Shown here: positions 1 to 51,477 of the stretch, in pieces
How the letters are laid out: each line of letters opens with the position of its first letter
Numbering within the stretch: position 1 is the first letter of the stretch
Origin: Aquificaceae bacterium
Lineage (GTDB): Bacteria; Aquificota; Aquificia; Aquificales; Aquificaceae
Direction: 5' to 3'
DNA: 51,477 bases
Assembly (NCBI GenBank): GCA_037481935.1
Contig: JBBFKQ010000010.1
Coordinates: 1 to 51,477 of the forward strand
Position numbers and translations under genes: made by a program
The notes under the pieces: model-generated
The model's input: only the letters and a program-made list of their open reading frames with translations
What the model was told of the DNA's origin: nothing
Database searches by the model: none

Positions 1-70
1 ATAGCTGAAACTTCTCTTTCCTTTTCAAAGGACTCCTCCAGTCATGACAACAGGAATTTTTCAGGAGCAT
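1..70 (-). CDS. Possible start of an unidentified gene cut by the window edge
   Basis: Downstream of glyS on the same strand an ATG at 70 is preceded by a good GGAGGAGG ribosome-binding sequence, and the frame stays open to the left edge (about 23 codons, beginning MLLKN). A second candidate start in the same frame is a TTG near base 28, also preceded by GGAGGAG. The fragment is too short and lysine-rich to assign to any family. It could be a real gene that continues outside the window or chance. Confidence 0.3.
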   Translation of the reverse strand, partial: MLLKNSCCHDWRSPLKRKEKFQL

Positions 71-119
71 AAATTAATCCCTCCTCCAGATACTGTCAAG
101 TAGCGTCTATGGTTTTTCA

Positions 120-2102
120 TCATTTATAGCCTCCTTCTGTTACTATCTTGCTAAAATCCGCAAACCTGTTGAAAAGTTTTTTTATTCTGTATAAGAGGGC
201 AAGCCTGTTTTTCCTTATTTCCTCCCTGGGGTCCATTACCAGCACTTTATCAAAGAAGTTGTCTATGGGTTCTTTCAGAGCTGAGAGACTGAGCAAATCC
301 TGCGTGCCCTCAAGCCCCCTTAAGGCTTCCCAGAGCCTTTTCTCTTCCTCTTCAAGAAGCAGCCCTTCTTTCACCATACCTTCCCCCCATTCTGGAGGCA
401 GTATCCTCACTACCCTCCTGTAGGCTTCAGCTATATGTTTAAATTCTTCCTCCTCCCTCAGGCTGGCAAGGGTTTTTACCGTGTTTATCACTTCGTAAGG
501 TCTCAGCGGATTTTTAACTTCAAGAACTGCCCTCACAAGGTCATAGCCATAGGGGTCAAGGTAAGCTTCAAGCCTTGCTTCAAGAAACTTTCTAACATCC
601 TCATGGGACCCTTCAAGAAGTTGAGAAAGGTCCACATCCCAGCCAAAGGCATCTATTATGGCAAAGAGCCCATGGGCAAGTCTTCTCATACCATAGGGGT
701 CTGAGCTTCCGCTGGGAGACTCACCCACAGCCATGAAGGTGCTAAGGCTATCAAGCCTGTCCGCAAGGGAGAGCACCGCAGAAATATGGCTGGAGGGCAG
801 TGGGTCTGTTGGACGCACAGGAAGGTAATGCTCATAGATAGCAAGGGCAACCTCAGGGTCTTCGCCCTGCCTCAAAGCGTAAACATACCCCATGTATCCC
901 TGAAGCTCATCAAACTCCCTCACCATCTGCGTCAGAAGGTCTGCCTTGCATAGCTGGCTTGCCCTCTCTATCTTTCTCTTCTTTTCTTCAGACAGCCCAA
1001 GGAGGTCCGCCAGCTTCATGGCAAGGGCTCCAACCCTTCTTACCTTCTGGAGCATACTGCCAGCCTTTGGATGGAAAAGGACTTCAGAAAGCCCGGGAAC
1101 AAGCTCCTCAAGGGGCCTTTTGAGGTCCTCTCTGTAGAAGAAGAGGGCATCCTCAAGCCTTGCCCTAATCACCTTCTCGTAGCCTTTTACTATCACCCCA
1201 TCCCTGGGATAGTTGTTGCTTATGGCTATGAAGTAAGGTAGGAGTTTACCCTCCTTCTCCACACAGAAGAACCTCTGATGGTGTGCAAGGACGGTCATTA
1301 TGACCCTGTCTGGAAGCTCAAGGTAGCTTTCATCAAACTTCCCTACCACCGCAAAGGGGAACTCCACTAGGTTTGTTACCTCCTCCTCCAGACCCTCGGG
1401 ATATAGAGGCCTTCCGCCAAGGGCATAGGCTTCATCCTGAAGGAAGGCAAGCACCATGCCAAGCCTCTCCCTGTAATCTGCAATCACGTAGTTGTTCCTT
1501 AGAACCTCCATATAATCTCCTGCCCTCTTCAGTTCTATTGGTCCTGGGGATAGAATTCTGTGGCCGAGGGTGAACCTGCCTGCCTTTACCCTTCCAAAGG
1601 AGAAGGGCAGAACTTCATCACCGTAGAGGGCGCATATCCACCTGATGGGTCTTGAAAATCTGAGGTTTGAGGAATCCCATCTCATGGTTCTCGGAAAAGG
1701 GGCAGACTGGAGAAGCTCCTCAAACTGCTGAGAGAGTCTTTCAAGAGGTGAGACTTCCCTTACCCTTCTCCTTATGGCGGTGTAGAGTCCCTCACCTTTA
1801 TGAAGTTCAACAAGGTCCTCCATGTCTGCCCTGTTTCTTTCAAGAAAGGCAAGGAGCGCTCTTGTGGGCTTTCCCTCCTCATAGGCCACCTTGACGGGTG
1901 GACCGTAGATAATTTCCTCTCTCTCTGGGGCAATGTTTTCAAGGTTTTTTACAAAGAAGGCAAGCCTTCTGGGTGTTGCGAAGGCCTGTATATCGTGCCT
2001 GTGTAGAATCTGGGAAAGCCTCTCCTTCATATAGTTCAGAGCAGACAGTATAACACCGGCGGGCAGCTCCTCAGTTCCTATTTCTATAAGAAGGTCTTTC
2101 AT
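120..2102 (-). CDS. glyS: Glycyl-tRNA synthetase beta subunit
   Basis: Beta chain of the bacterial alpha2-beta2 glycyl-tRNA synthetase, which charges tRNA-Gly in the cytoplasm; the alpha chain (glyQ) is not in the window. The protein of about 660 residues begins MKDLLIEIGTEELP, the hallmark opening of GlyS, and carries the family blocks ATPRRLA, GHRIL, VIMTVLAHHQRFF and SDPYGMRRLAHGL. Length is normal for the family. A longer reading frame extends to 2171, but MKDLL at 2102 is the conserved start and lies one base after the stop of the upstream gene, whose last codons supply the G-rich ribosome-binding sequence. It is therefore probably translated by coupling with that gene. No oddities were seen. 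Confidence 0.97.
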   Translation of the reverse strand: MKDLLIEIGTEELPAGVILSALNYMKERLSQILHRHDIQAFATPRRLAFFVKNLENIAPEREEIIYGPPVKVAYEEGKPTRALLAFLERNRADMEDLVELHKGEGLYTAIRRRVREVSPLERLSQQFEELLQSAPFPRTMRWDSSNLRFSRPIRWICALYGDEVLPFSFGRVKAGRFTLGHRILSPGPIELKRAGDYMEVLRNNYVIADYRERLGMVLAFLQDEAYALGGRPLYPEGLEEEVTNLVEFPFAVVGKFDESYLELPDRVIMTVLAHHQRFFCVEKEGKLLPYFIAISNNYPRDGVIVKGYEKVIRARLEDALFFYREDLKRPLEELVPGLSEVLFHPKAGSMLQKVRRVGALAMKLADLLGLSEEKKRKIERASQLCKADLLTQMVREFDELQGYMGYVYALRQGEDPEVALAIYEHYLPVRPTDPLPSSHISAVLSLADRLDSLSTFMAVGESPSGSSDPYGMRRLAHGLFAIIDAFGWDVDLSQLLEGSHEDVRKFLEARLEAYLDPYGYDLVRAVLEVKNPLRPYEVINTVKTLASLREEEEFKHIAEAYRRVVRILPPEWGEGMVKEGLLLEEEEKRLWEALRGLEGTQDLLSLSALKEPIDNFFDKVLVMDPREEIRKNRLALLYRIKKLFNRFADFSKIVTEGGYK

Positions 2103-2103
2103 A

Positions 2104-2682
2104 CTATTCCCCCATAAGAGAAAGAGCTTGTGCAATGTTGGCAAAGTAAGTGTTGGGGAATTTCTCCTCAATCTTTTTCAGAAGAGCCTGTGCTTCCTGC
2201 GTCCTTCCCTCTTTCCTGAGCACCTGTGCCTTGAGCAGAAGGGCGCTCACATAGTTAAAATCTTCTTCCCTAATACCTTCCAACTCTCTAAGAGCCTCCC
2301 TGTTTTTGCCCTTCTTGAAAAGCTCATAGGCATACCTTTCCCTGTATAGGGATTGGAGCTCTCTGTCCTTCAGGCTCTTCACTACTTCATGAGCAACAGC
2401 CTCTTCATTAACCTTCACATCCTTTGTGTGTTCTGCCATGTATAGCTCGTAGGAGAGGAAAAGAGACCTGAAGGAGCTATCCTTTGAGGAAGCTGAATCT
2501 ATCAGCTCCTTTGCCTTCATGTAGTTCCCCGCTTGCAGGAGTTTTCTTATTTCATACTCCTTGTATGCAAGCTCCTGAAGTTTGCGATTTGTGTAACTTT
2601 TCCAGAGAAGGAAAGCGCCCACAAGAATAAGGGGAAGGATTAAGAAAGCACCTACTCTGAGAATTATATCCCTCATTAACAA
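2104..2682 (-). CDS. Membrane-anchored TPR-type protein, YfgM-like
   Basis: Protein of 192 residues with one N-terminal membrane segment (about residues 9-27, ILRVGAFLILPLILVGAFLL) followed by alpha-helical repeats that look like degenerate tetratricopeptide units (AYELFKKGKNREALREL and LKAQVLRKEGRTQEAQALL are the clearest). This architecture matches the YfgM/TPR_21 family, periplasmic chaperone-like proteins that associate with the Sec translocon. That the next gene upstream is secF, two bases away on the same strand, fits this. Start may be at 2682 or at the second Met (2676). Function is inferred from architecture and context only. Confidence 0.75.
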   Translation of the reverse strand: MLMRDIILRVGAFLILPLILVGAFLLWKSYTNRKLQELAYKEYEIRKLLQAGNYMKAKELIDSASSKDSSFRSLFLSYELYMAEHTKDVKVNEEAVAHEVVKSLKDRELQSLYRERYAYELFKKGKNREALRELEGIREEDFNYVSALLLKAQVLRKEGRTQEAQALLKKIEEKFPNTYFANIAQALSLMGE

Positions 2683-2684
2683 AA

Positions 2685-3548
2685 TTATACACTCACAGGC
2701 TGTGGTCTGAGCCTGCTCTTAATGTCAAAGACCAGTGCGCTGGCCACAAAGATAGAAGAGAGCGTGCCCACCACAACGCCCACCACAAAGGCAAACATTA
2801 TGTTGGAAAGGGCAGGACCTCCAAACAGGAAAAGGGTAAGGGATACTACAAAGGTGGTAAGGGAGGTCATCAAGGTTCTCGCAAGGGTCTGGTTTATGGA
2901 GGTGTCTATAAGCTCTCTGAAAGGTGTTCCCTTTCTTATGCGCAGGTTTTCCCTTATCCTGTCAAAGACAACCACCGTATCCGATACAGAATATCCTGCC
3001 ACTATGAGGAGTGCTGCCACCACATCAAGGTTAACCTCCCTCTGGGTTATGGAGTAAGCTCCCACCACTATAAGCACATCATGAGCCAGAGCAACTATGG
3101 CGCCCAGTGCCCAGAGAGGCTCAAACCTGTATCCAAGATAGAGGAGTATGCCACCAATGGCTACAAGCATTGCCCATATGGCTTTCTGACGCAGTTCTGA
3201 TGTTATTATACCCCCTATGCTCTCAGACCTTATGAGTTCATATTTAGAAAGCTTTTTCAGTTCCTCAAGGGCTCTTTCTGAAGGGTCTCCGAGCCTGAGC
3301 TTTACAATAACCGTCCCCTGAGCGGTGTCCTGAACCTGAAAGTGGGAGTAGCCCGCACCTTCCAGAAGCTTTCTCACATCTCCCACCTTCACAGGCTTTT
3401 CAAACTTCACCTCAAGAACACTTCCTCCTGTAAAGTCAAGCCCCAGGTTAAGGCCCCTGTAGGCAAGGGATAGAAGGCTCAGTAGCAAAAGGAGGAGGGA
3501 GACAAGGTATGCATAATACCTGAGGCTTATGAAAGGTATGCTTTTCAT
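2685..3548 (-). CDS. secF: Protein translocase subunit SecF
   Basis: SecF of the SecDF complex, which uses the proton gradient to pull secreted proteins across the inner membrane. The 287-residue protein has the RND-type six-segment layout, with the diagnostic [12 protein letters not shown] loop after the first membrane segment (about residues 35-46) and [17 protein letters not shown] in the fourth segment. The frame can be extended upstream to 3809, but that would overlap the divergent gene and encodes no SecF-like sequence; MKSIPF at 3548 is the plausible start. No secD is adjacent, so the usual secD-secF pairing is broken here. Start lies 15 bases from the divergent glycosyltransferase gene. 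Confidence 0.95.
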
Positions 3549-3563
3549 GTTTATAATTGTAGC
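3549..3563. promoter_or_regulatory. Bidirectional -10 region between secF and a glycosyltransferase gene
   Basis: Only 15 bases separate two divergent start codons. On the plus strand TATAAT (3552-3557) lies 6 bases before the ATG at 3564; on the minus strand an overlapping TACAAT lies 7 bases before the secF ATG. Neither gene has a Shine-Dalgarno sequence. The spacing puts both transcription starts at or next to the ATG, implying leaderless mRNAs; -35 elements would lie inside the opposite gene. Confidence 0.5.
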
Positions 3564-5045
3564 ATGCTTTATCTTCTGGCTCTGCTGGTGCCAGTTCTCT
3601 ATTTTTTTAATCTTGGTGCCTTTCAGGTCTGGTCTCCCAACGAAGCCTTCTATGCAGACTCTGCACGCAGGATGCTCCAGAGTGGAGACTTCATAACACC
3701 CTACTACAACGGAGAGCTGAGGCTCAACAAGCCACCCATGACCTACTGGCTTGTGGCTACTGGATACTCTCTTCTGGGTGTTAACGAGTGGGGTCTCAGG
3801 CTCATGCATGCTCTCCTCGGACTGGGGACGGGGTTGATAACAATGCTAATGGCGAGGGAGCTCACAGGGAGCTGGAGAATTGGGCTTCTGAGCTTTCTTG
3901 TCCTTACCCTTTCTGTGCAGTTCTTTGCCAACTCTCAGTATGCATCTCCGGAGGTGCCCTTTACCCTCTTCATAACACTGAGCCTATACTTCTGGCTTCT
4001 ATACTACAGAAGGGGGGTTTTCCTCCTTCTCCCTCTTGCCTTTCTTTCTTCTTCCCTTGCCATGCTTGTGAAGGGTCCTGCTGGCTTTGTGCTGCCAGCT
4101 GGTGTGGTCTTTTTTTACCTGCTCTTTACAAACCCTGGGGAGCTTCTCAGGCTCAGGTATTATATGCTTAGCCTTCTGGCCATAGTGCTGGGTCTGTGGT
4201 GGCATGTATATCAGATATTTACAAAGGGAAGCCTGTTCTGGGAGGTCTTCTACAGGGAAAATCTCAGGCGTGTGTATCATGGTGATGAGCCTTTTTACTT
4301 TTATCTTGCTGACCTGAATGTGAGCTTTCTGCCCTACTCCATACTCTTCTTCCCCGCCCTTGTATGGGTAGTCCTCAGGGTGAGGAGAGAATACGCTTTT
4401 CCTCTTGTGTGGTTTGCCTTTGTGTATGGACTTTTCAGCCTTGTAGCCCAGAAGATACCCGTGTATGTGCTTCCTGCCTTTCCTGCCCTTGCCATAATCA
4501 CCTCTGGCTTCTTGATTTCTGAGGAGTGGGGAAGGGTTAAAAAAGCTCTGTCTCTGTCTGTTTCAGCCCTTGTGGTGCTCTTACTTTTTGCTGGCGTGCT
4601 TTTCTTCTCGCTCAGTCCTCTGTTGCTTCTTCTATTGCCCCTTCCTCTTCTTCTATTTCTGAGAGATTTCAGACTTTCTCCGGCAATGGCAGGTCTTCTG
4701 TTGATAGTATTTCTCAAGCTGGGGCTTCTGCCAGAGCTCGAAGAGAAAAGATGGGTCAGAGAGCTTGGAGAGTTTATAAGGAGGCTTGACCCTTCTGCAG
4801 TTAAACCAACTTACGAGGTGGGGCACTTTCACCATAGCCTACCCTTCTATGCGGAGAGAAGAATAATAAGGGACAGACAGCCAGAGGCAGGCTCGCTTGT
4901 AATTTTCAGGCTTGGGTCCTTTGAGGGCTGTAAGCCAGTAAAAACCTTCAGGCTCTACACAGGTTCAGAAAGCAGGCTCTTCAGGTTCCTCATGGATGCC
5001 CGCGGGGATAAAAGATTTGAAGACTTTGGCGTCTGCCTTTACTGA
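3564..5045 (+). CDS. Glycosyltransferase family 39 (ArnT/PMT-like) membrane protein
   Basis: Integral membrane glycosyltransferase of the GT39/GT83 type, which transfers a sugar from a polyprenyl-phosphate donor on the outer face of the membrane. The 493-residue protein has a first membrane segment, then a periplasmic loop [19 protein letters not shown] followed by LNKPPMTYW, the layout of ArnT and related enzymes. The family acidic pair (usually DE) is NE here, leaving one acidic residue. About ten more hydrophobic segments follow and a short soluble tail. The acceptor (lipid A, protein or other glycan) cannot be read from sequence. Its 3' end overlaps the convergent ompA-like gene by 7 bases. 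Confidence 0.85.
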
Positions 5046-6133
5046 CCGGGCACCTGAATCACTATAAACTCTGCCCTTCTGTTGGTAAGCCTACCAATGG
5101 GTGTGGCGTTGTCCGCTATGTATCTTTCCTTTCCAAAGCCTGCTATTTCTATCCTCTCTGAAGGTATACCAGCTTTAATAAGGTAGTCTCTTACAGCCTG
5201 AGCTCTCCTTAGAGCAAGCCTGTCATTGTAAGCCTTTGGACCGATGCTGTCGGTAAAGCCCTCTATCCTTACTCTCACGCCAGGGTTTTCCTTGAGAGCT
5301 TTAACCACCTCATTAAGAAGCGGTATGTATTCCCTCTTTATGTTGTGTTTATCAAAATCAAAGTGAACCCTTGCGGTCACCATGAGGAGCTCTTCCTGAG
5401 GCTGAGGTGGCTTGGGAGCTGGAGCGGGAGGAGGAGCTGGTTCAGCCTTTGCAAGCTCCGGAAGGAAGGGCTTACCTGTGTAGCATTCAAGGTTTCCGTC
5501 CCTGGCTATGTTTACTTTCTGTATGGCAGTGTTTATTTCAGTCTGCGCCTTTCCGTAAAAATCCACAACCTTTGTAATGCTTGGCTGGGGTTTTGAGAGC
5601 TCGTAAGCCATGGCATCATAATAAACCTCAGCCCTTGCAAGCTCGGCGGGTGCACAGCTAAGAGCCCTGTTCTCTCTTGCATACTTGAGGCTTGAATTGA
5701 GAGAGCTTATGTCCAGCCCAAGACTCTTTTCATACTCAACCCTTATTCTTGAGCCTTCCTCCTCATCATAGTATAGTGGCTCACCATACTCACCGTATTC
5801 AACCTTCTTAACCCTCTTTACCTCTGCCTGCTCTATGAATTCAATGTTATCAAGCTCCACCCTTCCTGCCCTTGCCTTTGAAAGGGCACTGAAGCTCTTT
5901 ACCATAAAGAGCCTTGAGCCAGCCTCATCCAGACTGGAAGCAAGGGAGTTTGCCACATCTCTGCTTGTCCTCGCCTTCTCAAAGTGATATGGGTCTTTGA
6001 GGTCAATTTCTGCTCTCTTTGCAAGCTCAATGCTTCTCTGGACCTGATTTACACCATCAAGAATCCTCATGTTAGAAAAGTCCTGTGCATAGAGGAGTGC
6101 AGAGCTCATGAGTAAGAAACCAAGCTTTTTCAT
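5039..6133 (-). CDS. OmpA-family outer-membrane/peptidoglycan-binding protein
   Basis: Protein of 364 residues with a signal peptide (MKKLGFLLMSSALLYAQ), a helical N-terminal region of about 220 residues rich in charged residues, a Pro/Ala linker near residues 235-258, and a C-terminal OmpA domain (VHFDFDKHNI, then GFTDSIG and NDRLALRRAQAVRDYL, ending RLTNRRAEFIV). The Asp of TDSIG and the Arg of LALRR are the usual peptidoglycan diaminopimelate-binding residues. The frame can be opened to 6193, but MKK at 6133 has a strong AAAGGAGGG ribosome-binding sequence and the signal peptide. The N-terminal part is not a recognisable beta-barrel; it may be a periplasmic helical domain. Likely ties the outer membrane to the cell wall. 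Confidence 0.88.
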   Translation of the reverse strand: MKKLGFLLMSSALLYAQDFSNMRILDGVNQVQRSIELAKRAEIDLKDPYHFEKARTSRDVANSLASSLDEAGSRLFMVKSFSALSKARAGRVELDNIEFIEQAEVKRVKKVEYGEYGEPLYYDEEEGSRIRVEYEKSLGLDISSLNSSLKYARENRALSCAPAELARAEVYYDAMAYELSKPQPSITKVVDFYGKAQTEINTAIQKVNIARDGNLECYTGKPFLPELAKAEPAPPPAPAPKPPQPQEELLMVTARVHFDFDKHNIKREYIPLLNEVVKALKENPGVRVRIEGFTDSIGPKAYNDRLALRRAQAVRDYLIKAGIPSERIEIAGFGKERYIADNATPIGRLTNRRAEFIVIQVPGQ

Positions 6134-6175
6134 GCTTCCCTCCTTTCTCCTTATTCTACAATAAAATTTTACACC

Positions 6176-6619
6176 ATGAGGGCTGTTCTGCAAAGGGTAA
6201 AAGAGTCAAGGGTTCTTGTGGATGGCTCGGAGGTTGCACGCATAGGTGAGGGGCTCAACATACTACTGGGGGTTGGGGTGGGTGATACTGAAGATGACGT
6301 TAAAAAGCTCGTAGAAAAGATAATAAACCTGCGTATCTTTGAAGGCTCCTCCGGAAAGTTCAACCTTTCTCTTCTTGATATAATGGGCTCTGCACTTGTT
6401 GTATCCCAGTTTACGCTCTATGCCAACATAAGAAAGGGCAGAAGACCCAGCTTTGAGCTTGCAGAAAAGCCTGAGAGGGCAAGGGAGCTCTATGAGCTCT
6501 TTGTAGAAAGACTCTCGGAGCATGTGCCCACCCAGTGTGGTATGTTCGGTGCCATGATGGAGGTTCATATAGTCAACTGGGGACCTGTTACCATAATACT
6601 TGACAGCAAGGAGATTTAG
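6176..6619 (+). CDS. dtd: D-aminoacyl-tRNA deacylase
   Basis: Dtd hydrolyses D-amino acids (and misacylated Gly) from tRNA, keeping D-amino acids out of proteins. The 147-residue protein has both active-site motifs: SQFTLYA (about residues 79-85) and NWGPVT near the C terminus, the Gly-cisPro motif. Start ATG at 6176 gives the canonical MRAVLQRV opening. There is no ribosome-binding sequence; instead TAAAAT lies 8 bases upstream, suggesting a leaderless mRNA. Divergent from the ompA-like gene with 42 bases between them; its 3' end overlaps the convergent HerA gene by 4 bases. Confidence 0.96.
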   Translation: MRAVLQRVKESRVLVDGSEVARIGEGLNILLGVGVGDTEDDVKKLVEKIINLRIFEGSSGKFNLSLLDIMGSALVVSQFTLYANIRKGRRPSFELAEKPERARELYELFVERLSEHVPTQCGMFGAMMEVHIVNWGPVTIILDSKEI

Positions 6620-8466
6620 AGTTCTATTTCTAAAAGCATGCTGAAGGGCACGGCTATACCGCTCAGGAAAAGGTGACCCGGTTTGAGGGTGGGTAACAAC
6701 CTGACCTGGTCTTCGTAGGGATATTCAAAGAACTGTGAAACTGCGTTTATGTCATTCTGCGTTATCAGCCTGAAGATTGCCTGAGTGTTGAGTTGAGAGA
6801 GCACATACTTGCTCAAGTTTGCAGGTCTCTGAGAGACAGCCAGAAGACCAACTCCAAACTTTCTTCCTTCAAGGGCTATCCTCTTTGTCATACTTATGGC
6901 CAGGTTCTCCCTGCCTGCAGGAACCTCCGTGGCTCCCCTCTCTGGAGCAAAGTTGTGAGCTTCTTCAAGAACAAGGAGCCTTCTTGAAGGTTTTGACCTG
7001 GCAATGGACATTATCTCTCTGAGAAGGAGCCCCGTCATGTTTAGCCTGGTGTTTATGTTCACCACATCCCTGAGGTCTATTATGACCACATCAGCAGGTG
7101 AGCTGAGGGCTTCACCCAGCAACCTGAAGACTTGTGGTTGATTCTGGAGGACCTCTTCACCCATGTCTTTTGACAACATACGGAGCACTTCAAGCACCTC
7201 CTTTTTCAGTCCACCCTTAGAAGCCTCAAGGAGCATGTCTCCCAGGCCTCTTTCAGCATAAGCGGAGAGTCTGAGGTCCGGTTTTATGTAAGTCCTCATG
7301 TGGGTGAGGAATGTCCTTTCCTCCTCACCTTTCTCCTGAAGTAAAAGTCCATATTCTCTAAAGAGCTCCTTTATATCCTCCACCCATAGAGGAAGAAGTG
7401 TATAGGGTATTCTTACGTGGTGAATTCTGCTCTCTTCAATTCTGAGCTTCTGCCTGTACTCTCCGAACAGGTCAAAGACAAAGGTTTTGCATACAGCGGG
7501 TGGCGTGTTTTCAATGAGCCTTGCCACAAAGGTGGTCTTTCCAGAGCCTGTGGTCCCGAGGATAGCCATGTGCATGGAGCTTATTTTTGCAAGGTCCACA
7601 TAAACTGATACTGGCCTTCCCACAAGGTTTCCAACCCTCACAGGCAAGTCCATTGAATAGCCAGAGAGGTTTGTTTTCATAACCCTCTTGAGGTCCTCAT
7701 CCCCCTCTCTTACAGGAAGAAGCTGGTCACCCGGACGAAGACCGGAGAGGGGTGTGCCAAAGTAGCCCTCCTCTTTTTCTCTGAGCTCAAGGAGCACCCT
7801 GACCTTTCCCATAAGACCAGACGCCCTGAGAGAGGTTCTGAGGTAGGCAACAGCCCAGACCCTGCTTTCAGAGGGACCCTCTAAGGATTCTGGCTGACCT
7901 GTATGGGTGTATACCTTTGTGAGCTTGCACAGAAGCCTTCCATGCTCCCTTTGAGCCCACAGAAAGGACTGCTCTGGGAGGTTTTCAAAGAGAGCCACCA
8001 CCGCCTCTGTGGAAGATTCAACGGACAGAACAACCGCCACCGTATCCTCAAAGAGTCTTACAGACCTTCTTTTGTAGTCCTCAAAGAGCTCAAGAAGCCT
8101 CCTTGCCTCCTCTCCATGCAGGGCGACCATGACCTCTAAATTGCCATCCTCCTCAAGTCCCGGTCTTGTGAGGTTTGCAGAACCCACAAGGGCTAGTCTG
8201 TCGTCTATCAGTATGAGCTTCGCATGAAGCTTTTCGTTTATGTATAGCTCAGCACCATACCTTTCAAGAGCTTTAAAAGTGCCCTCTCCCGTTATGCTCA
8301 AGTCCCTAAGCTCCCCGGCTCTGAGTATAACCTCAAGCCTCACACCTCTAGGAAGCACCTCGAGGAGTTTTTCAAGCATGCACTGGTCAATCCAGGGAGA
8401 GGCTATCTTCAGGCTCTTGCTGGCTGTTGCCACTTCCCTTCTGAGTATCTCAAGATATTCCTTCAT
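6616..8466 (-). CDS. Phospholipase D-like nuclease fused to a HerA-family ATPase
   Basis: A 616-residue fusion. Residues 1-130 form one phospholipase D domain with an intact HKD motif (H81-A-K83-x4-D88) and GSANLT at 95-100. After a linker comes a HerA-like part: a beta-barrel region (about 220-290), Walker A GTTGSGKT at 304-311, Walker B LLVLEEAH at 497-504, and the HerA signature SQRPANLSKYVLSQLNTQ near 545-562. HerA proteins are hexameric DNA translocases that usually work with a separate nuclease such as NurA; here the nuclease is on the same chain. A single HKD motif implies a dimerised active site. Role may be DNA end processing or anti-phage defence. It overlaps coaE by 17 bases, so is likely co-transcribed with it. 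Confidence 0.88.
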   Translation of the reverse strand: MKEYLEILRREVATASKSLKIASPWIDQCMLEKLLEVLPRGVRLEVILRAGELRDLSITGEGTFKALERYGAELYINEKLHAKLILIDDRLALVGSANLTRPGLEEDGNLEVMVALHGEEARRLLELFEDYKRRSVRLFEDTVAVVLSVESSTEAVVALFENLPEQSFLWAQREHGRLLCKLTKVYTHTGQPESLEGPSESRVWAVAYLRTSLRASGLMGKVRVLLELREKEEGYFGTPLSGLRPGDQLLPVREGDEDLKRVMKTNLSGYSMDLPVRVGNLVGRPVSVYVDLAKISSMHMAILGTTGSGKTTFVARLIENTPPAVCKTFVFDLFGEYRQKLRIEESRIHHVRIPYTLLPLWVEDIKELFREYGLLLQEKGEEERTFLTHMRTYIKPDLRLSAYAERGLGDMLLEASKGGLKKEVLEVLRMLSKDMGEEVLQNQPQVFRLLGEALSSPADVVIIDLRDVVNINTRLNMTGLLLREIMSIARSKPSRRLLVLEEAHNFAPERGATEVPAGRENLAISMTKRIALEGRKFGVGLLAVSQRPANLSKYVLSQLNTQAIFRLITQNDINAVSQFFEYPYEDQVRLLPTLKPGHLFLSGIAVPFSMLLEIEL

Positions 8467-9064
8467 TCTGAAACTCCACCCAGTTTCTGAAAACCCTCAC
8501 AAGCTCAAGTGTTCTACTTCTAAGGTTATCCAGAGTTCCCCTGTTCTCCAAAATAAAGTGGGCGTATCTGAGCTTTTTCTCTGGAGGCATCTGATTTTTC
8601 CACCTTCTTTCAAAGTCTTCAGGACTGTAGCCAGCTCTCAGGGCTCTATCTCTGCATACCTCATAGGGTGCATACACCAGAAGAGTTGCATGGTAGTTTC
8701 TGTAGGTGCCCTTTTCCACGAGAAGGCTTGCCTCAACAACTACCACACCCTTTTCTGGAATTTTCCTGAACTCCTCTTCAAGCCTTTTGTAAAGGGCTAT
8801 GTGGGTTATATTCTCTAAAAGCCTGAGCTTTTCAGCGTCCTTAAAAACCATGTCAGCAAGCCTTTTCCTGTCAATTTCTCCACCTTCATCAAGTATTTCA
8901 CTGCCAAAAGCCCTTACCACCTCTGTGTAGACCTCACCCCTTTCTTCGTAAAAGCTCCTTATAATCCCATCTGCATCAAAAACCTGAAAGCCCGCTTCCT
9001 GAAAAAACCTTCCCACAGTGGACTTGCCCGAGCCAAGGTTTCCCGTCAGGGCTATCTTTAGCAT
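8450..9064 (-). CDS. coaE: Dephospho-CoA kinase
   Basis: Last step of coenzyme A synthesis: phosphorylates the ribose 3'-hydroxyl of dephospho-CoA with ATP. The 204-residue protein starts MLKIALTGNLGSGKST (P-loop at about residues 8-16) and carries FDADGI, VVEASLLVE and the Arg-rich lid RDRALRAGYSPEDFERRWKNQM, all typical of CoaE. Length is normal. TAAAAT lies 8 bases upstream of the ATG with no ribosome-binding sequence, so the mRNA may be leaderless. Its end overlaps the downstream PLD-HerA gene. Confidence 0.95.
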   Translation of the reverse strand: MLKIALTGNLGSGKSTVGRFFQEAGFQVFDADGIIRSFYEERGEVYTEVVRAFGSEILDEGGEIDRKRLADMVFKDAEKLRLLENITHIALYKRLEEEFRKIPEKGVVVVEASLLVEKGTYRNYHATLLVYAPYEVCRDRALRAGYSPEDFERRWKNQMPPEKKLRYAHFILENRGTLDNLRSRTLELVRVFRNWVEFQNEGIS

Positions 9065-9094
9065 TAAGGGATATTTTAAACTGGAGGTGCTGAC

Positions 9095-9343
9095 ATGAAG
9101 AGGCTTTTTGCTGTGCTATTTCTTATAAATCTTAGCTTCGCTGTGGAAGGAGAGCTCATTTTCAAAAACTCCTGTATGAGATGCCACACCGATAAGGACA
9201 AGAAGCCACTGGGCTATCTGAAGGAAAAATATAAAGGCAAGCCGGAGGCGGTTGCGGAGCTCGCCAGAAGGTGCCCATGGGGTCAGGGTCTGTCGGAGAT
9301 GGAGATAGAGCTGGTGAGCAAGTGGCTGGCGGGTGTTAAGTAG
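9095..9343 (+). CDS. Small periplasmic c-type cytochrome
   Basis: An 82-residue protein with a signal peptide (MKRLFAVLFLINLSFAVEG) and one haem c site CMRCH (about residues 27-31). The mature protein of about 65 residues is short even for class I cytochromes. The only Met in the C-terminal half is in LSEMEIEL, a possible sixth haem ligand. It starts with a ribosome-binding sequence GGAGGTG 6 bases before the ATG and is followed 20 bases later by moeA, but the two need not be functionally linked. Likely a periplasmic electron carrier or a fragment-sized diheme-oxidase partner; the redox partner cannot be told. Confidence 0.85.
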   Translation: MKRLFAVLFLINLSFAVEGELIFKNSCMRCHTDKDKKPLGYLKEKYKGKPEAVAELARRCPWGQGLSEMEIELVSKWLAGVK

Positions 9344-9363
9344 AATGCGTTAATATATTCTCC

Positions 9364-10569
9364 ATGCTAACACCTTACGAGGATGCACTGGAGCTGCTAC
9401 TCGAAAACACAGAACCCTTGCCCACTGAAAAGATTTTCCTGTGGAATACCCTTGACAGAGTGCTTGCAGAGGACATAAAGGCGGATACAGACAAGCCTCC
9501 CTTTGACAACTCTGCAATGGATGGTTATGCGGTCAGAAGTGAGGACATCTCAGAAGTCCCTGCAAGGCTCAGGCTTGTGGGAGAGGCTCCGGCGGGTGGT
9601 GATGCGGACATAAGAGTGGAAAAGGGCACAGCGGTAAGGATATTCACCGGGGCTCCCATACCAGAGGGTGCGGACACGGTGGTGCCCGTGGAGTTTACAA
9701 AGCTTGAAGGAGAGTATGTGCTTGTGGAAAAGTCCCTAAGAAAGGGTGCCAATGTAAGACTGAGGGGTGAAGAGATAAAAGGAGGTGAGGTAATCCTCCA
9801 GAGGGGGACAAGAGTCAGAAGGTATGAGGTTAGTCTTATGGCTTCTGTGGGCAGAGTAATGGTGGAGGTCTTCAGAAGACCGAAGGTTGCCATCCTCTCA
9901 ACGGGGGATGAAATAAGGGAGCTGGGAGAAGCCCTCGAAAGGCCCTCTCACATAAGAAGCTCCAACAACCATGCCCTGTATGCGGGGGCTTTAGAGCTTG
10001 GGTGTGAAGTGGTTCACTTAGGGATAGTGAGGGATGAGCCTGAGGAGATAGAAAGGGTGCTCAGGGATGTGGAGAGCTTTGACATATTTGTAAGCACGGG
10101 AGGCGTGTCTGTTGGTGATAAGGACTTTGTGCAGAGGCTCGTAAAGGAGATGGGCTTTGAGGTCCTCTTTCACAAGCTCAGGATAAAGCCTGCAAAGCCA
10201 GTGCTCCTTGCAAGAAGGGGCAGGAGCCTCTTCTTCGGTCTTCCTGGAAACCCTGTTTCCTGCATCATGGCTTTTGACCTTCTTGTAAAGCCTGCCATAA
10301 GGAGGATGCAGGGATTTCAGGAGTGCAGACCGCCTCTATACAGGGCGGAGCTGGTGAGGGGCTTTTCAAGAAAAGATGCGGAAAGAAGGGAGTTTGTGAG
10401 GGCAAGATTCTGGCAGAGAGATGGAAGGCTCTTCTGCGACTACTCCCCAAAAACCCAGTCCCACATGCTCACCTCCTACGTGGATGCCAACTGTTACATG
10501 GTGGTATACGAGGACGTGCATGAGCTTAAGGCAGGGCAGGTGGTGGACATAATCCCCTTTGACTGGTGA
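9364..10569 (+). CDS. moeA: Molybdopterin molybdenumtransferase
   Basis: MoeA inserts molybdate into adenylylated molybdopterin, completing molybdenum cofactor. The 401-residue protein has all MoeA blocks: DKPPFDNSAMDGYAVR, RIFTGAPIPEGADTVV, the MoCF-binding motif ILSTGDEI, STGGVSVGDKDFV, and FGLPGNPVSC. Length is normal. It is the obvious supplier of cofactor for the molybdoenzyme SoeA encoded 3 kb away. TAATAT lies 7 bases before the ATG without a ribosome-binding sequence, suggesting a leaderless start. The stop codon overlaps the start of the MNT antitoxin gene (TGATG). Confidence 0.96.
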   Translation: MLTPYEDALELLLENTEPLPTEKIFLWNTLDRVLAEDIKADTDKPPFDNSAMDGYAVRSEDISEVPARLRLVGEAPAGGDADIRVEKGTAVRIFTGAPIPEGADTVVPVEFTKLEGEYVLVEKSLRKGANVRLRGEEIKGGEVILQRGTRVRRYEVSLMASVGRVMVEVFRRPKVAILSTGDEIRELGEALERPSHIRSSNNHALYAGALELGCEVVHLGIVRDEPEEIERVLRDVESFDIFVSTGGVSVGDKDFVQRLVKEMGFEVLFHKLRIKPAKPVLLARRGRSLFFGLPGNPVSCIMAFDLLVKPAIRRMQGFQECRPPLYRAELVRGFSRKDAERREFVRARFWQRDGRLFCDYSPKTQSHMLTSYVDANCYMVVYEDVHELKAGQVVDIIPFDW

Positions 10570-10919
10570 TGGGAAAGAAGGAGATAGAAAGGTTAAGAGG
10601 GCAGGTGCTTCAGACTCTGGGAGAAAGGCTAAACATGGAAAAATGCCTTCTTCTGCTGTATGGCTCAACCGCTCTGGGAGAGGATACGGAGCTTTCCGAC
10701 ATAGACCTTGCACTGGACTGTCTTGAACCCCTTGATGACAGGCTGTTCCTTGAGATTGTAGAGGAGCTGAGTCTGAGAGTGGATACACCCAGAAAGATTG
10801 AGCTGGTGGAAATAAGAAGGCTTTCGGAAGAGTTCCTTGAAAGTATCATAAAAGGAGCGGTGCTATGGCATGTGGGGAGAGACTACTTAAAAAGCTGGTT
10901 CAGACAGAGAAGGCTCTGA
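10569..10919 (+). CDS. MNT-type nucleotidyltransferase antitoxin (MntA-like)
   Basis: A 116-residue minimal nucleotidyltransferase. The catalytic signature GS-x10-DxD is complete (YGSTALGED...LSDIDLAL), with a further acidic position in KIELVEI. Proteins of this size next to a HEPN gene are MntA antitoxins that inactivate their HepT partner by adding AMP to the Tyr in its RX4HXY motif. Start is taken as the ATG at 10569, which overlaps the moeA stop by one base; a GTG one codon earlier is possible. The downstream HEPN gene begins inside this gene (55-base overlap), so translation is tightly coupled. It may alternatively be a non-toxic MNT-HEPN pair of another role. Confidence 0.87.
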   Translation: MGKKEIERLRGQVLQTLGERLNMEKCLLLLYGSTALGEDTELSDIDLALDCLEPLDDRLFLEIVEELSLRVDTPRKIELVEIRRLSEEFLESIIKGAVLWHVGRDYLKSWFRQRRL

Positions 10920-11287
10920 AAAAGCTGGAAGGGGTAAGGGCTCTTGAGGAAAGGCTTGAAGAGGAGCTTCTCTACGAAGTGGCTACAAAGAGGTTTGAAT
11001 ACACCTTTGAAAGCCTGTGGAAGACAATAAGACTTTTTCTGCTTGAAAAGAAGGGGCTTGAGTGCAACTCACCCATGGATTGCCTAAAGGGCTTTTATTC
11101 GGTGGGTCTTCTCAGCAGGGAAGTTGCGGAGAAAATCGCAAAAACGGTCAGGCTCAGGAACGAAGTGGTCCACATCTACGACTTTTCTCTTGCGGGGAGA
11201 GCATATGTAGACATAAACTCAACCGCACTGCCCCTCTTCAGGGCGGTGGTTGAAAGAATAAAAGAGGAGTGCCAGAAGGAGGATTAG
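10865..11287 (+). CDS. HEPN-domain RNase toxin (HepT-like)
   Basis: A 140-residue all-helical HEPN protein, a ribonuclease-toxin family paired with MNT antitoxins. The catalytic motif RX4HXY is present in full (RNEVVHIY at about residues 98-105), so the protein should be nuclease-competent and the Tyr is available for AMPylation by the partner. The first in-frame ATG is used; it lies 55 bases inside the antitoxin gene, an unusually long overlap, and no good alternative start exists before the conserved helices. The 3' end overlaps the convergent soeC by 4 bases. Confidence 0.87.
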   Translation: MACGERLLKKLVQTEKALKKLEGVRALEERLEEELLYEVATKRFEYTFESLWKTIRLFLLEKKGLECNSPMDCLKGFYSVGLLSREVAEKIAKTVRLRNEVVHIYDFSLAGRAYVDINSTALPLFRAVVERIKEECQKED

Positions 11288-12294
11288 AGCCTTATAACAG
11301 TCTTTTTCCTCTCCATGTAGCCCTTTCTCAGCCTGTAGCCCTCCTCAGGATAAAGCCCATAAAAGAGGTTCTGCACATGGTTTCCTTCCACAAAGAAGCA
11401 CCACCTTTCGAGAAAGCTCCCCACCACGAGGCTTGCAAAGGTTATGGCGTAGAAGGTGTAGTTATAGTTGCCAGTAATCCAGGAGTAGAGCACCAGAAAG
11501 AGGGGAACCACGAAGGTGAGTATGTATGCAACGGGAAGAACAGAGCCCAGAAGGTCTTTCCCTTTTTTGTAGTAGAACTCCGTGGTGCAGTAGTTATCGG
11601 TGGTGCTACCCGTGTCAAGAACCCTGATTGGTCTGTTGTGAGGAAGGTTGAGGGCTTCGTTTATGGTGGGTCTTGATATGAGAAACTGTCTTATGTTAAA
11701 GGCTATCCTGAAGGCAAGACCCAGGGACAGGAAAAGGAAGGTAAGGAAAAGGTAGGCGGGAATAAACTCCGGTCTGTAGTGGTAAGTAAGAGCCAGAAAG
11801 GCTGAAGAGCCAAGCATGAGATACATATTGAGGTAGTAAAGAACTGTGAAAGATGTGTTCCACTCAAGCACGAACTTGTTGCTGGCATATATCATGGCAG
11901 TAGAGAGGGCTGAAAGCCAGCCGAGGATAAAGGTTGTTATTCCAAGCAAGTGCTGCAAAAAGGGCTGTGCGTTAAAGTAGTAAGAAAGCCCATACAGAAG
12001 TAGGGTAAAACCATAAGCCCCGCTGAAGACTGCCTCCCTTGAAAGCCAGGAGGTGTGAAAACGTCTTATTGCCTTCCACGCTCTCAACTTGTGTCCAAGG
12101 TGAAAACTTGCCCCTATAGCACCCAGACCTATGAGAATGAGAGAAATGATGAGAGATATAAGAACCGCATTCCTGGGCATGGCAGTGTTTCTGCCAAAGA
12201 GAGTGAGAAATTCCATAAAGTAGGTAAAGGTAAAGAGGCCTATAGAAACACCGGCGGTAAGGAAAAACCATATAAGAGAGACTGGTGGGTGCAT
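11284..12294 (-). CDS. soeC: Sulfite dehydrogenase membrane subunit (SoeC/DmsC family)
   Basis: Membrane anchor and quinone-reducing subunit of a molybdopterin oxidoreductase. The 336-residue protein has eight or nine hydrophobic segments and the DmsC-family landmarks SLIWFFLTAGVSIGLF at the N terminus and LGHKLRAWKAIRRFHTSWLSREAVFSGAY in the middle. It passes electrons between the Fe-S subunit and the quinone pool. It is the last gene of soeA-uma2-CZB-soeB-soeC, 2 bases after soeB. The assignment to sulfite oxidation rests on the catalytic subunit; by itself this protein could belong to any DMSO-reductase type complex. Confidence 0.85.
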   Translation of the reverse strand: MHPPVSLIWFFLTAGVSIGLFTFTYFMEFLTLFGRNTAMPRNAVLISLIISLILIGLGAIGASFHLGHKLRAWKAIRRFHTSWLSREAVFSGAYGFTLLLYGLSYYFNAQPFLQHLLGITTFILGWLSALSTAMIYASNKFVLEWNTSFTVLYYLNMYLMLGSSAFLALTYHYRPEFIPAYLFLTFLFLSLGLAFRIAFNIRQFLISRPTINEALNLPHNRPIRVLDTGSTTDNYCTTEFYYKKGKDLLGSVLPVAYILTFVVPLFLVLYSWITGNYNYTFYAITFASLVVGSFLERWCFFVEGNHVQNLFYGLYPEEGYRLRKGYMERKKTVIRL

Positions 12295-12296
12295 GC

Positions 12297-12995
12297 TTAA
12301 CCTCCTACATGATGTCTTCTTAAAACTTCAAGGAAGAGCGGGTTATCGTGCTTTAAGAGGTGTTCATCCACATGAACCTTTGTTTCTGTCCTTGGTAGAT
12401 AGTGATTGCCGGGGTTTGTTCCCATATCAGAGAAGAGCACGAAGCCGTTTCGCTCCTTTATAACTCTGTATACTTCACTTTCTGGGTCTTCTATGTCCCC
12501 AAAGAACCTCGCCCTTGCAGGACAGGTAAGAACACAGGCAGGTCTTCTATGTTCTGGTGGCAGGGACTCGTCGTATATCCTGTCTATGCAGAGGGTGCAC
12601 TTTTTCATCACCTTGTCCGCTTCATCAAACTCCCTACAGCCGTAGGGGCATGACCAGGAGCAGAGTTTACAGCCTATGCAGTCATCGTAGTTTACCAGCA
12701 CTATACCATCCTGCTCTCTCTTATAGCTGGCTCCAGTTGGACAGACAGGCACACAGGGCGCATCCTGACAGTGCAGACAGGACTTGGGAAGATGAAAGAC
12801 CTGCGTGTTGGGAAATTCACCCATCTCATAGCTCATTATCCTGTTATACCATACGCCCTGTGGTTCCTTTCCATAGGGGTCAAAGTCGGAAAGGGGACCA
12901 AAGGCAGCTTGAGTGTTCCACTCCTTACAGTTGGTAGCGCAGGCATGACAGCCAACGCATGTGTTTAGGTCTATTACAAGGGCAAACTGTGCCAT
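12297..12995 (-). CDS. soeB: Sulfite dehydrogenase Fe-S subunit (four-cluster ferredoxin)
   Basis: Electron-transfer subunit of 232 residues with sixteen cysteines arranged for four [4Fe-4S] clusters: CVGCHACATNC near residue 13, CLHCQDAPCVPVCP, CIGCKLCSWSCPYG, and CTLC paired with ACVLTCPARARFFGD. The last motif is the DmsB/PsrB/SoeB signature. It wires the molybdenum subunit to the membrane anchor. There is no twin-arginine signal on this or the catalytic subunit, so the complex faces the cytoplasm, as known for SoeABC. It lies 2 bases after the CZB gene and 2 bases before soeC. Confidence 0.9.
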   Translation of the reverse strand: MAQFALVIDLNTCVGCHACATNCKEWNTQAAFGPLSDFDPYGKEPQGVWYNRIMSYEMGEFPNTQVFHLPKSCLHCQDAPCVPVCPTGASYKREQDGIVLVNYDDCIGCKLCSWSCPYGCREFDEADKVMKKCTLCIDRIYDESLPPEHRRPACVLTCPARARFFGDIEDPESEVYRVIKERNGFVLFSDMGTNPGNHYLPRTETKVHVDEHLLKHDNPLFLEVLRRHHVGG

Positions 12996-12997
12996 GC

Positions 12998-13375
12998 CTA
13001 AGCCTCCTTATTAATTAGCTGTTTTAGAGATAAAAGTTTTTGAAAAAGTTTAGTTGACAATTCTTTCATTCTCTTAAGGTTTTCCGCATCAGTTTCCTTC
13101 CTGTTTTCTAAATCTATTTGCATGCTAATCTCATGAAATTCACAGTGAATACTCTCTATCTCTTCCAATACAGCCATTACATCTTCTGGAAGTTCCCCCT
13201 TTACTGGAGCTACCAACTCATCCCACCTTTTGCCAAAATTACAGCTATGGCAGTCCTTGTGCTCAAAGGGTTTGCCTTCCTTTATAGCTCTTTCCAGCTT
13301 GTTTATGTAAAGAGCGTGCTGAGATATGTAAATGTCCGCATCCTTTACCAACTCAGAAAGCTTAGTCAAAGGCAT
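12998..13375 (-). CDS. Stand-alone CZB (chemoreceptor zinc-binding) domain protein
   Basis: A 125-residue helical protein made of little else than a CZB-type domain. The expected 3-His/1-Cys zinc ligands are placed as in the family: a His in SQHALYINKL (about residue 20), Cys in CNFGKRW (about 46), and two His in IHCEFHE (about 76-80). CZB domains sense zinc or hypochlorous acid, usually at the C terminus of chemoreceptors or diguanylate cyclases. Here there is no output domain, so it may act as a partner, metal chaperone or sensor for the sulfite dehydrogenase. Base composition is visibly more AT-rich than moeA or coaE. Function is inferred. Confidence 0.7.
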   Translation of the reverse strand: MPLTKLSELVKDADIYISQHALYINKLERAIKEGKPFEHKDCHSCNFGKRWDELVAPVKGELPEDVMAVLEEIESIHCEFHEISMQIDLENRKETDAENLKRMKELSTKLFQKLLSLKQLINKEA

Positions 13376-13378
13376 CGC

Positions 13379-13930
13379 TTACACCTCACCAAATACTTCT
13401 TTCAGGTCTAAATCTATACCCAGAAGTTCAGACTTTACAGAGCCCTTTTCTTTTGCTTTGGATATGAGCTTAAAGCCTTCTTGGGAGTTGGCGTAAACCT
13501 CAAAGGTCTTTCTTTTTGGGTCTACAATCCAGTATTCTTTAACGCCTGAGCGCTCATAAACTTCTTTTTTCTCCGTCAGGTCATAATAGGCTGTTGAAGG
13601 TGAGAGTATTTCCACAACAATGTCAGGTGCTCCTTCTATACCTTTTTGGCTTATCTTTGCTTTTGAACCTTCAAGCAACACCACTATATCAGGCTGATAG
13701 GCGTTCTCTTGGTCAAGGTAGACATCAAAAGGAGCTATAAAAACTTTGCCTTTTTTTGTCTTTTCCACAAGCTCGTATAGCTTAATAAAAAATCTCTTCT
13801 CTGTTTCTTGATGCTCATAACCTGGCGCTGGGCTCATGATAAGCTCTCCCTCAATAAGTTGATAAGGGCTACCCTCTGGCAAGCGCTCGTAGTCCTCAAT
13901 GGTGTATCTTTTCTTTTCTACTACCTTCAC
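13379..13930 (-). CDS. Uma2-family (DUF820) putative restriction-endonuclease-fold protein
   Basis: A 183-residue protein of the Uma2/DUF820 family, which has a PD-(D/E)XK nuclease fold. Motifs seen: YQLIEGELIMSPAP near the N terminus, AYQPDIVVLLEG (the PD motif), then DIVVEILSPST and KKEVYERSGVKEYWIVDP, the family signature. These genes are abundant in cyanobacteria and scattered in thermophiles, and their biological role is unknown. It sits between soeA (4-base overlap) and the CZB gene (3-base gap), splitting the sulfite dehydrogenase operon. Its AT-richness suggests a later insertion. Confidence 0.88.
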   Translation of the reverse strand: MKVVEKKRYTIEDYERLPEGSPYQLIEGELIMSPAPGYEHQETEKRFFIKLYELVEKTKKGKVFIAPFDVYLDQENAYQPDIVVLLEGSKAKISQKGIEGAPDIVVEILSPSTAYYDLTEKKEVYERSGVKEYWIVDPKRKTFEVYANSQEGFKLISKAKEKGSVKSELLGIDLDLKEVFGEV

Positions 13931-16770
13931 GGCTTATACCTCAGGACGGGCACCCACCTTTCTTCTATATAAGGTAGAGGTTTTACCTCAAACTGGGGTG
14001 CGGTTTCTGGCGTTTGGTCTTGAGCTTTATAAACCTTTACCTTTGTGTCAAACCAGGCAAGGTGGCCAGTGATTGGGTCTCCGTAGTAGATTTCTTTTCC
14101 TCCTATCTTTATGCTGTGGGGTATAACATGGTTCAACAAAAAGCCCTCATGGCCCTCTTCGGCCTCTGGCTTGAGGCCCCAAGCTCCCTTCATTTTACCT
14201 ATGGCGTTCCAGGTCCATACGGAGTTGGGTTCTGTGGTTTCTGTCAAAAAGACCTGGCATTTTACCTTTCCTATCCTTGACTCTACCCAAACCCAGTCTA
14301 GGTGCTTTATGCCAAGCTTTTCCGCCGTTTTTGGGTTCATGTAAAGGTAGTTCCTTGAAGATATTTGTCTTAGCCATGCGTTTTGTGAGTCCCAAGAGTG
14401 GTACATCCATTGGGGCCTTTGTGTAAAGGCATAAAGGGGGTAGTCCTTTCCGGAAACCTCTTCCTCAAAGGGTGGATACCAGAAGGGTAGAGGGTCAAAG
14501 TACTTTATAAGCCTTTCCCTCAATATGGGGTCGTTGGGTGGTTGGTTTTTGCCCTCCCATAGGCCTTGGCCGGCAAGCCTAAAGGTCTGCAAGGTCTCAA
14601 GGTAGAAGTTAAAGATTATGGGCGCCACCTTTTTCATAAAGCCTACGCTTACTGCCCATTCTTGGTAGTCTTTGTTAACATGCCTGTAATATCTCATGTT
14701 TTCCGGGAGCTTGTAGTAGAAAAAGCCCTTATTCTTTATGTACATTTCAAGCTGGTTGGGGTTTGGTTCTCCTACAAAGTGCTTGTCTCCGTTTTTGCCA
14801 CGCCATCCTGCCAAGGCTCCCACTCCCGGCCTTATCTGCCAGTTTATAAGAAAGTCCTTAAAGTCCTTATACTTCCTTGAACCATCTGGGTTTACAAAGC
14901 CAGGAAGCTTGAGCCTTGAGCCAAGCTCTACCATCACATCTCCCCAGCCTCTCACGTCGTAGCCGTTTGCCACAGGGTCTATAATAGGATGCCTGAGGGC
15001 ATCCACTGGACCATCCACCGCGGAAGGCGGCCTGTCAAGAAGCGAAAGGGAAAACCATTGCTCAAGGTATGTGGCATCTGGGAAAACCAAGTCGGAATAA
15101 GCCACTTGCTCGCTGTAAAAGGCATCTATGGTTATCACCTTTGGAATTATGTAATTGCCAGCTGGGTCTGTGGCGGTTAAGGCTTCTATTATGTAAGGAA
15201 TATTTTGGGAAGAGTTCCAAGCCATATTTGCCATGTATATCATCAAGACTTCTATGCCGTAAGGATTTCTTTCATATGCAGCAGGGATAACGTTTTGAAT
15301 ACAGCCATGTGCTGTAAGTGGGAACCACCAGCTATAAGCATGGTCTATTCTAACTGGGTTGCCTTTCTCATCCACTAAAAGGTCATCTGGGCTTTGTGGA
15401 TATCCAAGATGCGGTCCTGGGTAAACCTCTCCATACTTTATCTCATCGGGCCTTGTGATCTTATAAGGCTTCGGTAGGTCCTCAATGTGCTTTGGATAGG
15501 GTGGCTTGTTGAGGAAGCCTCCGGGCACATCTACCACTCCTAGCATCATCATAAGAAGGAAGATGGTCCTGGCCGTCTGAAAGCCGTTGGTGTGGGATGC
15601 CACTCCTCTCATAACATGGAAGGATACGGGCCTTCCTATAACCTTTTTGTGCTTTCTTCCCCAAACATCCACCCACTCTATAGGAAGCTCTATGGGGTGG
15701 TATAGGGCTATGGTGCCCATCTCCTTGGCTATCCTTTCTATGTCCTTGGCGGGTATGCCCGTTATCTTCTCTACTTTTTCTGGGCTATAGTCTTTTACAA
15801 GCCTCTCTGCAAAGATCTCAAAGGCTGGTCTTACCCTGTAGCCCTCTGGCGTGGTAAATTCACCTATAAAGGCAGGGTCTAAGTCCTCTGGCACTACCCT
15901 GTCTGCAGGCTTAAAAGACTGGGACTTTTTGTCAAAGACCATGGGCTTGCCTTCCTGGTTCCTATAAAAGAGTCCATCCTTTGGAGTGCCGGGAGCCTGA
16001 ATTACAAGCCAAGATGCGTTGGTATATTCTCTTAGAAAATCCCAGTTTACCAGGTTGTATTTGAAAAGCGCATGCATTATACCCATAAAGAAGGCGCCAT
16101 CTGTGCCCGGTTTTATGGGTACCCACTCGTCCGCTACAGCTCCATAACCCCACCTTACGGGGTTTACCACCACAAACTTTCCACCCTTTCTTTTCATCTC
16201 TTGAATGCCAAGCTTGAAGGGATTGGAAGAGTGGTCTTCGGCCACACCTATAAGCATAAAATACTTGGTGTTTTCAAAATCCGCTTCTCCAAACTCCCAG
16301 AAGGAACCACCGATAGAATAGAGGCCCGCTGCTGCAATGTTAACAGAGCAAAAACCACCGTGTGCTGCCCAGTTAACCGTACCAAGCTGGGATGCAAACC
16401 AGCTGTTTATCTGTTGCATTTGGTCCCTTCCTGTGAAAAAGGCTATCTTGTAAGGTCCCTTTTTGCGAGCTTCCTCAAGCCACTGGGTGGCTATCTGAAG
16501 GGCTTCTTCCCACTCAATCTCCCTGAATTGCCCGGAGCCTCTTGGACCAACTCTGAGAAGTGGTTTTCTTAGCCTTGCAGGGCTGTATTCCTTCATTATG
16601 CCAGAGGAACCCTTGGCACAGAGAACACCTTTGTTGGTAGGATGGTCGTCGTTGCCCTTTATGTATGTCACTTTATTATTTCTTACATATACCTCTATAC
16701 CACACCTGCATGCACACATATAACATGTGCTGTAGGCTTTTCTGTCATAAAAGCTACCGCCTATCTCCAT
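13927..16770 (-). CDS. soeA: Sulfite dehydrogenase molybdopterin subunit
   Basis: Catalytic subunit of a cytoplasmic sulfite:quinone oxidoreductase, oxidising sulfite to sulfate. The 947-residue protein opens with a [4Fe-4S] site CYMCACRCGIEV (about residues 17-28, fourth Cys in GVLCAKG) and the block YSPARLRKPLLRVG. The sequence AAHGGFCSVN (about 138-147) supplies a Cys as likely molybdenum ligand, followed by YSIGGSFWEFGEAD. These match my memory of SoeA more closely than DmsA, PhsA or NarG. There is no Tat signal. The ribosome-binding sequence AGGAGGT precedes the ATG at 16770. Two palindromes lie about 75-110 bases upstream. The substrate is inferred; a polysulfide or thiosulfate enzyme is the main alternative. 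Confidence 0.85.
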   Translation of the reverse strand: MEIGGSFYDRKAYSTCYMCACRCGIEVYVRNNKVTYIKGNDDHPTNKGVLCAKGSSGIMKEYSPARLRKPLLRVGPRGSGQFREIEWEEALQIATQWLEEARKKGPYKIAFFTGRDQMQQINSWFASQLGTVNWAAHGGFCSVNIAAAGLYSIGGSFWEFGEADFENTKYFMLIGVAEDHSSNPFKLGIQEMKRKGGKFVVVNPVRWGYGAVADEWVPIKPGTDGAFFMGIMHALFKYNLVNWDFLREYTNASWLVIQAPGTPKDGLFYRNQEGKPMVFDKKSQSFKPADRVVPEDLDPAFIGEFTTPEGYRVRPAFEIFAERLVKDYSPEKVEKITGIPAKDIERIAKEMGTIALYHPIELPIEWVDVWGRKHKKVIGRPVSFHVMRGVASHTNGFQTARTIFLLMMMLGVVDVPGGFLNKPPYPKHIEDLPKPYKITRPDEIKYGEVYPGPHLGYPQSPDDLLVDEKGNPVRIDHAYSWWFPLTAHGCIQNVIPAAYERNPYGIEVLMIYMANMAWNSSQNIPYIIEALTATDPAGNYIIPKVITIDAFYSEQVAYSDLVFPDATYLEQWFSLSLLDRPPSAVDGPVDALRHPIIDPVANGYDVRGWGDVMVELGSRLKLPGFVNPDGSRKYKDFKDFLINWQIRPGVGALAGWRGKNGDKHFVGEPNPNQLEMYIKNKGFFYYKLPENMRYYRHVNKDYQEWAVSVGFMKKVAPIIFNFYLETLQTFRLAGQGLWEGKNQPPNDPILRERLIKYFDPLPFWYPPFEEEVSGKDYPLYAFTQRPQWMYHSWDSQNAWLRQISSRNYLYMNPKTAEKLGIKHLDWVWVESRIGKVKCQVFLTETTEPNSVWTWNAIGKMKGAWGLKPEAEEGHEGFLLNHVIPHSIKIGGKEIYYGDPITGHLAWFDTKVKVYKAQDQTPETAPQFEVKPLPYIEERWVPVLRYKP

Positions 16771-16841
16771 GGTAGACCTCCTGTGAAGTTATAAAATAAA
16801 ACTTTTTCACAGTCTTTCCCTTTCAACCTTCTTATATGTTT

Positions 16842-16878
16842 ATAAGCCCGGCTTATTACTCCTATAAGCCTGTCTTAT
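16842..16878 (-). promoter_or_regulatory. Two tandem palindromic operators upstream of soeA
   Basis: A perfect 7-base inverted repeat around one base, ATAAGCC-C-GGCTTAT (16842-16856), is followed by a near-identical copy ATAAGCC-T-GTCTTAT with one mismatch (16864-16878). Centres are 22 bases apart, two helical turns, so two dimers would bind the same DNA face. The sites lie 72-108 bases before the soeA start codon, upstream of where the promoter should be, which suggests an activator. The regulator is not identifiable. Confidence 0.6.
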
Positions 16879-16885
16879 GTAGATA

Positions 16886-17854
16886 TTAAACCCTCACCTC
16901 CTTTACCCACCCCCAGTTCTTCAGAGTCCATTCCACAGTCCTTTTTATACCCTCCTCAAGGCTCACCTGAGGCTTCCAGCCAAGAAGACTCTCAGCCTTC
17001 TGAATGTCCGCCCATGTGGCTTTCATATCAGCTTTGTGGAAATCTTTTAGCTCAAGCTGTGCCTTTTTGCCCGTGTATTTTTCTATGAGACCTATAACCT
17101 CCAGTAGAGTGTGGGGGTTGTTGTTGCCCAGGTTTATTATCTCGTAGCCTAGGGGCTTTGTGGCCAGTATGGTTCCCTCTGCAATGTCGTCAATGTAGGT
17201 AAAGTCCCTGCTCTGGGAACCGTCGCCAAAGACCTCAAGTGTCTTCCCTTCCAGAACCCACTTTATGAACCTGAAGATGCTCATGTCAGGCCTTCCTGCA
17301 GGACCGTAGACGGTAAAATATCGAACCACAGACACATCTATGCCATACAGGTAGTGGTATGTGTAGCACAGCACCTCTGCAGACTTTTTGGAGGCAGCGT
17401 AGGGCGATATGGGTGTGTTCACCGGCAGGTCTTCCCTGAAGGGCATGGGCTGTCCTGCATAAAGGGATGAAGTGGAAGCGAGCACAAACTTTTTTATGCC
17501 CCGCTCCCTGCAGAGCTCAAGGAGGTTGAGAGTTCCCAGCACATTGGTGGTAAAGTAAACTTGGGGGTTTTCTATGGAATACCTGACCCCTGCCCTTGCC
17601 GCCTCGTTTATCACACAGTCAAAGGAATGCCTTTTAAAGGCCTCTTCCAGTGAATGCCTGTCCTCAATATCCATATGGTAGAAGGTAAAGTTCTCATACT
17701 CCTTCAGAAGCCCCAGCCTGTATTCCTTCAGCCTTGTATCGTAGTAATCGTTCATGTTGTCCACGCCAACAACTTTAAAACCCTTTTGAAGGAGCTTCTC
17801 TGAAACCTTCCACCCTATAAAGCCCGCACAGCCGGTGACCAGAAAGCTCTCCAT
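16886..17854 (-). CDS. NAD-dependent nucleotide-sugar epimerase (UDP-glucuronate 4-epimerase-like)
   Basis: Extended short-chain dehydrogenase of 322 residues acting on a UDP-sugar. NAD-binding motif TGCAGFIG at residues 7-14, catalytic Tyr152 and Lys156 in SPYAASKKSAE, with STSSLY before them. VRYFTVYGPAGRPDMSIFRFI is the pattern of UDP-glucuronate/galacturonate 4-epimerases (CapI-type). The product probably feeds surface polysaccharide synthesis. Substrate specificity cannot be proved by sequence. TAAAAT lies 8 bases before the ATG, and the divergent dinG start is only 16 bases away. Confidence 0.88.
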   Translation of the reverse strand: MESFLVTGCAGFIGWKVSEKLLQKGFKVVGVDNMNDYYDTRLKEYRLGLLKEYENFTFYHMDIEDRHSLEEAFKRHSFDCVINEAARAGVRYSIENPQVYFTTNVLGTLNLLELCRERGIKKFVLASTSSLYAGQPMPFREDLPVNTPISPYAASKKSAEVLCYTYHYLYGIDVSVVRYFTVYGPAGRPDMSIFRFIKWVLEGKTLEVFGDGSQSRDFTYIDDIAEGTILATKPLGYEIINLGNNNPHTLLEVIGLIEKYTGKKAQLELKDFHKADMKATWADIQKAESLLGWKPQVSLEEGIKRTVEWTLKNWGWVKEVRV

Positions 17855-17870
17855 GGCTTAGAATTTTAAC
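17855..17870. promoter_or_regulatory. Bidirectional -10 region between the epimerase and dinG-like genes
   Basis: The 16 bases between two divergent ATGs read TAGAAT on the plus strand (17859-17864, 6 bases before the helicase ATG) and an overlapping TAAAAT on the minus strand (8 bases before the epimerase ATG). No ribosome-binding sequence is present for either gene. This fits a symmetric bidirectional promoter making two leaderless mRNAs. Confidence 0.5.
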
Positions 17871-19775
17871 ATGCCCCTTGAAATCTACGAATTTTTGCTG
17901 AAAAAAGGCTTAGAGAGAAGACCTGTGCAGGAAAAGTTCTTCAGCATTGTCCTGTCAGCCATAGAGGAGGGAAACAACTGCGTGAAGGTCATTCAGGCAC
18001 CTACAGGAACGGGAAAGACCTACGGCTATCTCATACCCCTTATGGAAAAGGGGCAGAAGGCCATAATCTCCACGGGAACAAAGCTCCTTCAGGAACAGCT
18101 ACGCAGAGACATAGAAACTCTGAGGTCTTGTTACTTATACATCTTCGGCAAGGAGATAAGCTATCTTGTTATGAAGGGCAAGAGCAACTATCTGTGCCTT
18201 GACAGGTATTACGATCTGCCTCTGGAGAAAAGACCGGCTGAGCTGGAGATGGCTGTGGAGGGGAGCTGGGATGGAGATTTTGAATTTGTGAACCTTGAGA
18301 CAGAGCTCAGAGAGAGGCTGTGTGTGGATGATGACTACTGCACGCCCCACTACAGGCAGACATGCAGTTTCAGGCAGGATTGCTACTACTGGGGAAGGTT
18401 AAAAAGGCTTGAAAGGCAGGCGGACCTTCTTGTGGTAAACCATGCCCTCCTGAGCCTGAAGGAGTTTGAAAACCCTGAAGAAAGGGTGCTGGTGCTTGAC
18501 GAAGCCCATGAGCTTGACAGATACATAACCAGCAGTCTCACATCAGGGGTATCCCTTTATACCCTCAGAGTGGACATAATGGGCAAGGTGCTTGATTTTC
18601 TGAAGGAGGCAAGGTTTGAGCCGGAGGAATTTTTCATAAAAAACTTTGAGAGGCTCTTTAAGGAACAGAAGGAGGAGCTCCCGCTTGAGAGCCTTCAGCC
18701 TTATGCAGAAGCCTTTGAAAAGAGCATACTCTCACCACTGCTATTTTTCCACAGGACCATAAGGGAGAACCTTATATCAGAGCTCACAGGCTTTATCACA
18801 GACAGAATTTTTGTGAGCCTTACTTTTAAGGATTATCTTCTCAAGAGCGGTCTCGTTGACTGGGAAAGATACCTTGACCTGAAGGCAAACCTTGAGAAAC
18901 CAACTGAAGAAGAGGAAAGGTGGATAAAGAGGCTAAGAAACTATGAGCTTCTCACAAGAAGACTGCAGAAAGTCAGAGAATTTTACAGAATCATGAAGGA
19001 AGACCCTCCCGGTATGGGATACCTTGTGGGCAGGCGATTCAGTAAAAGACTTCAGACTTTCAACTACTGGCTGGAAGTGTTCCCAGTTTTTCCGGCGGGA
19101 CATGTAGATTTCACAGAATACAGGGCTGTAATAATAACCTCTGCCACCGTTGAACCCGAGGATATAAGGCAGACTCTCGGAATAAGCGGAGAATACTACG
19201 AGCTGGAGCATACCTTTCCCTACGAGAGGGTCAATTTTCTCCTTTACTCTGCAGACCCGAGAAAAAAGGAAGAGTGGGAGAACTGCCTCAAAGACGCCTA
19301 CAGATACCTGAGAAGTTTACATGAGAGAGTGCTTGTGCTTCTTACTAACAGAGAACACATAAAGCTCTTTGAAAGGGAGGAAGGGGTTGCCTTTCAGGGG
19401 GATGAGCCCCTGTCCGGTCTTCTTGAAGACCTGAGGTCCGGAAGGATAAGTGCACTGGTCGGTCTTGACAGCCTCTGGTTTGGGGTTGATGTAAAGGGTG
19501 AGAAGGGGATCCTCATGGCAAAGCTGCCCTTTGAGAGCCCCGAAGAGCCAATAACCTTTCACAGGATAAGGTTTCTGAAATCTGCGGGACTTGACCCCTT
19601 TGAATACCAGAAGAGAAAGGCTCTCATAAAGTTCAGGCAGGGTATAGGCAGGCTCATGAGGAGCAGGGAAGACAGGGGCACCATAGTGCTCTGCGACAGG
19701 AGAATATTCAGGTTCAGAGAGTTTCTCAGGGCTCTGGAGGAGCTGGGCATCAGGATTAAGCATATAAGCACATAA
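17871..19775 (+). CDS. DinG/XPD-type Fe-S DNA helicase
   Basis: Superfamily 2 5'-3' helicase of 634 residues. Walker A APTGTGKT at residues 43-50, DEAH box at 210-213 (VLVLDEAHEL), and motif VI RQGIGRLMRS near residue 595. Cysteines at about 109, 157, 165 and 171 (with an extra one at 151) lie between Walker A and DEAH, where XPD and DinG bind their [4Fe-4S] cluster. It unwinds DNA, including R-loops and damaged forks, in repair. It is shorter than fused exonuclease-DinG proteins of Firmicutes. No ribosome-binding sequence; likely leaderless start. Confidence 0.9.
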   Translation: MPLEIYEFLLKKGLERRPVQEKFFSIVLSAIEEGNNCVKVIQAPTGTGKTYGYLIPLMEKGQKAIISTGTKLLQEQLRRDIETLRSCYLYIFGKEISYLVMKGKSNYLCLDRYYDLPLEKRPAELEMAVEGSWDGDFEFVNLETELRERLCVDDDYCTPHYRQTCSFRQDCYYWGRLKRLERQADLLVVNHALLSLKEFENPEERVLVLDEAHELDRYITSSLTSGVSLYTLRVDIMGKVLDFLKEARFEPEEFFIKNFERLFKEQKEELPLESLQPYAEAFEKSILSPLLFFHRTIRENLISELTGFITDRIFVSLTFKDYLLKSGLVDWERYLDLKANLEKPTEEEERWIKRLRNYELLTRRLQKVREFYRIMKEDPPGMGYLVGRRFSKRLQTFNYWLEVFPVFPAGHVDFTEYRAVIITSATVEPEDIRQTLGISGEYYELEHTFPYERVNFLLYSADPRKKEEWENCLKDAYRYLRSLHERVLVLLTNREHIKLFEREEGVAFQGDEPLSGLLEDLRSGRISALVGLDSLWFGVDVKGEKGILMAKLPFESPEEPITFHRIRFLKSAGLDPFEYQKRKALIKFRQGIGRLMRSREDRGTIVLCDRRIFRFREFLRALEELGIRIKHIST

Positions 19776-19854
19776 ATATGCCTTATCTCCTGCTCCAGAG
19801 GTTTTATAGCTCTTCCAGACTCGCCCCTTATATTTTTCACAAGGAGGTGCGTAT

Positions 19855-20364
19855 ATGGACAGAAGGGGCTTTTTCAGATGGTTATCCTTGCTTGCTTCCG
19901 TGCCTTTAATTAACAGAGTAGGACAGGCAAGCCCGCAGAGGCTTGACATGTCTCAGGTAAAAAGGGAGGCAGAGGTTGGAGTTATCTACCACTGCGACTT
20001 TCCTCAGGAGGACAGGTTCAGGACCATGCTCAGAAATATAGGCAACCACCTTTCTGTCTATGACTTTAACCCTATGAAAATAAAAATCGTGGTGGTAGCT
20101 CACGGACCTGGAGTGAAGTTCTTTATGAAGGACCTGTCGGGCAGTCCATGGGAAAAGGAAACCATAAAGATTCAGGAGCTTTACGAAGAGGAAAAATCCC
20201 TCTCCATGTATGGTGTAGAGTATCTCATATGCAACATAACCCTTCAGAGGCTTAAGCTGGATGCCAGCAAACTACATGAATTTACGAAGATAGTGCCATC
20301 AGGTGTCGGCATAGTAGGACACCTTCAGGCTGTTGAAAGATTTGCTTACATAAAGGTGCAGTAG
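19855..20364 (+). CDS. Exported DsrE/DsrF-like protein
   Basis: A 169-residue protein with a twin-arginine-like signal (MDRRGFFRWLSLLASVPLI) and a DsrE-like domain: GVIYHCDF, IKIVVVAHGPGVKFFM, then GVEYLICNITLQRLKL and SGVGIVGHLQAVERFAYIKV. DsrE-family proteins carry sulfur as persulfide on a conserved Cys; here the Cys in LICNITL (about residue 137) is well placed. Export is unusual, since DsrEFH and TusBCD are cytoplasmic, but periplasmic DsrE-like proteins occur in sulfur oxidisers. An AAGGAGGTG ribosome-binding sequence precedes the ATG. Convergent with the nfu-like gene, one base apart. Confidence 0.82.
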   Translation: MDRRGFFRWLSLLASVPLINRVGQASPQRLDMSQVKREAEVGVIYHCDFPQEDRFRTMLRNIGNHLSVYDFNPMKIKIVVVAHGPGVKFFMKDLSGSPWEKETIKIQELYEEEKSLSMYGVEYLICNITLQRLKLDASKLHEFTKIVPSGVGIVGHLQAVERFAYIKVQ

Positions 20365-20365
20365 C

Positions 20366-20629
20366 CTAAAAGCCGAAGGTCATGGGGATGTCCATGTTCA
20401 CATCCTTGACCTCTTTTATGTCAGGAAATTTATTCCTGAGAGCCCTCTCTATGCCTGCCTTGAGCGTAAGCACGGACATGCCACAGCCTGAGCAGGCCCC
20501 CACCATTCTCACAAGCACAGTGCCATCCTCCTTTATGTCCACCAGCTCCACATCACCCCCATCAAACCTGAGGGCTGGCCTTATCTCATCAAGAACCGCT
20601 TCAACCTCTTCCCATGTGGGCATTGCCAT
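20366..20629 (-). CDS. NifU-like C-terminal-domain Fe-S scaffold (Nfu type)
   Basis: An 87-residue protein consisting of a single Nfu domain: WEEVEAVLDEIRPALRFDGGDVELVDI, then GACSGCGMSVLTLKAGIERAL. The CxxC pair (about residues 46-49) holds a [4Fe-4S] cluster shared between two subunits and delivered to target enzymes. AAAGGAGG ribosome-binding sequence before the ATG. Divergent from rimM with 38 bases between start codons. Together with the Mrp-like carrier and the cysteine-desulfurase paralog further on, it is part of the Fe-S handling set in this window. Confidence 0.93.
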   Translation of the reverse strand: MAMPTWEEVEAVLDEIRPALRFDGGDVELVDIKEDGTVLVRMVGACSGCGMSVLTLKAGIERALRNKFPDIKEVKDVNMDIPMTFGF

Positions 20630-20667
20630 CTTTTTCCTCCTTTAAAAAGTGTATAAACTATAAGAGT

Positions 20668-21195
20668 ATGCAAGGGGATAAGTCCATCAATGAGGAAAAT
20701 CAATATGTGGTGATAGGAAAGGTGCTTGACACGTACGGTCTGAAAGGAGAGCTAAAGGTGCAGACTTATCTGGAAAGAAGGCACTGGTCAAAAATAAAAA
20801 GGGTTTTTCTCAAGCGTAAGGGAGGTGAGTATGTGCCCTTTTCCGTGGAATACACAAAGCCCCACGGCAAGGACCAGCTTATTCTGAAGTTTGAAGGCTT
20901 TAATGCTATTGAGCAGGTGGAGGCCTTCAGGGGGGCAAAGATTTTTCTTCCAGAGGAGGAGCTTCCCAAAAAGAAGAGGGGAGAATACTATTACTTTGAG
21001 CTTGAGGGGCTGGAGGTTCTTACAGAAAGTGGGAAGCAGGTGGGAAGGGTTTCGGGCATCATTGAACAGAAGCCTTACGACCTTCTGGAGGTGGACGGAG
21101 GAAGGCTTTACATACCTTTCGTGGAGGCGCTTGTGAAAGATGTAAGGTTAAAGGAGGGGAAGGTCATAGTAAAGGATATACTGGCTGAGCTCTAA
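20668..21195 (+). CDS. rimM: 16S rRNA processing protein RimM
   Basis: RimM binds ribosomal protein S19 and helps mature the 30S head. The 175-residue protein has the N-terminal barrel (YVVIGKVLDTYGLKGELKVQ) and the PRC-barrel C-terminal half (YYYFELEGLEVL, then YDLLEVDGGRLYIPFVEALVKDV). The frame is open to 20614, inside the nfu gene, but the ATG at 20668 gives the family length. TATAAA lies 9 bases before it and no ribosome-binding sequence is evident. Unlike in many bacteria it is not next to trmD, which is at 41.9 kb. Its end overlaps lpdA by 4 bases, convergently. Confidence 0.93.
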   Translation: MQGDKSINEENQYVVIGKVLDTYGLKGELKVQTYLERRHWSKIKRVFLKRKGGEYVPFSVEYTKPHGKDQLILKFEGFNAIEQVEAFRGAKIFLPEEELPKKKRGEYYYFELEGLEVLTESGKQVGRVSGIIEQKPYDLLEVDGGRLYIPFVEALVKDVRLKEGKVIVKDILAEL

Positions 21196-22583
21196 TGCCT
21201 CCTTGCCCATGTTATGGGACCAAAATGCACCTCCATACCTGCCTGACCTATGACCTCTGAAAGGGATGGGTGGGAATACATGGACTTGGAAAGGAAGTCC
21301 ACCCTTAGGTCTGCCTTCATGAGGTGAACAACCTGATGGAGAAGCTCACCCGCATGAGGACCAAGTATATGACATCCCAGCAAGCGTCCATCTTCATCCA
21401 CCACAAGCCTTACAAAACCCTCGTTCTCCCCGTCATCCATAGCCTTTGGGTTTGACACAAAGGAGACAACGCCAACCCTTACCTCGTGCCCCCCTTCCTC
21501 CGCCTGGTCTTCTGTGAGCCCCACGCTGGCAATCTCGTAGGCGGAGTATATTATCTTTGGAACAATCCTTTCATCCCTGACCATGTCCTCCTCCCCCAGC
21601 ATGTGGCTTATGGCTACCTTTGCCTCATACATGGACTTGTGGGCAAGCATGAGGGGTGAGGTTATGTCTCCGCAGGCGTATATGTTGGGGATGCTCGTCT
21701 GACAGAACTGGTTTACCTTTATAAAGCCTTTGCTGTCTTTCTGAATACCCACCTCTTCAAGTCCGATACTTTCCGTGTTTGGCTTCCTGCCCACCCCCAG
21801 GAGGATAAGGTCTGCACTCACTTCTGAACCATCGGAAAGAACAGCCCTGATACCACCCTCCGAAGGCTCCCAGCTCTCAACTGTAGCTTTCAGCTTTATC
21901 TCCACCCCAAGCCTTTTTAGCTTCCTTGCGAGGTATCTGGAGGATTCCTCGGGAATATCCGCAGATGGAAGAAGCCTGTCTTTCAGTTCCAACAGAAGCA
22001 CCTCAGAGCCATACATCCTGAATATGTAGGCAAACTCCACACCCACTGCACCACCGCCCACTATCAGGATTTTCCTGGGAAATTCCTCAAGGGACCATAT
22101 CTGGTCTGTGTCGTAGACATACCTTCCATCGGGCACAAGGTTTCCCAGGGAGGAAGTAGAAGAGCCCGTTGCCAGCAGGATGTATCTCCCTCTGAGTTCA
22201 ATGCCCTCTGGCTCCACCACCACCGTATGGCTGTTCTTGAGAACTCCCCTTCCATAGAAGATGGGAATTTTGAGATGCTCTGCAAACTTTTTGAAGTTTT
22301 CCCTTATGGTGACCACCACCCTGTCCCTGCCCTTTTTGAGTTCCTGCATACTGAGCTCGTATCCCTTTAGGAATATGCCATATTCTGGAAGCCTGTGAAA
22401 CTTATCAAGCATGTAGGCTCCATGCCTCATATACTTTGAGGGTATACAGCCCCTGTTGAGGCAGTTCCCTCCCACTGTCTCTGGGCTCAGCTCCACAAGG
22501 GCAACCTTCATACCCCTTCTGTGGGCATACAGTGCCCCCTCGTATCCACCGCTGCCTGCGCCCACTATAACAAGGTCATACAT
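21192..22583 (-). CDS. lpdA: Dihydrolipoamide dehydrogenase
   Basis: FAD-dependent disulfide oxidoreductase of 463 residues that reoxidises dihydrolipoyl groups with NAD. FAD motif GAGSGGY (residues 8-14), redox disulfide CLNRGC (C41/C46), NAD motif GGGAVGVEFAYIF, GDIT, and the C-terminal catalytic pair H438-x4-E443 in YSHPSLSEV. All residues needed for activity are present. No E1, E2 or glycine-cleavage genes are adjacent. In sulfur-oxidising relatives a lipoate-dependent sulfane pathway (sHdr-LbpA) also needs such an enzyme, so that role is possible. A 67-codon gene overlaps its start by 8 bases. Confidence 0.9.
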   Translation of the reverse strand: MYDLVIVGAGSGGYEGALYAHRRGMKVALVELSPETVGGNCLNRGCIPSKYMRHGAYMLDKFHRLPEYGIFLKGYELSMQELKKGRDRVVVTIRENFKKFAEHLKIPIFYGRGVLKNSHTVVVEPEGIELRGRYILLATGSSTSSLGNLVPDGRYVYDTDQIWSLEEFPRKILIVGGGAVGVEFAYIFRMYGSEVLLLELKDRLLPSADIPEESSRYLARKLKRLGVEIKLKATVESWEPSEGGIRAVLSDGSEVSADLILLGVGRKPNTESIGLEEVGIQKDSKGFIKVNQFCQTSIPNIYACGDITSPLMLAHKSMYEAKVAISHMLGEEDMVRDERIVPKIIYSAYEIASVGLTEDQAEEGGHEVRVGVVSFVSNPKAMDDGENEGFVRLVVDEDGRLLGCHILGPHAGELLHQVVHLMKADLRVDFLSKSMYSHPSLSEVIGQAGMEVHFGPITWARRH

Positions 22584-22779
22584 CCTTTCTCTTCCTCCTT
22601 TCCCTGTATACTGCCTGCCTGCATTGCCTTATTATGGTGCGATACTTGTAGTAAACGGAAGGGACCTTTATGGGCAATCCGTAATACCTCTCCAGCATAA
22701 GCATAATCTCCTCTGTGGTTACATACCTGTGGTTTCTTATCAAGCCCTTTATGTATTTCACTATACGGGTTTCCTTCAT
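22576..22779 (-). CDS. Small basic protein of unknown function
   Basis: A 67-residue frame starting MKETRIVKYIKGLIRNHRY, continuing TTEEIMLMLERYYGLPIKVPSVYYKYRTIIRQCRQ in outline, and ending in a run of Arg/Lys. The profile (helix, TTEEI, helix, basic tail) resembles a small winged-helix or nucleic-acid-binding protein, but I do not recognise a family. It overlaps the start of lpdA by 8 bases on the same strand, so translation would be coupled. The frame is open further upstream to 23277, but that part runs antisense to a well-supported gene and is not credible. Confidence 0.5.
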   Translation of the reverse strand: MKETRIVKYIKGLIRNHRYVTTEEIMLMLERYYGLPIKVPSVYYKYRTIIRQCRQAVYRERRKRKDV

Positions 22780-22869
22780 GGGTCCTTGATATTTTAACAG
22801 GCTCTGGTATACGCCTTGATGAGCTTTGTCATTGTATGCCTCTGACAGAGGGCATAAAGTCTCAGGAGT

Positions 22870-23445
22870 ATGACTCAGGAGCAGTGGGATTTTGTAAATG
22901 TGCTCGTAATAGTGGCAAGGTTTGTTCAGGTTTTTGGTTTCTTCTTTGCCATACTCATGCTGGTAAAAGAATTTCCCCTTGGGCACACCTTTCTTGTTTT
23001 CGCCATAAATCTGGTAGGCTTCTTTGCCATACTGACTGGTGTGCTCATAAAAGCTTTCTCCCTGCCAGAAGTTCTTATGGCGGATGCGATAATTATTGGT
23101 CTCAGCCTTGCTATATTCATGAAGGCTTACAGGGTAAAGAGGCTCAGGGAGAAGTTTCCACCACCGCCCAGACCCCACACCCGATGTCCAGTATGTGGCA
23201 GTTTTGTAAACCCTGAAGGAGATTACTGTGTGCTTATGGACAGCAAGAGTCTTCTTTACTTTGATAGAAAGGAACACATGGAAGCCTTCATAGAAAACCC
23301 CCAGCTTTACAGGGTTTCAAAAGAGATTAACTACGATGGTGTGAGAAAGATATGCATAAACAAGGAAGAGGGATGGAAAGAATGGGGGCAGAGCCCCCAG
23401 CGAGTTACTTCACAAAATCCCTTAGAGCTTCATAGGCCTTCATAG
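22870..23445 (+). CDS. Membrane protein with a YHS-like metal-binding tail
   Basis: A 191-residue protein with three membrane segments (about residues 8-32, 40-61 and 68-88), a basic/proline stretch, then a cytoplasmic tail with CPVCGSFV at about 106-113 and LLYFDRKEHMEAFIENPQLY. The tail follows the YHS/TRASH pattern (CxxCG ... YFxxxxHxxxFxxNPxxY), but the usual second metal-binding Cys pair before the His is missing. Such domains bind copper or other metals; the neighbours are Fe-SOD and a PCuAC copper chaperone. The C terminus overlaps sodB convergently by 41 bases, so the last 13 residues may not be conserved. Start has a CAGGAG ribosome-binding sequence. Confidence 0.7.
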   Translation: MTQEQWDFVNVLVIVARFVQVFGFFFAILMLVKEFPLGHTFLVFAINLVGFFAILTGVLIKAFSLPEVLMADAIIIGLSLAIFMKAYRVKRLREKFPPPPRPHTRCPVCGSFVNPEGDYCVLMDSKSLLYFDRKEHMEAFIENPQLYRVSKEINYDGVRKICINKEEGWKEWGQSPQRVTSQNPLELHRPS

Positions 23446-24040
23446 CCTTTTCAAATCTTTCGTTGATAACCTCCCAGTTGAGGTTCTGAAGAAAAGCATC
23501 AATGTAAGGGGGTCTTTTGTTCTTCTGGTCCACGTAGTAGGCGTGCTCGTAGGTATCAAGAATTATGATAGGTATGAGGCCTGTGTAGTTATAAACGTTA
23601 TGAGCGTCAAGGCCATTTATTACTAGCCTTCCGGAGAATATATCCAGACCAAGAAGAGCCCATCCCCTGAAAGCTATGCCCGTTGCCTTTATCTCCTGAA
23701 TACAGGCATCCCATGAACCAAAGTCCTCCTCTACCTTCTTCTTGAGGGCTTCTGATGGCTGTCCTTTTGCACCAAGATGACCGAAGTAGAGCTCATGAAG
23801 CACAACTCCCATGTAGTTGAAGGTTTCCTCCACTTTGAGCTCTCTGAATTCAGAGTAATTCTGGTTTGCCTTGCTTCTGTCTGAAAAGCTCAGATCTGCC
23901 AGCTTTTCCTGAATTTCGTTGTATTTTGCCACATAGCCTTTGTAGTGGGCTTCAAAGTGTGGCTCTATCTGCTCGTTGGAAATTCCGTTGAGGTTTGCTG
24001 GTTTGAGATGGTCTTTGGGCTGCACCTTATGCACTGGCAT
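23405..24040 (-). CDS. sodB: Iron (or cambialistic) superoxide dismutase
   Basis: Cytoplasmic SOD of 211 residues, detoxifying superoxide. Metal ligands are in place: H28 in PHFEAHYKGYV, His in VVLHELYFGHL (about residue 83), and Asp/His in LDTYEHAYYVD. The Tyr in DTYEH replaces the Trp of the classical DVWEH, as often in archaeal and thermophile enzymes, so metal preference (Fe or Mn) cannot be fixed. It has an AAGGAGGT ribosome-binding sequence. No signal peptide. PCuAC lies upstream on the same strand, 67 bases away. Confidence 0.95.
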   Translation of the reverse strand: MPVHKVQPKDHLKPANLNGISNEQIEPHFEAHYKGYVAKYNEIQEKLADLSFSDRSKANQNYSEFRELKVEETFNYMGVVLHELYFGHLGAKGQPSEALKKKVEEDFGSWDACIQEIKATGIAFRGWALLGLDIFSGRLVINGLDAHNVYNYTGLIPIIILDTYEHAYYVDQKNKRPPYIDAFLQNLNWEVINERFEKAMKAYEALRDFVK

Positions 24041-24053
24041 GGTTCACCTCCTT

Positions 24054-24080
24054 AAGGGTTTTTAAGAGATTATAACCCTT
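24054..24080 (-). promoter_or_regulatory. Possible promoter and hairpin before sodB
   Basis: A 7-base inverted repeat AAGGGTT/AACCCTT with a 13-base loop sits just upstream of the sodB ribosome-binding sequence, and the loop strand contains TATAAT (minus strand, 24069-24074). No good -35 hexamer is seen. It could be a promoter whose 5' leader folds near the ribosome-binding site, or a weak terminator of the upstream gene. Confidence 0.3.
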
Positions 24081-24107
24081 CTCTGAGACCACCTTCTATG
24101 AGAAAGC

Positions 24108-24548
24108 TCAGTATCCATGCCTGTGCTGGTGCATTTGACCCCCCATTCCTTTCCTTACAGGTGCCTGCACCTTCACTTCACCGGATTTTTCAAACTTGAG
24201 AGTGAGCTCTACCGTGTCGCCCTCCTTCAGTGGCTTTTTGAGGTTTATGAGCATTATGTGAAGACCGCCTGGCTTTAGCTCTACTTTACCACCAGCCGGA
24301 ACCTCAATAGCCCTTACCCTTCTCATTTTACCTTCTGCAGTTTCATGAAGCTCAGTTATCTCAGAGGCGTTGTTAGAGGCATCAAGAAGTCTGTCTGCCT
24401 CCTTACCCTTGTTTTCAATCACCATATAGGCTGCGGACATCTTGGAGGTGGGAGGCACCTCTCTTACCCATGCATCCTTTAACTCAATCTTTGGCTGGGC
24501 TAGAGCGACCACTGCAAACGTAAGAGCGCCTGAAAGCACTTTTTTCAT
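24108..24548 (-). CDS. Periplasmic copper chaperone PCuAC
   Basis: A 146-residue exported protein with signal peptide MKKVLSGALTFAVVALAQ. The copper-binding pattern of the PCuAC (DUF461) family is present: ITELHETAEGKMRRV followed by GGLHIMLINLKKPLKEGD, i.e. H-x10-M ... H-x-M. It ends in a Met/His-rich tail (GMGGQMHQHRHGY) that probably adds copper sites. PCuAC proteins load the CuA centre of cytochrome c oxidase, so it belongs with the aerobic respiratory chain. Ribosome-binding sequence GGAGGTG present. Confidence 0.93.
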   Translation of the reverse strand: MKKVLSGALTFAVVALAQPKIELKDAWVREVPPTSKMSAAYMVIENKGKEADRLLDASNNASEITELHETAEGKMRRVRAIEVPAGGKVELKPGGLHIMLINLKKPLKEGDTVELTLKFEKSGEVKVQAPVRKGMGGQMHQHRHGY

Positions 24549-24613
24549 GACTTCACCTCCTGAGTGAATTTAAAGAAAATTTTAAAGGTCAGTTTATGAA
24601 AAGTCAATGAAAA

Positions 24614-24687
24614 CCAGCCCGGCGGGAGTCGAACCCGCAACCTTGGGATCCGTAGTCCCACGCTCTGTCCAGTTGAGCTACGGGCCG
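24614..24687 (-). tRNA. tRNA-Arg (anticodon ACG)
   Basis: A 74-base cloverleaf. Acceptor stem CGGCCCG pairs with CGGGCTG (one G-U), the D-arm contains AGCTCAACTGGACAGAGC, the anticodon stem is GGGA/TCCC around loop CTACGGA, and the T-arm is GCGGG-TTCGACT-CCCGC. The anticodon ACG is normally modified to ICG by TadA and reads CGU/CGC/CGA, codons this genome hardly uses. The discriminator is G and the CCA end is not encoded. Confidence 0.95.
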
Positions 24688-24710
24688 TATGGATTATATT
24701 ATATGCCATA

Positions 24711-25883
24711 ATGCTTAAGGAAACCATAGACCCCCTATCTCTACAGTATGAGAATTCTCGCAGATACTTTCGAGAATTCCTCTCCGAAAGGGAGCATATC
24801 CTTCCACATTTAAAGCCAGATAAAACTCCTGTGCTCCTTATGGACCTGCAGGGTATAAAGAGCAGATACATTGAGGTAAAGTATCACTTTTCCCAGTTTA
24901 AGGTTTACTACGCAGTCAAAGCCAACGACCACATGGATGTTCTTAAAACCCTTGCAGAGCTTGGCTCTGGCTTTGAGGTAGCTTCCTCTCAAGAGCTACA
25001 GAAAGTTCTTAGCCTGGGAGTAAAGCCAGAAAGGGTCATATCCAGCAATCCCATAAAGCCCATGGATTTCATAGATTACGCCTACAGAAAGGGGATTAAC
25101 AGGTTTGTGGTGGACTCTTTTACTGAGGTGGACAAGATATCAAAGGTAGCTCCCAGGTCAAGAGTTTATGTGAGGCTGGTGGTTCCCAACGAGGGAAGCG
25201 ACTGGCCACTTTCAAAGAAGTTCGGCGTGGATGTGGATATGGCCCTTGATATATTAGAATACGCACAGAATAAGGGTCTTGTGCCATATGGCATAACCTT
25301 TCATGTGGGCTCGCAGTGCAACAACTTCAGAAACTGGCTAATCGGTATAAAGAGGGTAAGTGAACTCTGGCAGAAGTCAAAACTCAGAGGGCTGAGGCTT
25401 CAGATGCTAAACATGGGCGGAGGTATTCCTGTAAGATACACCTACGAGGCCCTCAGGATAGAGGATATAGCCTACTACGTAAAGGGTCTTTTGCAGAAGT
25501 TCATGCCCTCTCTCCCCCATGAGCTTCAGATAGAGCCAGGAAGGGGCATTGTGGGAGACCAGGGCATAATGGTCTGCAGAGTTATAGGAAAAGCGAGGAG
25601 AGGTGATGAGAACTGGCTATACATAGACACGGGCGTCTTTAACGGGCTTGCGGAGGCTCTGGGGGGAATAAGATACCCCTTCTATCTGGAGAAGGAGGGA
25701 GAGCTTAAGGAATGGACTATTGGAGGTGTCTCCTGCGACAGCATGGATGTGGTGGCACGCATGGTGCCGCTGCCTGAGCCAGAAGTTGGGGACTACTTAT
25801 ACATACTCTCCGCCGGTGCCTATACTACTGTTTACGCAGCAGACTTTAACGGCTTTCCAGAGCCTGAGGTTCTGTGCCTCTAA
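24711..25883 (+). CDS. PLP-dependent ornithine decarboxylase-type enzyme (fold type III)
   Basis: A 390-residue group IV decarboxylase. PLP lysine in YYAVKANDH (about residue 70), HVGSQCNN, MGGGIPV, IEPGRGIVGD for phosphate binding, and the second-subunit catalytic Cys in GGVSCDSMDV (about 344-353); AGAYTTVYAADFNGF near the end. The pattern matches ornithine (or lysine/ornithine) decarboxylase better than LysA or NspC, so putrescine synthesis for thermophile polyamines is the likely role. Substrate remains inferred. TATTAT lies 8 bases before the ATG with no ribosome-binding sequence, and the tRNA-Arg is divergent. Its end overlaps the PilT-like gene by 38 bases, convergently. Confidence 0.87.
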   Translation: MLKETIDPLSLQYENSRRYFREFLSEREHILPHLKPDKTPVLLMDLQGIKSRYIEVKYHFSQFKVYYAVKANDHMDVLKTLAELGSGFEVASSQELQKVLSLGVKPERVISSNPIKPMDFIDYAYRKGINRFVVDSFTEVDKISKVAPRSRVYVRLVVPNEGSDWPLSKKFGVDVDMALDILEYAQNKGLVPYGITFHVGSQCNNFRNWLIGIKRVSELWQKSKLRGLRLQMLNMGGGIPVRYTYEALRIEDIAYYVKGLLQKFMPSLPHELQIEPGRGIVGDQGIMVCRVIGKARRGDENWLYIDTGVFNGLAEALGGIRYPFYLEKEGELKEWTIGGVSCDSMDVVARMVPLPEPEVGDYLYILSAGAYTTVYAADFNGFPEPEVLCL

Positions 25884-26688
25884 AAGTAAGGGAGACCGTT
25901 CCATCTGCATCGCTGTTCACATATACCCATGACCTGAGAAGAGGTTCAGAAAGCTCAAGAAAGGTTTTATCAACTACGGGCATATTTAGCAGAAGTAGCG
26001 TATTTTCAGCAAGCCTGAGCATGTATTCCATATCTCTGGATGGTATCACCTCCCTGTAGCCCATGAAAAGCACGTTGGGGTTCATGTAAAAGGCATCCTT
26101 AAGACCCTCTTCAAAGGTGTCAACATCCACGCCGACCTCCCTCTGAATTACAAGAGACTGCCCATGCCTGAGCAGGAAGGTAAGAGGCGACTCAAGAATG
26201 AACACAACCCTGCTGTAGTTATCACATATATTCTGCAGAAGGGAATATATGAGCGTGTTCACAAGGGCATGATTTTTCCCCTGAAATACAACAAAGCCAG
26301 AGCTGTATAGCCTCAATATCTCATCAAGCCTTCCGGCACTATTTTTGTCAGGGCACAGCCTGCCAAGGGGCGGTATATGGTAGGGTGTTTTAAGTATGTA
26401 AACCACATAGCTACCCCTCTGGGTTATGTATTTGACCCTGAACCTTCCCACATTCTGAAGACCAAAGGAAAACATCCCCTCCCTTCCAAGTGGACCCAGA
26501 GCAAAGGGTGTATGGCTTCTGAGGGCAACCAGCGTATCCCTTATGTCCTCAGGGGTGAGAAGGGCGTCGGATACCTTTATGAGTTTCTGACCCCTCTTTT
26601 CCGTTATAAAGGCCTTTGGCACCAGGTATACCTCTGTTATATCCTCGCTTGCACTCAGATAACTTATCAGGTGTGGCACATAGTTCAT
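25846..26688 (-). CDS. PilT-like pseudo-ATPase lacking Walker A
   Basis: A 280-residue protein that aligns by eye with twitching-motility ATPase PilT over most of its length: GLQNVGRFRVKYITQRGS corresponds to the PilT GRFRvn...qrg block, and SLVIQREVGVDVDTFEEGL corresponds to slvnQREVG. Where PilT has GPTGSGKST this protein reads FQGKNHALVN, with no P-loop lysine, and the Walker B/Asp box region reads NVLFMGYREV. It therefore should not hydrolyse ATP and is shorter than PilT (about 350). It may regulate a real PilT/PilB ring or have a new role. It has a ribosome-binding sequence AAGGAGAGA. Confidence 0.75.
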   Translation of the reverse strand: MNYVPHLISYLSASEDITEVYLVPKAFITEKRGQKLIKVSDALLTPEDIRDTLVALRSHTPFALGPLGREGMFSFGLQNVGRFRVKYITQRGSYVVYILKTPYHIPPLGRLCPDKNSAGRLDEILRLYSSGFVVFQGKNHALVNTLIYSLLQNICDNYSRVVFILESPLTFLLRHGQSLVIQREVGVDVDTFEEGLKDAFYMNPNVLFMGYREVIPSRDMEYMLRLAENTLLLLNMPVVDKTFLELSEPLLRSWVYVNSDADGTVSLTFRGTEPQALESR

Positions 26689-26767
26689 CCTATCTCTCCT
26701 TGTTGATAATCCTCATAGCAGGGTCAGCAGTAAGAATTATATTATGCCTAAACTTCAGGAGGAGAAA

Positions 26768-27802
26768 ATGGCAGTAAAGGATGTTATGGAGGCTCTAAGG
26801 GATACGGTTGTTAACAACTCAAGGCTCTCTGAGCTTGTCAAGGACATAAAACTTATAGGTAGAACCCTTGAGATAGTCTACAGGCTTCCTCAAAAGGGGC
26901 TTGAGGAAGATATAGTTGAAAAGACAAGAAATGCCCTTGAGAGGGTGCCTGATGTAGAAGACATCAAGGTAAGGTTTGTGGAGGATGTTCCTGCACAGCC
27001 TGTCATGGGTGCACCTGCCTTTACCAGAAGGAGGGTGCCGGGCATAAAGCATCTGATAGCAGTGGGCAGTGGAAAGGGCGGCGTAGGAAAGTCCACCGTA
27101 TCTGCAAACCTTGCCCTCGCCCTTTCAAAGCTGGGCTACAGAGTAGGTCTTCTTGATGCGGACATATACGGACCAAGCATCCCCACCATAATGGGGGTAA
27201 AGGGTGAAAGGGTCCATGTGGATGAAGGAAACAGGATTATACCGGTGGAGAAATACGGAATAAAGCTGCTGTCTATAGGCTTTTTACTTCCCTCCGAAGA
27301 TACCCCGGTTATATGGCGTGGTCCCATGCTTATGAAGGCCCTGACCCAGTTCCTCTTTGACGTTAAATGGGGAGAGCTTGATTACCTTGTTCTTGACCTT
27401 CCGCCTGGCACGGGGGATGTTCAGCTCACACTGGCTCAGAACGTGCACATGGGGGGTGCAGTGGTGGTTACAACTCCTCAGGATGTGGCTCTGGCGGATG
27501 TGAAGAAGGCGGTTGCCATGTTCAAGGAGGTTCAGATACCAGTTCTGGGTGTTATAGAGAACATGGCATACTTTATCTGTCCCGACAGCGGTAAAAAGTA
27601 TTACATATTTGGAAAGGGAAGGGTGGCAGAATTTGCGACCGCATACGGACTGAAGATCCTTGGCTCCATACCCGTTGACCCTGAGCTTGCGGAGACTTCA
27701 GACCTGGGGGTGCCCGTAGTGGAAAGCCATCCCGACTCAGACACCGCAAGGGCCTTTATAAGCATAGCAAAACTTATAAGCGACATAACAGAAAGGAGGT
27801 AA
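26768..27802 (+). CDS. Mrp/ApbC-family Fe-S carrier ATPase
   Basis: Deviant P-loop ATPase of 344 residues that carries Fe-S clusters to apo-proteins. N-terminal MIP18-like domain (about 1-90), Walker A GKGGVGKSTV after IAVGS, LLDADIYGPSIPTIMG, and LPPGTGDVQLTLAQ. The usual CPxC cluster-binding motif in ENMAYFxCPxC is reduced to a single Cys (ICPDSGKKYYIFG). Start is taken at 26768 because AGGAGGAG lies just before it and a -10-like TATATT is too close to the earlier ATG at 26744. Four bases separate it from the next gene, a cysteine-desulfurase paralog, so the two are surely co-expressed. Confidence 0.9.
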   Translation: MAVKDVMEALRDTVVNNSRLSELVKDIKLIGRTLEIVYRLPQKGLEEDIVEKTRNALERVPDVEDIKVRFVEDVPAQPVMGAPAFTRRRVPGIKHLIAVGSGKGGVGKSTVSANLALALSKLGYRVGLLDADIYGPSIPTIMGVKGERVHVDEGNRIIPVEKYGIKLLSIGFLLPSEDTPVIWRGPMLMKALTQFLFDVKWGELDYLVLDLPPGTGDVQLTLAQNVHMGGAVVVTTPQDVALADVKKAVAMFKEVQIPVLGVIENMAYFICPDSGKKYYIFGKGRVAEFATAYGLKILGSIPVDPELAETSDLGVPVVESHPDSDTARAFISIAKLISDITERR

Positions 27803-27805
27803 AAA

Positions 27806-29026
27806 ATGTTTGTAAAAAAAGCAGGAAAAAGGGTTGTTTACCTTGACCACATAGCCACAACGCCTGTGGCAGAAGAAGTCCTGCATGCCATGCTTCCCTA
27901 CTTCAGGGAAAACTTTGGAAATCCCACATCCCTGCACAGTTTTGGACAGGTGGCAAAGAAGGCCATAAACGAAGCCCGTGAAAAGCTGGCAAGTCTTACC
28001 AACGCAAACTCTCCAGAGGAACTCATCTTTACTTCTGGTGGTATAGAGGCAAACAACCTTGCCATAAAGGGTATAGCGGAGGCATATGAAAAAAAGGGAA
28101 GGCACATAGTCACCACAGAGATTGAACACCACTCTATTCTCCACCCCCTCAAGAGCCTTGAAAAGAAAGGTTGGGAAGTTACATACCTAAAGCCCGATAA
28201 CTACGGCCTCATAGACCCTCAGCAGCTGGCTGATGCCATCCGGCCCGATACGGTGCTGGTGAGTATAGGACATTCCAACAGGGAAATAGGAACCATACAG
28301 AACATAAAGGAGCTTGTCCGGGCTGCAAAGGAGAAGAACCCAAAGGTTATATTCCATACGGACGCCTGCCCCACACTGGGACACTACCCTGTAGACCTTA
28401 AGGACTGGGGCGTGGATGCTGCATCCTTTACCGCCCATCTCATGTATGGACCCAAGGGCGTGGGAGCCCTCTGGACGAGGAAGGGCGTGAAGATAAGACC
28501 ACTCATTGAGGGTGGAACTCAGGAAAGGGGGGTCAGAGCGGGAACTGAGAACGTGCCGGGCATAGTGGGCTTCGGCGCTGCATGCGAGCTTGCCATGAGA
28601 GAATTATCTGACAGGATGCAGAGGCTGTCTTCTTACAGAGACAGGCTCAGAAAGGGTCTGGAAGAAAGGCTTGAGATGATAGAGTTTACTGGGCATCCCA
28701 TCCAGAGATTACCACACCACCTATCTCTGATCGTGCATCTTATAGAGGGGGAGGCTATGCTTCTCAGGCTTGACCTCATGGGCATAGAGACGGCCTCTGG
28801 TTCCGCCTGTGTATCCCTCGCCCTGAAGCAATCTCATGTGCTCTTTGCGGTAGGTGTTCCAAAAGAGGTGGCAAACGGCTCCATAGTTTTCAGTTTTGGA
28901 AGGGAAAACACGGAGGAAGACGTAGAATACGTTATAGAGGAGTTTCCAAAGACAGTGAAACTGCTCAGAGAGCTATCTCCCTTTAATCCTGAGAACTGGG
29001 AGCAATATGTAAAGGGTAAAAAATGA
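27806..29026 (+). CDS. Cysteine desulfurase (IscS/NifS) paralog lacking the PLP lysine
   Basis: A 406-residue class V aminotransferase-fold protein with nearly every IscS block: YLDHIATTPV, FTSGGIEANNLAIKG, TTEIEHHSIL, NREIGTIQ, GGTQERGVRAGTENVPGIVGFG, the mobile-loop catalytic Cys (C335 in SGSACVS) and FSFGRENTEED. The Schiff-base lysine, normally in SAHKxYGPKG, is leucine here (TAHLMYGPKG, L212), and the conserved Gln of DAxQ is Pro (DACP, 186-189). It therefore cannot form the normal internal aldimine. It may be a sulfur-relay or scaffold protein, or use PLP differently. Ribosome-binding sequence AAAGGAGG. It lies between Mrp and queH with a 4-base overlap to the latter. Confidence 0.9.
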   Translation: MFVKKAGKRVVYLDHIATTPVAEEVLHAMLPYFRENFGNPTSLHSFGQVAKKAINEAREKLASLTNANSPEELIFTSGGIEANNLAIKGIAEAYEKKGRHIVTTEIEHHSILHPLKSLEKKGWEVTYLKPDNYGLIDPQQLADAIRPDTVLVSIGHSNREIGTIQNIKELVRAAKEKNPKVIFHTDACPTLGHYPVDLKDWGVDAASFTAHLMYGPKGVGALWTRKGVKIRPLIEGGTQERGVRAGTENVPGIVGFGAACELAMRELSDRMQRLSSYRDRLRKGLEERLEMIEFTGHPIQRLPHHLSLIVHLIEGEAMLLRLDLMGIETASGSACVSLALKQSHVLFAVGVPKEVANGSIVFSFGRENTEEDVEYVIEEFPKTVKLLRELSPFNPENWEQYVKGKK

Positions 29027-30267
29027 AGATTCTGGTTCACATCTGCTGTGCTCCTGATGCGGTTTACTTTCTCAAAAGGCTGAGAGAGGACCATCCTCAT
29101 GCACAGCTTGTGGGCTTTTTCTACGACCCCAACATCCACCCCTACGAAGAATACAGACTGAGGCTTCTGGAAACCCACAGGGCCTGCAGGGAGCTGGGCA
29201 TAGAGCTCCATGAAGGTGAGTATGACCTGGAAAACTGGCTATCTGCGGTAAAGGGCTATGAGGAGGAGCCAGAAAGAGGCAGGAGGTGCGCCATATGCTT
29301 TGACTACAGGCTTCTCAGGAGCCTTGAGTTTGCAAAGGAGGTGGGTGCAACCCACCTGACCACAACCCTTCTCATGAGCCCCAAGAAGGAGTTTCTCATG
29401 CTAAAAGAAAGTGGTGAAAAGGTATGTGAGGGCTCGGGCATACAGTTTCTCCCTCTGGACTATCGCAAGGGTGGTGGCACTCAGGAGATGTTCAGGCTCT
29501 CTAAAGAGCTTCAGTTTTATCATCAGGACTACTGCGGATGCATTTACGGACTTTTCAAACAGAAAAAGGGAGATGTGCACTGGGACCTCCTATCTTCTGG
29601 CGGAAGGAGACCTGGAAGCAAAGAGGAGCTGAGTTTTATAAAGGAGATAAGGCTCTTTGCACAGGGTGAGCTTGGTCTTTCCTGCAGGGAATGGGAGTTT
29701 GGGTTCATAAACTGGCGGCTCCTTCAGGGAAGGCTGGAGGTAGCAGGTCAGACAGTCCCTTCCTTTGTCCGACCCTACTCTCCTTCCATAAAAGGTCTTC
29801 TGAAGGCGGACCCGGAAGAGAAGGTGGGAAGGGTCATATACTTCAACAAGGGAGGTCTAAAAGTTATACTCACAGAGGGGCTCAGAGACGAGCCTCTTGA
29901 TACGCCAGACAACCTCTGCAGTCCCACCTTTCTTGTGCCAGAAGATTATGAGGAGCTTCTTCTGAAAAATCGTGTTTCAGCCACACTTCAGACGGAGATA
30001 GTCCCAGAAAGGTCTCTTCTTTTAATTATTGGCAGCACAGAGGCTGAGGAAATAGTCCACCTGCCTGCAGATACCCTTCAGGATGGAAGGGGTATAAGCA
30101 TGGACTGGCTCAGGGAGTTTCTCTCAAGGGGGCGGAGGGAAATTGCTATAGGAAAAAGAGCTTACCTTGTAGCCGGCGCCAGCAGTCTGGGAAATCCTGG
30201 CATAAGATACTTTGAGGAGAGAACGGGCAAAAAGGTCAGCAGTCTTCTCTGTAATCAAAACTTTTAG
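29023..30267 (+). CDS. queH: Epoxyqueuosine reductase QueH with an extra C-terminal domain
   Basis: QueH reduces epoxyqueuosine to queuosine in tRNA wobble positions. The N-terminal 185 residues carry the family cysteines: C9-C10 (HICCAPD), C89/C92 (RRCAICFDYRLL) and C171/C173 (DYCGCIYGL), serving Fe-S binding and redox catalysis. QueH proteins are usually about 200 residues; this one has another 230 residues of unknown fold after HWDLLSSGG. The extension contains charged beta-rich sequence and SLLLIIGSTEAEEIVHLP but no motif I recognise. The gene overlaps the cysteine-desulfurase paralog by 4 bases and mazG convergently by 32. Confidence 0.88.
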   Translation: MKILVHICCAPDAVYFLKRLREDHPHAQLVGFFYDPNIHPYEEYRLRLLETHRACRELGIELHEGEYDLENWLSAVKGYEEEPERGRRCAICFDYRLLRSLEFAKEVGATHLTTTLLMSPKKEFLMLKESGEKVCEGSGIQFLPLDYRKGGGTQEMFRLSKELQFYHQDYCGCIYGLFKQKKGDVHWDLLSSGGRRPGSKEELSFIKEIRLFAQGELGLSCREWEFGFINWRLLQGRLEVAGQTVPSFVRPYSPSIKGLLKADPEEKVGRVIYFNKGGLKVILTEGLRDEPLDTPDNLCSPTFLVPEDYEELLLKNRVSATLQTEIVPERSLLLIIGSTEAEEIVHLPADTLQDGRGISMDWLREFLSRGRREIAIGKRAYLVAGASSLGNPGIRYFEERTGKKVSSLLCNQNF

Positions 30268-30994
30268 ACTCAAGCCATAGCACATCCATCTCCTGAAGGG
30301 TCATATCCTTTAGCTCCCTGCCCATCTCTCTGGCTCTCCTCTCCATATACCTGAACCTTTTTTCAAACCTGTCGTTGGCCTTCTGCAGGCAAAGCTCGGC
30401 GTCCAGCCCCAGAAGCCTCCCAAGCTCCACCACCGCAGTGAGGAGGTCGCCCAGCTCGTGCTCCAGCTCTCTTCTATCTCCCAGAGCCATGGCTTCTTTT
30501 AACTCCTGTAGCTCCTCCATGAGCTTCTCTATGACCTGCTCGGGTCTTTCAAAGTCAAAACCCACAAGGCTCGCCCTGTCCTGAAGCTTCTGAGACCTCA
30601 TAAGAGCTGGAAGATTTCTGGGAACACCATCAAGGACGCTCTCCCTTTCTCTGAGCTTTCTCTCCTCCCAGTTTCTGAGAACCTCTTCCGGGCTTTCACA
30701 GCCAAAGACATGAGGGTGGCGGTCTACGAGCTTTTTGCTGAGCCCTTCTATCACATCCTTTATGTCAAAGGCAGACCTCTCCTTAGCTATCTGAGAGTGG
30801 AAAACCACCTGAAGCAGAAGGTCTCCAAGCTCTTCTTTCAGCTTCTTGTCATCACCCGAGTCTATGGCATCAAGGAGTTCATAGGCTTCCTCTACAAGGT
30901 ATTTTTTCAGGCTCTGGTGTGTCTGAGACCTGTCCCAGGGACATTTTGAGCGTAGCTCTTCCATGATATTCAGGAGTCTATCAAAGGCTTCCAT
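30236..30994 (-). CDS. mazG: Nucleoside triphosphate pyrophosphohydrolase MazG
   Basis: House-cleaning NTP pyrophosphatase of 252 residues that converts NTPs to NMP plus PPi. Two MazG domains: the N-terminal one has LRSKCPWDRSQTHQSLKKYLVEEAYELLDAI and EELGDLLLQVVFHSQIA (metal-binding EExxE...ExxD), and the C-terminal one EELQELKEA and ELGDLLTAVVELGRLL. Length is normal. The start codon at 30994 is preceded on its strand by TATAAT 7 bases away, with no ribosome-binding sequence, pointing to a leaderless mRNA. Confidence 0.95.
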   Translation of the reverse strand: MEAFDRLLNIMEELRSKCPWDRSQTHQSLKKYLVEEAYELLDAIDSGDDKKLKEELGDLLLQVVFHSQIAKERSAFDIKDVIEGLSKKLVDRHPHVFGCESPEEVLRNWEERKLRERESVLDGVPRNLPALMRSQKLQDRASLVGFDFERPEQVIEKLMEELQELKEAMALGDRRELEHELGDLLTAVVELGRLLGLDAELCLQKANDRFEKRFRYMERRAREMGRELKDMTLQEMDVLWLESKSFDYREDC

Positions 30995-31011
30995 GGGCTA
31001 TATTATAGTCT
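30995..31011. promoter_or_regulatory. Bidirectional -10 region between mazG and a coiled-coil gene
   Basis: Seventeen bases separate two divergent ATGs. The centre holds TATATT on the plus strand (7 bases from the ATG at 31012) and an overlapping TATAAT on the minus strand (7 bases from the mazG ATG). No ribosome-binding sequence exists on either side. Same arrangement as at 3549 and 17855. Confidence 0.5.
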
Positions 31012-32217
31012 ATGCTGAGAGAGGCTCTGAAACTGCTTTTCCTCATAGTATCCTACAACTTCATACTTCATTACCTGTCCACCTTCCTGCCAGTCCCCCT
31101 ATTCCCCTATCAGATGGAAGATATTCTCATGGTAGCATCCTTTGTTTCAGCTCTTTACCTGGCCTGGCTTTTTGGATACAGAGAGAGAACAGTAATCTGG
31201 CTTGCATACGTTTCCCTCTTTCAGGTTGTAGGACTTTCATTCTTGAGAGAAGACTATGAGGTCATAACCCAGTTTCTTCCACCTCTTTTGCTGACCGTTT
31301 CCCTTATATGGCTTTTTGAATCTCCCATGGAAAGAAGAACGAGAAGGCTTGAGGAGGAAAGAAGGAGGCTTGAGGAAGAGCTTAGAAGGAATGACGCAGA
31401 ACTCAGAAGACTTCTTGAGCAGATAAACCTTTCAAAAGACCTCGCAGAGAGGCTTTCCAGGGAGAAGGAGATCATAGAGAGGGAATTCAGAAGGCTGAGG
31501 GAGGAAGAGCTCGCAGAGAAGGAAGAGCTTGAGCGTGAGAGGGAAATTCTGGTCCAGAAGCTTCAGGAGAATCAGAGAAAACTCACTGAATACACAGATA
31601 GGCTTGAAAGACTTACAAAAATAAACAGAGAACTCTTTGAGATGCTCGAAGCTATACAGGATGTAGAGCCAAAGGGAGGAAAAGAGGAAGTATCAAGATT
31701 AAGACAGGAGAGGAAAAGGCTTTCCAGAGAGCTCATACAGATGCAGGAACTTTTAGAGGAACTATCAAGAGAAAACATGGAGATAAGTAAAAAATACGAG
31801 GACCTCCTGAAGAAGTTTGAACAGGAAAGGAGAGAAAGGGAAAGGCTTGAGGTGGAGGTAGAAAACCTTCTCAAGCAGGTAGAGAACAGGAAGGAAGTCT
31901 ATGAGGAAGTGTTTTCCTTCCTGTTTGAAAACATAGAGTTTGAAGAGAGAGCGATAAGGGAATTTTTGGAGCTTGACAGGGTTGCAAAAAGGGAGTTTCT
32001 CAGAGAGCTCATGCTACTGAACATGAAGGACAGGGACGAGAGGTTTGAGGTCATGAAGGGATACAGAAATGTCTTCAAGTTAAAGCCCATGGGCGGGAGG
32101 ATATACTTTACCTTTGGTGGAGTAAAAAGATGGAAGGTGATAGGCATGCTATGGGGTGAGGAGGACAAGACCAAGGACAGATACGCCAGGGAGCTTCTGG
32201 TAAAATATAAGGATTAA
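31012..32217 (+). CDS. Membrane-anchored coiled-coil protein with a RelE-like C-terminal segment
   Basis: A 401-residue protein of three parts: three or four membrane segments (about 8-100), a long charged coiled coil (about 105-305; many EE/RR/LEE heptads), and a compact C-terminal domain of about 90 residues. The last 50 residues (VFKLKPMGGRIYFTF, then WKVIGMLWGEEDKTKDRYARELL) have the beta-strand pattern of RelE/ParE-type ribonuclease folds; this is a weak, visual match and catalytic residues cannot be assigned. Transcribed 21 bases ahead of the baeRF gene, so probably the first gene of that operon. Function unknown. Confidence 0.65.
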   Translation: MLREALKLLFLIVSYNFILHYLSTFLPVPLFPYQMEDILMVASFVSALYLAWLFGYRERTVIWLAYVSLFQVVGLSFLREDYEVITQFLPPLLLTVSLIWLFESPMERRTRRLEEERRRLEEELRRNDAELRRLLEQINLSKDLAERLSREKEIIEREFRRLREEELAEKEELEREREILVQKLQENQRKLTEYTDRLERLTKINRELFEMLEAIQDVEPKGGKEEVSRLRQERKRLSRELIQMQELLEELSRENMEISKKYEDLLKKFEQERRERERLEVEVENLLKQVENRKEVYEEVFSFLFENIEFEERAIREFLELDRVAKREFLRELMLLNMKDRDERFEVMKGYRNVFKLKPMGGRIYFTFGGVKRWKVIGMLWGEEDKTKDRYARELLVKYKD

Positions 32218-32238
32218 AGGAAATCAATGAGGAGGTAG

Positions 32239-33459
32239 TTGATGAAAAGCCTGAAAGACGCTATTGAAAGGCTTTTGAGCTTCAGACCCGATGGTTACAT
32301 GGTAACAAACCTCTATCTCAGGCTTGGAGTGGAGGAAAGAACTGACAGAAAGTATCTCAGGACCTTTAAGGACCTTGTTAAAGCTCAGAAGGAATACTCA
32401 GAAGGATGGGGACTCAAGGATGATGTGCTGAAGTCCGTTGAAGAGGACTTTAAGAAAATGGAGGCCTTCCTTTCAGAGCCTGAAAACCTCAAGGGATGTA
32501 GGGGTATTGCCCTCTTCTCCTCATCCGCCAGGGGACTCTTTGAGGTCATAAAACTCCCATACACTTACAGAAACAGACTTATGCTATCCCAGGACCCTTT
32601 AATAAGGGAAATAGCCACCATTGATGAAGAGCTTGGCAGGATAGGAATACTCCTTATAGACAGGAAGCATGTGAGGTTTTTCCTCATGGACCTTGAAGGA
32701 GTTGAGGAGGTTCTGGACTTTGTAGAGCCTCTGGCAACGAGAGCACACAGGTTCCACTCTGGGGGAAGTATGCTGAAGGGTGCAGAGGGCACCATGAAGT
32801 TCTCCATGCCATCCAGAATAGGTGGTCCAGACATGGTCCAGCACTCCTTTGGCGAATACAGGTTTAACATGAGGATAAAGGAAGAAAGGCACAGGCTTTT
32901 CAAGATTGCAGGAGATGCCCTCATGGAGGCATGGAAAGAGAGCAAGTTTGACAGGCTAATAATTGGCTCTGACAGAGAAGATGTAAGAGAGATTGAGAAC
33001 CACCTGCACCCATACCTTCTGGAAAGGCTTGTGGGATACATAAACATTAACCCCTCCTACGTGGAGGACACAGAGCTGAAAGAAAAGGTTTACCACTTGC
33101 TTATCCAGAAGAGTAGAGAAGAAGAGTTTAGGCTGCTTGATGAACTCAAAGAAATGGAGGGCAAGGGTCTTGCAGTCAACGGCACTTCAAAGGTTCTCCA
33201 GCAGCTATACAATGGTAATGTTCGGCTCCTTCTTGTCCCTGAGAGCTTTCATAAGCCAGGCTATGTCTGTGAAAGGTCCCGCCTCCCACTCTTAGAGCCA
33301 GAATGTCCTGCAGAGGAAAAGGTGTATGCTGTGCCTGATGTAATAAATGAGGTGATTGAGCTTGCCCTAGAGGAAAGAGCCAGAGTGAAGACAGTTCTCT
33401 CGGAGGAGGTCCAGAAGAGGATAGATGGGCTTGCCTGCTATATGCGGTTTGCTCTATGA
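32239..33459 (+). CDS. Bacterial eRF1-like protein (baeRF/Vms1-like family)
   Basis: A 406-residue relative of eukaryotic release factor eRF1. The central part has the baeRF pattern: LLIDRKHVRFFLMDLEG, GGPDMVQHSFGEYRFNMRIKEERHR (the place of the catalytic GGQ/Gln loop; a Gln is present), then FDRLIIGSDREDVREIENHL and ERLVGYININPSY. The C-terminal part resembles eRF1 domain 3: VLQQLYNGNVRLLLVPES, a C-x14-C pair, and VINEVIELALEERARVKTVLSEE. Relatives release or cleave peptidyl-tRNA on stalled ribosomes. GGAGG ribosome-binding sequence present. Overlaps the NYN nuclease gene by 4 bases. The role in rescue is inferred. Confidence 0.8.
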   Translation: MMKSLKDAIERLLSFRPDGYMVTNLYLRLGVEERTDRKYLRTFKDLVKAQKEYSEGWGLKDDVLKSVEEDFKKMEAFLSEPENLKGCRGIALFSSSARGLFEVIKLPYTYRNRLMLSQDPLIREIATIDEELGRIGILLIDRKHVRFFLMDLEGVEEVLDFVEPLATRAHRFHSGGSMLKGAEGTMKFSMPSRIGGPDMVQHSFGEYRFNMRIKEERHRLFKIAGDALMEAWKESKFDRLIIGSDREDVREIENHLHPYLLERLVGYININPSYVEDTELKEKVYHLLIQKSREEEFRLLDELKEMEGKGLAVNGTSKVLQQLYNGNVRLLLVPESFHKPGYVCERSRLPLLEPECPAEEKVYAVPDVINEVIELALEERARVKTVLSEEVQKRIDGLACYMRFAL

Positions 33460-34052
33460 ACTATGAAAGGGTCCTCATATTCATAGACGGCTCCAACCTC
33501 TTTCATGCCATAAGGTATATGAACATAAAAATAGACTATCAGAAGCTGGTAGAGTTCCTCAGAGAGGACAGAAGGCTAATAAGAGCTTACTTCTACGGTG
33601 CTGTGCCCCAGGAAAAGGACATAAAAAAGAACAGCCCCGAGTGGGAAAGCTATCTGAGACAGAGGAGGTTTCTTGAAGAGCTCTCACTCCAGGGCATAAA
33701 GGTAAAACTGGCGAAGCTCAGAAGACTTCCCTCTGGTGAATACATAGAAAAAGAGGTGGATATAATGCTGGCAACAGACATGCTCAGCATGGCATACATG
33801 AACACCTACGACACTGCGGTGCTGGTAAGCGGAGACAGCGATTTCTCCTATACGGTGGAAGAGGTGCAGAGGATAGGTAAAAGGGTTGAGAACGCCACCT
33901 TCAAAAGGACGAGCTCTTACCACCTCCGGAAAGTCTGCGACAGGTTTCTGCTCCTAGACGATTACATGGACAGGTTTGTGGTGGAGGAAAAGATAGAGCT
34001 AACTCAAGAACTCAGCTTCTGGGAGAGGATAAGAAAGTTATGGAAAAGGTAA
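33456..34052 (+). CDS. NYN/PIN-like ribonuclease (LabA/DUF88 family)
   Basis: A 198-residue NYN-domain protein. The acidic metal site typical of PIN-like RNases is complete: D11 in FIDGSNLF, EVDIMLATDM in the middle and VLVSGDSDFSY after it. A basic C-terminal tail (WERIRKLWKR) could bind RNA. The start overlaps the baeRF stop (ATGA), so the two proteins are made in a fixed ratio, hinting at a joint role such as cleaving mRNA or tRNA on stalled ribosomes. Its end overlaps ribF by 13 bases; that link looks only positional. Confidence 0.87.
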   Translation: MNYERVLIFIDGSNLFHAIRYMNIKIDYQKLVEFLREDRRLIRAYFYGAVPQEKDIKKNSPEWESYLRQRRFLEELSLQGIKVKLAKLRRLPSGEYIEKEVDIMLATDMLSMAYMNTYDTAVLVSGDSDFSYTVEEVQRIGKRVENATFKRTSSYHLRKVCDRFLLLDDYMDRFVVEEKIELTQELSFWERIRKLWKR

Positions 34053-34984
34053 TCTGTCTGAAGACAAGCCAGAGTGGTTGTCTGAAAGGCCTGAAGTGTG
34101 TGGAAGAGTTAAAAGAACCTTCTGTGGTCACTGTTGGGAATTTTGATGGCGTTCATAGGGGACATAAACATCTTCTGGAAAGGGTTATATCAAGGGCAAG
34201 AGAAAAGGGGCTGAGAAGCCTTGTCCTGTCCTTTTACCCCCATCCTCTCAAAATACTGAGCCCGGCGCAGGCACCCTGTGAGCTCACGGACTTGTGGGAA
34301 AGGGCAAAGCTGATGGTTGATGAGGGGGTGGACTGGGTTGTCTTCGTGAAGTTTGACAGGAGGTTTTCAAGGCTCTCCGCCGAGGAGTTTATAAGGGAGG
34401 TTCTCTGGGAAAGGCTAAAGTGCAGGCATCTTGTGGTAGGCTACGACTGGAGGTTTGGATACAGACGCGAGGGTGAAATAGAGCTTGCCAAGGAGCTGGG
34501 AAGAGAAATGGGTTTTCATGTGGAAGAGACTGAGCCTTTCAGGATAAACGGTCATGTGGTAAGCAGCACTCTGATAAGAAGACTGCTACACATGGGAAGG
34601 CTTAAAGAGTCTGCTCTTTATCTGGGGAGGAACTATGCCCTGAGAAGAAGGGTTGTAAGTGGAGACAGAAGAGGTTCCTCTCTTGGCTTTCCAACCGCAA
34701 ACCTTGAAAATACAGAAAACCTCTGCCTAAAGGAGGGTGTGTATGCAGTCAGAGTTGAAGATAATTTCATGGGTGTTGCCAACTATGGGGTAAGACCAAC
34801 CTTTGGAGGAAAGAGAAAGGTTCTTGAAGTCCATCTCCTTGACTTTGAAGGGAACTTGAAAGGTAAGGAGATAAAGGTGGAGTTCCTGAAGTTTATCAGA
34901 GAGGAGAAAAGGTTCTCCAGCCCGGAGGAACTAAAGAGGCAGATAGCTCAGGACATATCAGCTGTCAGAAGCCTCCTGGGATGA
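34040..34984 (+). CDS. ribF: Bifunctional riboflavin kinase/FAD synthetase
   Basis: Makes FMN and FAD from riboflavin. The 314-residue protein has the N-terminal adenylyltransferase domain (VVTVGNFDGVHRGHKHLL at about residues 29-46, SSTLIRRLL near 180) and the C-terminal kinase domain (GDRRGSSLGFPTANLE with the PTAN motif, GVANYGVRPTFGG, VHLLDFEGNLKGKEIKVEFLKFIR). The opening about 20 residues (ICLKTSQSGCLKGLK) extend beyond some homologues; an internal start is possible but the ATG at 34040 is coupled to the NYN gene. Its 3' end overlaps the convergent 94-residue gene by 27 bases. Confidence 0.95.
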   Translation: MEKVICLKTSQSGCLKGLKCVEELKEPSVVTVGNFDGVHRGHKHLLERVISRAREKGLRSLVLSFYPHPLKILSPAQAPCELTDLWERAKLMVDEGVDWVVFVKFDRRFSRLSAEEFIREVLWERLKCRHLVVGYDWRFGYRREGEIELAKELGREMGFHVEETEPFRINGHVVSSTLIRRLLHMGRLKESALYLGRNYALRRRVVSGDRRGSSLGFPTANLENTENLCLKEGVYAVRVEDNFMGVANYGVRPTFGGKRKVLEVHLLDFEGNLKGKEIKVEFLKFIREEKRFSSPEELKRQIAQDISAVRSLLG

Positions 34985-35242
34985 GTAGCCTATATAGAGG
35001 ACTTTGCCAGCTTTTGTAAGTCCGAAGGACCTTTCCATTCTATCCCTCAAGCCCTTTTTGTTCTCCAGAAAATCCTTAAGAGTTTTTGGCTCTCCGTGGG
35101 CTCTCAACATGTATTCTTTTACCTCTCCGTTTTCAAAATGAATCCTTACTGGAAGACAGTAGAACTTGGAATTTTCACCATCGTGGCATCTTTCTATTTC
35201 TCCGATTACCTCAATGCGAAGGCTTTTTGCCACTATTTCCAT
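34958..35242 (-). CDS. Small protein of unknown function
   Basis: A 94-residue soluble protein (opening MEIVAKSLRIEVIGEIERCHDG) with alternating beta strands and a C-terminal helix (LKDFLENKKGLRDRMERSF). Two Cys (about residues 19 and 29) flank a short acidic loop. I do not recognise a family. It follows the sigma-54 activator gene by 11 bases on the same strand and is presumably co-transcribed with it. Its end overlaps ribF convergently. Confidence 0.6.
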   Translation of the reverse strand: MEIVAKSLRIEVIGEIERCHDGENSKFYCLPVRIHFENGEVKEYMLRAHGEPKTLKDFLENKKGLRDRMERSFGLTKAGKVLYIGYSSQEASDS

Positions 35243-35253
35243 GGTTGTATATT

Positions 35254-36819
35254 TTAACCCATACCCAGTTCTTTTAGCTTCCTCCAGAGGGTGGTTCTGT
35301 GCATGCCGAGCATCTTTGCCGCAAGGCTTCTGTTTCCTCCCACCTGTTCAAGAATCCTTTTTATTCTCTCTCTTTCTTCATCCCGGTCGCCCTCTGCAGC
35401 TTCCACCTCTATCTGAATGTCTTCCACATTTATGAAACTCCCCCTGCAGGTGATGACCGCACGCTCTATAATGTTTTCAAGCTCCCGCACATTACCGGGG
35501 AAGTGGTAGGAAAGGAGAAGCCTCAGGGCTTCAGAAGATATTCCTCTTATCTTTCTTGAGTATTTTCTTGAATACTTCTCTAAAAAGTGGTTCACAAGGG
35601 CTGGTATATCTTCTTTCCTCTCTCTGAGGGGAGGTAGATACAGTCTTACAACGCTTAGCCTGTAGTAAAGGTCCTCTCTAAATTGCCCCTGTCTTATCAG
35701 TTCCCTGAGGTTTCTGTTGGTGGAGGCTACTATACGCACGTTTGCCCTTCTTGTTCTGGTATCTCCGAGCCTTTCAAACTCCTTCTCCTGCACCAGATGA
35801 AGAATCTTCGCCTGAAGATGCATGGGCATATCACCAATCTCGTCCAGAAACAGGGTGCCACCATCCGCAAGCTCCACCTTGCCGGGTTTGTCTTTGACCG
35901 CACCAGTGAAAGCTCCCCTCATGTATCCGAATAGCTCTGCCTCAAGAAGGCTCTCGGGTATGGCGGCGCAGTTGACCTTGACAAAGGGACCATCCCTCCT
36001 GGGAGATAGGTAATGTATATATCTTGCAAGAAGACTCTTGCCAGCGCCCGTCTCTCCTTCAAGAAGGATGTTCACATCATAATCTGAGACGGTCTTTACC
36101 GTGTCCAGCACCTTCTGGAAGGCGGGACTCTTGGTTATGATGGTTTCCTCCTCACCCAGCTCACATATAGATACCTCGTTAACCACATAAAGAGATGCCA
36201 CATAACCAAATCCAGAGGACATGGGAGAAATGAGAAGAGATGCTCTTTGCCTTCCACAGGGTGTTTCCACGAATATGTCTGCCCTCTCGCCCTCTGGAGG
36301 GAGCTCCTGAAGGGAGAGGTTTATAAGCTCTTTTATGTTTCTACCTGCCAGTGTTTCTCCTTCCTCTCTACAGAGCATCCTTCTTGCAACCCTGTTATGC
36401 TCCACCACATTGCCCTCTGGGTCAAGCACCAGTATGGCTTCCACTATGGAGTTCAGTATGGTTTCCTTGTATGTTCTCTGACGCTCGGCCTCCACTATAC
36501 AGTGAACCACGTTACTCACATCTCTGAAGACCTCAAGAACCCCCACAAACCTATCCCCTTCGTAAAGGGGCGACATGCTCCAGCAGGCATGCTTTGAACT
36601 TGATGTCTCCACGTCGTAGACCTGAACCCCTTCCCCCTCCTCCCTTACATACCCAAAGGGGCAGTTTTTGCATATGGAGAAAAGGCCTATACAGCTTTTC
36701 CCTTCAAGCTCCTGAACTCCCAAAAGCCTCTTTGCAGAGCTGTTGGCATATACCACATGAAAGTTTTCATCTATTACAAGAACACCGTCAAAAAGCCCCT
36801 CAAGGAAGGAAAAATCCAT
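35254..36819 (-). CDS. Sigma-54-dependent transcriptional activator with two PAS domains
   Basis: Enhancer-binding protein of 521 residues. PAS1 (about 1-100) contains four cysteines (C43, C50, C53, C79) in a CxC-rich arrangement that could bind a metal, cluster or form a disulfide. PAS2 covers about 118-215. The AAA+ domain (about 228-460) has Walker A GETGAGKS (255-262), the sigma-54 contact loop GAFTGA (302-307) and Walker B TLFLDE (322-327). A Fis-type helix-turn-helix ends the protein ([23 protein letters not shown]). There is no receiver domain, so the PAS domains are the sensors. A good sigma-54 promoter lies 1.5 kb upstream in the same cluster, a natural target. Confidence 0.93.
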
Positions 36820-36826
36820 AGCAAAA

Positions 36827-37213
36827 TTATAAATCCCAGCTTGTGGGCACCTTTGACATCATCCTGAGGCTCTCCTCAAAGGCTGACATGTATTTCATGG
36901 CGGTTATCATGGAACCCTTGAACTTCAGCCTTTTTGTCAACATTGCTGCACGGGGACCCATATCCCCAGTTGCCAGCTTTTTCCAGTTTTCCGGGCTTGC
37001 CCAGAGCTCAAAGTCATATTTGTGGGCGTTTGCCCTTCCGGCGGATTTTGCCACACCCTTTTCCACTATAAGCTCTACTGCATCGCCCTCTTTACCCTCT
37101 ATGAAATACTTTATGGTAGCGGAAAAGTCCTTGAGGTCAGATTTGAGCTTTTCGTTTCTGTTCCATTCTTCCATGTAAGCCCTCATCCATTCTTCTGACA
37201 GAAACCTGTGCAT
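36827..37213 (-). CDS. SCP2-type sterol-carrier-fold protein
   Basis: A 128-residue protein with the SCP-2 domain pattern: VELIVEKGVAKSAGRANAHKYDFELWASPENWKKLATGDMGPRAAMLTKRLKFKG in outline, i.e. strand, hydrophobic pocket, W-x2-L and K-x-KGS. The family binds lipids or acyl-CoA in many bacteria; the ligand here is unknown. It lies 7 bases upstream of the sigma-54 activator and 10 bases downstream of a cytochrome c on the same strand, so it belongs to that cluster. Confidence 0.8.
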   Translation of the reverse strand: MHRFLSEEWMRAYMEEWNRNEKLKSDLKDFSATIKYFIEGKEGDAVELIVEKGVAKSAGRANAHKYDFELWASPENWKKLATGDMGPRAAMLTKRLKFKGSMITAMKYMSAFEESLRMMSKVPTSWDL

Positions 37214-37223
37214 TCTTAACCTC

Positions 37224-37529
37224 CTATTCTAGTGAAAGTATCCACTGGACTATCTGTCTTGCTTCTGCTTCTGGTATTTTCTGCGGTGGCATGGGCACAT
37301 TACCCCATACACCGGCGCTGCCTTTCAGAGTCTTCTCTGTGAGATAATCCACTGTATCCTGTCTGCCTTTATACTTCTTGGCTATGTCCGTATAACTGGG
37401 TCCCACCTTTTTTGCCTTCACATCATGGCATGCCATACATCCCCTCTGCCTTGCCAGCTGTTCACTGGCATAGAGACTACTCAAAAACCCTCCCACCAGA
37501 AAAGCACTAATAAAGAGGGTTCTCCACAT
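37224..37529 (-). CDS. Class I c-type cytochrome (c-551/c-552 type)
   Basis: Periplasmic monohaem cytochrome of 101 residues: signal peptide ending about SSLYA, haem site CMACH (about 31-35), KKVGPSYTDIAKKYKG, and the sixth ligand Met in VWGNVPMPPQKIPEAEARQIVQWIL. This is the standard small cytochrome that carries electrons from the bc1 complex or sulfur enzymes to the terminal oxidase. A terminator-like hairpin separates it from the DUF2173 genes upstream, so it may have a separate promoter or be read through. Confidence 0.95.
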   Translation of the reverse strand: MWRTLFISAFLVGGFLSSLYASEQLARQRGCMACHDVKAKKVGPSYTDIAKKYKGRQDTVDYLTEKTLKGSAGVWGNVPMPPQKIPEAEARQIVQWILSLE

Positions 37530-37542
37530 ACTGGCCTCCAGT

Positions 37543-37574
37543 AATAAAAAGGAGGGAAGGCTCAGGACCTTCCC
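37543..37574 (-). terminator. Rho-independent terminator after the DUF2173 pair
   Basis: On the minus strand GGGAAGG, a 7-base loop, then CCTTCCC (37554-37574) followed by TCC and a TTTTT run (37546-37550). The stem is perfect and the T-tract adjoins it. It lies just after the downstream DUF2173 stop codon and before the cytochrome c gene. Confidence 0.7.
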
Positions 37575-37583
37575 CTGTGGCGG

Positions 37584-37919
37584 TCACTTGCCTGCCTCTT
37601 CCCTGAGTGCCTTGAAAACCTCGTTGAAGGAAACTTCGTCGTTGTTTACAAAGACGCCCACGTTACCCATTACGCATACGGAATATTTAGGACCGGTAAG
37701 AGCCCATCCATGCAGTGGGGTCCACTCCTGACCGGAGAAGGCTGTGTAACCGTCTGCCTGCATCTTTGCCATCATGTTGTTTGCGGCGCACATCTCCGCT
37801 GCCATTGCTGCGTGCTCTTCGGAAATGTTGCCCTTGTAGGCAACCAGCTTGCCGTCGTTGGTAAACTCTCCTGCAGCCCAGACACCTTTAATTTTCATAA
37901 GCCTGTCAAGGTTTACCAT
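37584..37919 (-). CDS. DUF2173-family protein, copy A
   Basis: A 111-residue soluble protein (MVNLDRLMKIKGVWAAGEF) with blocks AAEMCAANNMMAKMQADGYTAFSG and YSVCVMGNVGVFVNNDEVSF. It is clearly a paralog of the gene immediately upstream (about half the residues identical by eye, including MCAAN, GNVGVFV and the AAGEFT-DG opening). I place both in DUF2173, a roadblock-like family frequent in sulfur- and hydrogen-oxidising bacteria with no known function. A GTG nine bases upstream is possible, but the ATG at 37919 has AAGGAGGTG at proper distance. It is followed by a terminator. Confidence 0.8.
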   Translation of the reverse strand: MVNLDRLMKIKGVWAAGEFTNDGKLVAYKGNISEEHAAMAAEMCAANNMMAKMQADGYTAFSGQEWTPLHGWALTGPKYSVCVMGNVGVFVNNDEVSFNEVFKALREEAGK

Positions 37920-37934
37920 GGCTTTCACCTCCTT

Positions 37935-38276
37935 TTAGATATACTTGGAAAGGGTTTCAAAGGTCTTGTCAAAGTCCGCCTTGTCAAGCTCTACAAATAC
38001 GCCCACGTTGCCCATTATGCAGGCAGCGTATTTACCGCCAGCAACCGCAAAGCCATAGACTGGATAAAAACCATCCTGACCCGTGTAAGCACTCCAGCCC
38101 TTCGCCTGCATGTTGCCCATGAGCTTGTTGGCGGCACACATCATGGCTGCGATTTCTGCAGCCTTTTCTGTTATGTTTCCATAGTAGGCAAGCAGCCTAC
38201 CATCATCGGTGAACTCTCCTGCTGCCACTGCACCGGGCAGCGACATTAAGTCTTTGAGCTTGCTGAGTGTTGCCAT
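37935..38276 (-). CDS. DUF2173-family protein, copy B
   Basis: A 113-residue paralog of the next gene (MATLSKLKDLMSLPGAVAAGEF, then MMCAANKLMGNMQAKGWSAYTG and YAACIMGNVGVFVELDKADF). The ATG at 38276 is chosen over an upstream one because AAAGGAGGTGG precedes it. It is the first gene after a strong sigma-54-type promoter (38315-38329). The pair probably forms a hetero- or homodimer of a roadblock-like fold; function unknown. The duplication with conserved Cys and GNVGVFV suggests both copies are used. Confidence 0.8.
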   Translation of the reverse strand: MATLSKLKDLMSLPGAVAAGEFTDDGRLLAYYGNITEKAAEIAAMMCAANKLMGNMQAKGWSAYTGQDGFYPVYGFAVAGGKYAACIMGNVGVFVELDKADFDKTFETLSKYI

Positions 38277-38314
38277 GATTCCACCTCCTTTAAAGGTTTT
38301 CATTTTATACATAT

Positions 38315-38329
38315 GCAAACAGAGTGCCA
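38315..38329 (-). promoter_or_regulatory. Sigma-54 (-24/-12) promoter before the DUF2173 genes
   Basis: On the minus strand TGGCAC-N5-TTGC, with exactly ten bases between the GG and GC doublets, matches the sigma-54 consensus in all invariant positions. It lies about 38 bases upstream of the first DUF2173 start codon. A sigma-54 activator gene is in the same cluster. Confidence 0.8.
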
Positions 38330-38390
38330 TACTGAGCTGTTTTTAAAGCAAGGAATATAAGGTCTTTTAAAGGAGTATGTCTTAACTCAT

Positions 38391-38419
38391 ATGTTGCATG
38401 TTGCAACAGTGGTGCAACA
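38391..38419 (-). promoter_or_regulatory. Tandem palindromic upstream activating sites
   Basis: A perfect 10-base palindrome TGTTGCAACA (38399-38408), a copy with one mismatch TGGTGCAACA (38410-38419), and a half site TGTTGCA (38392-38398). They lie 62-105 bases upstream of the sigma-54 promoter, the usual place for enhancer-binding proteins with Fis-type DNA-binding domains. They also lie 50-75 bases before the divergent def gene. Confidence 0.65.
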
Positions 38420-38467
38420 TAGGGCAGGACTTGAAACTGCTGAAAGACGGCATAAACTTTTACCCTT

Positions 38468-38977
38468 ATGGTAAGAGAGATACTGACATTCCCTCATCCT
38501 GCTTTGAAGACTCCAACTAAGAAGGTGGACGCCATAGACAGGGAGATAAAAGAACTTGTCAGAGATATGTTTGAGACCATGTATCATGCGGAAGGTGTGG
38601 GGCTTGCTGCCAATCAGATAGGGGTGAGCCTTAGAATTATGGTGATAGACACCACGCCCAAGAAGGAGAGCCCACCTCTGAAGCTGGTTCTTATAAACCC
38701 GGAGGTTATATCCGCAGAGGGAAACACAAAATACAGAGAGGGTTGTCTTTCTTTCCCTGGGCTTACGGTAGAGGTAGAAAGGCACAGCAAGTTAAGGGTG
38801 AAGGCTCTTGACCTGAATGGGGAAGAGAAAGAATACGAGCTTGAGGGCTTTCCTGCCATAGTTTTTCAGCACGAGATGGACCACCTTTTGGGTATAACAT
38901 TCCTTGACAGGTTGAACGGGCTGAGGAAAAGACTGGCTCTTGAAAAATACTCAAAGCTTCAAAAGCAGAGAGTATGA
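38468..38977 (+). CDS. def: Peptide deformylase
   Basis: Removes the formyl group from the initiator Met of new proteins. The 169-residue protein has the three deformylase motifs: GVGLAANQIG (about residues 44-53), EGCLSFPG with the metal-binding Cys, and QHEMDHLLG with two His ligands and the catalytic Glu. Length is normal. No clear ribosome-binding sequence precedes the ATG. The stop overlaps the spoVG-like start (ATGA). Confidence 0.97.
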   Translation: MVREILTFPHPALKTPTKKVDAIDREIKELVRDMFETMYHAEGVGLAANQIGVSLRIMVIDTTPKKESPPLKLVLINPEVISAEGNTKYREGCLSFPGLTVEVERHSKLRVKALDLNGEEKEYELEGFPAIVFQHEMDHLLGITFLDRLNGLRKRLALEKYSKLQKQRV

Positions 38978-39243
38978 AAGTGGAGCTTGTGGACTTTTAT
39001 CCCTTTGAAGTGTCCACAAGGAAACCACGCCTTCTTGCCTACGCAGATGTAAGACTTGATGGGAAGATACTTATAAGGGGGATAAGGCTCTATGAAGCAA
39101 GGAACGGGGGCTTCTTCATATCCATGCCTGAGTATAACCCTGAGACAAAAAGGGCGATGGTGGAAGTGGAGGATAAAGAGCTTCTGGAAAGGATAAGAAG
39201 AGTATTGGTAGACCAATACAAAAACATTATCTCTCAATCTTGA
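38974..39243 (+). CDS. SpoVG-family nucleic-acid-binding protein
   Basis: An 89-residue protein matching SpoVG: VDFYPFEVSTRKPRLLAYADVRLDGKILIRGIRLYEARNGGFFISMPEY in outline, i.e. the strand-rich core ending in the R-x-x-E-x-x-x-G-x-F-x-x-MP signature. SpoVG proteins bind DNA and RNA and act as regulators outside sporulation. It is coupled to def by a 4-base overlap. The role in this organism is unknown. Confidence 0.8.
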   Translation: MKVELVDFYPFEVSTRKPRLLAYADVRLDGKILIRGIRLYEARNGGFFISMPEYNPETKRAMVEVEDKELLERIRRVLVDQYKNIISQS

Positions 39244-39268
39244 CGTGGTTTCCTGAGTGGTGTATACT
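39240..39268 (+). promoter_or_regulatory. Sigma-70-type promoter before the Cas6-like fragment
   Basis: TTGACG (39240-39245), a 17-base spacer and TATACT (39263-39268). The expected transcription start is near 39275, giving a short leader with AGGAGGGG before the ATG at 39288. This is the best sigma-70 promoter seen in the window and gives the fragment its own transcript. Confidence 0.65.
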
Positions 39269-39287
39269 TACAACCGCAGGAGGGGTC

Positions 39288-39542
39288 ATGAGACTTTCCT
39301 GTGATATAGAGTTGAAGAGGGGCGTGGAGGTGCCACATAACTTCAGGCAGGGACTTTTGTCTCTGGTCAAAGAATCAATAAAAAGGAGCTCAGAGGATGG
39401 TGAGCTGTTTTATAGGGTCTGGTACTCTTACAACAGACAGAAGCCTTTTACTTTCTCTGCTTTTTTCCCTTTGAAAAGGGTAAAAGGAAAGTCAATTCTT
39501 GATGGGGATTTCTTTAGTTTTAGCCGCCAATTGTGGGATTGA
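39288..39542 (+). pseudogene. Truncated Cas6-like endoribonuclease running into a CRISPR repeat
   Basis: An 84-residue frame starting MRLSCDIELKRGVEVPHNF with a strong AGGAGGGG ribosome-binding sequence. The N-terminal half resembles the first RAMP domain of Cas6: strand, VPHNFRQGLLSLVKESIK helix, then FYRVWYSY and KPFTFSAFFPL, the KPFTFS block being typical. Cas6 is about 200-260 residues, so the catalytic second half is missing. The frame ends inside a CRISPR-like repeat (39517-39545), whose bases encode the last nine residues. Read as a cas6 gene cut by a deletion that joined it to the array. The Cas6 match is visual and not proven. Confidence 0.5.
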
Positions 39543-39605
39543 AAGGTATCCGCTAAATAGTCCTGTAATTCTTACAGGTGAGGTTTTAGCTGCCAATTTT
39601 GGAAG
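39517..39605 (+). CRISPR. Two-repeat CRISPR remnant
   Basis: Repeat 1 (39517-39545, 29 bases) begins GTTTTAGCCGCCAATT and ends GGGATTGAAAG, the classical 3' end of thermophile CRISPR repeats. After 37 bases a second copy (39583-39605) shares 15 of its first 16 bases but has a diverged 3' half, as terminal repeats often do. The repeat-to-repeat distance of 66 bases is normal. The 37-base spacer contains a perfect hairpin CCTGTAA-TTC-TTACAGG. No other cas genes are nearby. Confidence 0.55.
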
Positions 39606-39638
39606 CCTCCGGTTTAGAGTCGTAAGAGAGATTAAAAT

Positions 39639-40274
39639 ATGGTAGTGCCCGTTGATGTTGACCAGCTTTTTCAACTCACAAACTTGGTGGGTATAGTTAC
39701 ATTTTCAGTAGCTGGTGCCCTCAAAGGAATAAGGGAAGGGCTTGACCTTCTTGGAATAGCCACTCTAGGTGTGGTAACTGCTCTTGGTGGAGGTATGCTC
39801 AGGGACATAATGGTGGGAAAGATTCCAAACGCTCTCCTATCACCCTATGACATGAGCCTTGCCCTTTTGGGTGTTCTCATATCACTGCTTCTTCACACAA
39901 GAATCAAAAGACAGCTTGAAAACAGGTATGCCTTTCTCTTACTTGATGCCGTAGGGCTGTCAGCCTTTACCACCACGGGTGCTATTCTGGCTTACAGCAC
40001 AGGTGTGTCCTTTTATGGTGTTGTGCTCCTCGCCACCATCACTGGCGTAGGTGGAGGTGCAATAGGGGACATACTTCTCAGACGGGTCCCATGGGTGCTG
40101 AAAGAAGACTTCTACGCCACATGTAGCATAATCGGGTCAGTGGTCTTTTATGTAAGTATGGAAATCATTCAGAATATTACCCTTTCCTCACTAGCATGCA
40201 CCCTCAGTACCCTCATACTGCGTATACTTGCAATTGTTTATGGGTGGAGGCTGCCGAGGATTGTGAGAGGATAG
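39639..40274 (+). CDS. TRIC-family (UPF0126/YicG-like) membrane channel or transporter
   Basis: A 211-residue membrane protein with seven hydrophobic segments and two repeats carrying the family signature: FSVAGALKGIREGLDLLGIATLGVVTALGGGMLRDIM in the first half and AFTTTGAILAY, TGVGGGAIGDILLRRVP in the second. Bacterial members act as glycine or potassium carriers. No clear ribosome-binding sequence; AT-rich leader with TAAAAT just before the ATG. Its stop codon touches the dif-like site. Confidence 0.88.
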   Translation: MVVPVDVDQLFQLTNLVGIVTFSVAGALKGIREGLDLLGIATLGVVTALGGGMLRDIMVGKIPNALLSPYDMSLALLGVLISLLLHTRIKRQLENRYAFLLLDAVGLSAFTTTGAILAYSTGVSFYGVVLLATITGVGGGAIGDILLRRVPWVLKEDFYATCSIIGSVVFYVSMEIIQNITLSSLACTLSTLILRILAIVYGWRLPRIVRG

Positions 40275-40300
40275 CTAATATAATAGCAATTATATTAACA
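40273..40300 (+). other. Candidate dif (Xer recombination) site
   Basis: A 28-base site with 11-6-11 layout. The inner arms TAATATAA and TTATATTA are a perfect 8-base inverted repeat around the 6-base centre TAGCAA. The right arm TTATATTAACA matches the right arm of E. coli dif at 8 of 11 positions, and the left arm ends in ATAA as dif does. A Xer-type recombinase gene is 0.74 kb downstream, as in xerH-difH and xerS-difSL systems. Confidence 0.6.
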
Positions 40301-40318
40301 CAGACGGAGCGGGTCTGT
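40300..40318 (+). repeat. Small inverted repeat beside the dif-like site
   Basis: ACAGAC and GTCTGT around a 7-base GC-rich loop, immediately right of the dif-like site. It could be a weak terminator for the TRIC gene (no T-run of note) or an extra protein-binding site. Confidence 0.35.
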
Positions 40319-40323
40319 TTAAC

Positions 40324-40349
40324 TGACATCTGTTGACATCTGACATCAG
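40324..40349 (+). repeat. Three iterons overlapping a promoter
   Basis: TGACATCTG occurs at 40324-40332 and 40334-40342 (10 bases apart, one helical turn), and TGACATCAG at 40341-40349. They overlap the -35 of the promoter for the HTH/Xer genes, so they look like an autoregulatory operator or accessory sites for the adjacent dif-like site. Confidence 0.6.
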
Positions 40350-40361
40350 ACATTATAAAAT
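40333..40361 (+). promoter_or_regulatory. Sigma-70-type promoter for the HTH coiled-coil and xer genes
   Basis: TTGACA (40333-40338), 17-base spacer, TAAAAT (40356-40361). A strong AAAGGAGG ribosome-binding sequence and ATG follow at 40390. Iterons cover the -35 and spacer. Confidence 0.6.
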
Positions 40362-40389
40362 TCTGTCAAAATATTGAAAGGAGGCTGTC

Positions 40390-41022
40390 ATGGAGAATGA
40401 CAGGGGATTTGTCAAAGTGAAGGCATCCGAATACGCCCAGCTCATGGACCTGTCTCTCAACACGGTAAAGAATCGTATAAGGGCCGGGGTCTTGAAGGGA
40501 GGCAAGGAGGAAGATGGTATATGGTATGTTTACCTTACTCAGGAAGAGCTGGAACACATAAGAGGTTTTAGAGAGGTTCAGGAAGATAGAAACAGGAGCC
40601 TTCAATCAAACCTTGAGGGGCTGAAATCAACCCTTGAAGGTAGTTTAATAGCCACATACATGTCCGCACTTATGCAGAAGGAACAGCAGAAAGAACAACT
40701 TCTTCATGAACTCTCAAGTCTTTATACGCTCCTTGCTATAAGGGAGAAGGAGATGGAGTTTTTATTGAAAGAGCTTGAAAACACTAAGGAAAGATGCAGA
40801 GAAAAGGAGCTGGAAAACCAGAAGTTAAAGGGGATAATAGAAGAGAAGGAAGAAGTAATCAAAAGGCTTCAAGAAGAACTGAGAGAGAAGGAGCATATTC
40901 TGAACCAGAAGGAGCTGGAACTCCAGAGGGTTGTGCTGGACAAAGACAGAGAGTTACTAAGCAAGGAAATGGAACTATCTACCCTTCGCATGGAACTGGA
41001 GAAGAGAAAGAAGAAGGAATAA
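40390..41022 (+). CDS. MerR/excisionase-type HTH protein with a long coiled coil
   Basis: A 210-residue protein. Residues about 8-60 form a helix-turn-helix of the MerR/excisionase type (KASEYAQLMDLSLNTVKNRIRAGVLKGG followed by the wing GIWYVYLTQEEL). Residues about 100-208 are an uninterrupted coiled coil of Glu/Lys/Arg/Leu heptads. The layout recalls DNA-binding, filament- or bridge-forming proteins such as plasmid KfrA, though no sequence family is recognised. It lies directly downstream of iterons and a dif-like site and 13 bases upstream of the xer gene, so it may bind the iterons and regulate or assist recombination. Confidence 0.75.
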   Translation: MENDRGFVKVKASEYAQLMDLSLNTVKNRIRAGVLKGGKEEDGIWYVYLTQEELEHIRGFREVQEDRNRSLQSNLEGLKSTLEGSLIATYMSALMQKEQQKEQLLHELSSLYTLLAIREKEMEFLLKELENTKERCREKELENQKLKGIIEEKEEVIKRLQEELREKEHILNQKELELQRVVLDKDRELLSKEMELSTLRMELEKRKKKE

Positions 41023-41035
41023 AATTAATAAGACC

Positions 41036-41899
41036 ATGGACGGGCTTTTAGACCTCTGGGTTAAGAGCCTGAGCAGGACAAAGAGCCAAAGGACTGTAAT
41101 CACCTACAGCATGTGTCTTGCCTCTTTTCAGAAACATGTAGGTAAGGGCATGAATCTTCTCGAAATTGAACCCATGAAGGTTTTTTCATACATTGACTCC
41201 TCTGAGCTTTCTGTAACCTCTCTTCTGACCCACCTCTCTGCTATAAAGCATTTTTATAAATTCGCCTTTAGAAGGGGATGGCTTAGCAAGGAACAGTTCT
41301 CCGAGCTTGAAGCAGTTATTGAAGAGATAAGGGAAGACCTTTCAGGCTCCAGGTCGCAGAAAAGCCCGAAAGCTCTCAGCAAGGAAGAATTGAGCAAAAT
41401 CTTTGAAACGGTAAGAAATACAAAGTACGAGCGTGTATATAGCCTTCTTCTATACAGTGGTATAAGGCTTTCTGAATATGCCCAGCTCAGAAGGGAGTTC
41501 TTTCAGAGGGACAGGAACAATATATACTGGCTGAGACTGCCTGCGGAGGTAACCAAGAGGGGGAAGGAAAGACTGGTTCCCATAATGGGTCCATCAAAAG
41601 AGGAGACCATGAGCATAAACGAAAAGCTTGATTACTGGCTTCAGGATTACGATGCTTTCATTATGGTAAAGGCAGGTTCTTTGCAGGTCTATACCAACAG
41701 GCTTTCTCAAAGACTGGGCATTCCCTTTTCTGTGCATAGCTTCAGGCATACATACATAACGAACCTTGTAAACTCAGGCTTTCCTGCAGAGGTGGTAAAG
41801 GAGTTTGCAGGACACTCAAATGTAAAGACAACCATAGACATATACTACCGTTTCAGTCAGGAGAGGGCAAGGATCATGGTGGAGAACTTTCTCAGATGA
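41036..41899 (+). CDS. Xer-type tyrosine recombinase
   Basis: A 287-residue site-specific recombinase. The N-terminal SAM-like core-binding domain (about 1-105) is followed by the catalytic domain with all residues: Arg in YSGIRLSEYAQL (about 144), Lys in TKRGKERLVP, H-x-x-R in SVHSFRHTYIT, His in AGHSNVKTTIDIYYR and the nucleophile Tyr in that last block. Size and layout match XerA/XerH single recombinases rather than phage integrases, and no tRNA attachment site is near. It lies between the HTH coiled-coil gene and trmD (4-base overlap). Likely resolves chromosome dimers at the dif-like site upstream. Confidence 0.88.
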   Translation: MDGLLDLWVKSLSRTKSQRTVITYSMCLASFQKHVGKGMNLLEIEPMKVFSYIDSSELSVTSLLTHLSAIKHFYKFAFRRGWLSKEQFSELEAVIEEIREDLSGSRSQKSPKALSKEELSKIFETVRNTKYERVYSLLLYSGIRLSEYAQLRREFFQRDRNNIYWLRLPAEVTKRGKERLVPIMGPSKEETMSINEKLDYWLQDYDAFIMVKAGSLQVYTNRLSQRLGIPFSVHSFRHTYITNLVNSGFPAEVVKEFAGHSNVKTTIDIYYRFSQERARIMVENFLR

Positions 41900-42750
41900 A
41901 GTTCTTTGTTTTCACCATCTTCCCTCAGGTCATTGAATGCTACGCCAGCTACGGCATAGTAAAACAGGCTCTAAAAAAGGGTGCCCTTGAGCTTTTTGTC
42001 CTTGACCTGAGAGACTTTGCTCACAAGAGACAGGTGGATGATAACGCCTACGGCGGACATCCGGGTATGGTGATAAAGCCAGAGCCTGTCTTCGGAGCAT
42101 ACGAGCATGTAATGAAAAACTTTGGCAAGCCCCACACCATAATCCCACAGCCTTGGGGCAGAAGGCTCACTCAGGCAGACCTTGACAGGCTATCAAAGTT
42201 GGAGAGCATTGCAGTCATATGCGGGAGGTATGAGGGGCTGGATGAGAGGGTCAGCGCGCTGGCGGATGAGGAGCTATCCTTAGGGGACTTTGTGCTGGCT
42301 GGGGGTGAGCTTCTGGCTCTTGTGCTTCTTGAAGGCATAGCAAGGCTTCTACCGGGAGTCCTTGGCGAGCCTGAGAGTATAAGAAAAGACTCTTTCAGAA
42401 GATGGCTGGGTGCACCCGTATACACCAGACCTGCAGAGTTCATGGGGATGAAGGTGCCTGAGGTGCTTCTCTCGGGCAACCATCAGCTCATAAGCCTGTG
42501 GGAGCTGTGGCACTCCATAGAGAGAACCTTCAGGCTCAGAAGAGACCTTATTCCGGAATACATGAACAACTTAGAGAGCTCCATGCTCTCATCTATAATG
42601 GAAGGTAAGAGATTTGAAGAGTGGCTGGAGGAGGTGGGTTATGAAAGAGCTGTTAAGAGCCTTCAGAGCGTGCAACTATCTGGCTGTGGGGATGATTTAT
42701 CTGAGGGACAATCCCCTTCTGAAGGAGCCCCTCAAGAGAGAACACCTTAA
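41896..42750 (+). CDS. trmD: tRNA (guanine-37-N1)-methyltransferase
   Basis: TrmD methylates G37 of tRNAs using AdoMet, preventing frameshifts. The knot-fold motifs are clear: DDNAYGGHPGMVIKPEP (about residues 48-64), VICGRYEGLDERV, LGDFVLAGGELLALVLLEGIARLLPGVLG and DSFRRWLGAPVYTRPAEFMG. The family length is about 230-255 residues; this protein has 284, and the last 37 residues (from RAVKSLQ on) are low in hydrophobic pattern and are encoded by the same bases as the phosphoketolase N terminus. The extension looks like read-through after loss of the ancestral stop. Confidence 0.95.
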   Translation: MKFFVFTIFPQVIECYASYGIVKQALKKGALELFVLDLRDFAHKRQVDDNAYGGHPGMVIKPEPVFGAYEHVMKNFGKPHTIIPQPWGRRLTQADLDRLSKLESIAVICGRYEGLDERVSALADEELSLGDFVLAGGELLALVLLEGIARLLPGVLGEPESIRKDSFRRWLGAPVYTRPAEFMGMKVPEVLLSGNHQLISLWELWHSIERTFRLRRDLIPEYMNNLESSMLSSIMEGKRFEEWLEEVGYERAVKSLQSVQLSGCGDDLSEGQSPSEGAPQERTP

Positions 42751-45019
42751 GAGAAGACTGCTGGGACACTGGGGAGCAAGCCCCAACATAAGCCTTGTGT
42801 ATCTGGCTGCAAGCTATACACTCAGAAGATACTCTGTGAACTCCCTTCTTGTGGTGGGTCCCGGACATGGAGCACCCGGATACATAGCGCCTCTCTACCT
42901 TGAGGGAACTCTTACCAGCTTCTATCCGGAGTTTTCAAGGGACGCAGAGGGTATGAAGAAACTTTTTAAGTCCTTTTCCTTTCCCGGTGGTCTTGGTAGC
43001 CACTGCACTCCCGAGCTTCCGGGCTCCATACAGGAGGGAGGAGAGCTTGGCTATAGCCTATCTCACGCCTTCGGTGCTGTCTTTGACAACCCTGACCTCG
43101 TGGCAGTTGCCATAGTGGGTGATGGTGAGGCGGAGACTGGACCGCTCGCCACCGCCTGGCATTCTAGCAAGTTCCTCAACCCCCAGAGGGATGGGCTGGT
43201 TTTGCCAGTGCTATCACTAAACGGCTACAAGATAAACAACCCCACCCTGTTTGCGAGGATTCCAAGGGAAGAGCTCATAAGCCTTCTGAGAGGCTACGGC
43301 TATGAGCCCCTCTGGGTGGAGGGAGAGGAGCCTGAAGAGGTGATGGGTCAGATGCTTCAGGCTGTGGAGACCGCCTTTGAAAGGCTCATGGAGCTCAGAG
43401 GAAAGGCTATAAGACCCGTGCTTCCCGCCATAGTCCTCAAGACTCCCAAGGGATGGACTGCACCAAAGGAATTTAGGGGAAGATACATTGAGGGCTACTG
43501 GAGGTCCCATCAGGTTCCCCTGTCAGAGGTGCACGAAAATCCCGAAAGCCTGCGTCTTCTTGAAGAGTGGCTCAGGAGCTACGGACCTCAGGAGCTCTTT
43601 GACGCAGAGGGAAAGCCCCTCATAGACTGTCGTGAGGTCTTTCCCGAGGAGGGCAGAAGGCTTGGAGACACGCCCTACGCCAACGGTGGACTGCTGAGAA
43701 AGCCCCTTGAACTGCCAGAGGCCGAGAGGTTTGAGGTGGAAAAGTTTACACTTCACAGCAACACTCTCCCTCTGGGATACTATCTGAGGGAAGTTCTGAA
43801 GAGAAATCCCCGCAGCTTCAGGGTCTTTGGTCCTGATGAGACCGCCTCCAACAGACTCCATCCCACCTTTGAGGAGGGAAAGGCATGGATGCTGGAAAGG
43901 CTACCGGTAGACGAAGACGAAGGTCATCTCAGCCCCGTGGGCAGGGTGATGGAGATGCTCTCAGAACATACGGTGGAGGGCTGGCTGGAGGGATACCTGC
44001 TTACAGGCAGGCATGGAATTCTGAGCACCTACGAGGGCTTTGCCCCCATAATAACCTCCATGGTAAACCAGTTTGGAAAGTGGCTGGACATTTCACTGGA
44101 TGTGCCATGGAGGGCACCCATAAGCTCTCTCAACCTCCTTCTTACCTCCGTGGTCTGGAGGCAGGACCACAACGGCTTTACCCATCAGGACCCCGGGTTT
44201 ATAAACAGCATAGTGGACAAGTGGCCCAATGTGGTCAGGCTCTACTTTCCCTGCGATGCTAACACCCTTCTGGCAACTGCGGAGCTGTGCCTTAAATCCA
44301 CCAACAGGGTAAACATCATAGTGGTGGACAAACAGGTCCATCCCCAGTATCTGAGCTATGAGGGGGCTTATAGGCATGCCATAAAGGGCATAGGAATATT
44401 TGACTTTGCAAGCACGCACACGGATAGAGAACCCGATGTGGTGCTCGCAAGCTGTGGTGACATACCCACCAAGGAGGGGGTATGTGCCTCTTTTATTCTG
44501 AGGGAGTTTTTCCCCGACCTTGCCATCAGGTTTGTGAACGTGGTCAACCTCTTCAGGCTTACTCCCGATAGCGAGCATCCCGACGGTCTCCCCGACAGGG
44601 ACTTTGACGCCTACTTTACCACAGACAGACCCATAATCTTCAACTTCCACGGATATCCGTGGCTTATACACAGGCTCACCTACCGCAGGAAGAACCACAA
44701 AAACCTCCATGTGAGAGGCTACAGGGAAAACAGAAGGTTCGGCATAGACGCCACCCAGATACAGCCCTTCCTCAGGGGAAGGGGTGGTATTACCACGCCC
44801 CTCCAGCTTGCCATAATAAACCAGATAGACCGTTTCAGTATAGCCATAGACGTGATTCAGAGAACGCCCACACTGCAGGCAAAAGGAGGAAAATACATAG
44901 ACCTTCTAAAGGACATGCAGATAAGGGCTTTAAAGCATGCCTACGAGGAGGGAGTAGATGACCCGGAGTTTTCCGACGAGAACTTTCTTGTGCCTGAATT
45001 ACGGAAGTTCCTCCCTTAA
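42641..45019 (+). CDS. xfp: Xylulose-5-phosphate/fructose-6-phosphate phosphoketolase
   Basis: Thiamine-diphosphate enzyme of about 792 residues splitting xylulose-5-P or fructose-6-P with phosphate into acetyl-phosphate plus an aldose phosphate. Family blocks: VGPGHGAPGYIAPLYLEG, FPGGLGSHCTPELPGSIQEGGELGYSLSHAFGA, GDGEAETGPLATAWHSSKFLNP for ThDP/Mg, LNGYKINNPT, FGPDETASNRL and WRQDHNGFTHQDPG. Start is ATG 42641 with GGAGGAGG before it, well inside trmD. The next gene is acetate kinase, so acetyl-P can yield ATP. This pathway is unexpected in a reverse-TCA autotroph and may serve stored glycogen or pentose use. Confidence 0.95.
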   Translation: MKELLRAFRACNYLAVGMIYLRDNPLLKEPLKREHLKRRLLGHWGASPNISLVYLAASYTLRRYSVNSLLVVGPGHGAPGYIAPLYLEGTLTSFYPEFSRDAEGMKKLFKSFSFPGGLGSHCTPELPGSIQEGGELGYSLSHAFGAVFDNPDLVAVAIVGDGEAETGPLATAWHSSKFLNPQRDGLVLPVLSLNGYKINNPTLFARIPREELISLLRGYGYEPLWVEGEEPEEVMGQMLQAVETAFERLMELRGKAIRPVLPAIVLKTPKGWTAPKEFRGRYIEGYWRSHQVPLSEVHENPESLRLLEEWLRSYGPQELFDAEGKPLIDCREVFPEEGRRLGDTPYANGGLLRKPLELPEAERFEVEKFTLHSNTLPLGYYLREVLKRNPRSFRVFGPDETASNRLHPTFEEGKAWMLERLPVDEDEGHLSPVGRVMEMLSEHTVEGWLEGYLLTGRHGILSTYEGFAPIITSMVNQFGKWLDISLDVPWRAPISSLNLLLTSVVWRQDHNGFTHQDPGFINSIVDKWPNVVRLYFPCDANTLLATAELCLKSTNRVNIIVVDKQVHPQYLSYEGAYRHAIKGIGIFDFASTHTDREPDVVLASCGDIPTKEGVCASFILREFFPDLAIRFVNVVNLFRLTPDSEHPDGLPDRDFDAYFTTDRPIIFNFHGYPWLIHRLTYRRKNHKNLHVRGYRENRRFGIDATQIQPFLRGRGGITTPLQLAIINQIDRFSIAIDVIQRTPTLQAKGGKYIDLLKDMQIRALKHAYEEGVDDPEFSDENFLVPELRKFLP

Positions 45020-46067
45020 GTATGCTATGTTTTCTGAAGATAGGGAGCTTCTCAGACAGAAGAAAAGTCTGACATGCATAGAGGAACTGCCATCTCTAAT
45101 ACACCAGATTGCAGAAAGTCTGCCAGAGCACCCTCAGTATGTCCTCCACAGGGTAGTGCACGGCATGGAACACGAAAGCCCCATGCGGATAACAGAGGAG
45201 ACGCTCAAGATTCTGGAAGAACTCACCCGCATAAACCCCCTCCACAACTCCATAGCTTTTGAGGGCATAAGTTTGAGCCTTCAGCTTTTTGGAAATAGCG
45301 AGCATTACGCCATTTTTGACACAGACTTTCACAGGAGCATACCCGAATACGCAAGGCTTTACGGAGTGGACTACCAGCTATACAGCCAAGGCATAAAGAA
45401 GTATGGCTTTCACGGCATATCTTACTCCTACCTCCTGAGTAAATCTGAAGAGCTTCTCAAGAAGAAAAGTCCCAGCCTTATAATGATGCACTTGGGGCAG
45501 GGGTGCAGCGTCTGTGCGGTAAAGGAAGGTGCGTCGGTGGATACTTCTATGGGTTTTACGCCCCTTGAGGGCCTTCTCATGGTCTCAAGACCTGGGGACG
45601 TGGATGCGGGTGTCCTTCTTTACATGCTCCGCTCCGGAATGCCAGTGGAAGAGCTGGAAAGAAAACTCTACCGGGAGGCTGGTATAAGAGCCATAGCGGG
45701 AGTTTCCAGCTTTGAGGAGCTCATGGCTATGAAAAAAGGAGGAGATGAAAGGGCAGACCTTGCCTTCAGGGCTTTCCTTCACAGGCTTGTAAAGTATGTG
45801 GGTGCCTACTGGTTTCTTCTTGAGGGGAATGTGGATGCTCTTGTGTTCTCTGGGGGCATAGGGGAGAACAGCCCTGAAGTGAGAGAGGAGCTCTGTAGAA
45901 GGCTTGCCTTTTTGGGTGTAAGGCTTGACATTGATGCAAACAGGAAGAGCTGTAAGGTGATAAGCTCAGAGGAAAGCACCATAAAGGTCCTTGTGCTGAA
46001 AACGGATGAAGAGTTGCAGATGGTCAGCATACTTGCGGAATACCTTGAAGGTAATAAAATCATATAG
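44958..46067 (+). CDS. ackA: Acetate kinase
   Basis: Converts acetyl-phosphate plus ADP to acetate plus ATP. Motifs: NYGSSSLKYAMF at the N terminus (Asn of the Mg site), HRVVHG, FDTDFHRSIPEYA, MHLGQGCSVCAVKEGASVDTSMGFTPLEGL and FSGGIGENSPEVR. Some positions differ from the consensus (LGNG is LGQG, FDTAFH is FDTDFH). The 369-residue protein is slightly short. The gene begins 62 bases inside xfp, and the glycine-rich loop codons share bases with the xfp C terminus; a TTG start just before LCLNYGSS is an alternative. It acts with the upstream phosphoketolase. Confidence 0.93.
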   Translation: MTRSFPTRTFLCLNYGSSSLKYAMFSEDRELLRQKKSLTCIEELPSLIHQIAESLPEHPQYVLHRVVHGMEHESPMRITEETLKILEELTRINPLHNSIAFEGISLSLQLFGNSEHYAIFDTDFHRSIPEYARLYGVDYQLYSQGIKKYGFHGISYSYLLSKSEELLKKKSPSLIMMHLGQGCSVCAVKEGASVDTSMGFTPLEGLLMVSRPGDVDAGVLLYMLRSGMPVEELERKLYREAGIRAIAGVSSFEELMAMKKGGDERADLAFRAFLHRLVKYVGAYWFLLEGNVDALVFSGGIGENSPEVREELCRRLAFLGVRLDIDANRKSCKVISSEESTIKVLVLKTDEELQMVSILAEYLEGNKII

Positions 46068-46068
46068 C

Positions 46069-46290
46069 ATGGAGCTCTTATACAACATAGTGGACGAAAG
46101 AACCGCAAGCATTCTTGAAAAGCAGGAAAGGGACAAGCAAAAGTTGTTGAGTTATTTTCACCGGCTTGAGGAGAAGCAGGAAAGAGATAAACAGGAGCTA
46201 AAGGCGGAGATAAGACATCTCAACCAGAAGTTTGACAACATGATAAACCTGTTTGTAAGTTTATTAACACAGAAGAATAAGGAAAAATAG
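46069..46290 (+). CDS. Small coiled-coil protein
   Basis: A 73-residue frame (MELLYNIVDERTASILEKQ) starting one base after the ackA stop. It has two near-identical segments, EKQERDKQKLLSYF and EKQERDKQELKAEI, predicting a coiled coil, and a hydrophobic C-terminal stretch (NMINLFVSLLTQ). No family recognised. The frame is open further upstream inside ackA, but coupling to the ackA stop makes the 46069 ATG more plausible. Similar short coiled-coil proteins are common in Aquificaceae but unassigned. Confidence 0.45.
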   Translation: MELLYNIVDERTASILEKQERDKQKLLSYFHRLEEKQERDKQELKAEIRHLNQKFDNMINLFVSLLTQKNKEK

Positions 46291-46301
46291 AGGAGGCAGT
46301 C

Positions 46302-47219
46302 ATGCGATACCTGAAGCTGGCTTTTTTACTGGTCTTTATTGCCTACGCCATGGCGCCGGAGATGAAACTCAGAAGAGTGCAGAAGGACATTTACATGGTC
46401 CGGGGTGTGGATGCACTGCCTTCTTTAGAAAACAGGGGCTTTATGTCCAATGCCTTTGCAGTGCTTACAGAGGAAGGCTGGGTGGTTGTAGATGCCCTTT
46501 CAACTCCTGAGCTTTCAAGGGAGTTTGTGCAAAACCTGATGAGGGTAAAGAAGGCTCCCGTAAAATACGCCATAATAACCCACTACCACCCAGACCACTG
46601 GTATGGAGCGAAGAGCTATAGAGACCTCGGAGCCAAGATTGTGGCTCATAAAAAGCTGATGGAGTTCTACCAGTCGGGTGAGGCAAGGCTTGCCCTTGAG
46701 GGTGCAAAGCAGAGGTTTGGAGAGCTCTTCAAAAATGTGGACCTTGTCCCACCTGATGTGGTAGTAGAGGACAGGTATACGTTGAAGGCAGGGAGAAAGA
46801 CCTTTGAGATAGTTTACATGGGACCTGCCCATACGGACAACGACCTCGTAGTTTACATGCCCACAGAGAAGGTTCTGTTTACGGGAGACCTCGTGCTGAA
46901 GGACCGTATTCCCTTTATGGGAGACAGGGGGGCGAGCTCAAAGGGGCTTGTGGAAGCTCTTCAGAAGATAAAGAAGATGGACGCAAAAGTTCTCCTTGGA
47001 GGACACAACGAGCCCATGGATATGTCCGCCGTTGACTTTACCCTTGGCTATGCGCAGTTCCTCAGGGAAGATATAAAAAGGCTGAAGGAACAGGGCAAGA
47101 GTATAGACGAGATAAGAGAAGCCCTGAAAGACAACCCCTACAGAAAATATGTCATGTATGATGCTTTCCACAATGCCAACCTTTTCAGGATAGACTCAGA
47201 GCTTGATATGGAGGAGTGA
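46302..47219 (+). CDS. Exported metallo-beta-lactamase-fold hydrolase (SoxH-like)
   Basis: A 305-residue protein with signal peptide MRYLKLAFLLVFIAYA. Zinc-binding motif HYHPDHWYG (about residues 91-99), the second His in PAHTDNDLVVY, Asp in VLFTGDLVL and the last His in LGGHNEPMD complete a binuclear metal site. Closest type by eye is the periplasmic SoxH/quinoprotein-relay family found in sulfur oxidisers. The substrate is unknown. Ribosome-binding sequence GAGGAGG. Stop overlaps rimO start (TGATG). Confidence 0.87.
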   Translation: MRYLKLAFLLVFIAYAMAPEMKLRRVQKDIYMVRGVDALPSLENRGFMSNAFAVLTEEGWVVVDALSTPELSREFVQNLMRVKKAPVKYAIITHYHPDHWYGAKSYRDLGAKIVAHKKLMEFYQSGEARLALEGAKQRFGELFKNVDLVPPDVVVEDRYTLKAGRKTFEIVYMGPAHTDNDLVVYMPTEKVLFTGDLVLKDRIPFMGDRGASSKGLVEALQKIKKMDAKVLLGGHNEPMDMSAVDFTLGYAQFLREDIKRLKEQGKSIDEIREALKDNPYRKYVMYDAFHNANLFRIDSELDMEE

Positions 47220-48487
47220 TGAAGGTAGGTGTTATAAGCCTTGGCTGTGCCAAGAATCTTGTGGATACGGAGGTGCTCCTCGGAAAGTTGAAGGGCGGTG
47301 GTGCAAGATTGGTAAGCGACCCTAGAAATGCGGATGTTATAGTGATAAACACCTGCGGTTTTATAGAGCCTGCAAAGGCGGAAGCCATAGAAACAATCCT
47401 GGAGTTTTCTGAAAAGAAGAAGGTTATAGTAATGGGCTGTCTGGTGCAGAGATACAGAGAAGAGCTGCAGAAGGAGATTCCAGAGGTGATGGCATACTTT
47501 GGAACAGAAAGCTGGAATGAAGTGCTGAAGTTCCTCGGTCTTGAGTCTGCAGAGAGGTCAGAAAGGGTTCTTACCACGCCCAGTTCCTATGCCTATCTGA
47601 AGATTGCTGAAGGATGCAACAGGCTCTGCTCCTTCTGTGCCATTCCTCTCATAAGGGGGAAACATCGCTCAAAGCCCATGGAAGAAGTCCTCCGGGAAGC
47701 CAGATATCTGGCAGAAAGGGAAGTAAAGGAGCTGTGCGTAGTCTCTCAGGACACCACTTACTACGGAAGGGACATCTACGGAAAGGGTGCACTGGTAAAA
47801 CTTCTGCAGGAGCTTGAAAAGATAGAGGGCATAAGGTGGATAAGGCTCCTGTATCTGTATCCCACAGAGGTAGAGGAAGAGCTCATCTCCCTTATGGCTG
47901 ATTCTGAAAAGCTACTTCCTTACTTTGACATGCCCCTCCAGCACATAAGCTCCGAGGTGCTCAGAAGCATGAGAAGGGGCTATGACGAGTCCTTTGTAAG
48001 GGGGCTTGTAGAGAAGATAAGGAAAAAGCTTCCTCAGGCGGTGCTGAGAACCACCTTCATAGTGGGCTATCCCACAGAGACCGAGGAGGACTTCAGGAGG
48101 CTTTTAGAGTTTGTCTCCGAGGGGCACTTCCACTGGTTAGGTGTCTTTACCTACTCTCAGGAGGAGGGCACGCATGCTTTTCCTCTGGGAGACCCCTGGT
48201 CGGCGGAGGAAAAAGAAAGAAGAAAGACAGAGCTTCTCAGCCTTCAGGAGAGCATAACTCGTAAGAAAAACGAAGAGTTTGTGGGCAGGGAACTTGAGCT
48301 AATTATTGATGGTTTTGATGATGAGTTTGGCTATATTCCTGTTGGCAGGATATACGCTCAGGCACCAGAAGTGGACGGAATAACTTACTTAGAGACAGAA
48401 GGAGAGCTAAAGACCGGAGATATGATAAGGGTAAAAATCACTCAGGTGGGAGGGTATGACCTTGGGGCTGTGGAGTGCAAAGATTGA
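47219..48487 (+). CDS. rimO: Ribosomal protein S12 methylthiotransferase
   Basis: Radical-SAM enzyme that adds a methylthio group to Asp of ribosomal protein S12. The 422-residue protein has the N-terminal cluster-binding UPF0004 domain (VISLGCAKNLVDTE, NTCGFI, MGCLVQR), the radical-SAM motif CNRLCSFCAIPLIRG (C-x3-C-x2-C, about 137-151), the core VGYPTETEEDF and a C-terminal TRAM domain. LGCAKNLVD distinguishes RimO from MiaB. The start ATG overlaps the upstream stop by one base; a GTG a codon earlier is the alternative. Overlaps the next gene by 32 bases. Confidence 0.96.
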   Translation: MKVGVISLGCAKNLVDTEVLLGKLKGGGARLVSDPRNADVIVINTCGFIEPAKAEAIETILEFSEKKKVIVMGCLVQRYREELQKEIPEVMAYFGTESWNEVLKFLGLESAERSERVLTTPSSYAYLKIAEGCNRLCSFCAIPLIRGKHRSKPMEEVLREARYLAEREVKELCVVSQDTTYYGRDIYGKGALVKLLQELEKIEGIRWIRLLYLYPTEVEEELISLMADSEKLLPYFDMPLQHISSEVLRSMRRGYDESFVRGLVEKIRKKLPQAVLRTTFIVGYPTETEEDFRRLLEFVSEGHFHWLGVFTYSQEEGTHAFPLGDPWSAEEKERRKTELLSLQESITRKKNEEFVGRELELIIDGFDDEFGYIPVGRIYAQAPEVDGITYLETEGELKTGDMIRVKITQVGGYDLGAVECKD

Positions 48488-49586
48488 ATACGTCCTGCCT
48501 TCTCTCCTCCTGACTCTGCTGTTTCTCCTTTGGTATTTTGGCTATGGCAGGCACAGGCGTGAGCTCTTTGACTTTTACAACTCCATAGGGGCAAAACACA
48601 CGGGCTACAGGTGGCTTATCTTTCCCGTTGCAGAGCTTGAAGCTGATGGCAAGAAATTTAGGCTTTTCACAGAGGGAGGACGGGGGCTTTATGCCTTCAA
48701 AGTAAGCCTTGAAGTTCAGGCACTGGGCTACCTGAGGCTCTGGCGTGGGGGTCTCCTGGACAGAATCCTTTTCAGAAGGCGGTATATGGAAGGAATCTTC
48801 GTGGAGTATGAGGACAGCCAGTGGGCTGAGAAGCTACTTGGCAGGGAGGATTTTAAGGATATGGTCAAAAAGCTCTTTGACCTGCCCGGTCTGAGCTCTG
48901 TTGAGATAAAGGGCAAGAAACTCATCCTCTGCTGGCATCTGGGCGGTATGGACAGGTTCAGAAAGGTGGTGAGCAAGGAGGCAGTTTTAGAAGCCTTTAA
49001 AATAATGGCAGACCTTGGAAAAACCATAGACGCCGTGCCCTCTGCAGAGGTCTACAGAGAAACTCTCAGGGGCTGGCTCACTCTGAAGCTACCGATCTTT
49101 GCCACCATACTCTTGAGCATTGCGGGCTTTTTTCTTGGCTTTTACAGGTATGACCATGTCTGCGACCATGAAATTCTGCTGGCTGGCTTTAAAATACTGA
49201 TGCCCATTGTCATTCTCTACACAGCCTCTGTTCTTTTCCTGACTGGAGGTCCCACGCTCGGGCAGAGGGTGATTCTTAAGACTTTCTTTATCTGTCTGGT
49301 ATGCATACCCATGATAAGCCTCTTCTTTCTCACTTGGGTGAACGGATACTTTGACAGGTCTGAGCCAGAGTTCAAAAGAGATACAATAGCAAGAAAATAC
49401 CACCTTATCAGAGGTGGGCACAGAGTGGTGCTCGCAGAGCTTCATAAAAGTAAGTGGTGTGACAGCTTTAAGGTCTCTGAGGGTTTCTACATGAGGGCAC
49501 AGGTGGGAGACAGAGTGGAGTATGCAGTCAAGAGAGGTTTTCTTGGCGTGAGCTGGCTATACAGAAAACTGAGTTTAACAGAGTGA
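48456..49586 (+). CDS. Membrane protein of unknown function
   Basis: A 376-residue protein: one N-terminal membrane segment (about 12-30), a soluble domain of about 180 residues (AKHTGYRWLIFPVAELEADGKKFRLF, WRGGLLDRILFRRRYMEGIF), then three membrane segments (about 213-235, 245-270 and 275-300), and a C-terminal soluble domain ending GVSWLYRKLSLTE with SH3-like strands. No family recognised. It starts inside rimO (32-base overlap), so it is probably translated by coupling. The 56 bases after it contain the nuoI promoter. Confidence 0.7.
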   Translation: MTLGLWSAKIEYVLPSLLLTLLFLLWYFGYGRHRRELFDFYNSIGAKHTGYRWLIFPVAELEADGKKFRLFTEGGRGLYAFKVSLEVQALGYLRLWRGGLLDRILFRRRYMEGIFVEYEDSQWAEKLLGREDFKDMVKKLFDLPGLSSVEIKGKKLILCWHLGGMDRFRKVVSKEAVLEAFKIMADLGKTIDAVPSAEVYRETLRGWLTLKLPIFATILLSIAGFFLGFYRYDHVCDHEILLAGFKILMPIVILYTASVLFLTGGPTLGQRVILKTFFICLVCIPMISLFFLTWVNGYFDRSEPEFKRDTIARKYHLIRGGHRVVLAELHKSKWCDSFKVSEGFYMRAQVGDRVEYAVKRGFLGVSWLYRKLSLTE

Positions 49587-49602
49587 AATATGTCATAAAC
49601 TT

Positions 49603-49631
49603 TTGCATAACTGCCTGGCTTGCCTTAAAAT
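49603..49631 (+). promoter_or_regulatory. Promoter for nuoI
   Basis: TTGCAT (49603-49608), exactly 17 bases, then TAAAAT (49626-49631). The nuoI ATG is only 11 bases further and has no ribosome-binding sequence, so the transcript would begin at or within a few bases of the start codon. Confidence 0.55.
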
Positions 49632-49642
49632 AATAGCCCACT

Positions 49643-50248
49643 ATGGGCATAAAGAAAGTAGACAGGAAGGCTTTTCTTAACCTGTTGGAAACAGTTTTGT
49701 TCGTGGACTTTATAAAGGGTCTTTCCGTGACCCTGACAAACCTCTTCAGGAAACCCATAACCACCAACTATCCTCTGGAAAAGCTCACCCCCCCAAAGCG
49801 ATACAGAGGAGCTCACGGACACTTTGTCTGGGACGGCACTGAGCCGGACTCTCTAAAAGCCATAGAAAAGTTCATGAGCTACGAGAAGGGCAAGAGCAGG
49901 TGCGTTGCCTGTTATATGTGTCAGACCGCCTGTCCCATGCCCACTCTTTTCAGGATAGAGGCGGTGCAGATGCCCGATGGCTCAAAGAGGGTGGTGCGTT
50001 TTGACATGAACCTGCTCAACTGCCTTTTCTGCGGGCTATGCGTGGATGCCTGTCCGGTTGGCTGTCTTACCATGACGGACCTCCATGAGCTTGCGGGGTA
50101 TACGAGGCGAGAGGGCGTTCTCAGGATGGGTGAACTTGAAGAAAACGCCATAGACTGGAAAAAAAGAAGGGGCTCTGAGCCAGACCGCATATGGATAGAT
50201 GACCAGCACAGGGAAAAGCTCTGGGGGAAGATTCAATGGAGTGGCTGA
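49643..50248 (+). CDS. nuoI: NADH-quinone oxidoreductase subunit I
   Basis: Complex I subunit with two [4Fe-4S] clusters (N6a/N6b) linking the NADH/ferredoxin side to quinone. The 201-residue protein has CVACYMCQTACPMP (about 92-105) and CLFCGLCVDACPVGCLTM (about 131-148), plus the usual YRGAHGHF before them. N-terminal residues 13-35 are amphipathic, as in NuoI. It is the first gene of nuoIJKL here; the preceding subunits (nuoA-H) are not upstream. Start overlaps nothing; no ribosome-binding sequence. nuoJ begins 12 bases inside its end. Confidence 0.93.
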   Translation: MGIKKVDRKAFLNLLETVLFVDFIKGLSVTLTNLFRKPITTNYPLEKLTPPKRYRGAHGHFVWDGTEPDSLKAIEKFMSYEKGKSRCVACYMCQTACPMPTLFRIEAVQMPDGSKRVVRFDMNLLNCLFCGLCVDACPVGCLTMTDLHELAGYTRREGVLRMGELEENAIDWKKRRGSEPDRIWIDDQHREKLWGKIQWSG

Positions 50249-50724
50249 TTTTTGCCTTCCTTTCTGTCTGGGCAGTGCTCTCAAGTATGGGGGTGCTTTT
50301 TCTGAAAAACCCAGTTCATGCCATACTTTCCTTTATAAGTCTTATTCTTGCAGTGGCTGGTATGTTCCTGCATATGAGGGCTGAGCTTCTGGCAGGCCTG
50401 CAGTTAATCATATATGCGGTTGCCATAGTGGTCTTTTATGTGCTGGTGATAACCACCATACCCTGGGAAAAGGTAAAGAGGTTTGAGGGCTTTTACAAAA
50501 GGGAGTTCTTTTTTGGCTTTCCCCTTCTCCTTGCCAGCTTTGCCCTCTTTGCTTACGCCATACTGAAGGGAAACTTTGCCAGAGTTGGAACTGCTGGAGC
50601 TGACAATGTAAAAGAGGTGGGTAAAAGCCTATTTTCCACTTACCTCTTTCCTCTTGAAGTGGCTTCTGTTATACTATTGACCGCCATGATAGGAGCCATA
50701 CTTCTCGGGAGGAAAGAGGAGTGA
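50236..50724 (+). CDS. nuoJ: NADH-quinone oxidoreductase subunit J
   Basis: Membrane subunit of Complex I, 162 residues with five hydrophobic segments. Landmarks: AVLSSMGVLFLKNPVHAILSFISLILAVAGMFLHMRAELLAGLQLIIYAVAIVVFYVLVI in outline, matching the NuoJ family (KNPVHA, EFLAxLQLIIYxGAI). It lines the proton pathway with NuoK. Overlaps nuoI by 13 bases and nuoK by 4, typical of a co-translated block. Confidence 0.93.
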   Translation: MEWLIFAFLSVWAVLSSMGVLFLKNPVHAILSFISLILAVAGMFLHMRAELLAGLQLIIYAVAIVVFYVLVITTIPWEKVKRFEGFYKREFFFGFPLLLASFALFAYAILKGNFARVGTAGADNVKEVGKSLFSTYLFPLEVASVILLTAMIGAILLGRKEE

Positions 50725-51023
50725 CCATAGAAAAAGCTTATATGCTCATAAGCATATTTTTGTTCCTTTCTGGTCTTCTCGGTGTTATCATAAGGAAGAA
50801 CCTTATAACACTGCTTATAAGCACAGAGCTCATGCTGAACGGAGTGAATCTAGCCCTTGTGAGCGTGGACAGGATTGTGGGTGGTATAGAGGGGCAGGTA
50901 TTTGCCCTCTTTATACTTGCCGTGGCTGCCTCTGAGGTGGCAGTGGGGCTTGGCCTCATAATTGCCCTCTTCAGACTTAGGGGCTACGAGGGTTCTTCTG
51001 AGATAACACACCTGAGGGACTAA
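50721..51023 (+). CDS. nuoK: NADH-quinone oxidoreductase subunit K
   Basis: Proton-channel subunit of 100 residues with three membrane segments. Conserved Glu in STELMLNGVNLALV (about 36) and in AASEVAVGLGLIIALFR (about 71) are the key acidic residues of NuoK. The start codon is GTG at 50721, overlapping the nuoJ stop, with GGAGG and GAGGA upstream. Length is normal. Followed after 1 base by nuoL. Confidence 0.95.
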   Translation: MTIEKAYMLISIFLFLSGLLGVIIRKNLITLLISTELMLNGVNLALVSVDRIVGGIEGQVFALFILAVAASEVAVGLGLIIALFRLRGYEGSSEITHLRD

Positions 51024-51024
51024 A

Positions 51025-51477
51025 ATGGAAGGTCTGGTGGTTCTTTTTTCACCCCTGATAGCCTTTGTGGTCATTGCCCTCCTTGGCTCAAGAATGGGTG
51101 ATATGGCTTCTGCTGTGCTCTGTATCCTGGGAGGTGCCTTCTCCTTTGTCTTCTCCCTCTGGGCTACTTTCAAAGCCCTAAATGAGCCCTTCTCTGTTAA
51201 GCTCTACAACTTTCTGCCTATGGGTGATTATACTCTCTCCTTTGGTCTTCTCTTTGACCCCCTTTCTTCTATTACCGCCTCTGTGGTCACCTTCGTGGCT
51301 ACTCTTATCTTCATCTACTCCGTAGGCTATATGCACAACCTTTTTGGTCAGTGGACTTTTAAGTTCTACGCTTATCTGTCTATGTTTCTGTTTGCCATGC
51401 TCCTTATCGTGCTCTCTGATAATTTGCTGGGTATCTTCTTTGGCTGGGAGGGTGTGGGTCTTGCTTCTTATCTTCTT
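51025..51477 (+). CDS. nuoL: NADH-quinone oxidoreductase subunit L, 5' part
   Basis: First 151 codons of the antiporter-like Complex I subunit NuoL; the gene continues past the window. The visible part has four hydrophobic segments, the LLFDPLSSITASVV block, IYSVGYM, and DNLLGIFFGWEGVGLASYLL with the conserved Glu of the proton channel. Codon choice changes sharply at this gene: Ile is ATC/ATT with one ATA out of eight, whereas nuoK uses ATA in ten of thirteen, and Ser becomes TCT/TCC. This may reflect selection for expression or a different origin. Confidence 0.95.
   Translation, partial: MEGLVVLFSPLIAFVVIALLGSRMGDMASAVLCILGGAFSFVFSLWATFKALNEPFSVKLYNFLPMGDYTLSFGLLFDPLSSITASVVTFVATLIFIYSVGYMHNLFGQWTFKFYAYLSMFLFAMLLIVLSDNLLGIFFGWEGVGLASYLL

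Follow-up and report, generated by a model that had tools for sequence, protein, structure and literature searches.

How Xer recombination is kept under control in cells without FtsK is a question still to be answered. It is raised by a locus of the Aquificaceae, which are hot-spring bacteria, where a dif-like site, a short array of direct repeats, a gene for a predicted DNA-binding protein and a xer gene follow one another between positions 40273 and 41899 of the window, i.e. the whole 51,477-nucleotide stretch of DNA that was analysed (the source genome is an Aquificaceae draft of 1.69 Mb in 26 contigs). The literature on archaeal Xer holds that regulation in archaea must use a different mechanism (PMC8371274), and the Aquificae are absent from the phyla of a large published dif prediction (PMC3025954). 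Neither a dif of the Aquificae nor a comparable dif-linked DNA-binding coiled-coil partner was found in the literature searched, and as far as that literature shows the sites described here may be the first to be reported from the Aquificae. Xer and dif are themselves of a known kind. What is new is a replaceable DNA-binding coiled-coil partner tethered to dif, in a phylum without detectable FtsK-gamma.

The site at 40273-40300, AGCTAATATAATAGCAATTATATTAACA, is composed of AGCTAATATAA, the spacer TAGCAA and TTATATTAACA, and overlaps the stop codon of the gene upstream. The preliminary description had singled it out by perfect 8-bp arms flanking TAGCAA, and these (TAATATAA and TTATATTA) are found in the window sequence at that position. 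The right arm, TTATATTAACA, is identical at 8 of 11 positions with the arm of E. coli dif. A palindrome with 8-bp arms and a 6-bp spacer occurs by chance about once per 51 kb (one was found; shuffled sequences gave a mean of 1.0). Since the palindrome stands at chance level, the reality of the dif rests on conservation and not on the palindrome. Alignment of 27 Aquificaceae loci, anchored on the helix-turn-helix (HTH) gene downstream, shows exactly 28 conserved bp with divergence immediately beyond both edges. The consensus of these loci, T-GTTAAYATAA-TNGCNA-TTATRTTAAC-A, consists of two inverted 11-bp arms and a 6-bp spacer, which is the architecture of dif. The 28-mer is present once in the source genome with up to 3 mismatches allowed; it had been expected to be unique and to align in related genomes, and both expectations held. 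When 136 Aquificota genomes were searched with the consensus, the site was recovered in 49 of the 64 Aquificaceae, usually once, and only weakly in 3 of the 72 others; the 49 include G060 and G061, whose sequence, at 2 mismatches, differs and is probably unrelated. One strong match per genome is the norm, i.e. one site per chromosome. The site goes together with Xer of the Aquificaceae type, in that the three Aquificaceae without any Xer match (G044, G005 and G049) are without dif too. Judged by sequence comparison, these data make the 28-bp palindrome a dif.

As a separate matter, a role of the 28-mer as a mere operator of the HTH protein was considered and is ruled out by its persistence in genomes without the HTH gene. 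In genus g10 a second conserved but imperfect palindrome, GTTATTATAAGTGTGCTTATGTCAAC, was seen (G058:C128:17460, G060:C53:14801 and G061:C160:214), and is possibly unrelated to dif.

The xer gene (41036-41899, forward strand) encodes a 287-aa tyrosine recombinase, XerA/XerC/XerD-like, that matches Pfam Phage_integrase at 3.8e-18. The full R-K-H-R-H-Y catalytic set claimed for it is borne out by residues R144, K174, H234, R237, H260 and Y270. The canonical XerCD-dif-FtsK system has two paralogous recombinases; here this Xer is the sole PF00589 (Phage_integrase) protein of the genome, which supports the earlier proposal that a single Xer is used with the dif-like site. Its top NCBIfam match is XerA (NF040815), at 91.8 bits below the cutoff of 220, and its score against XerS (NF003462), 37.5 bits, is likewise below the cutoff, which is 267. 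Among PDB entries the best match is 4a8e, a XerC-like recombinase (the archaeal XerA of Pyrococcus abyssi). FtsK-gamma, also part of the canonical system, was detected in none of the 136 Aquificota genomes (control, 8 of 14). Most matches of Aquificaceae proteins to the FtsK family PF01580 are weak, and the only FtsK-like match of the window, at 6616-8466, is a protein with a PLD domain and a HerA/DUF87 ATPase. A proposal made for archaea is that HerA functionally replaces FtsK (PMC2958812).

Between dif and xer lies the gene (40390-41022, forward strand) of a 210-aa protein, which had been described as an extra DNA-binding coiled-coil protein. The gene is present beside dif, and the structure model of its product (mean pLDDT 89) agrees with that description, with a predicted winged HTH of the MerR/BldC/Xis type at about residues 5-55 and a long helix at 82-209. 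The folds nearest to the HTH head are BldC and the phage excisionase Xis, at 16-24% identity and with modest Z values of 4.9-6.2 (<8); RacA is also among the structural matches. BldC and Xis both bind repeated sites; the head here resembles their fold, with the difference that a long coiled coil is added. Sequence searches of Pfam, NCBIfam and PDB with this protein returned nothing usable beyond coiled-coil noise. No Pfam match reached the gathering level, and HTH_17 was matched at best at 0.022, in 5 of 17 members of the protein family. In one family member (L096, from G054) an in-frame TAG after 54 codons leaves the DNA-binding head alone, and an assembly error is possible there.

Three TGACATC repeats on the forward strand (40324-40350), the presumed operator or accessory sites of the HTH protein, begin at 40324, 40334 and 40341, with spacings of 10 and 7 bp. 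They overlap a sigma-70-like promoter, TTGACA-17-TAAAAT (40333-40361, forward strand), that scores 11 of 12, so that the three iterons and the promoter reported earlier beside dif are confirmed. In 21 homologous intervals between dif and the HTH gene, TGAYA was observed 94 times where 19.8 +/- 3.8 occurrences were expected, and the copies are often 10 bp apart. In G029, G039 and G057 TTGAYATC was not enriched at distances of up to 200 kb from dif; the TGAYATC array is therefore local. No TGAYA array was found at the five xer genes distant from dif that were checked (G052, G053, G054, G056 and G057).

The spacing between dif and the HTH gene is nearly constant: the ATG follows dif at 85-98 bp in 27 of 27 HTH genes for which the upstream DNA could be read. 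The xer gene is placed variably. In some genera it adjoins the dif/HTH unit, with the HTH gene and xer head to tail in an apparent operon, and in others it is unlinked (G052, G053, G054, G056, G057, G030, G031, G033 and G034), at 180-675 kb from dif in the complete genomes among them. The expectation that dif would lie next to xer in relatives thus holds in part of the family and fails in the rest, and it is the DNA-binding-protein gene that dif tracks. Gene order is scrambled between these genomes, and the neighbourhood around dif is otherwise not conserved. Because the dif-HTH spacing is kept despite this scrambling, the linkage is likely under selection. Protein distances of HTH and Xer correlate (r = 0.92, Mantel 0/2000), a co-divergence that fits vertical descent. 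The conserved unit is dif with the gene of a predicted DNA-binding protein, not dif with xer. In genus g8, the xer genes away from dif (L021, L022, L023 and L025) are located directly downstream of apparent tRNA genes, as judged without a tRNA finder.

Genera g3 and g11 are without the HTH gene. In 14 genomes of these genera dif lies instead 73-130 bp upstream of a gene for a ribbon-helix-helix (RHH, PF01402)/coiled-coil protein, which is unrelated to the HTH gene and occupies the same place beside dif. With few exceptions, these 14 genomes have TGTAATACA sites at two distances from dif, 9-10 bp and 73-76 bp. With these distances constant, the operator geometry is fixed relative to dif, which a plain autorepressor would not require. 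In the HTH lineage the dif-to-array spacing varies by about 10 bp. Several genomes depart from the pattern, e.g. G025 and G027, where decayed RHH/coiled-coil genes abut dif, G015, where the RHH gene is on another contig, and G021, where a contig end interrupts the locus. In G001 and G004 neither an HTH nor an RHH partner could be recognised beside dif, and thus the partner is either not strictly required or encoded elsewhere. The dif-adjacent RHH/coiled-coil proteins (L206-L220) carry a conserved basic-aromatic C-terminal tail, KKRRWFF, and multicopy RHH relatives in G061 end in WWxFW; a membrane-binding or partner-binding function of these tails is possible.

Site conservation, uniqueness, linkage to a partner, operator arrays, replacement of the partner and the lack of detectable FtsK-gamma are all observed, and on this basis we infer that Xer acts on dif, that the dif-linked protein binds the array and that it controls recombination. 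The reading preferred here, to which an even chance is given from comparative data, is that of a dimer-resolution dif served by a single Xer, without FtsK-gamma, and provided with a dedicated accessory protein tethered to dif, the array being a cer-like accessory site. One Xer would bind the two 11-bp arms of dif, and its strand exchange between two dif copies would resolve chromosome dimers. The TGAYATC array, phased at 10 bp and located between dif and the start codon of the HTH gene, would be bound by the winged-HTH coiled-coil protein, which would there repress its own promoter and build a nucleoprotein complex beside dif. The timing and manner of synapsis between two dif sites would be set by this complex, together with contacts that the coiled coils make from one such complex to another. 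The HTH protein would in this way fill the role of FtsK in a phylum without FtsK-gamma, much as ArgR/PepA do at cer, and in other genera the unrelated RHH coiled-coil protein would have taken the same place. The likeness to plasmid Xer accessory systems can serve as a good working model. A wider proposal, that the Aquificaceae swapped FtsK control of Xer for a site-specific accessory protein whose gene lies at dif, with the array as a resolution enhancer and two unrelated coiled-coil-fused DNA-binding folds independently in the role, is more tentative and falls somewhat short of an even chance.

Under the accessory-protein reading there is a candidate controller that is tied to dif and whose place in sister genera is taken by a protein that shares its architecture but is unrelated to it. 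Being tethered and replaceable, such a candidate makes the question of control testable with two small proteins and about 130 bp of DNA. Since the Aquificaceae are without the recombinase-activating domain of FtsK, the dif-linked protein may control unlinking.

The main rival explanation is a positioning or anchoring factor similar to KfrA, RacA or MatP, which would coat the array and by its coiled coil hold dif at the division plane or pair sisters, leaving Xer chemistry untouched. The HTH head, alpha-helical tail and autoregulation via direct repeats over the own promoter are the architecture of KfrA (PMC7783346). The presence of RacA among the structural matches, the aromatic-basic C-terminal tail of the RHH/coiled-coil partner and a linkage to dif rather than to xer also point this way. 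Linkage fits the accessory and the positioning models alike, and only the accessory model predicts an effect on purified Xer. The motif, unlike matS or RacA sites, is not spread through the surrounding 400 kb and no sign of membrane or divisome partners was seen, and positioning is regarded as rather unlikely. If the HTH gene were an ordinary autorepressor of xer, or of itself only, its linkage to dif would be hitchhiking. A plain autorepressor, too, would have its operator at its own promoter, and both the overlap of array and promoter and the apparent HTH-xer operon of several genera fit this explanation. It is nevertheless given a low probability: the dif linkage holds where xer is far off, and xer is without a TGAYA array in the five such genomes checked; elsewhere an unrelated RHH gene takes the same position with its operators at a fixed distance from dif; and gene order is otherwise scrambled.

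Mobile elements offer another explanation: elements that borrow Xer to integrate at dif (IMEX-like) would have brought in the DNA-binding gene as cargo or left it behind as a remnant. The contig of a partial phage (L242, IMGVR_UViG_3300021973_000005), encoding terminase, portal and head genes, carries at 8093-8118 a dif identical to that of G001 and G053, which suggests that the phage integrates through the host Xer, though an integrase of its own may be encoded outside the part of the phage covered here. The multicopy WWxFW-tailed RHH relatives in G061 and the degenerate RHH genes abutting dif in G025 and G027 would also be in keeping with cargo. A host-identical dif on a phage contig is also what a functional Xer site would lead one to expect. 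Against a mobile origin, co-divergence links the HTH gene to Xer, its spacing from dif is constant across many genera and no second dif copy flanks it. When viral contigs were scanned with two conserved peptide patterns of the HTH protein, no relative was detected, and a mobile origin is held to be very improbable.

Among known systems, XerS/difSL and XerH/difH also have one Xer, with xer beside dif as in several genera here. They differ in that xer here is often unlinked, an extra DNA-binding partner is present, FtsK-gamma is not detected and the recombinase is below the XerS cutoff. MatP has an RHH DNA-binding domain and a coiled coil, and the RHH-type partner here has the same combination; in contrast to matS, the operators here look local to dif and not terminus-wide, as judged from the HTH motif only. 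The archaeal XerA/dif system, in the available portion of Cortez et al. 2010 (PMC2958812), is similar in its single Xer, its 28-bp 11-6-11 site, one per chromosome, and its independence of FtsK. The present system differs in its bacterial host and in that dif is tied to a dedicated coiled-coil gene and an operator array, a feature not found in that portion of the paper. At ColE1 cer and pSC101 psi, with ArgR, PepA and ArcA (PMC5357621), accessory protein sites also lie beside the Xer core site; cer and psi borrow a regulator, whereas here the site is chromosomal and the putative accessory protein is dedicated and dif-linked. KfrA of IncP/IncU plasmids resembles the HTH protein, with architecture alone compared, in its HTH head, long helical tail, repeats over its own promoter and part in replicon maintenance, and differs in being plasmid-borne, with no Xer core site found in the accessible part of PMC7783346.

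The preliminary description had also proposed that the site marks the chromosome terminus, which would place a GC-skew switch at dif. This is not supported, though not refuted either, by the absence of GC skew and of polar octamers, the scattered dnaA-dif distances and the lack of a conserved neighbourhood. GC skew in G036 and G052, computed for 20 stretches per genome, gave no replichore pattern, gene strand being dominant, and there is no usable skew in the lineage by which a switch at dif could be placed. KOPS-like polar octamers pointing at dif were sought in five genomes and none was shared. With dnaA as a proxy for oriC, and with rough lengths for G030 and G033, distances from dnaA to dif range from near zero to 163 degrees (0.45 of the genome). 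Either dnaA is off oriC or dif is not opposite oriC; dnaA may not be a safe marker of oriC here. The parS consensus as an origin marker gave two weak matches only, and no symmetric-inversion signal was seen around dif, gene order being scrambled.

The window also has one or two decayed CRISPR-like repeats at 39518-39600. In the sister genome G036 this repeat forms an array of 17 copies (C1:530899-531957), which lies about 0.7 kb away from the dif of that genome.
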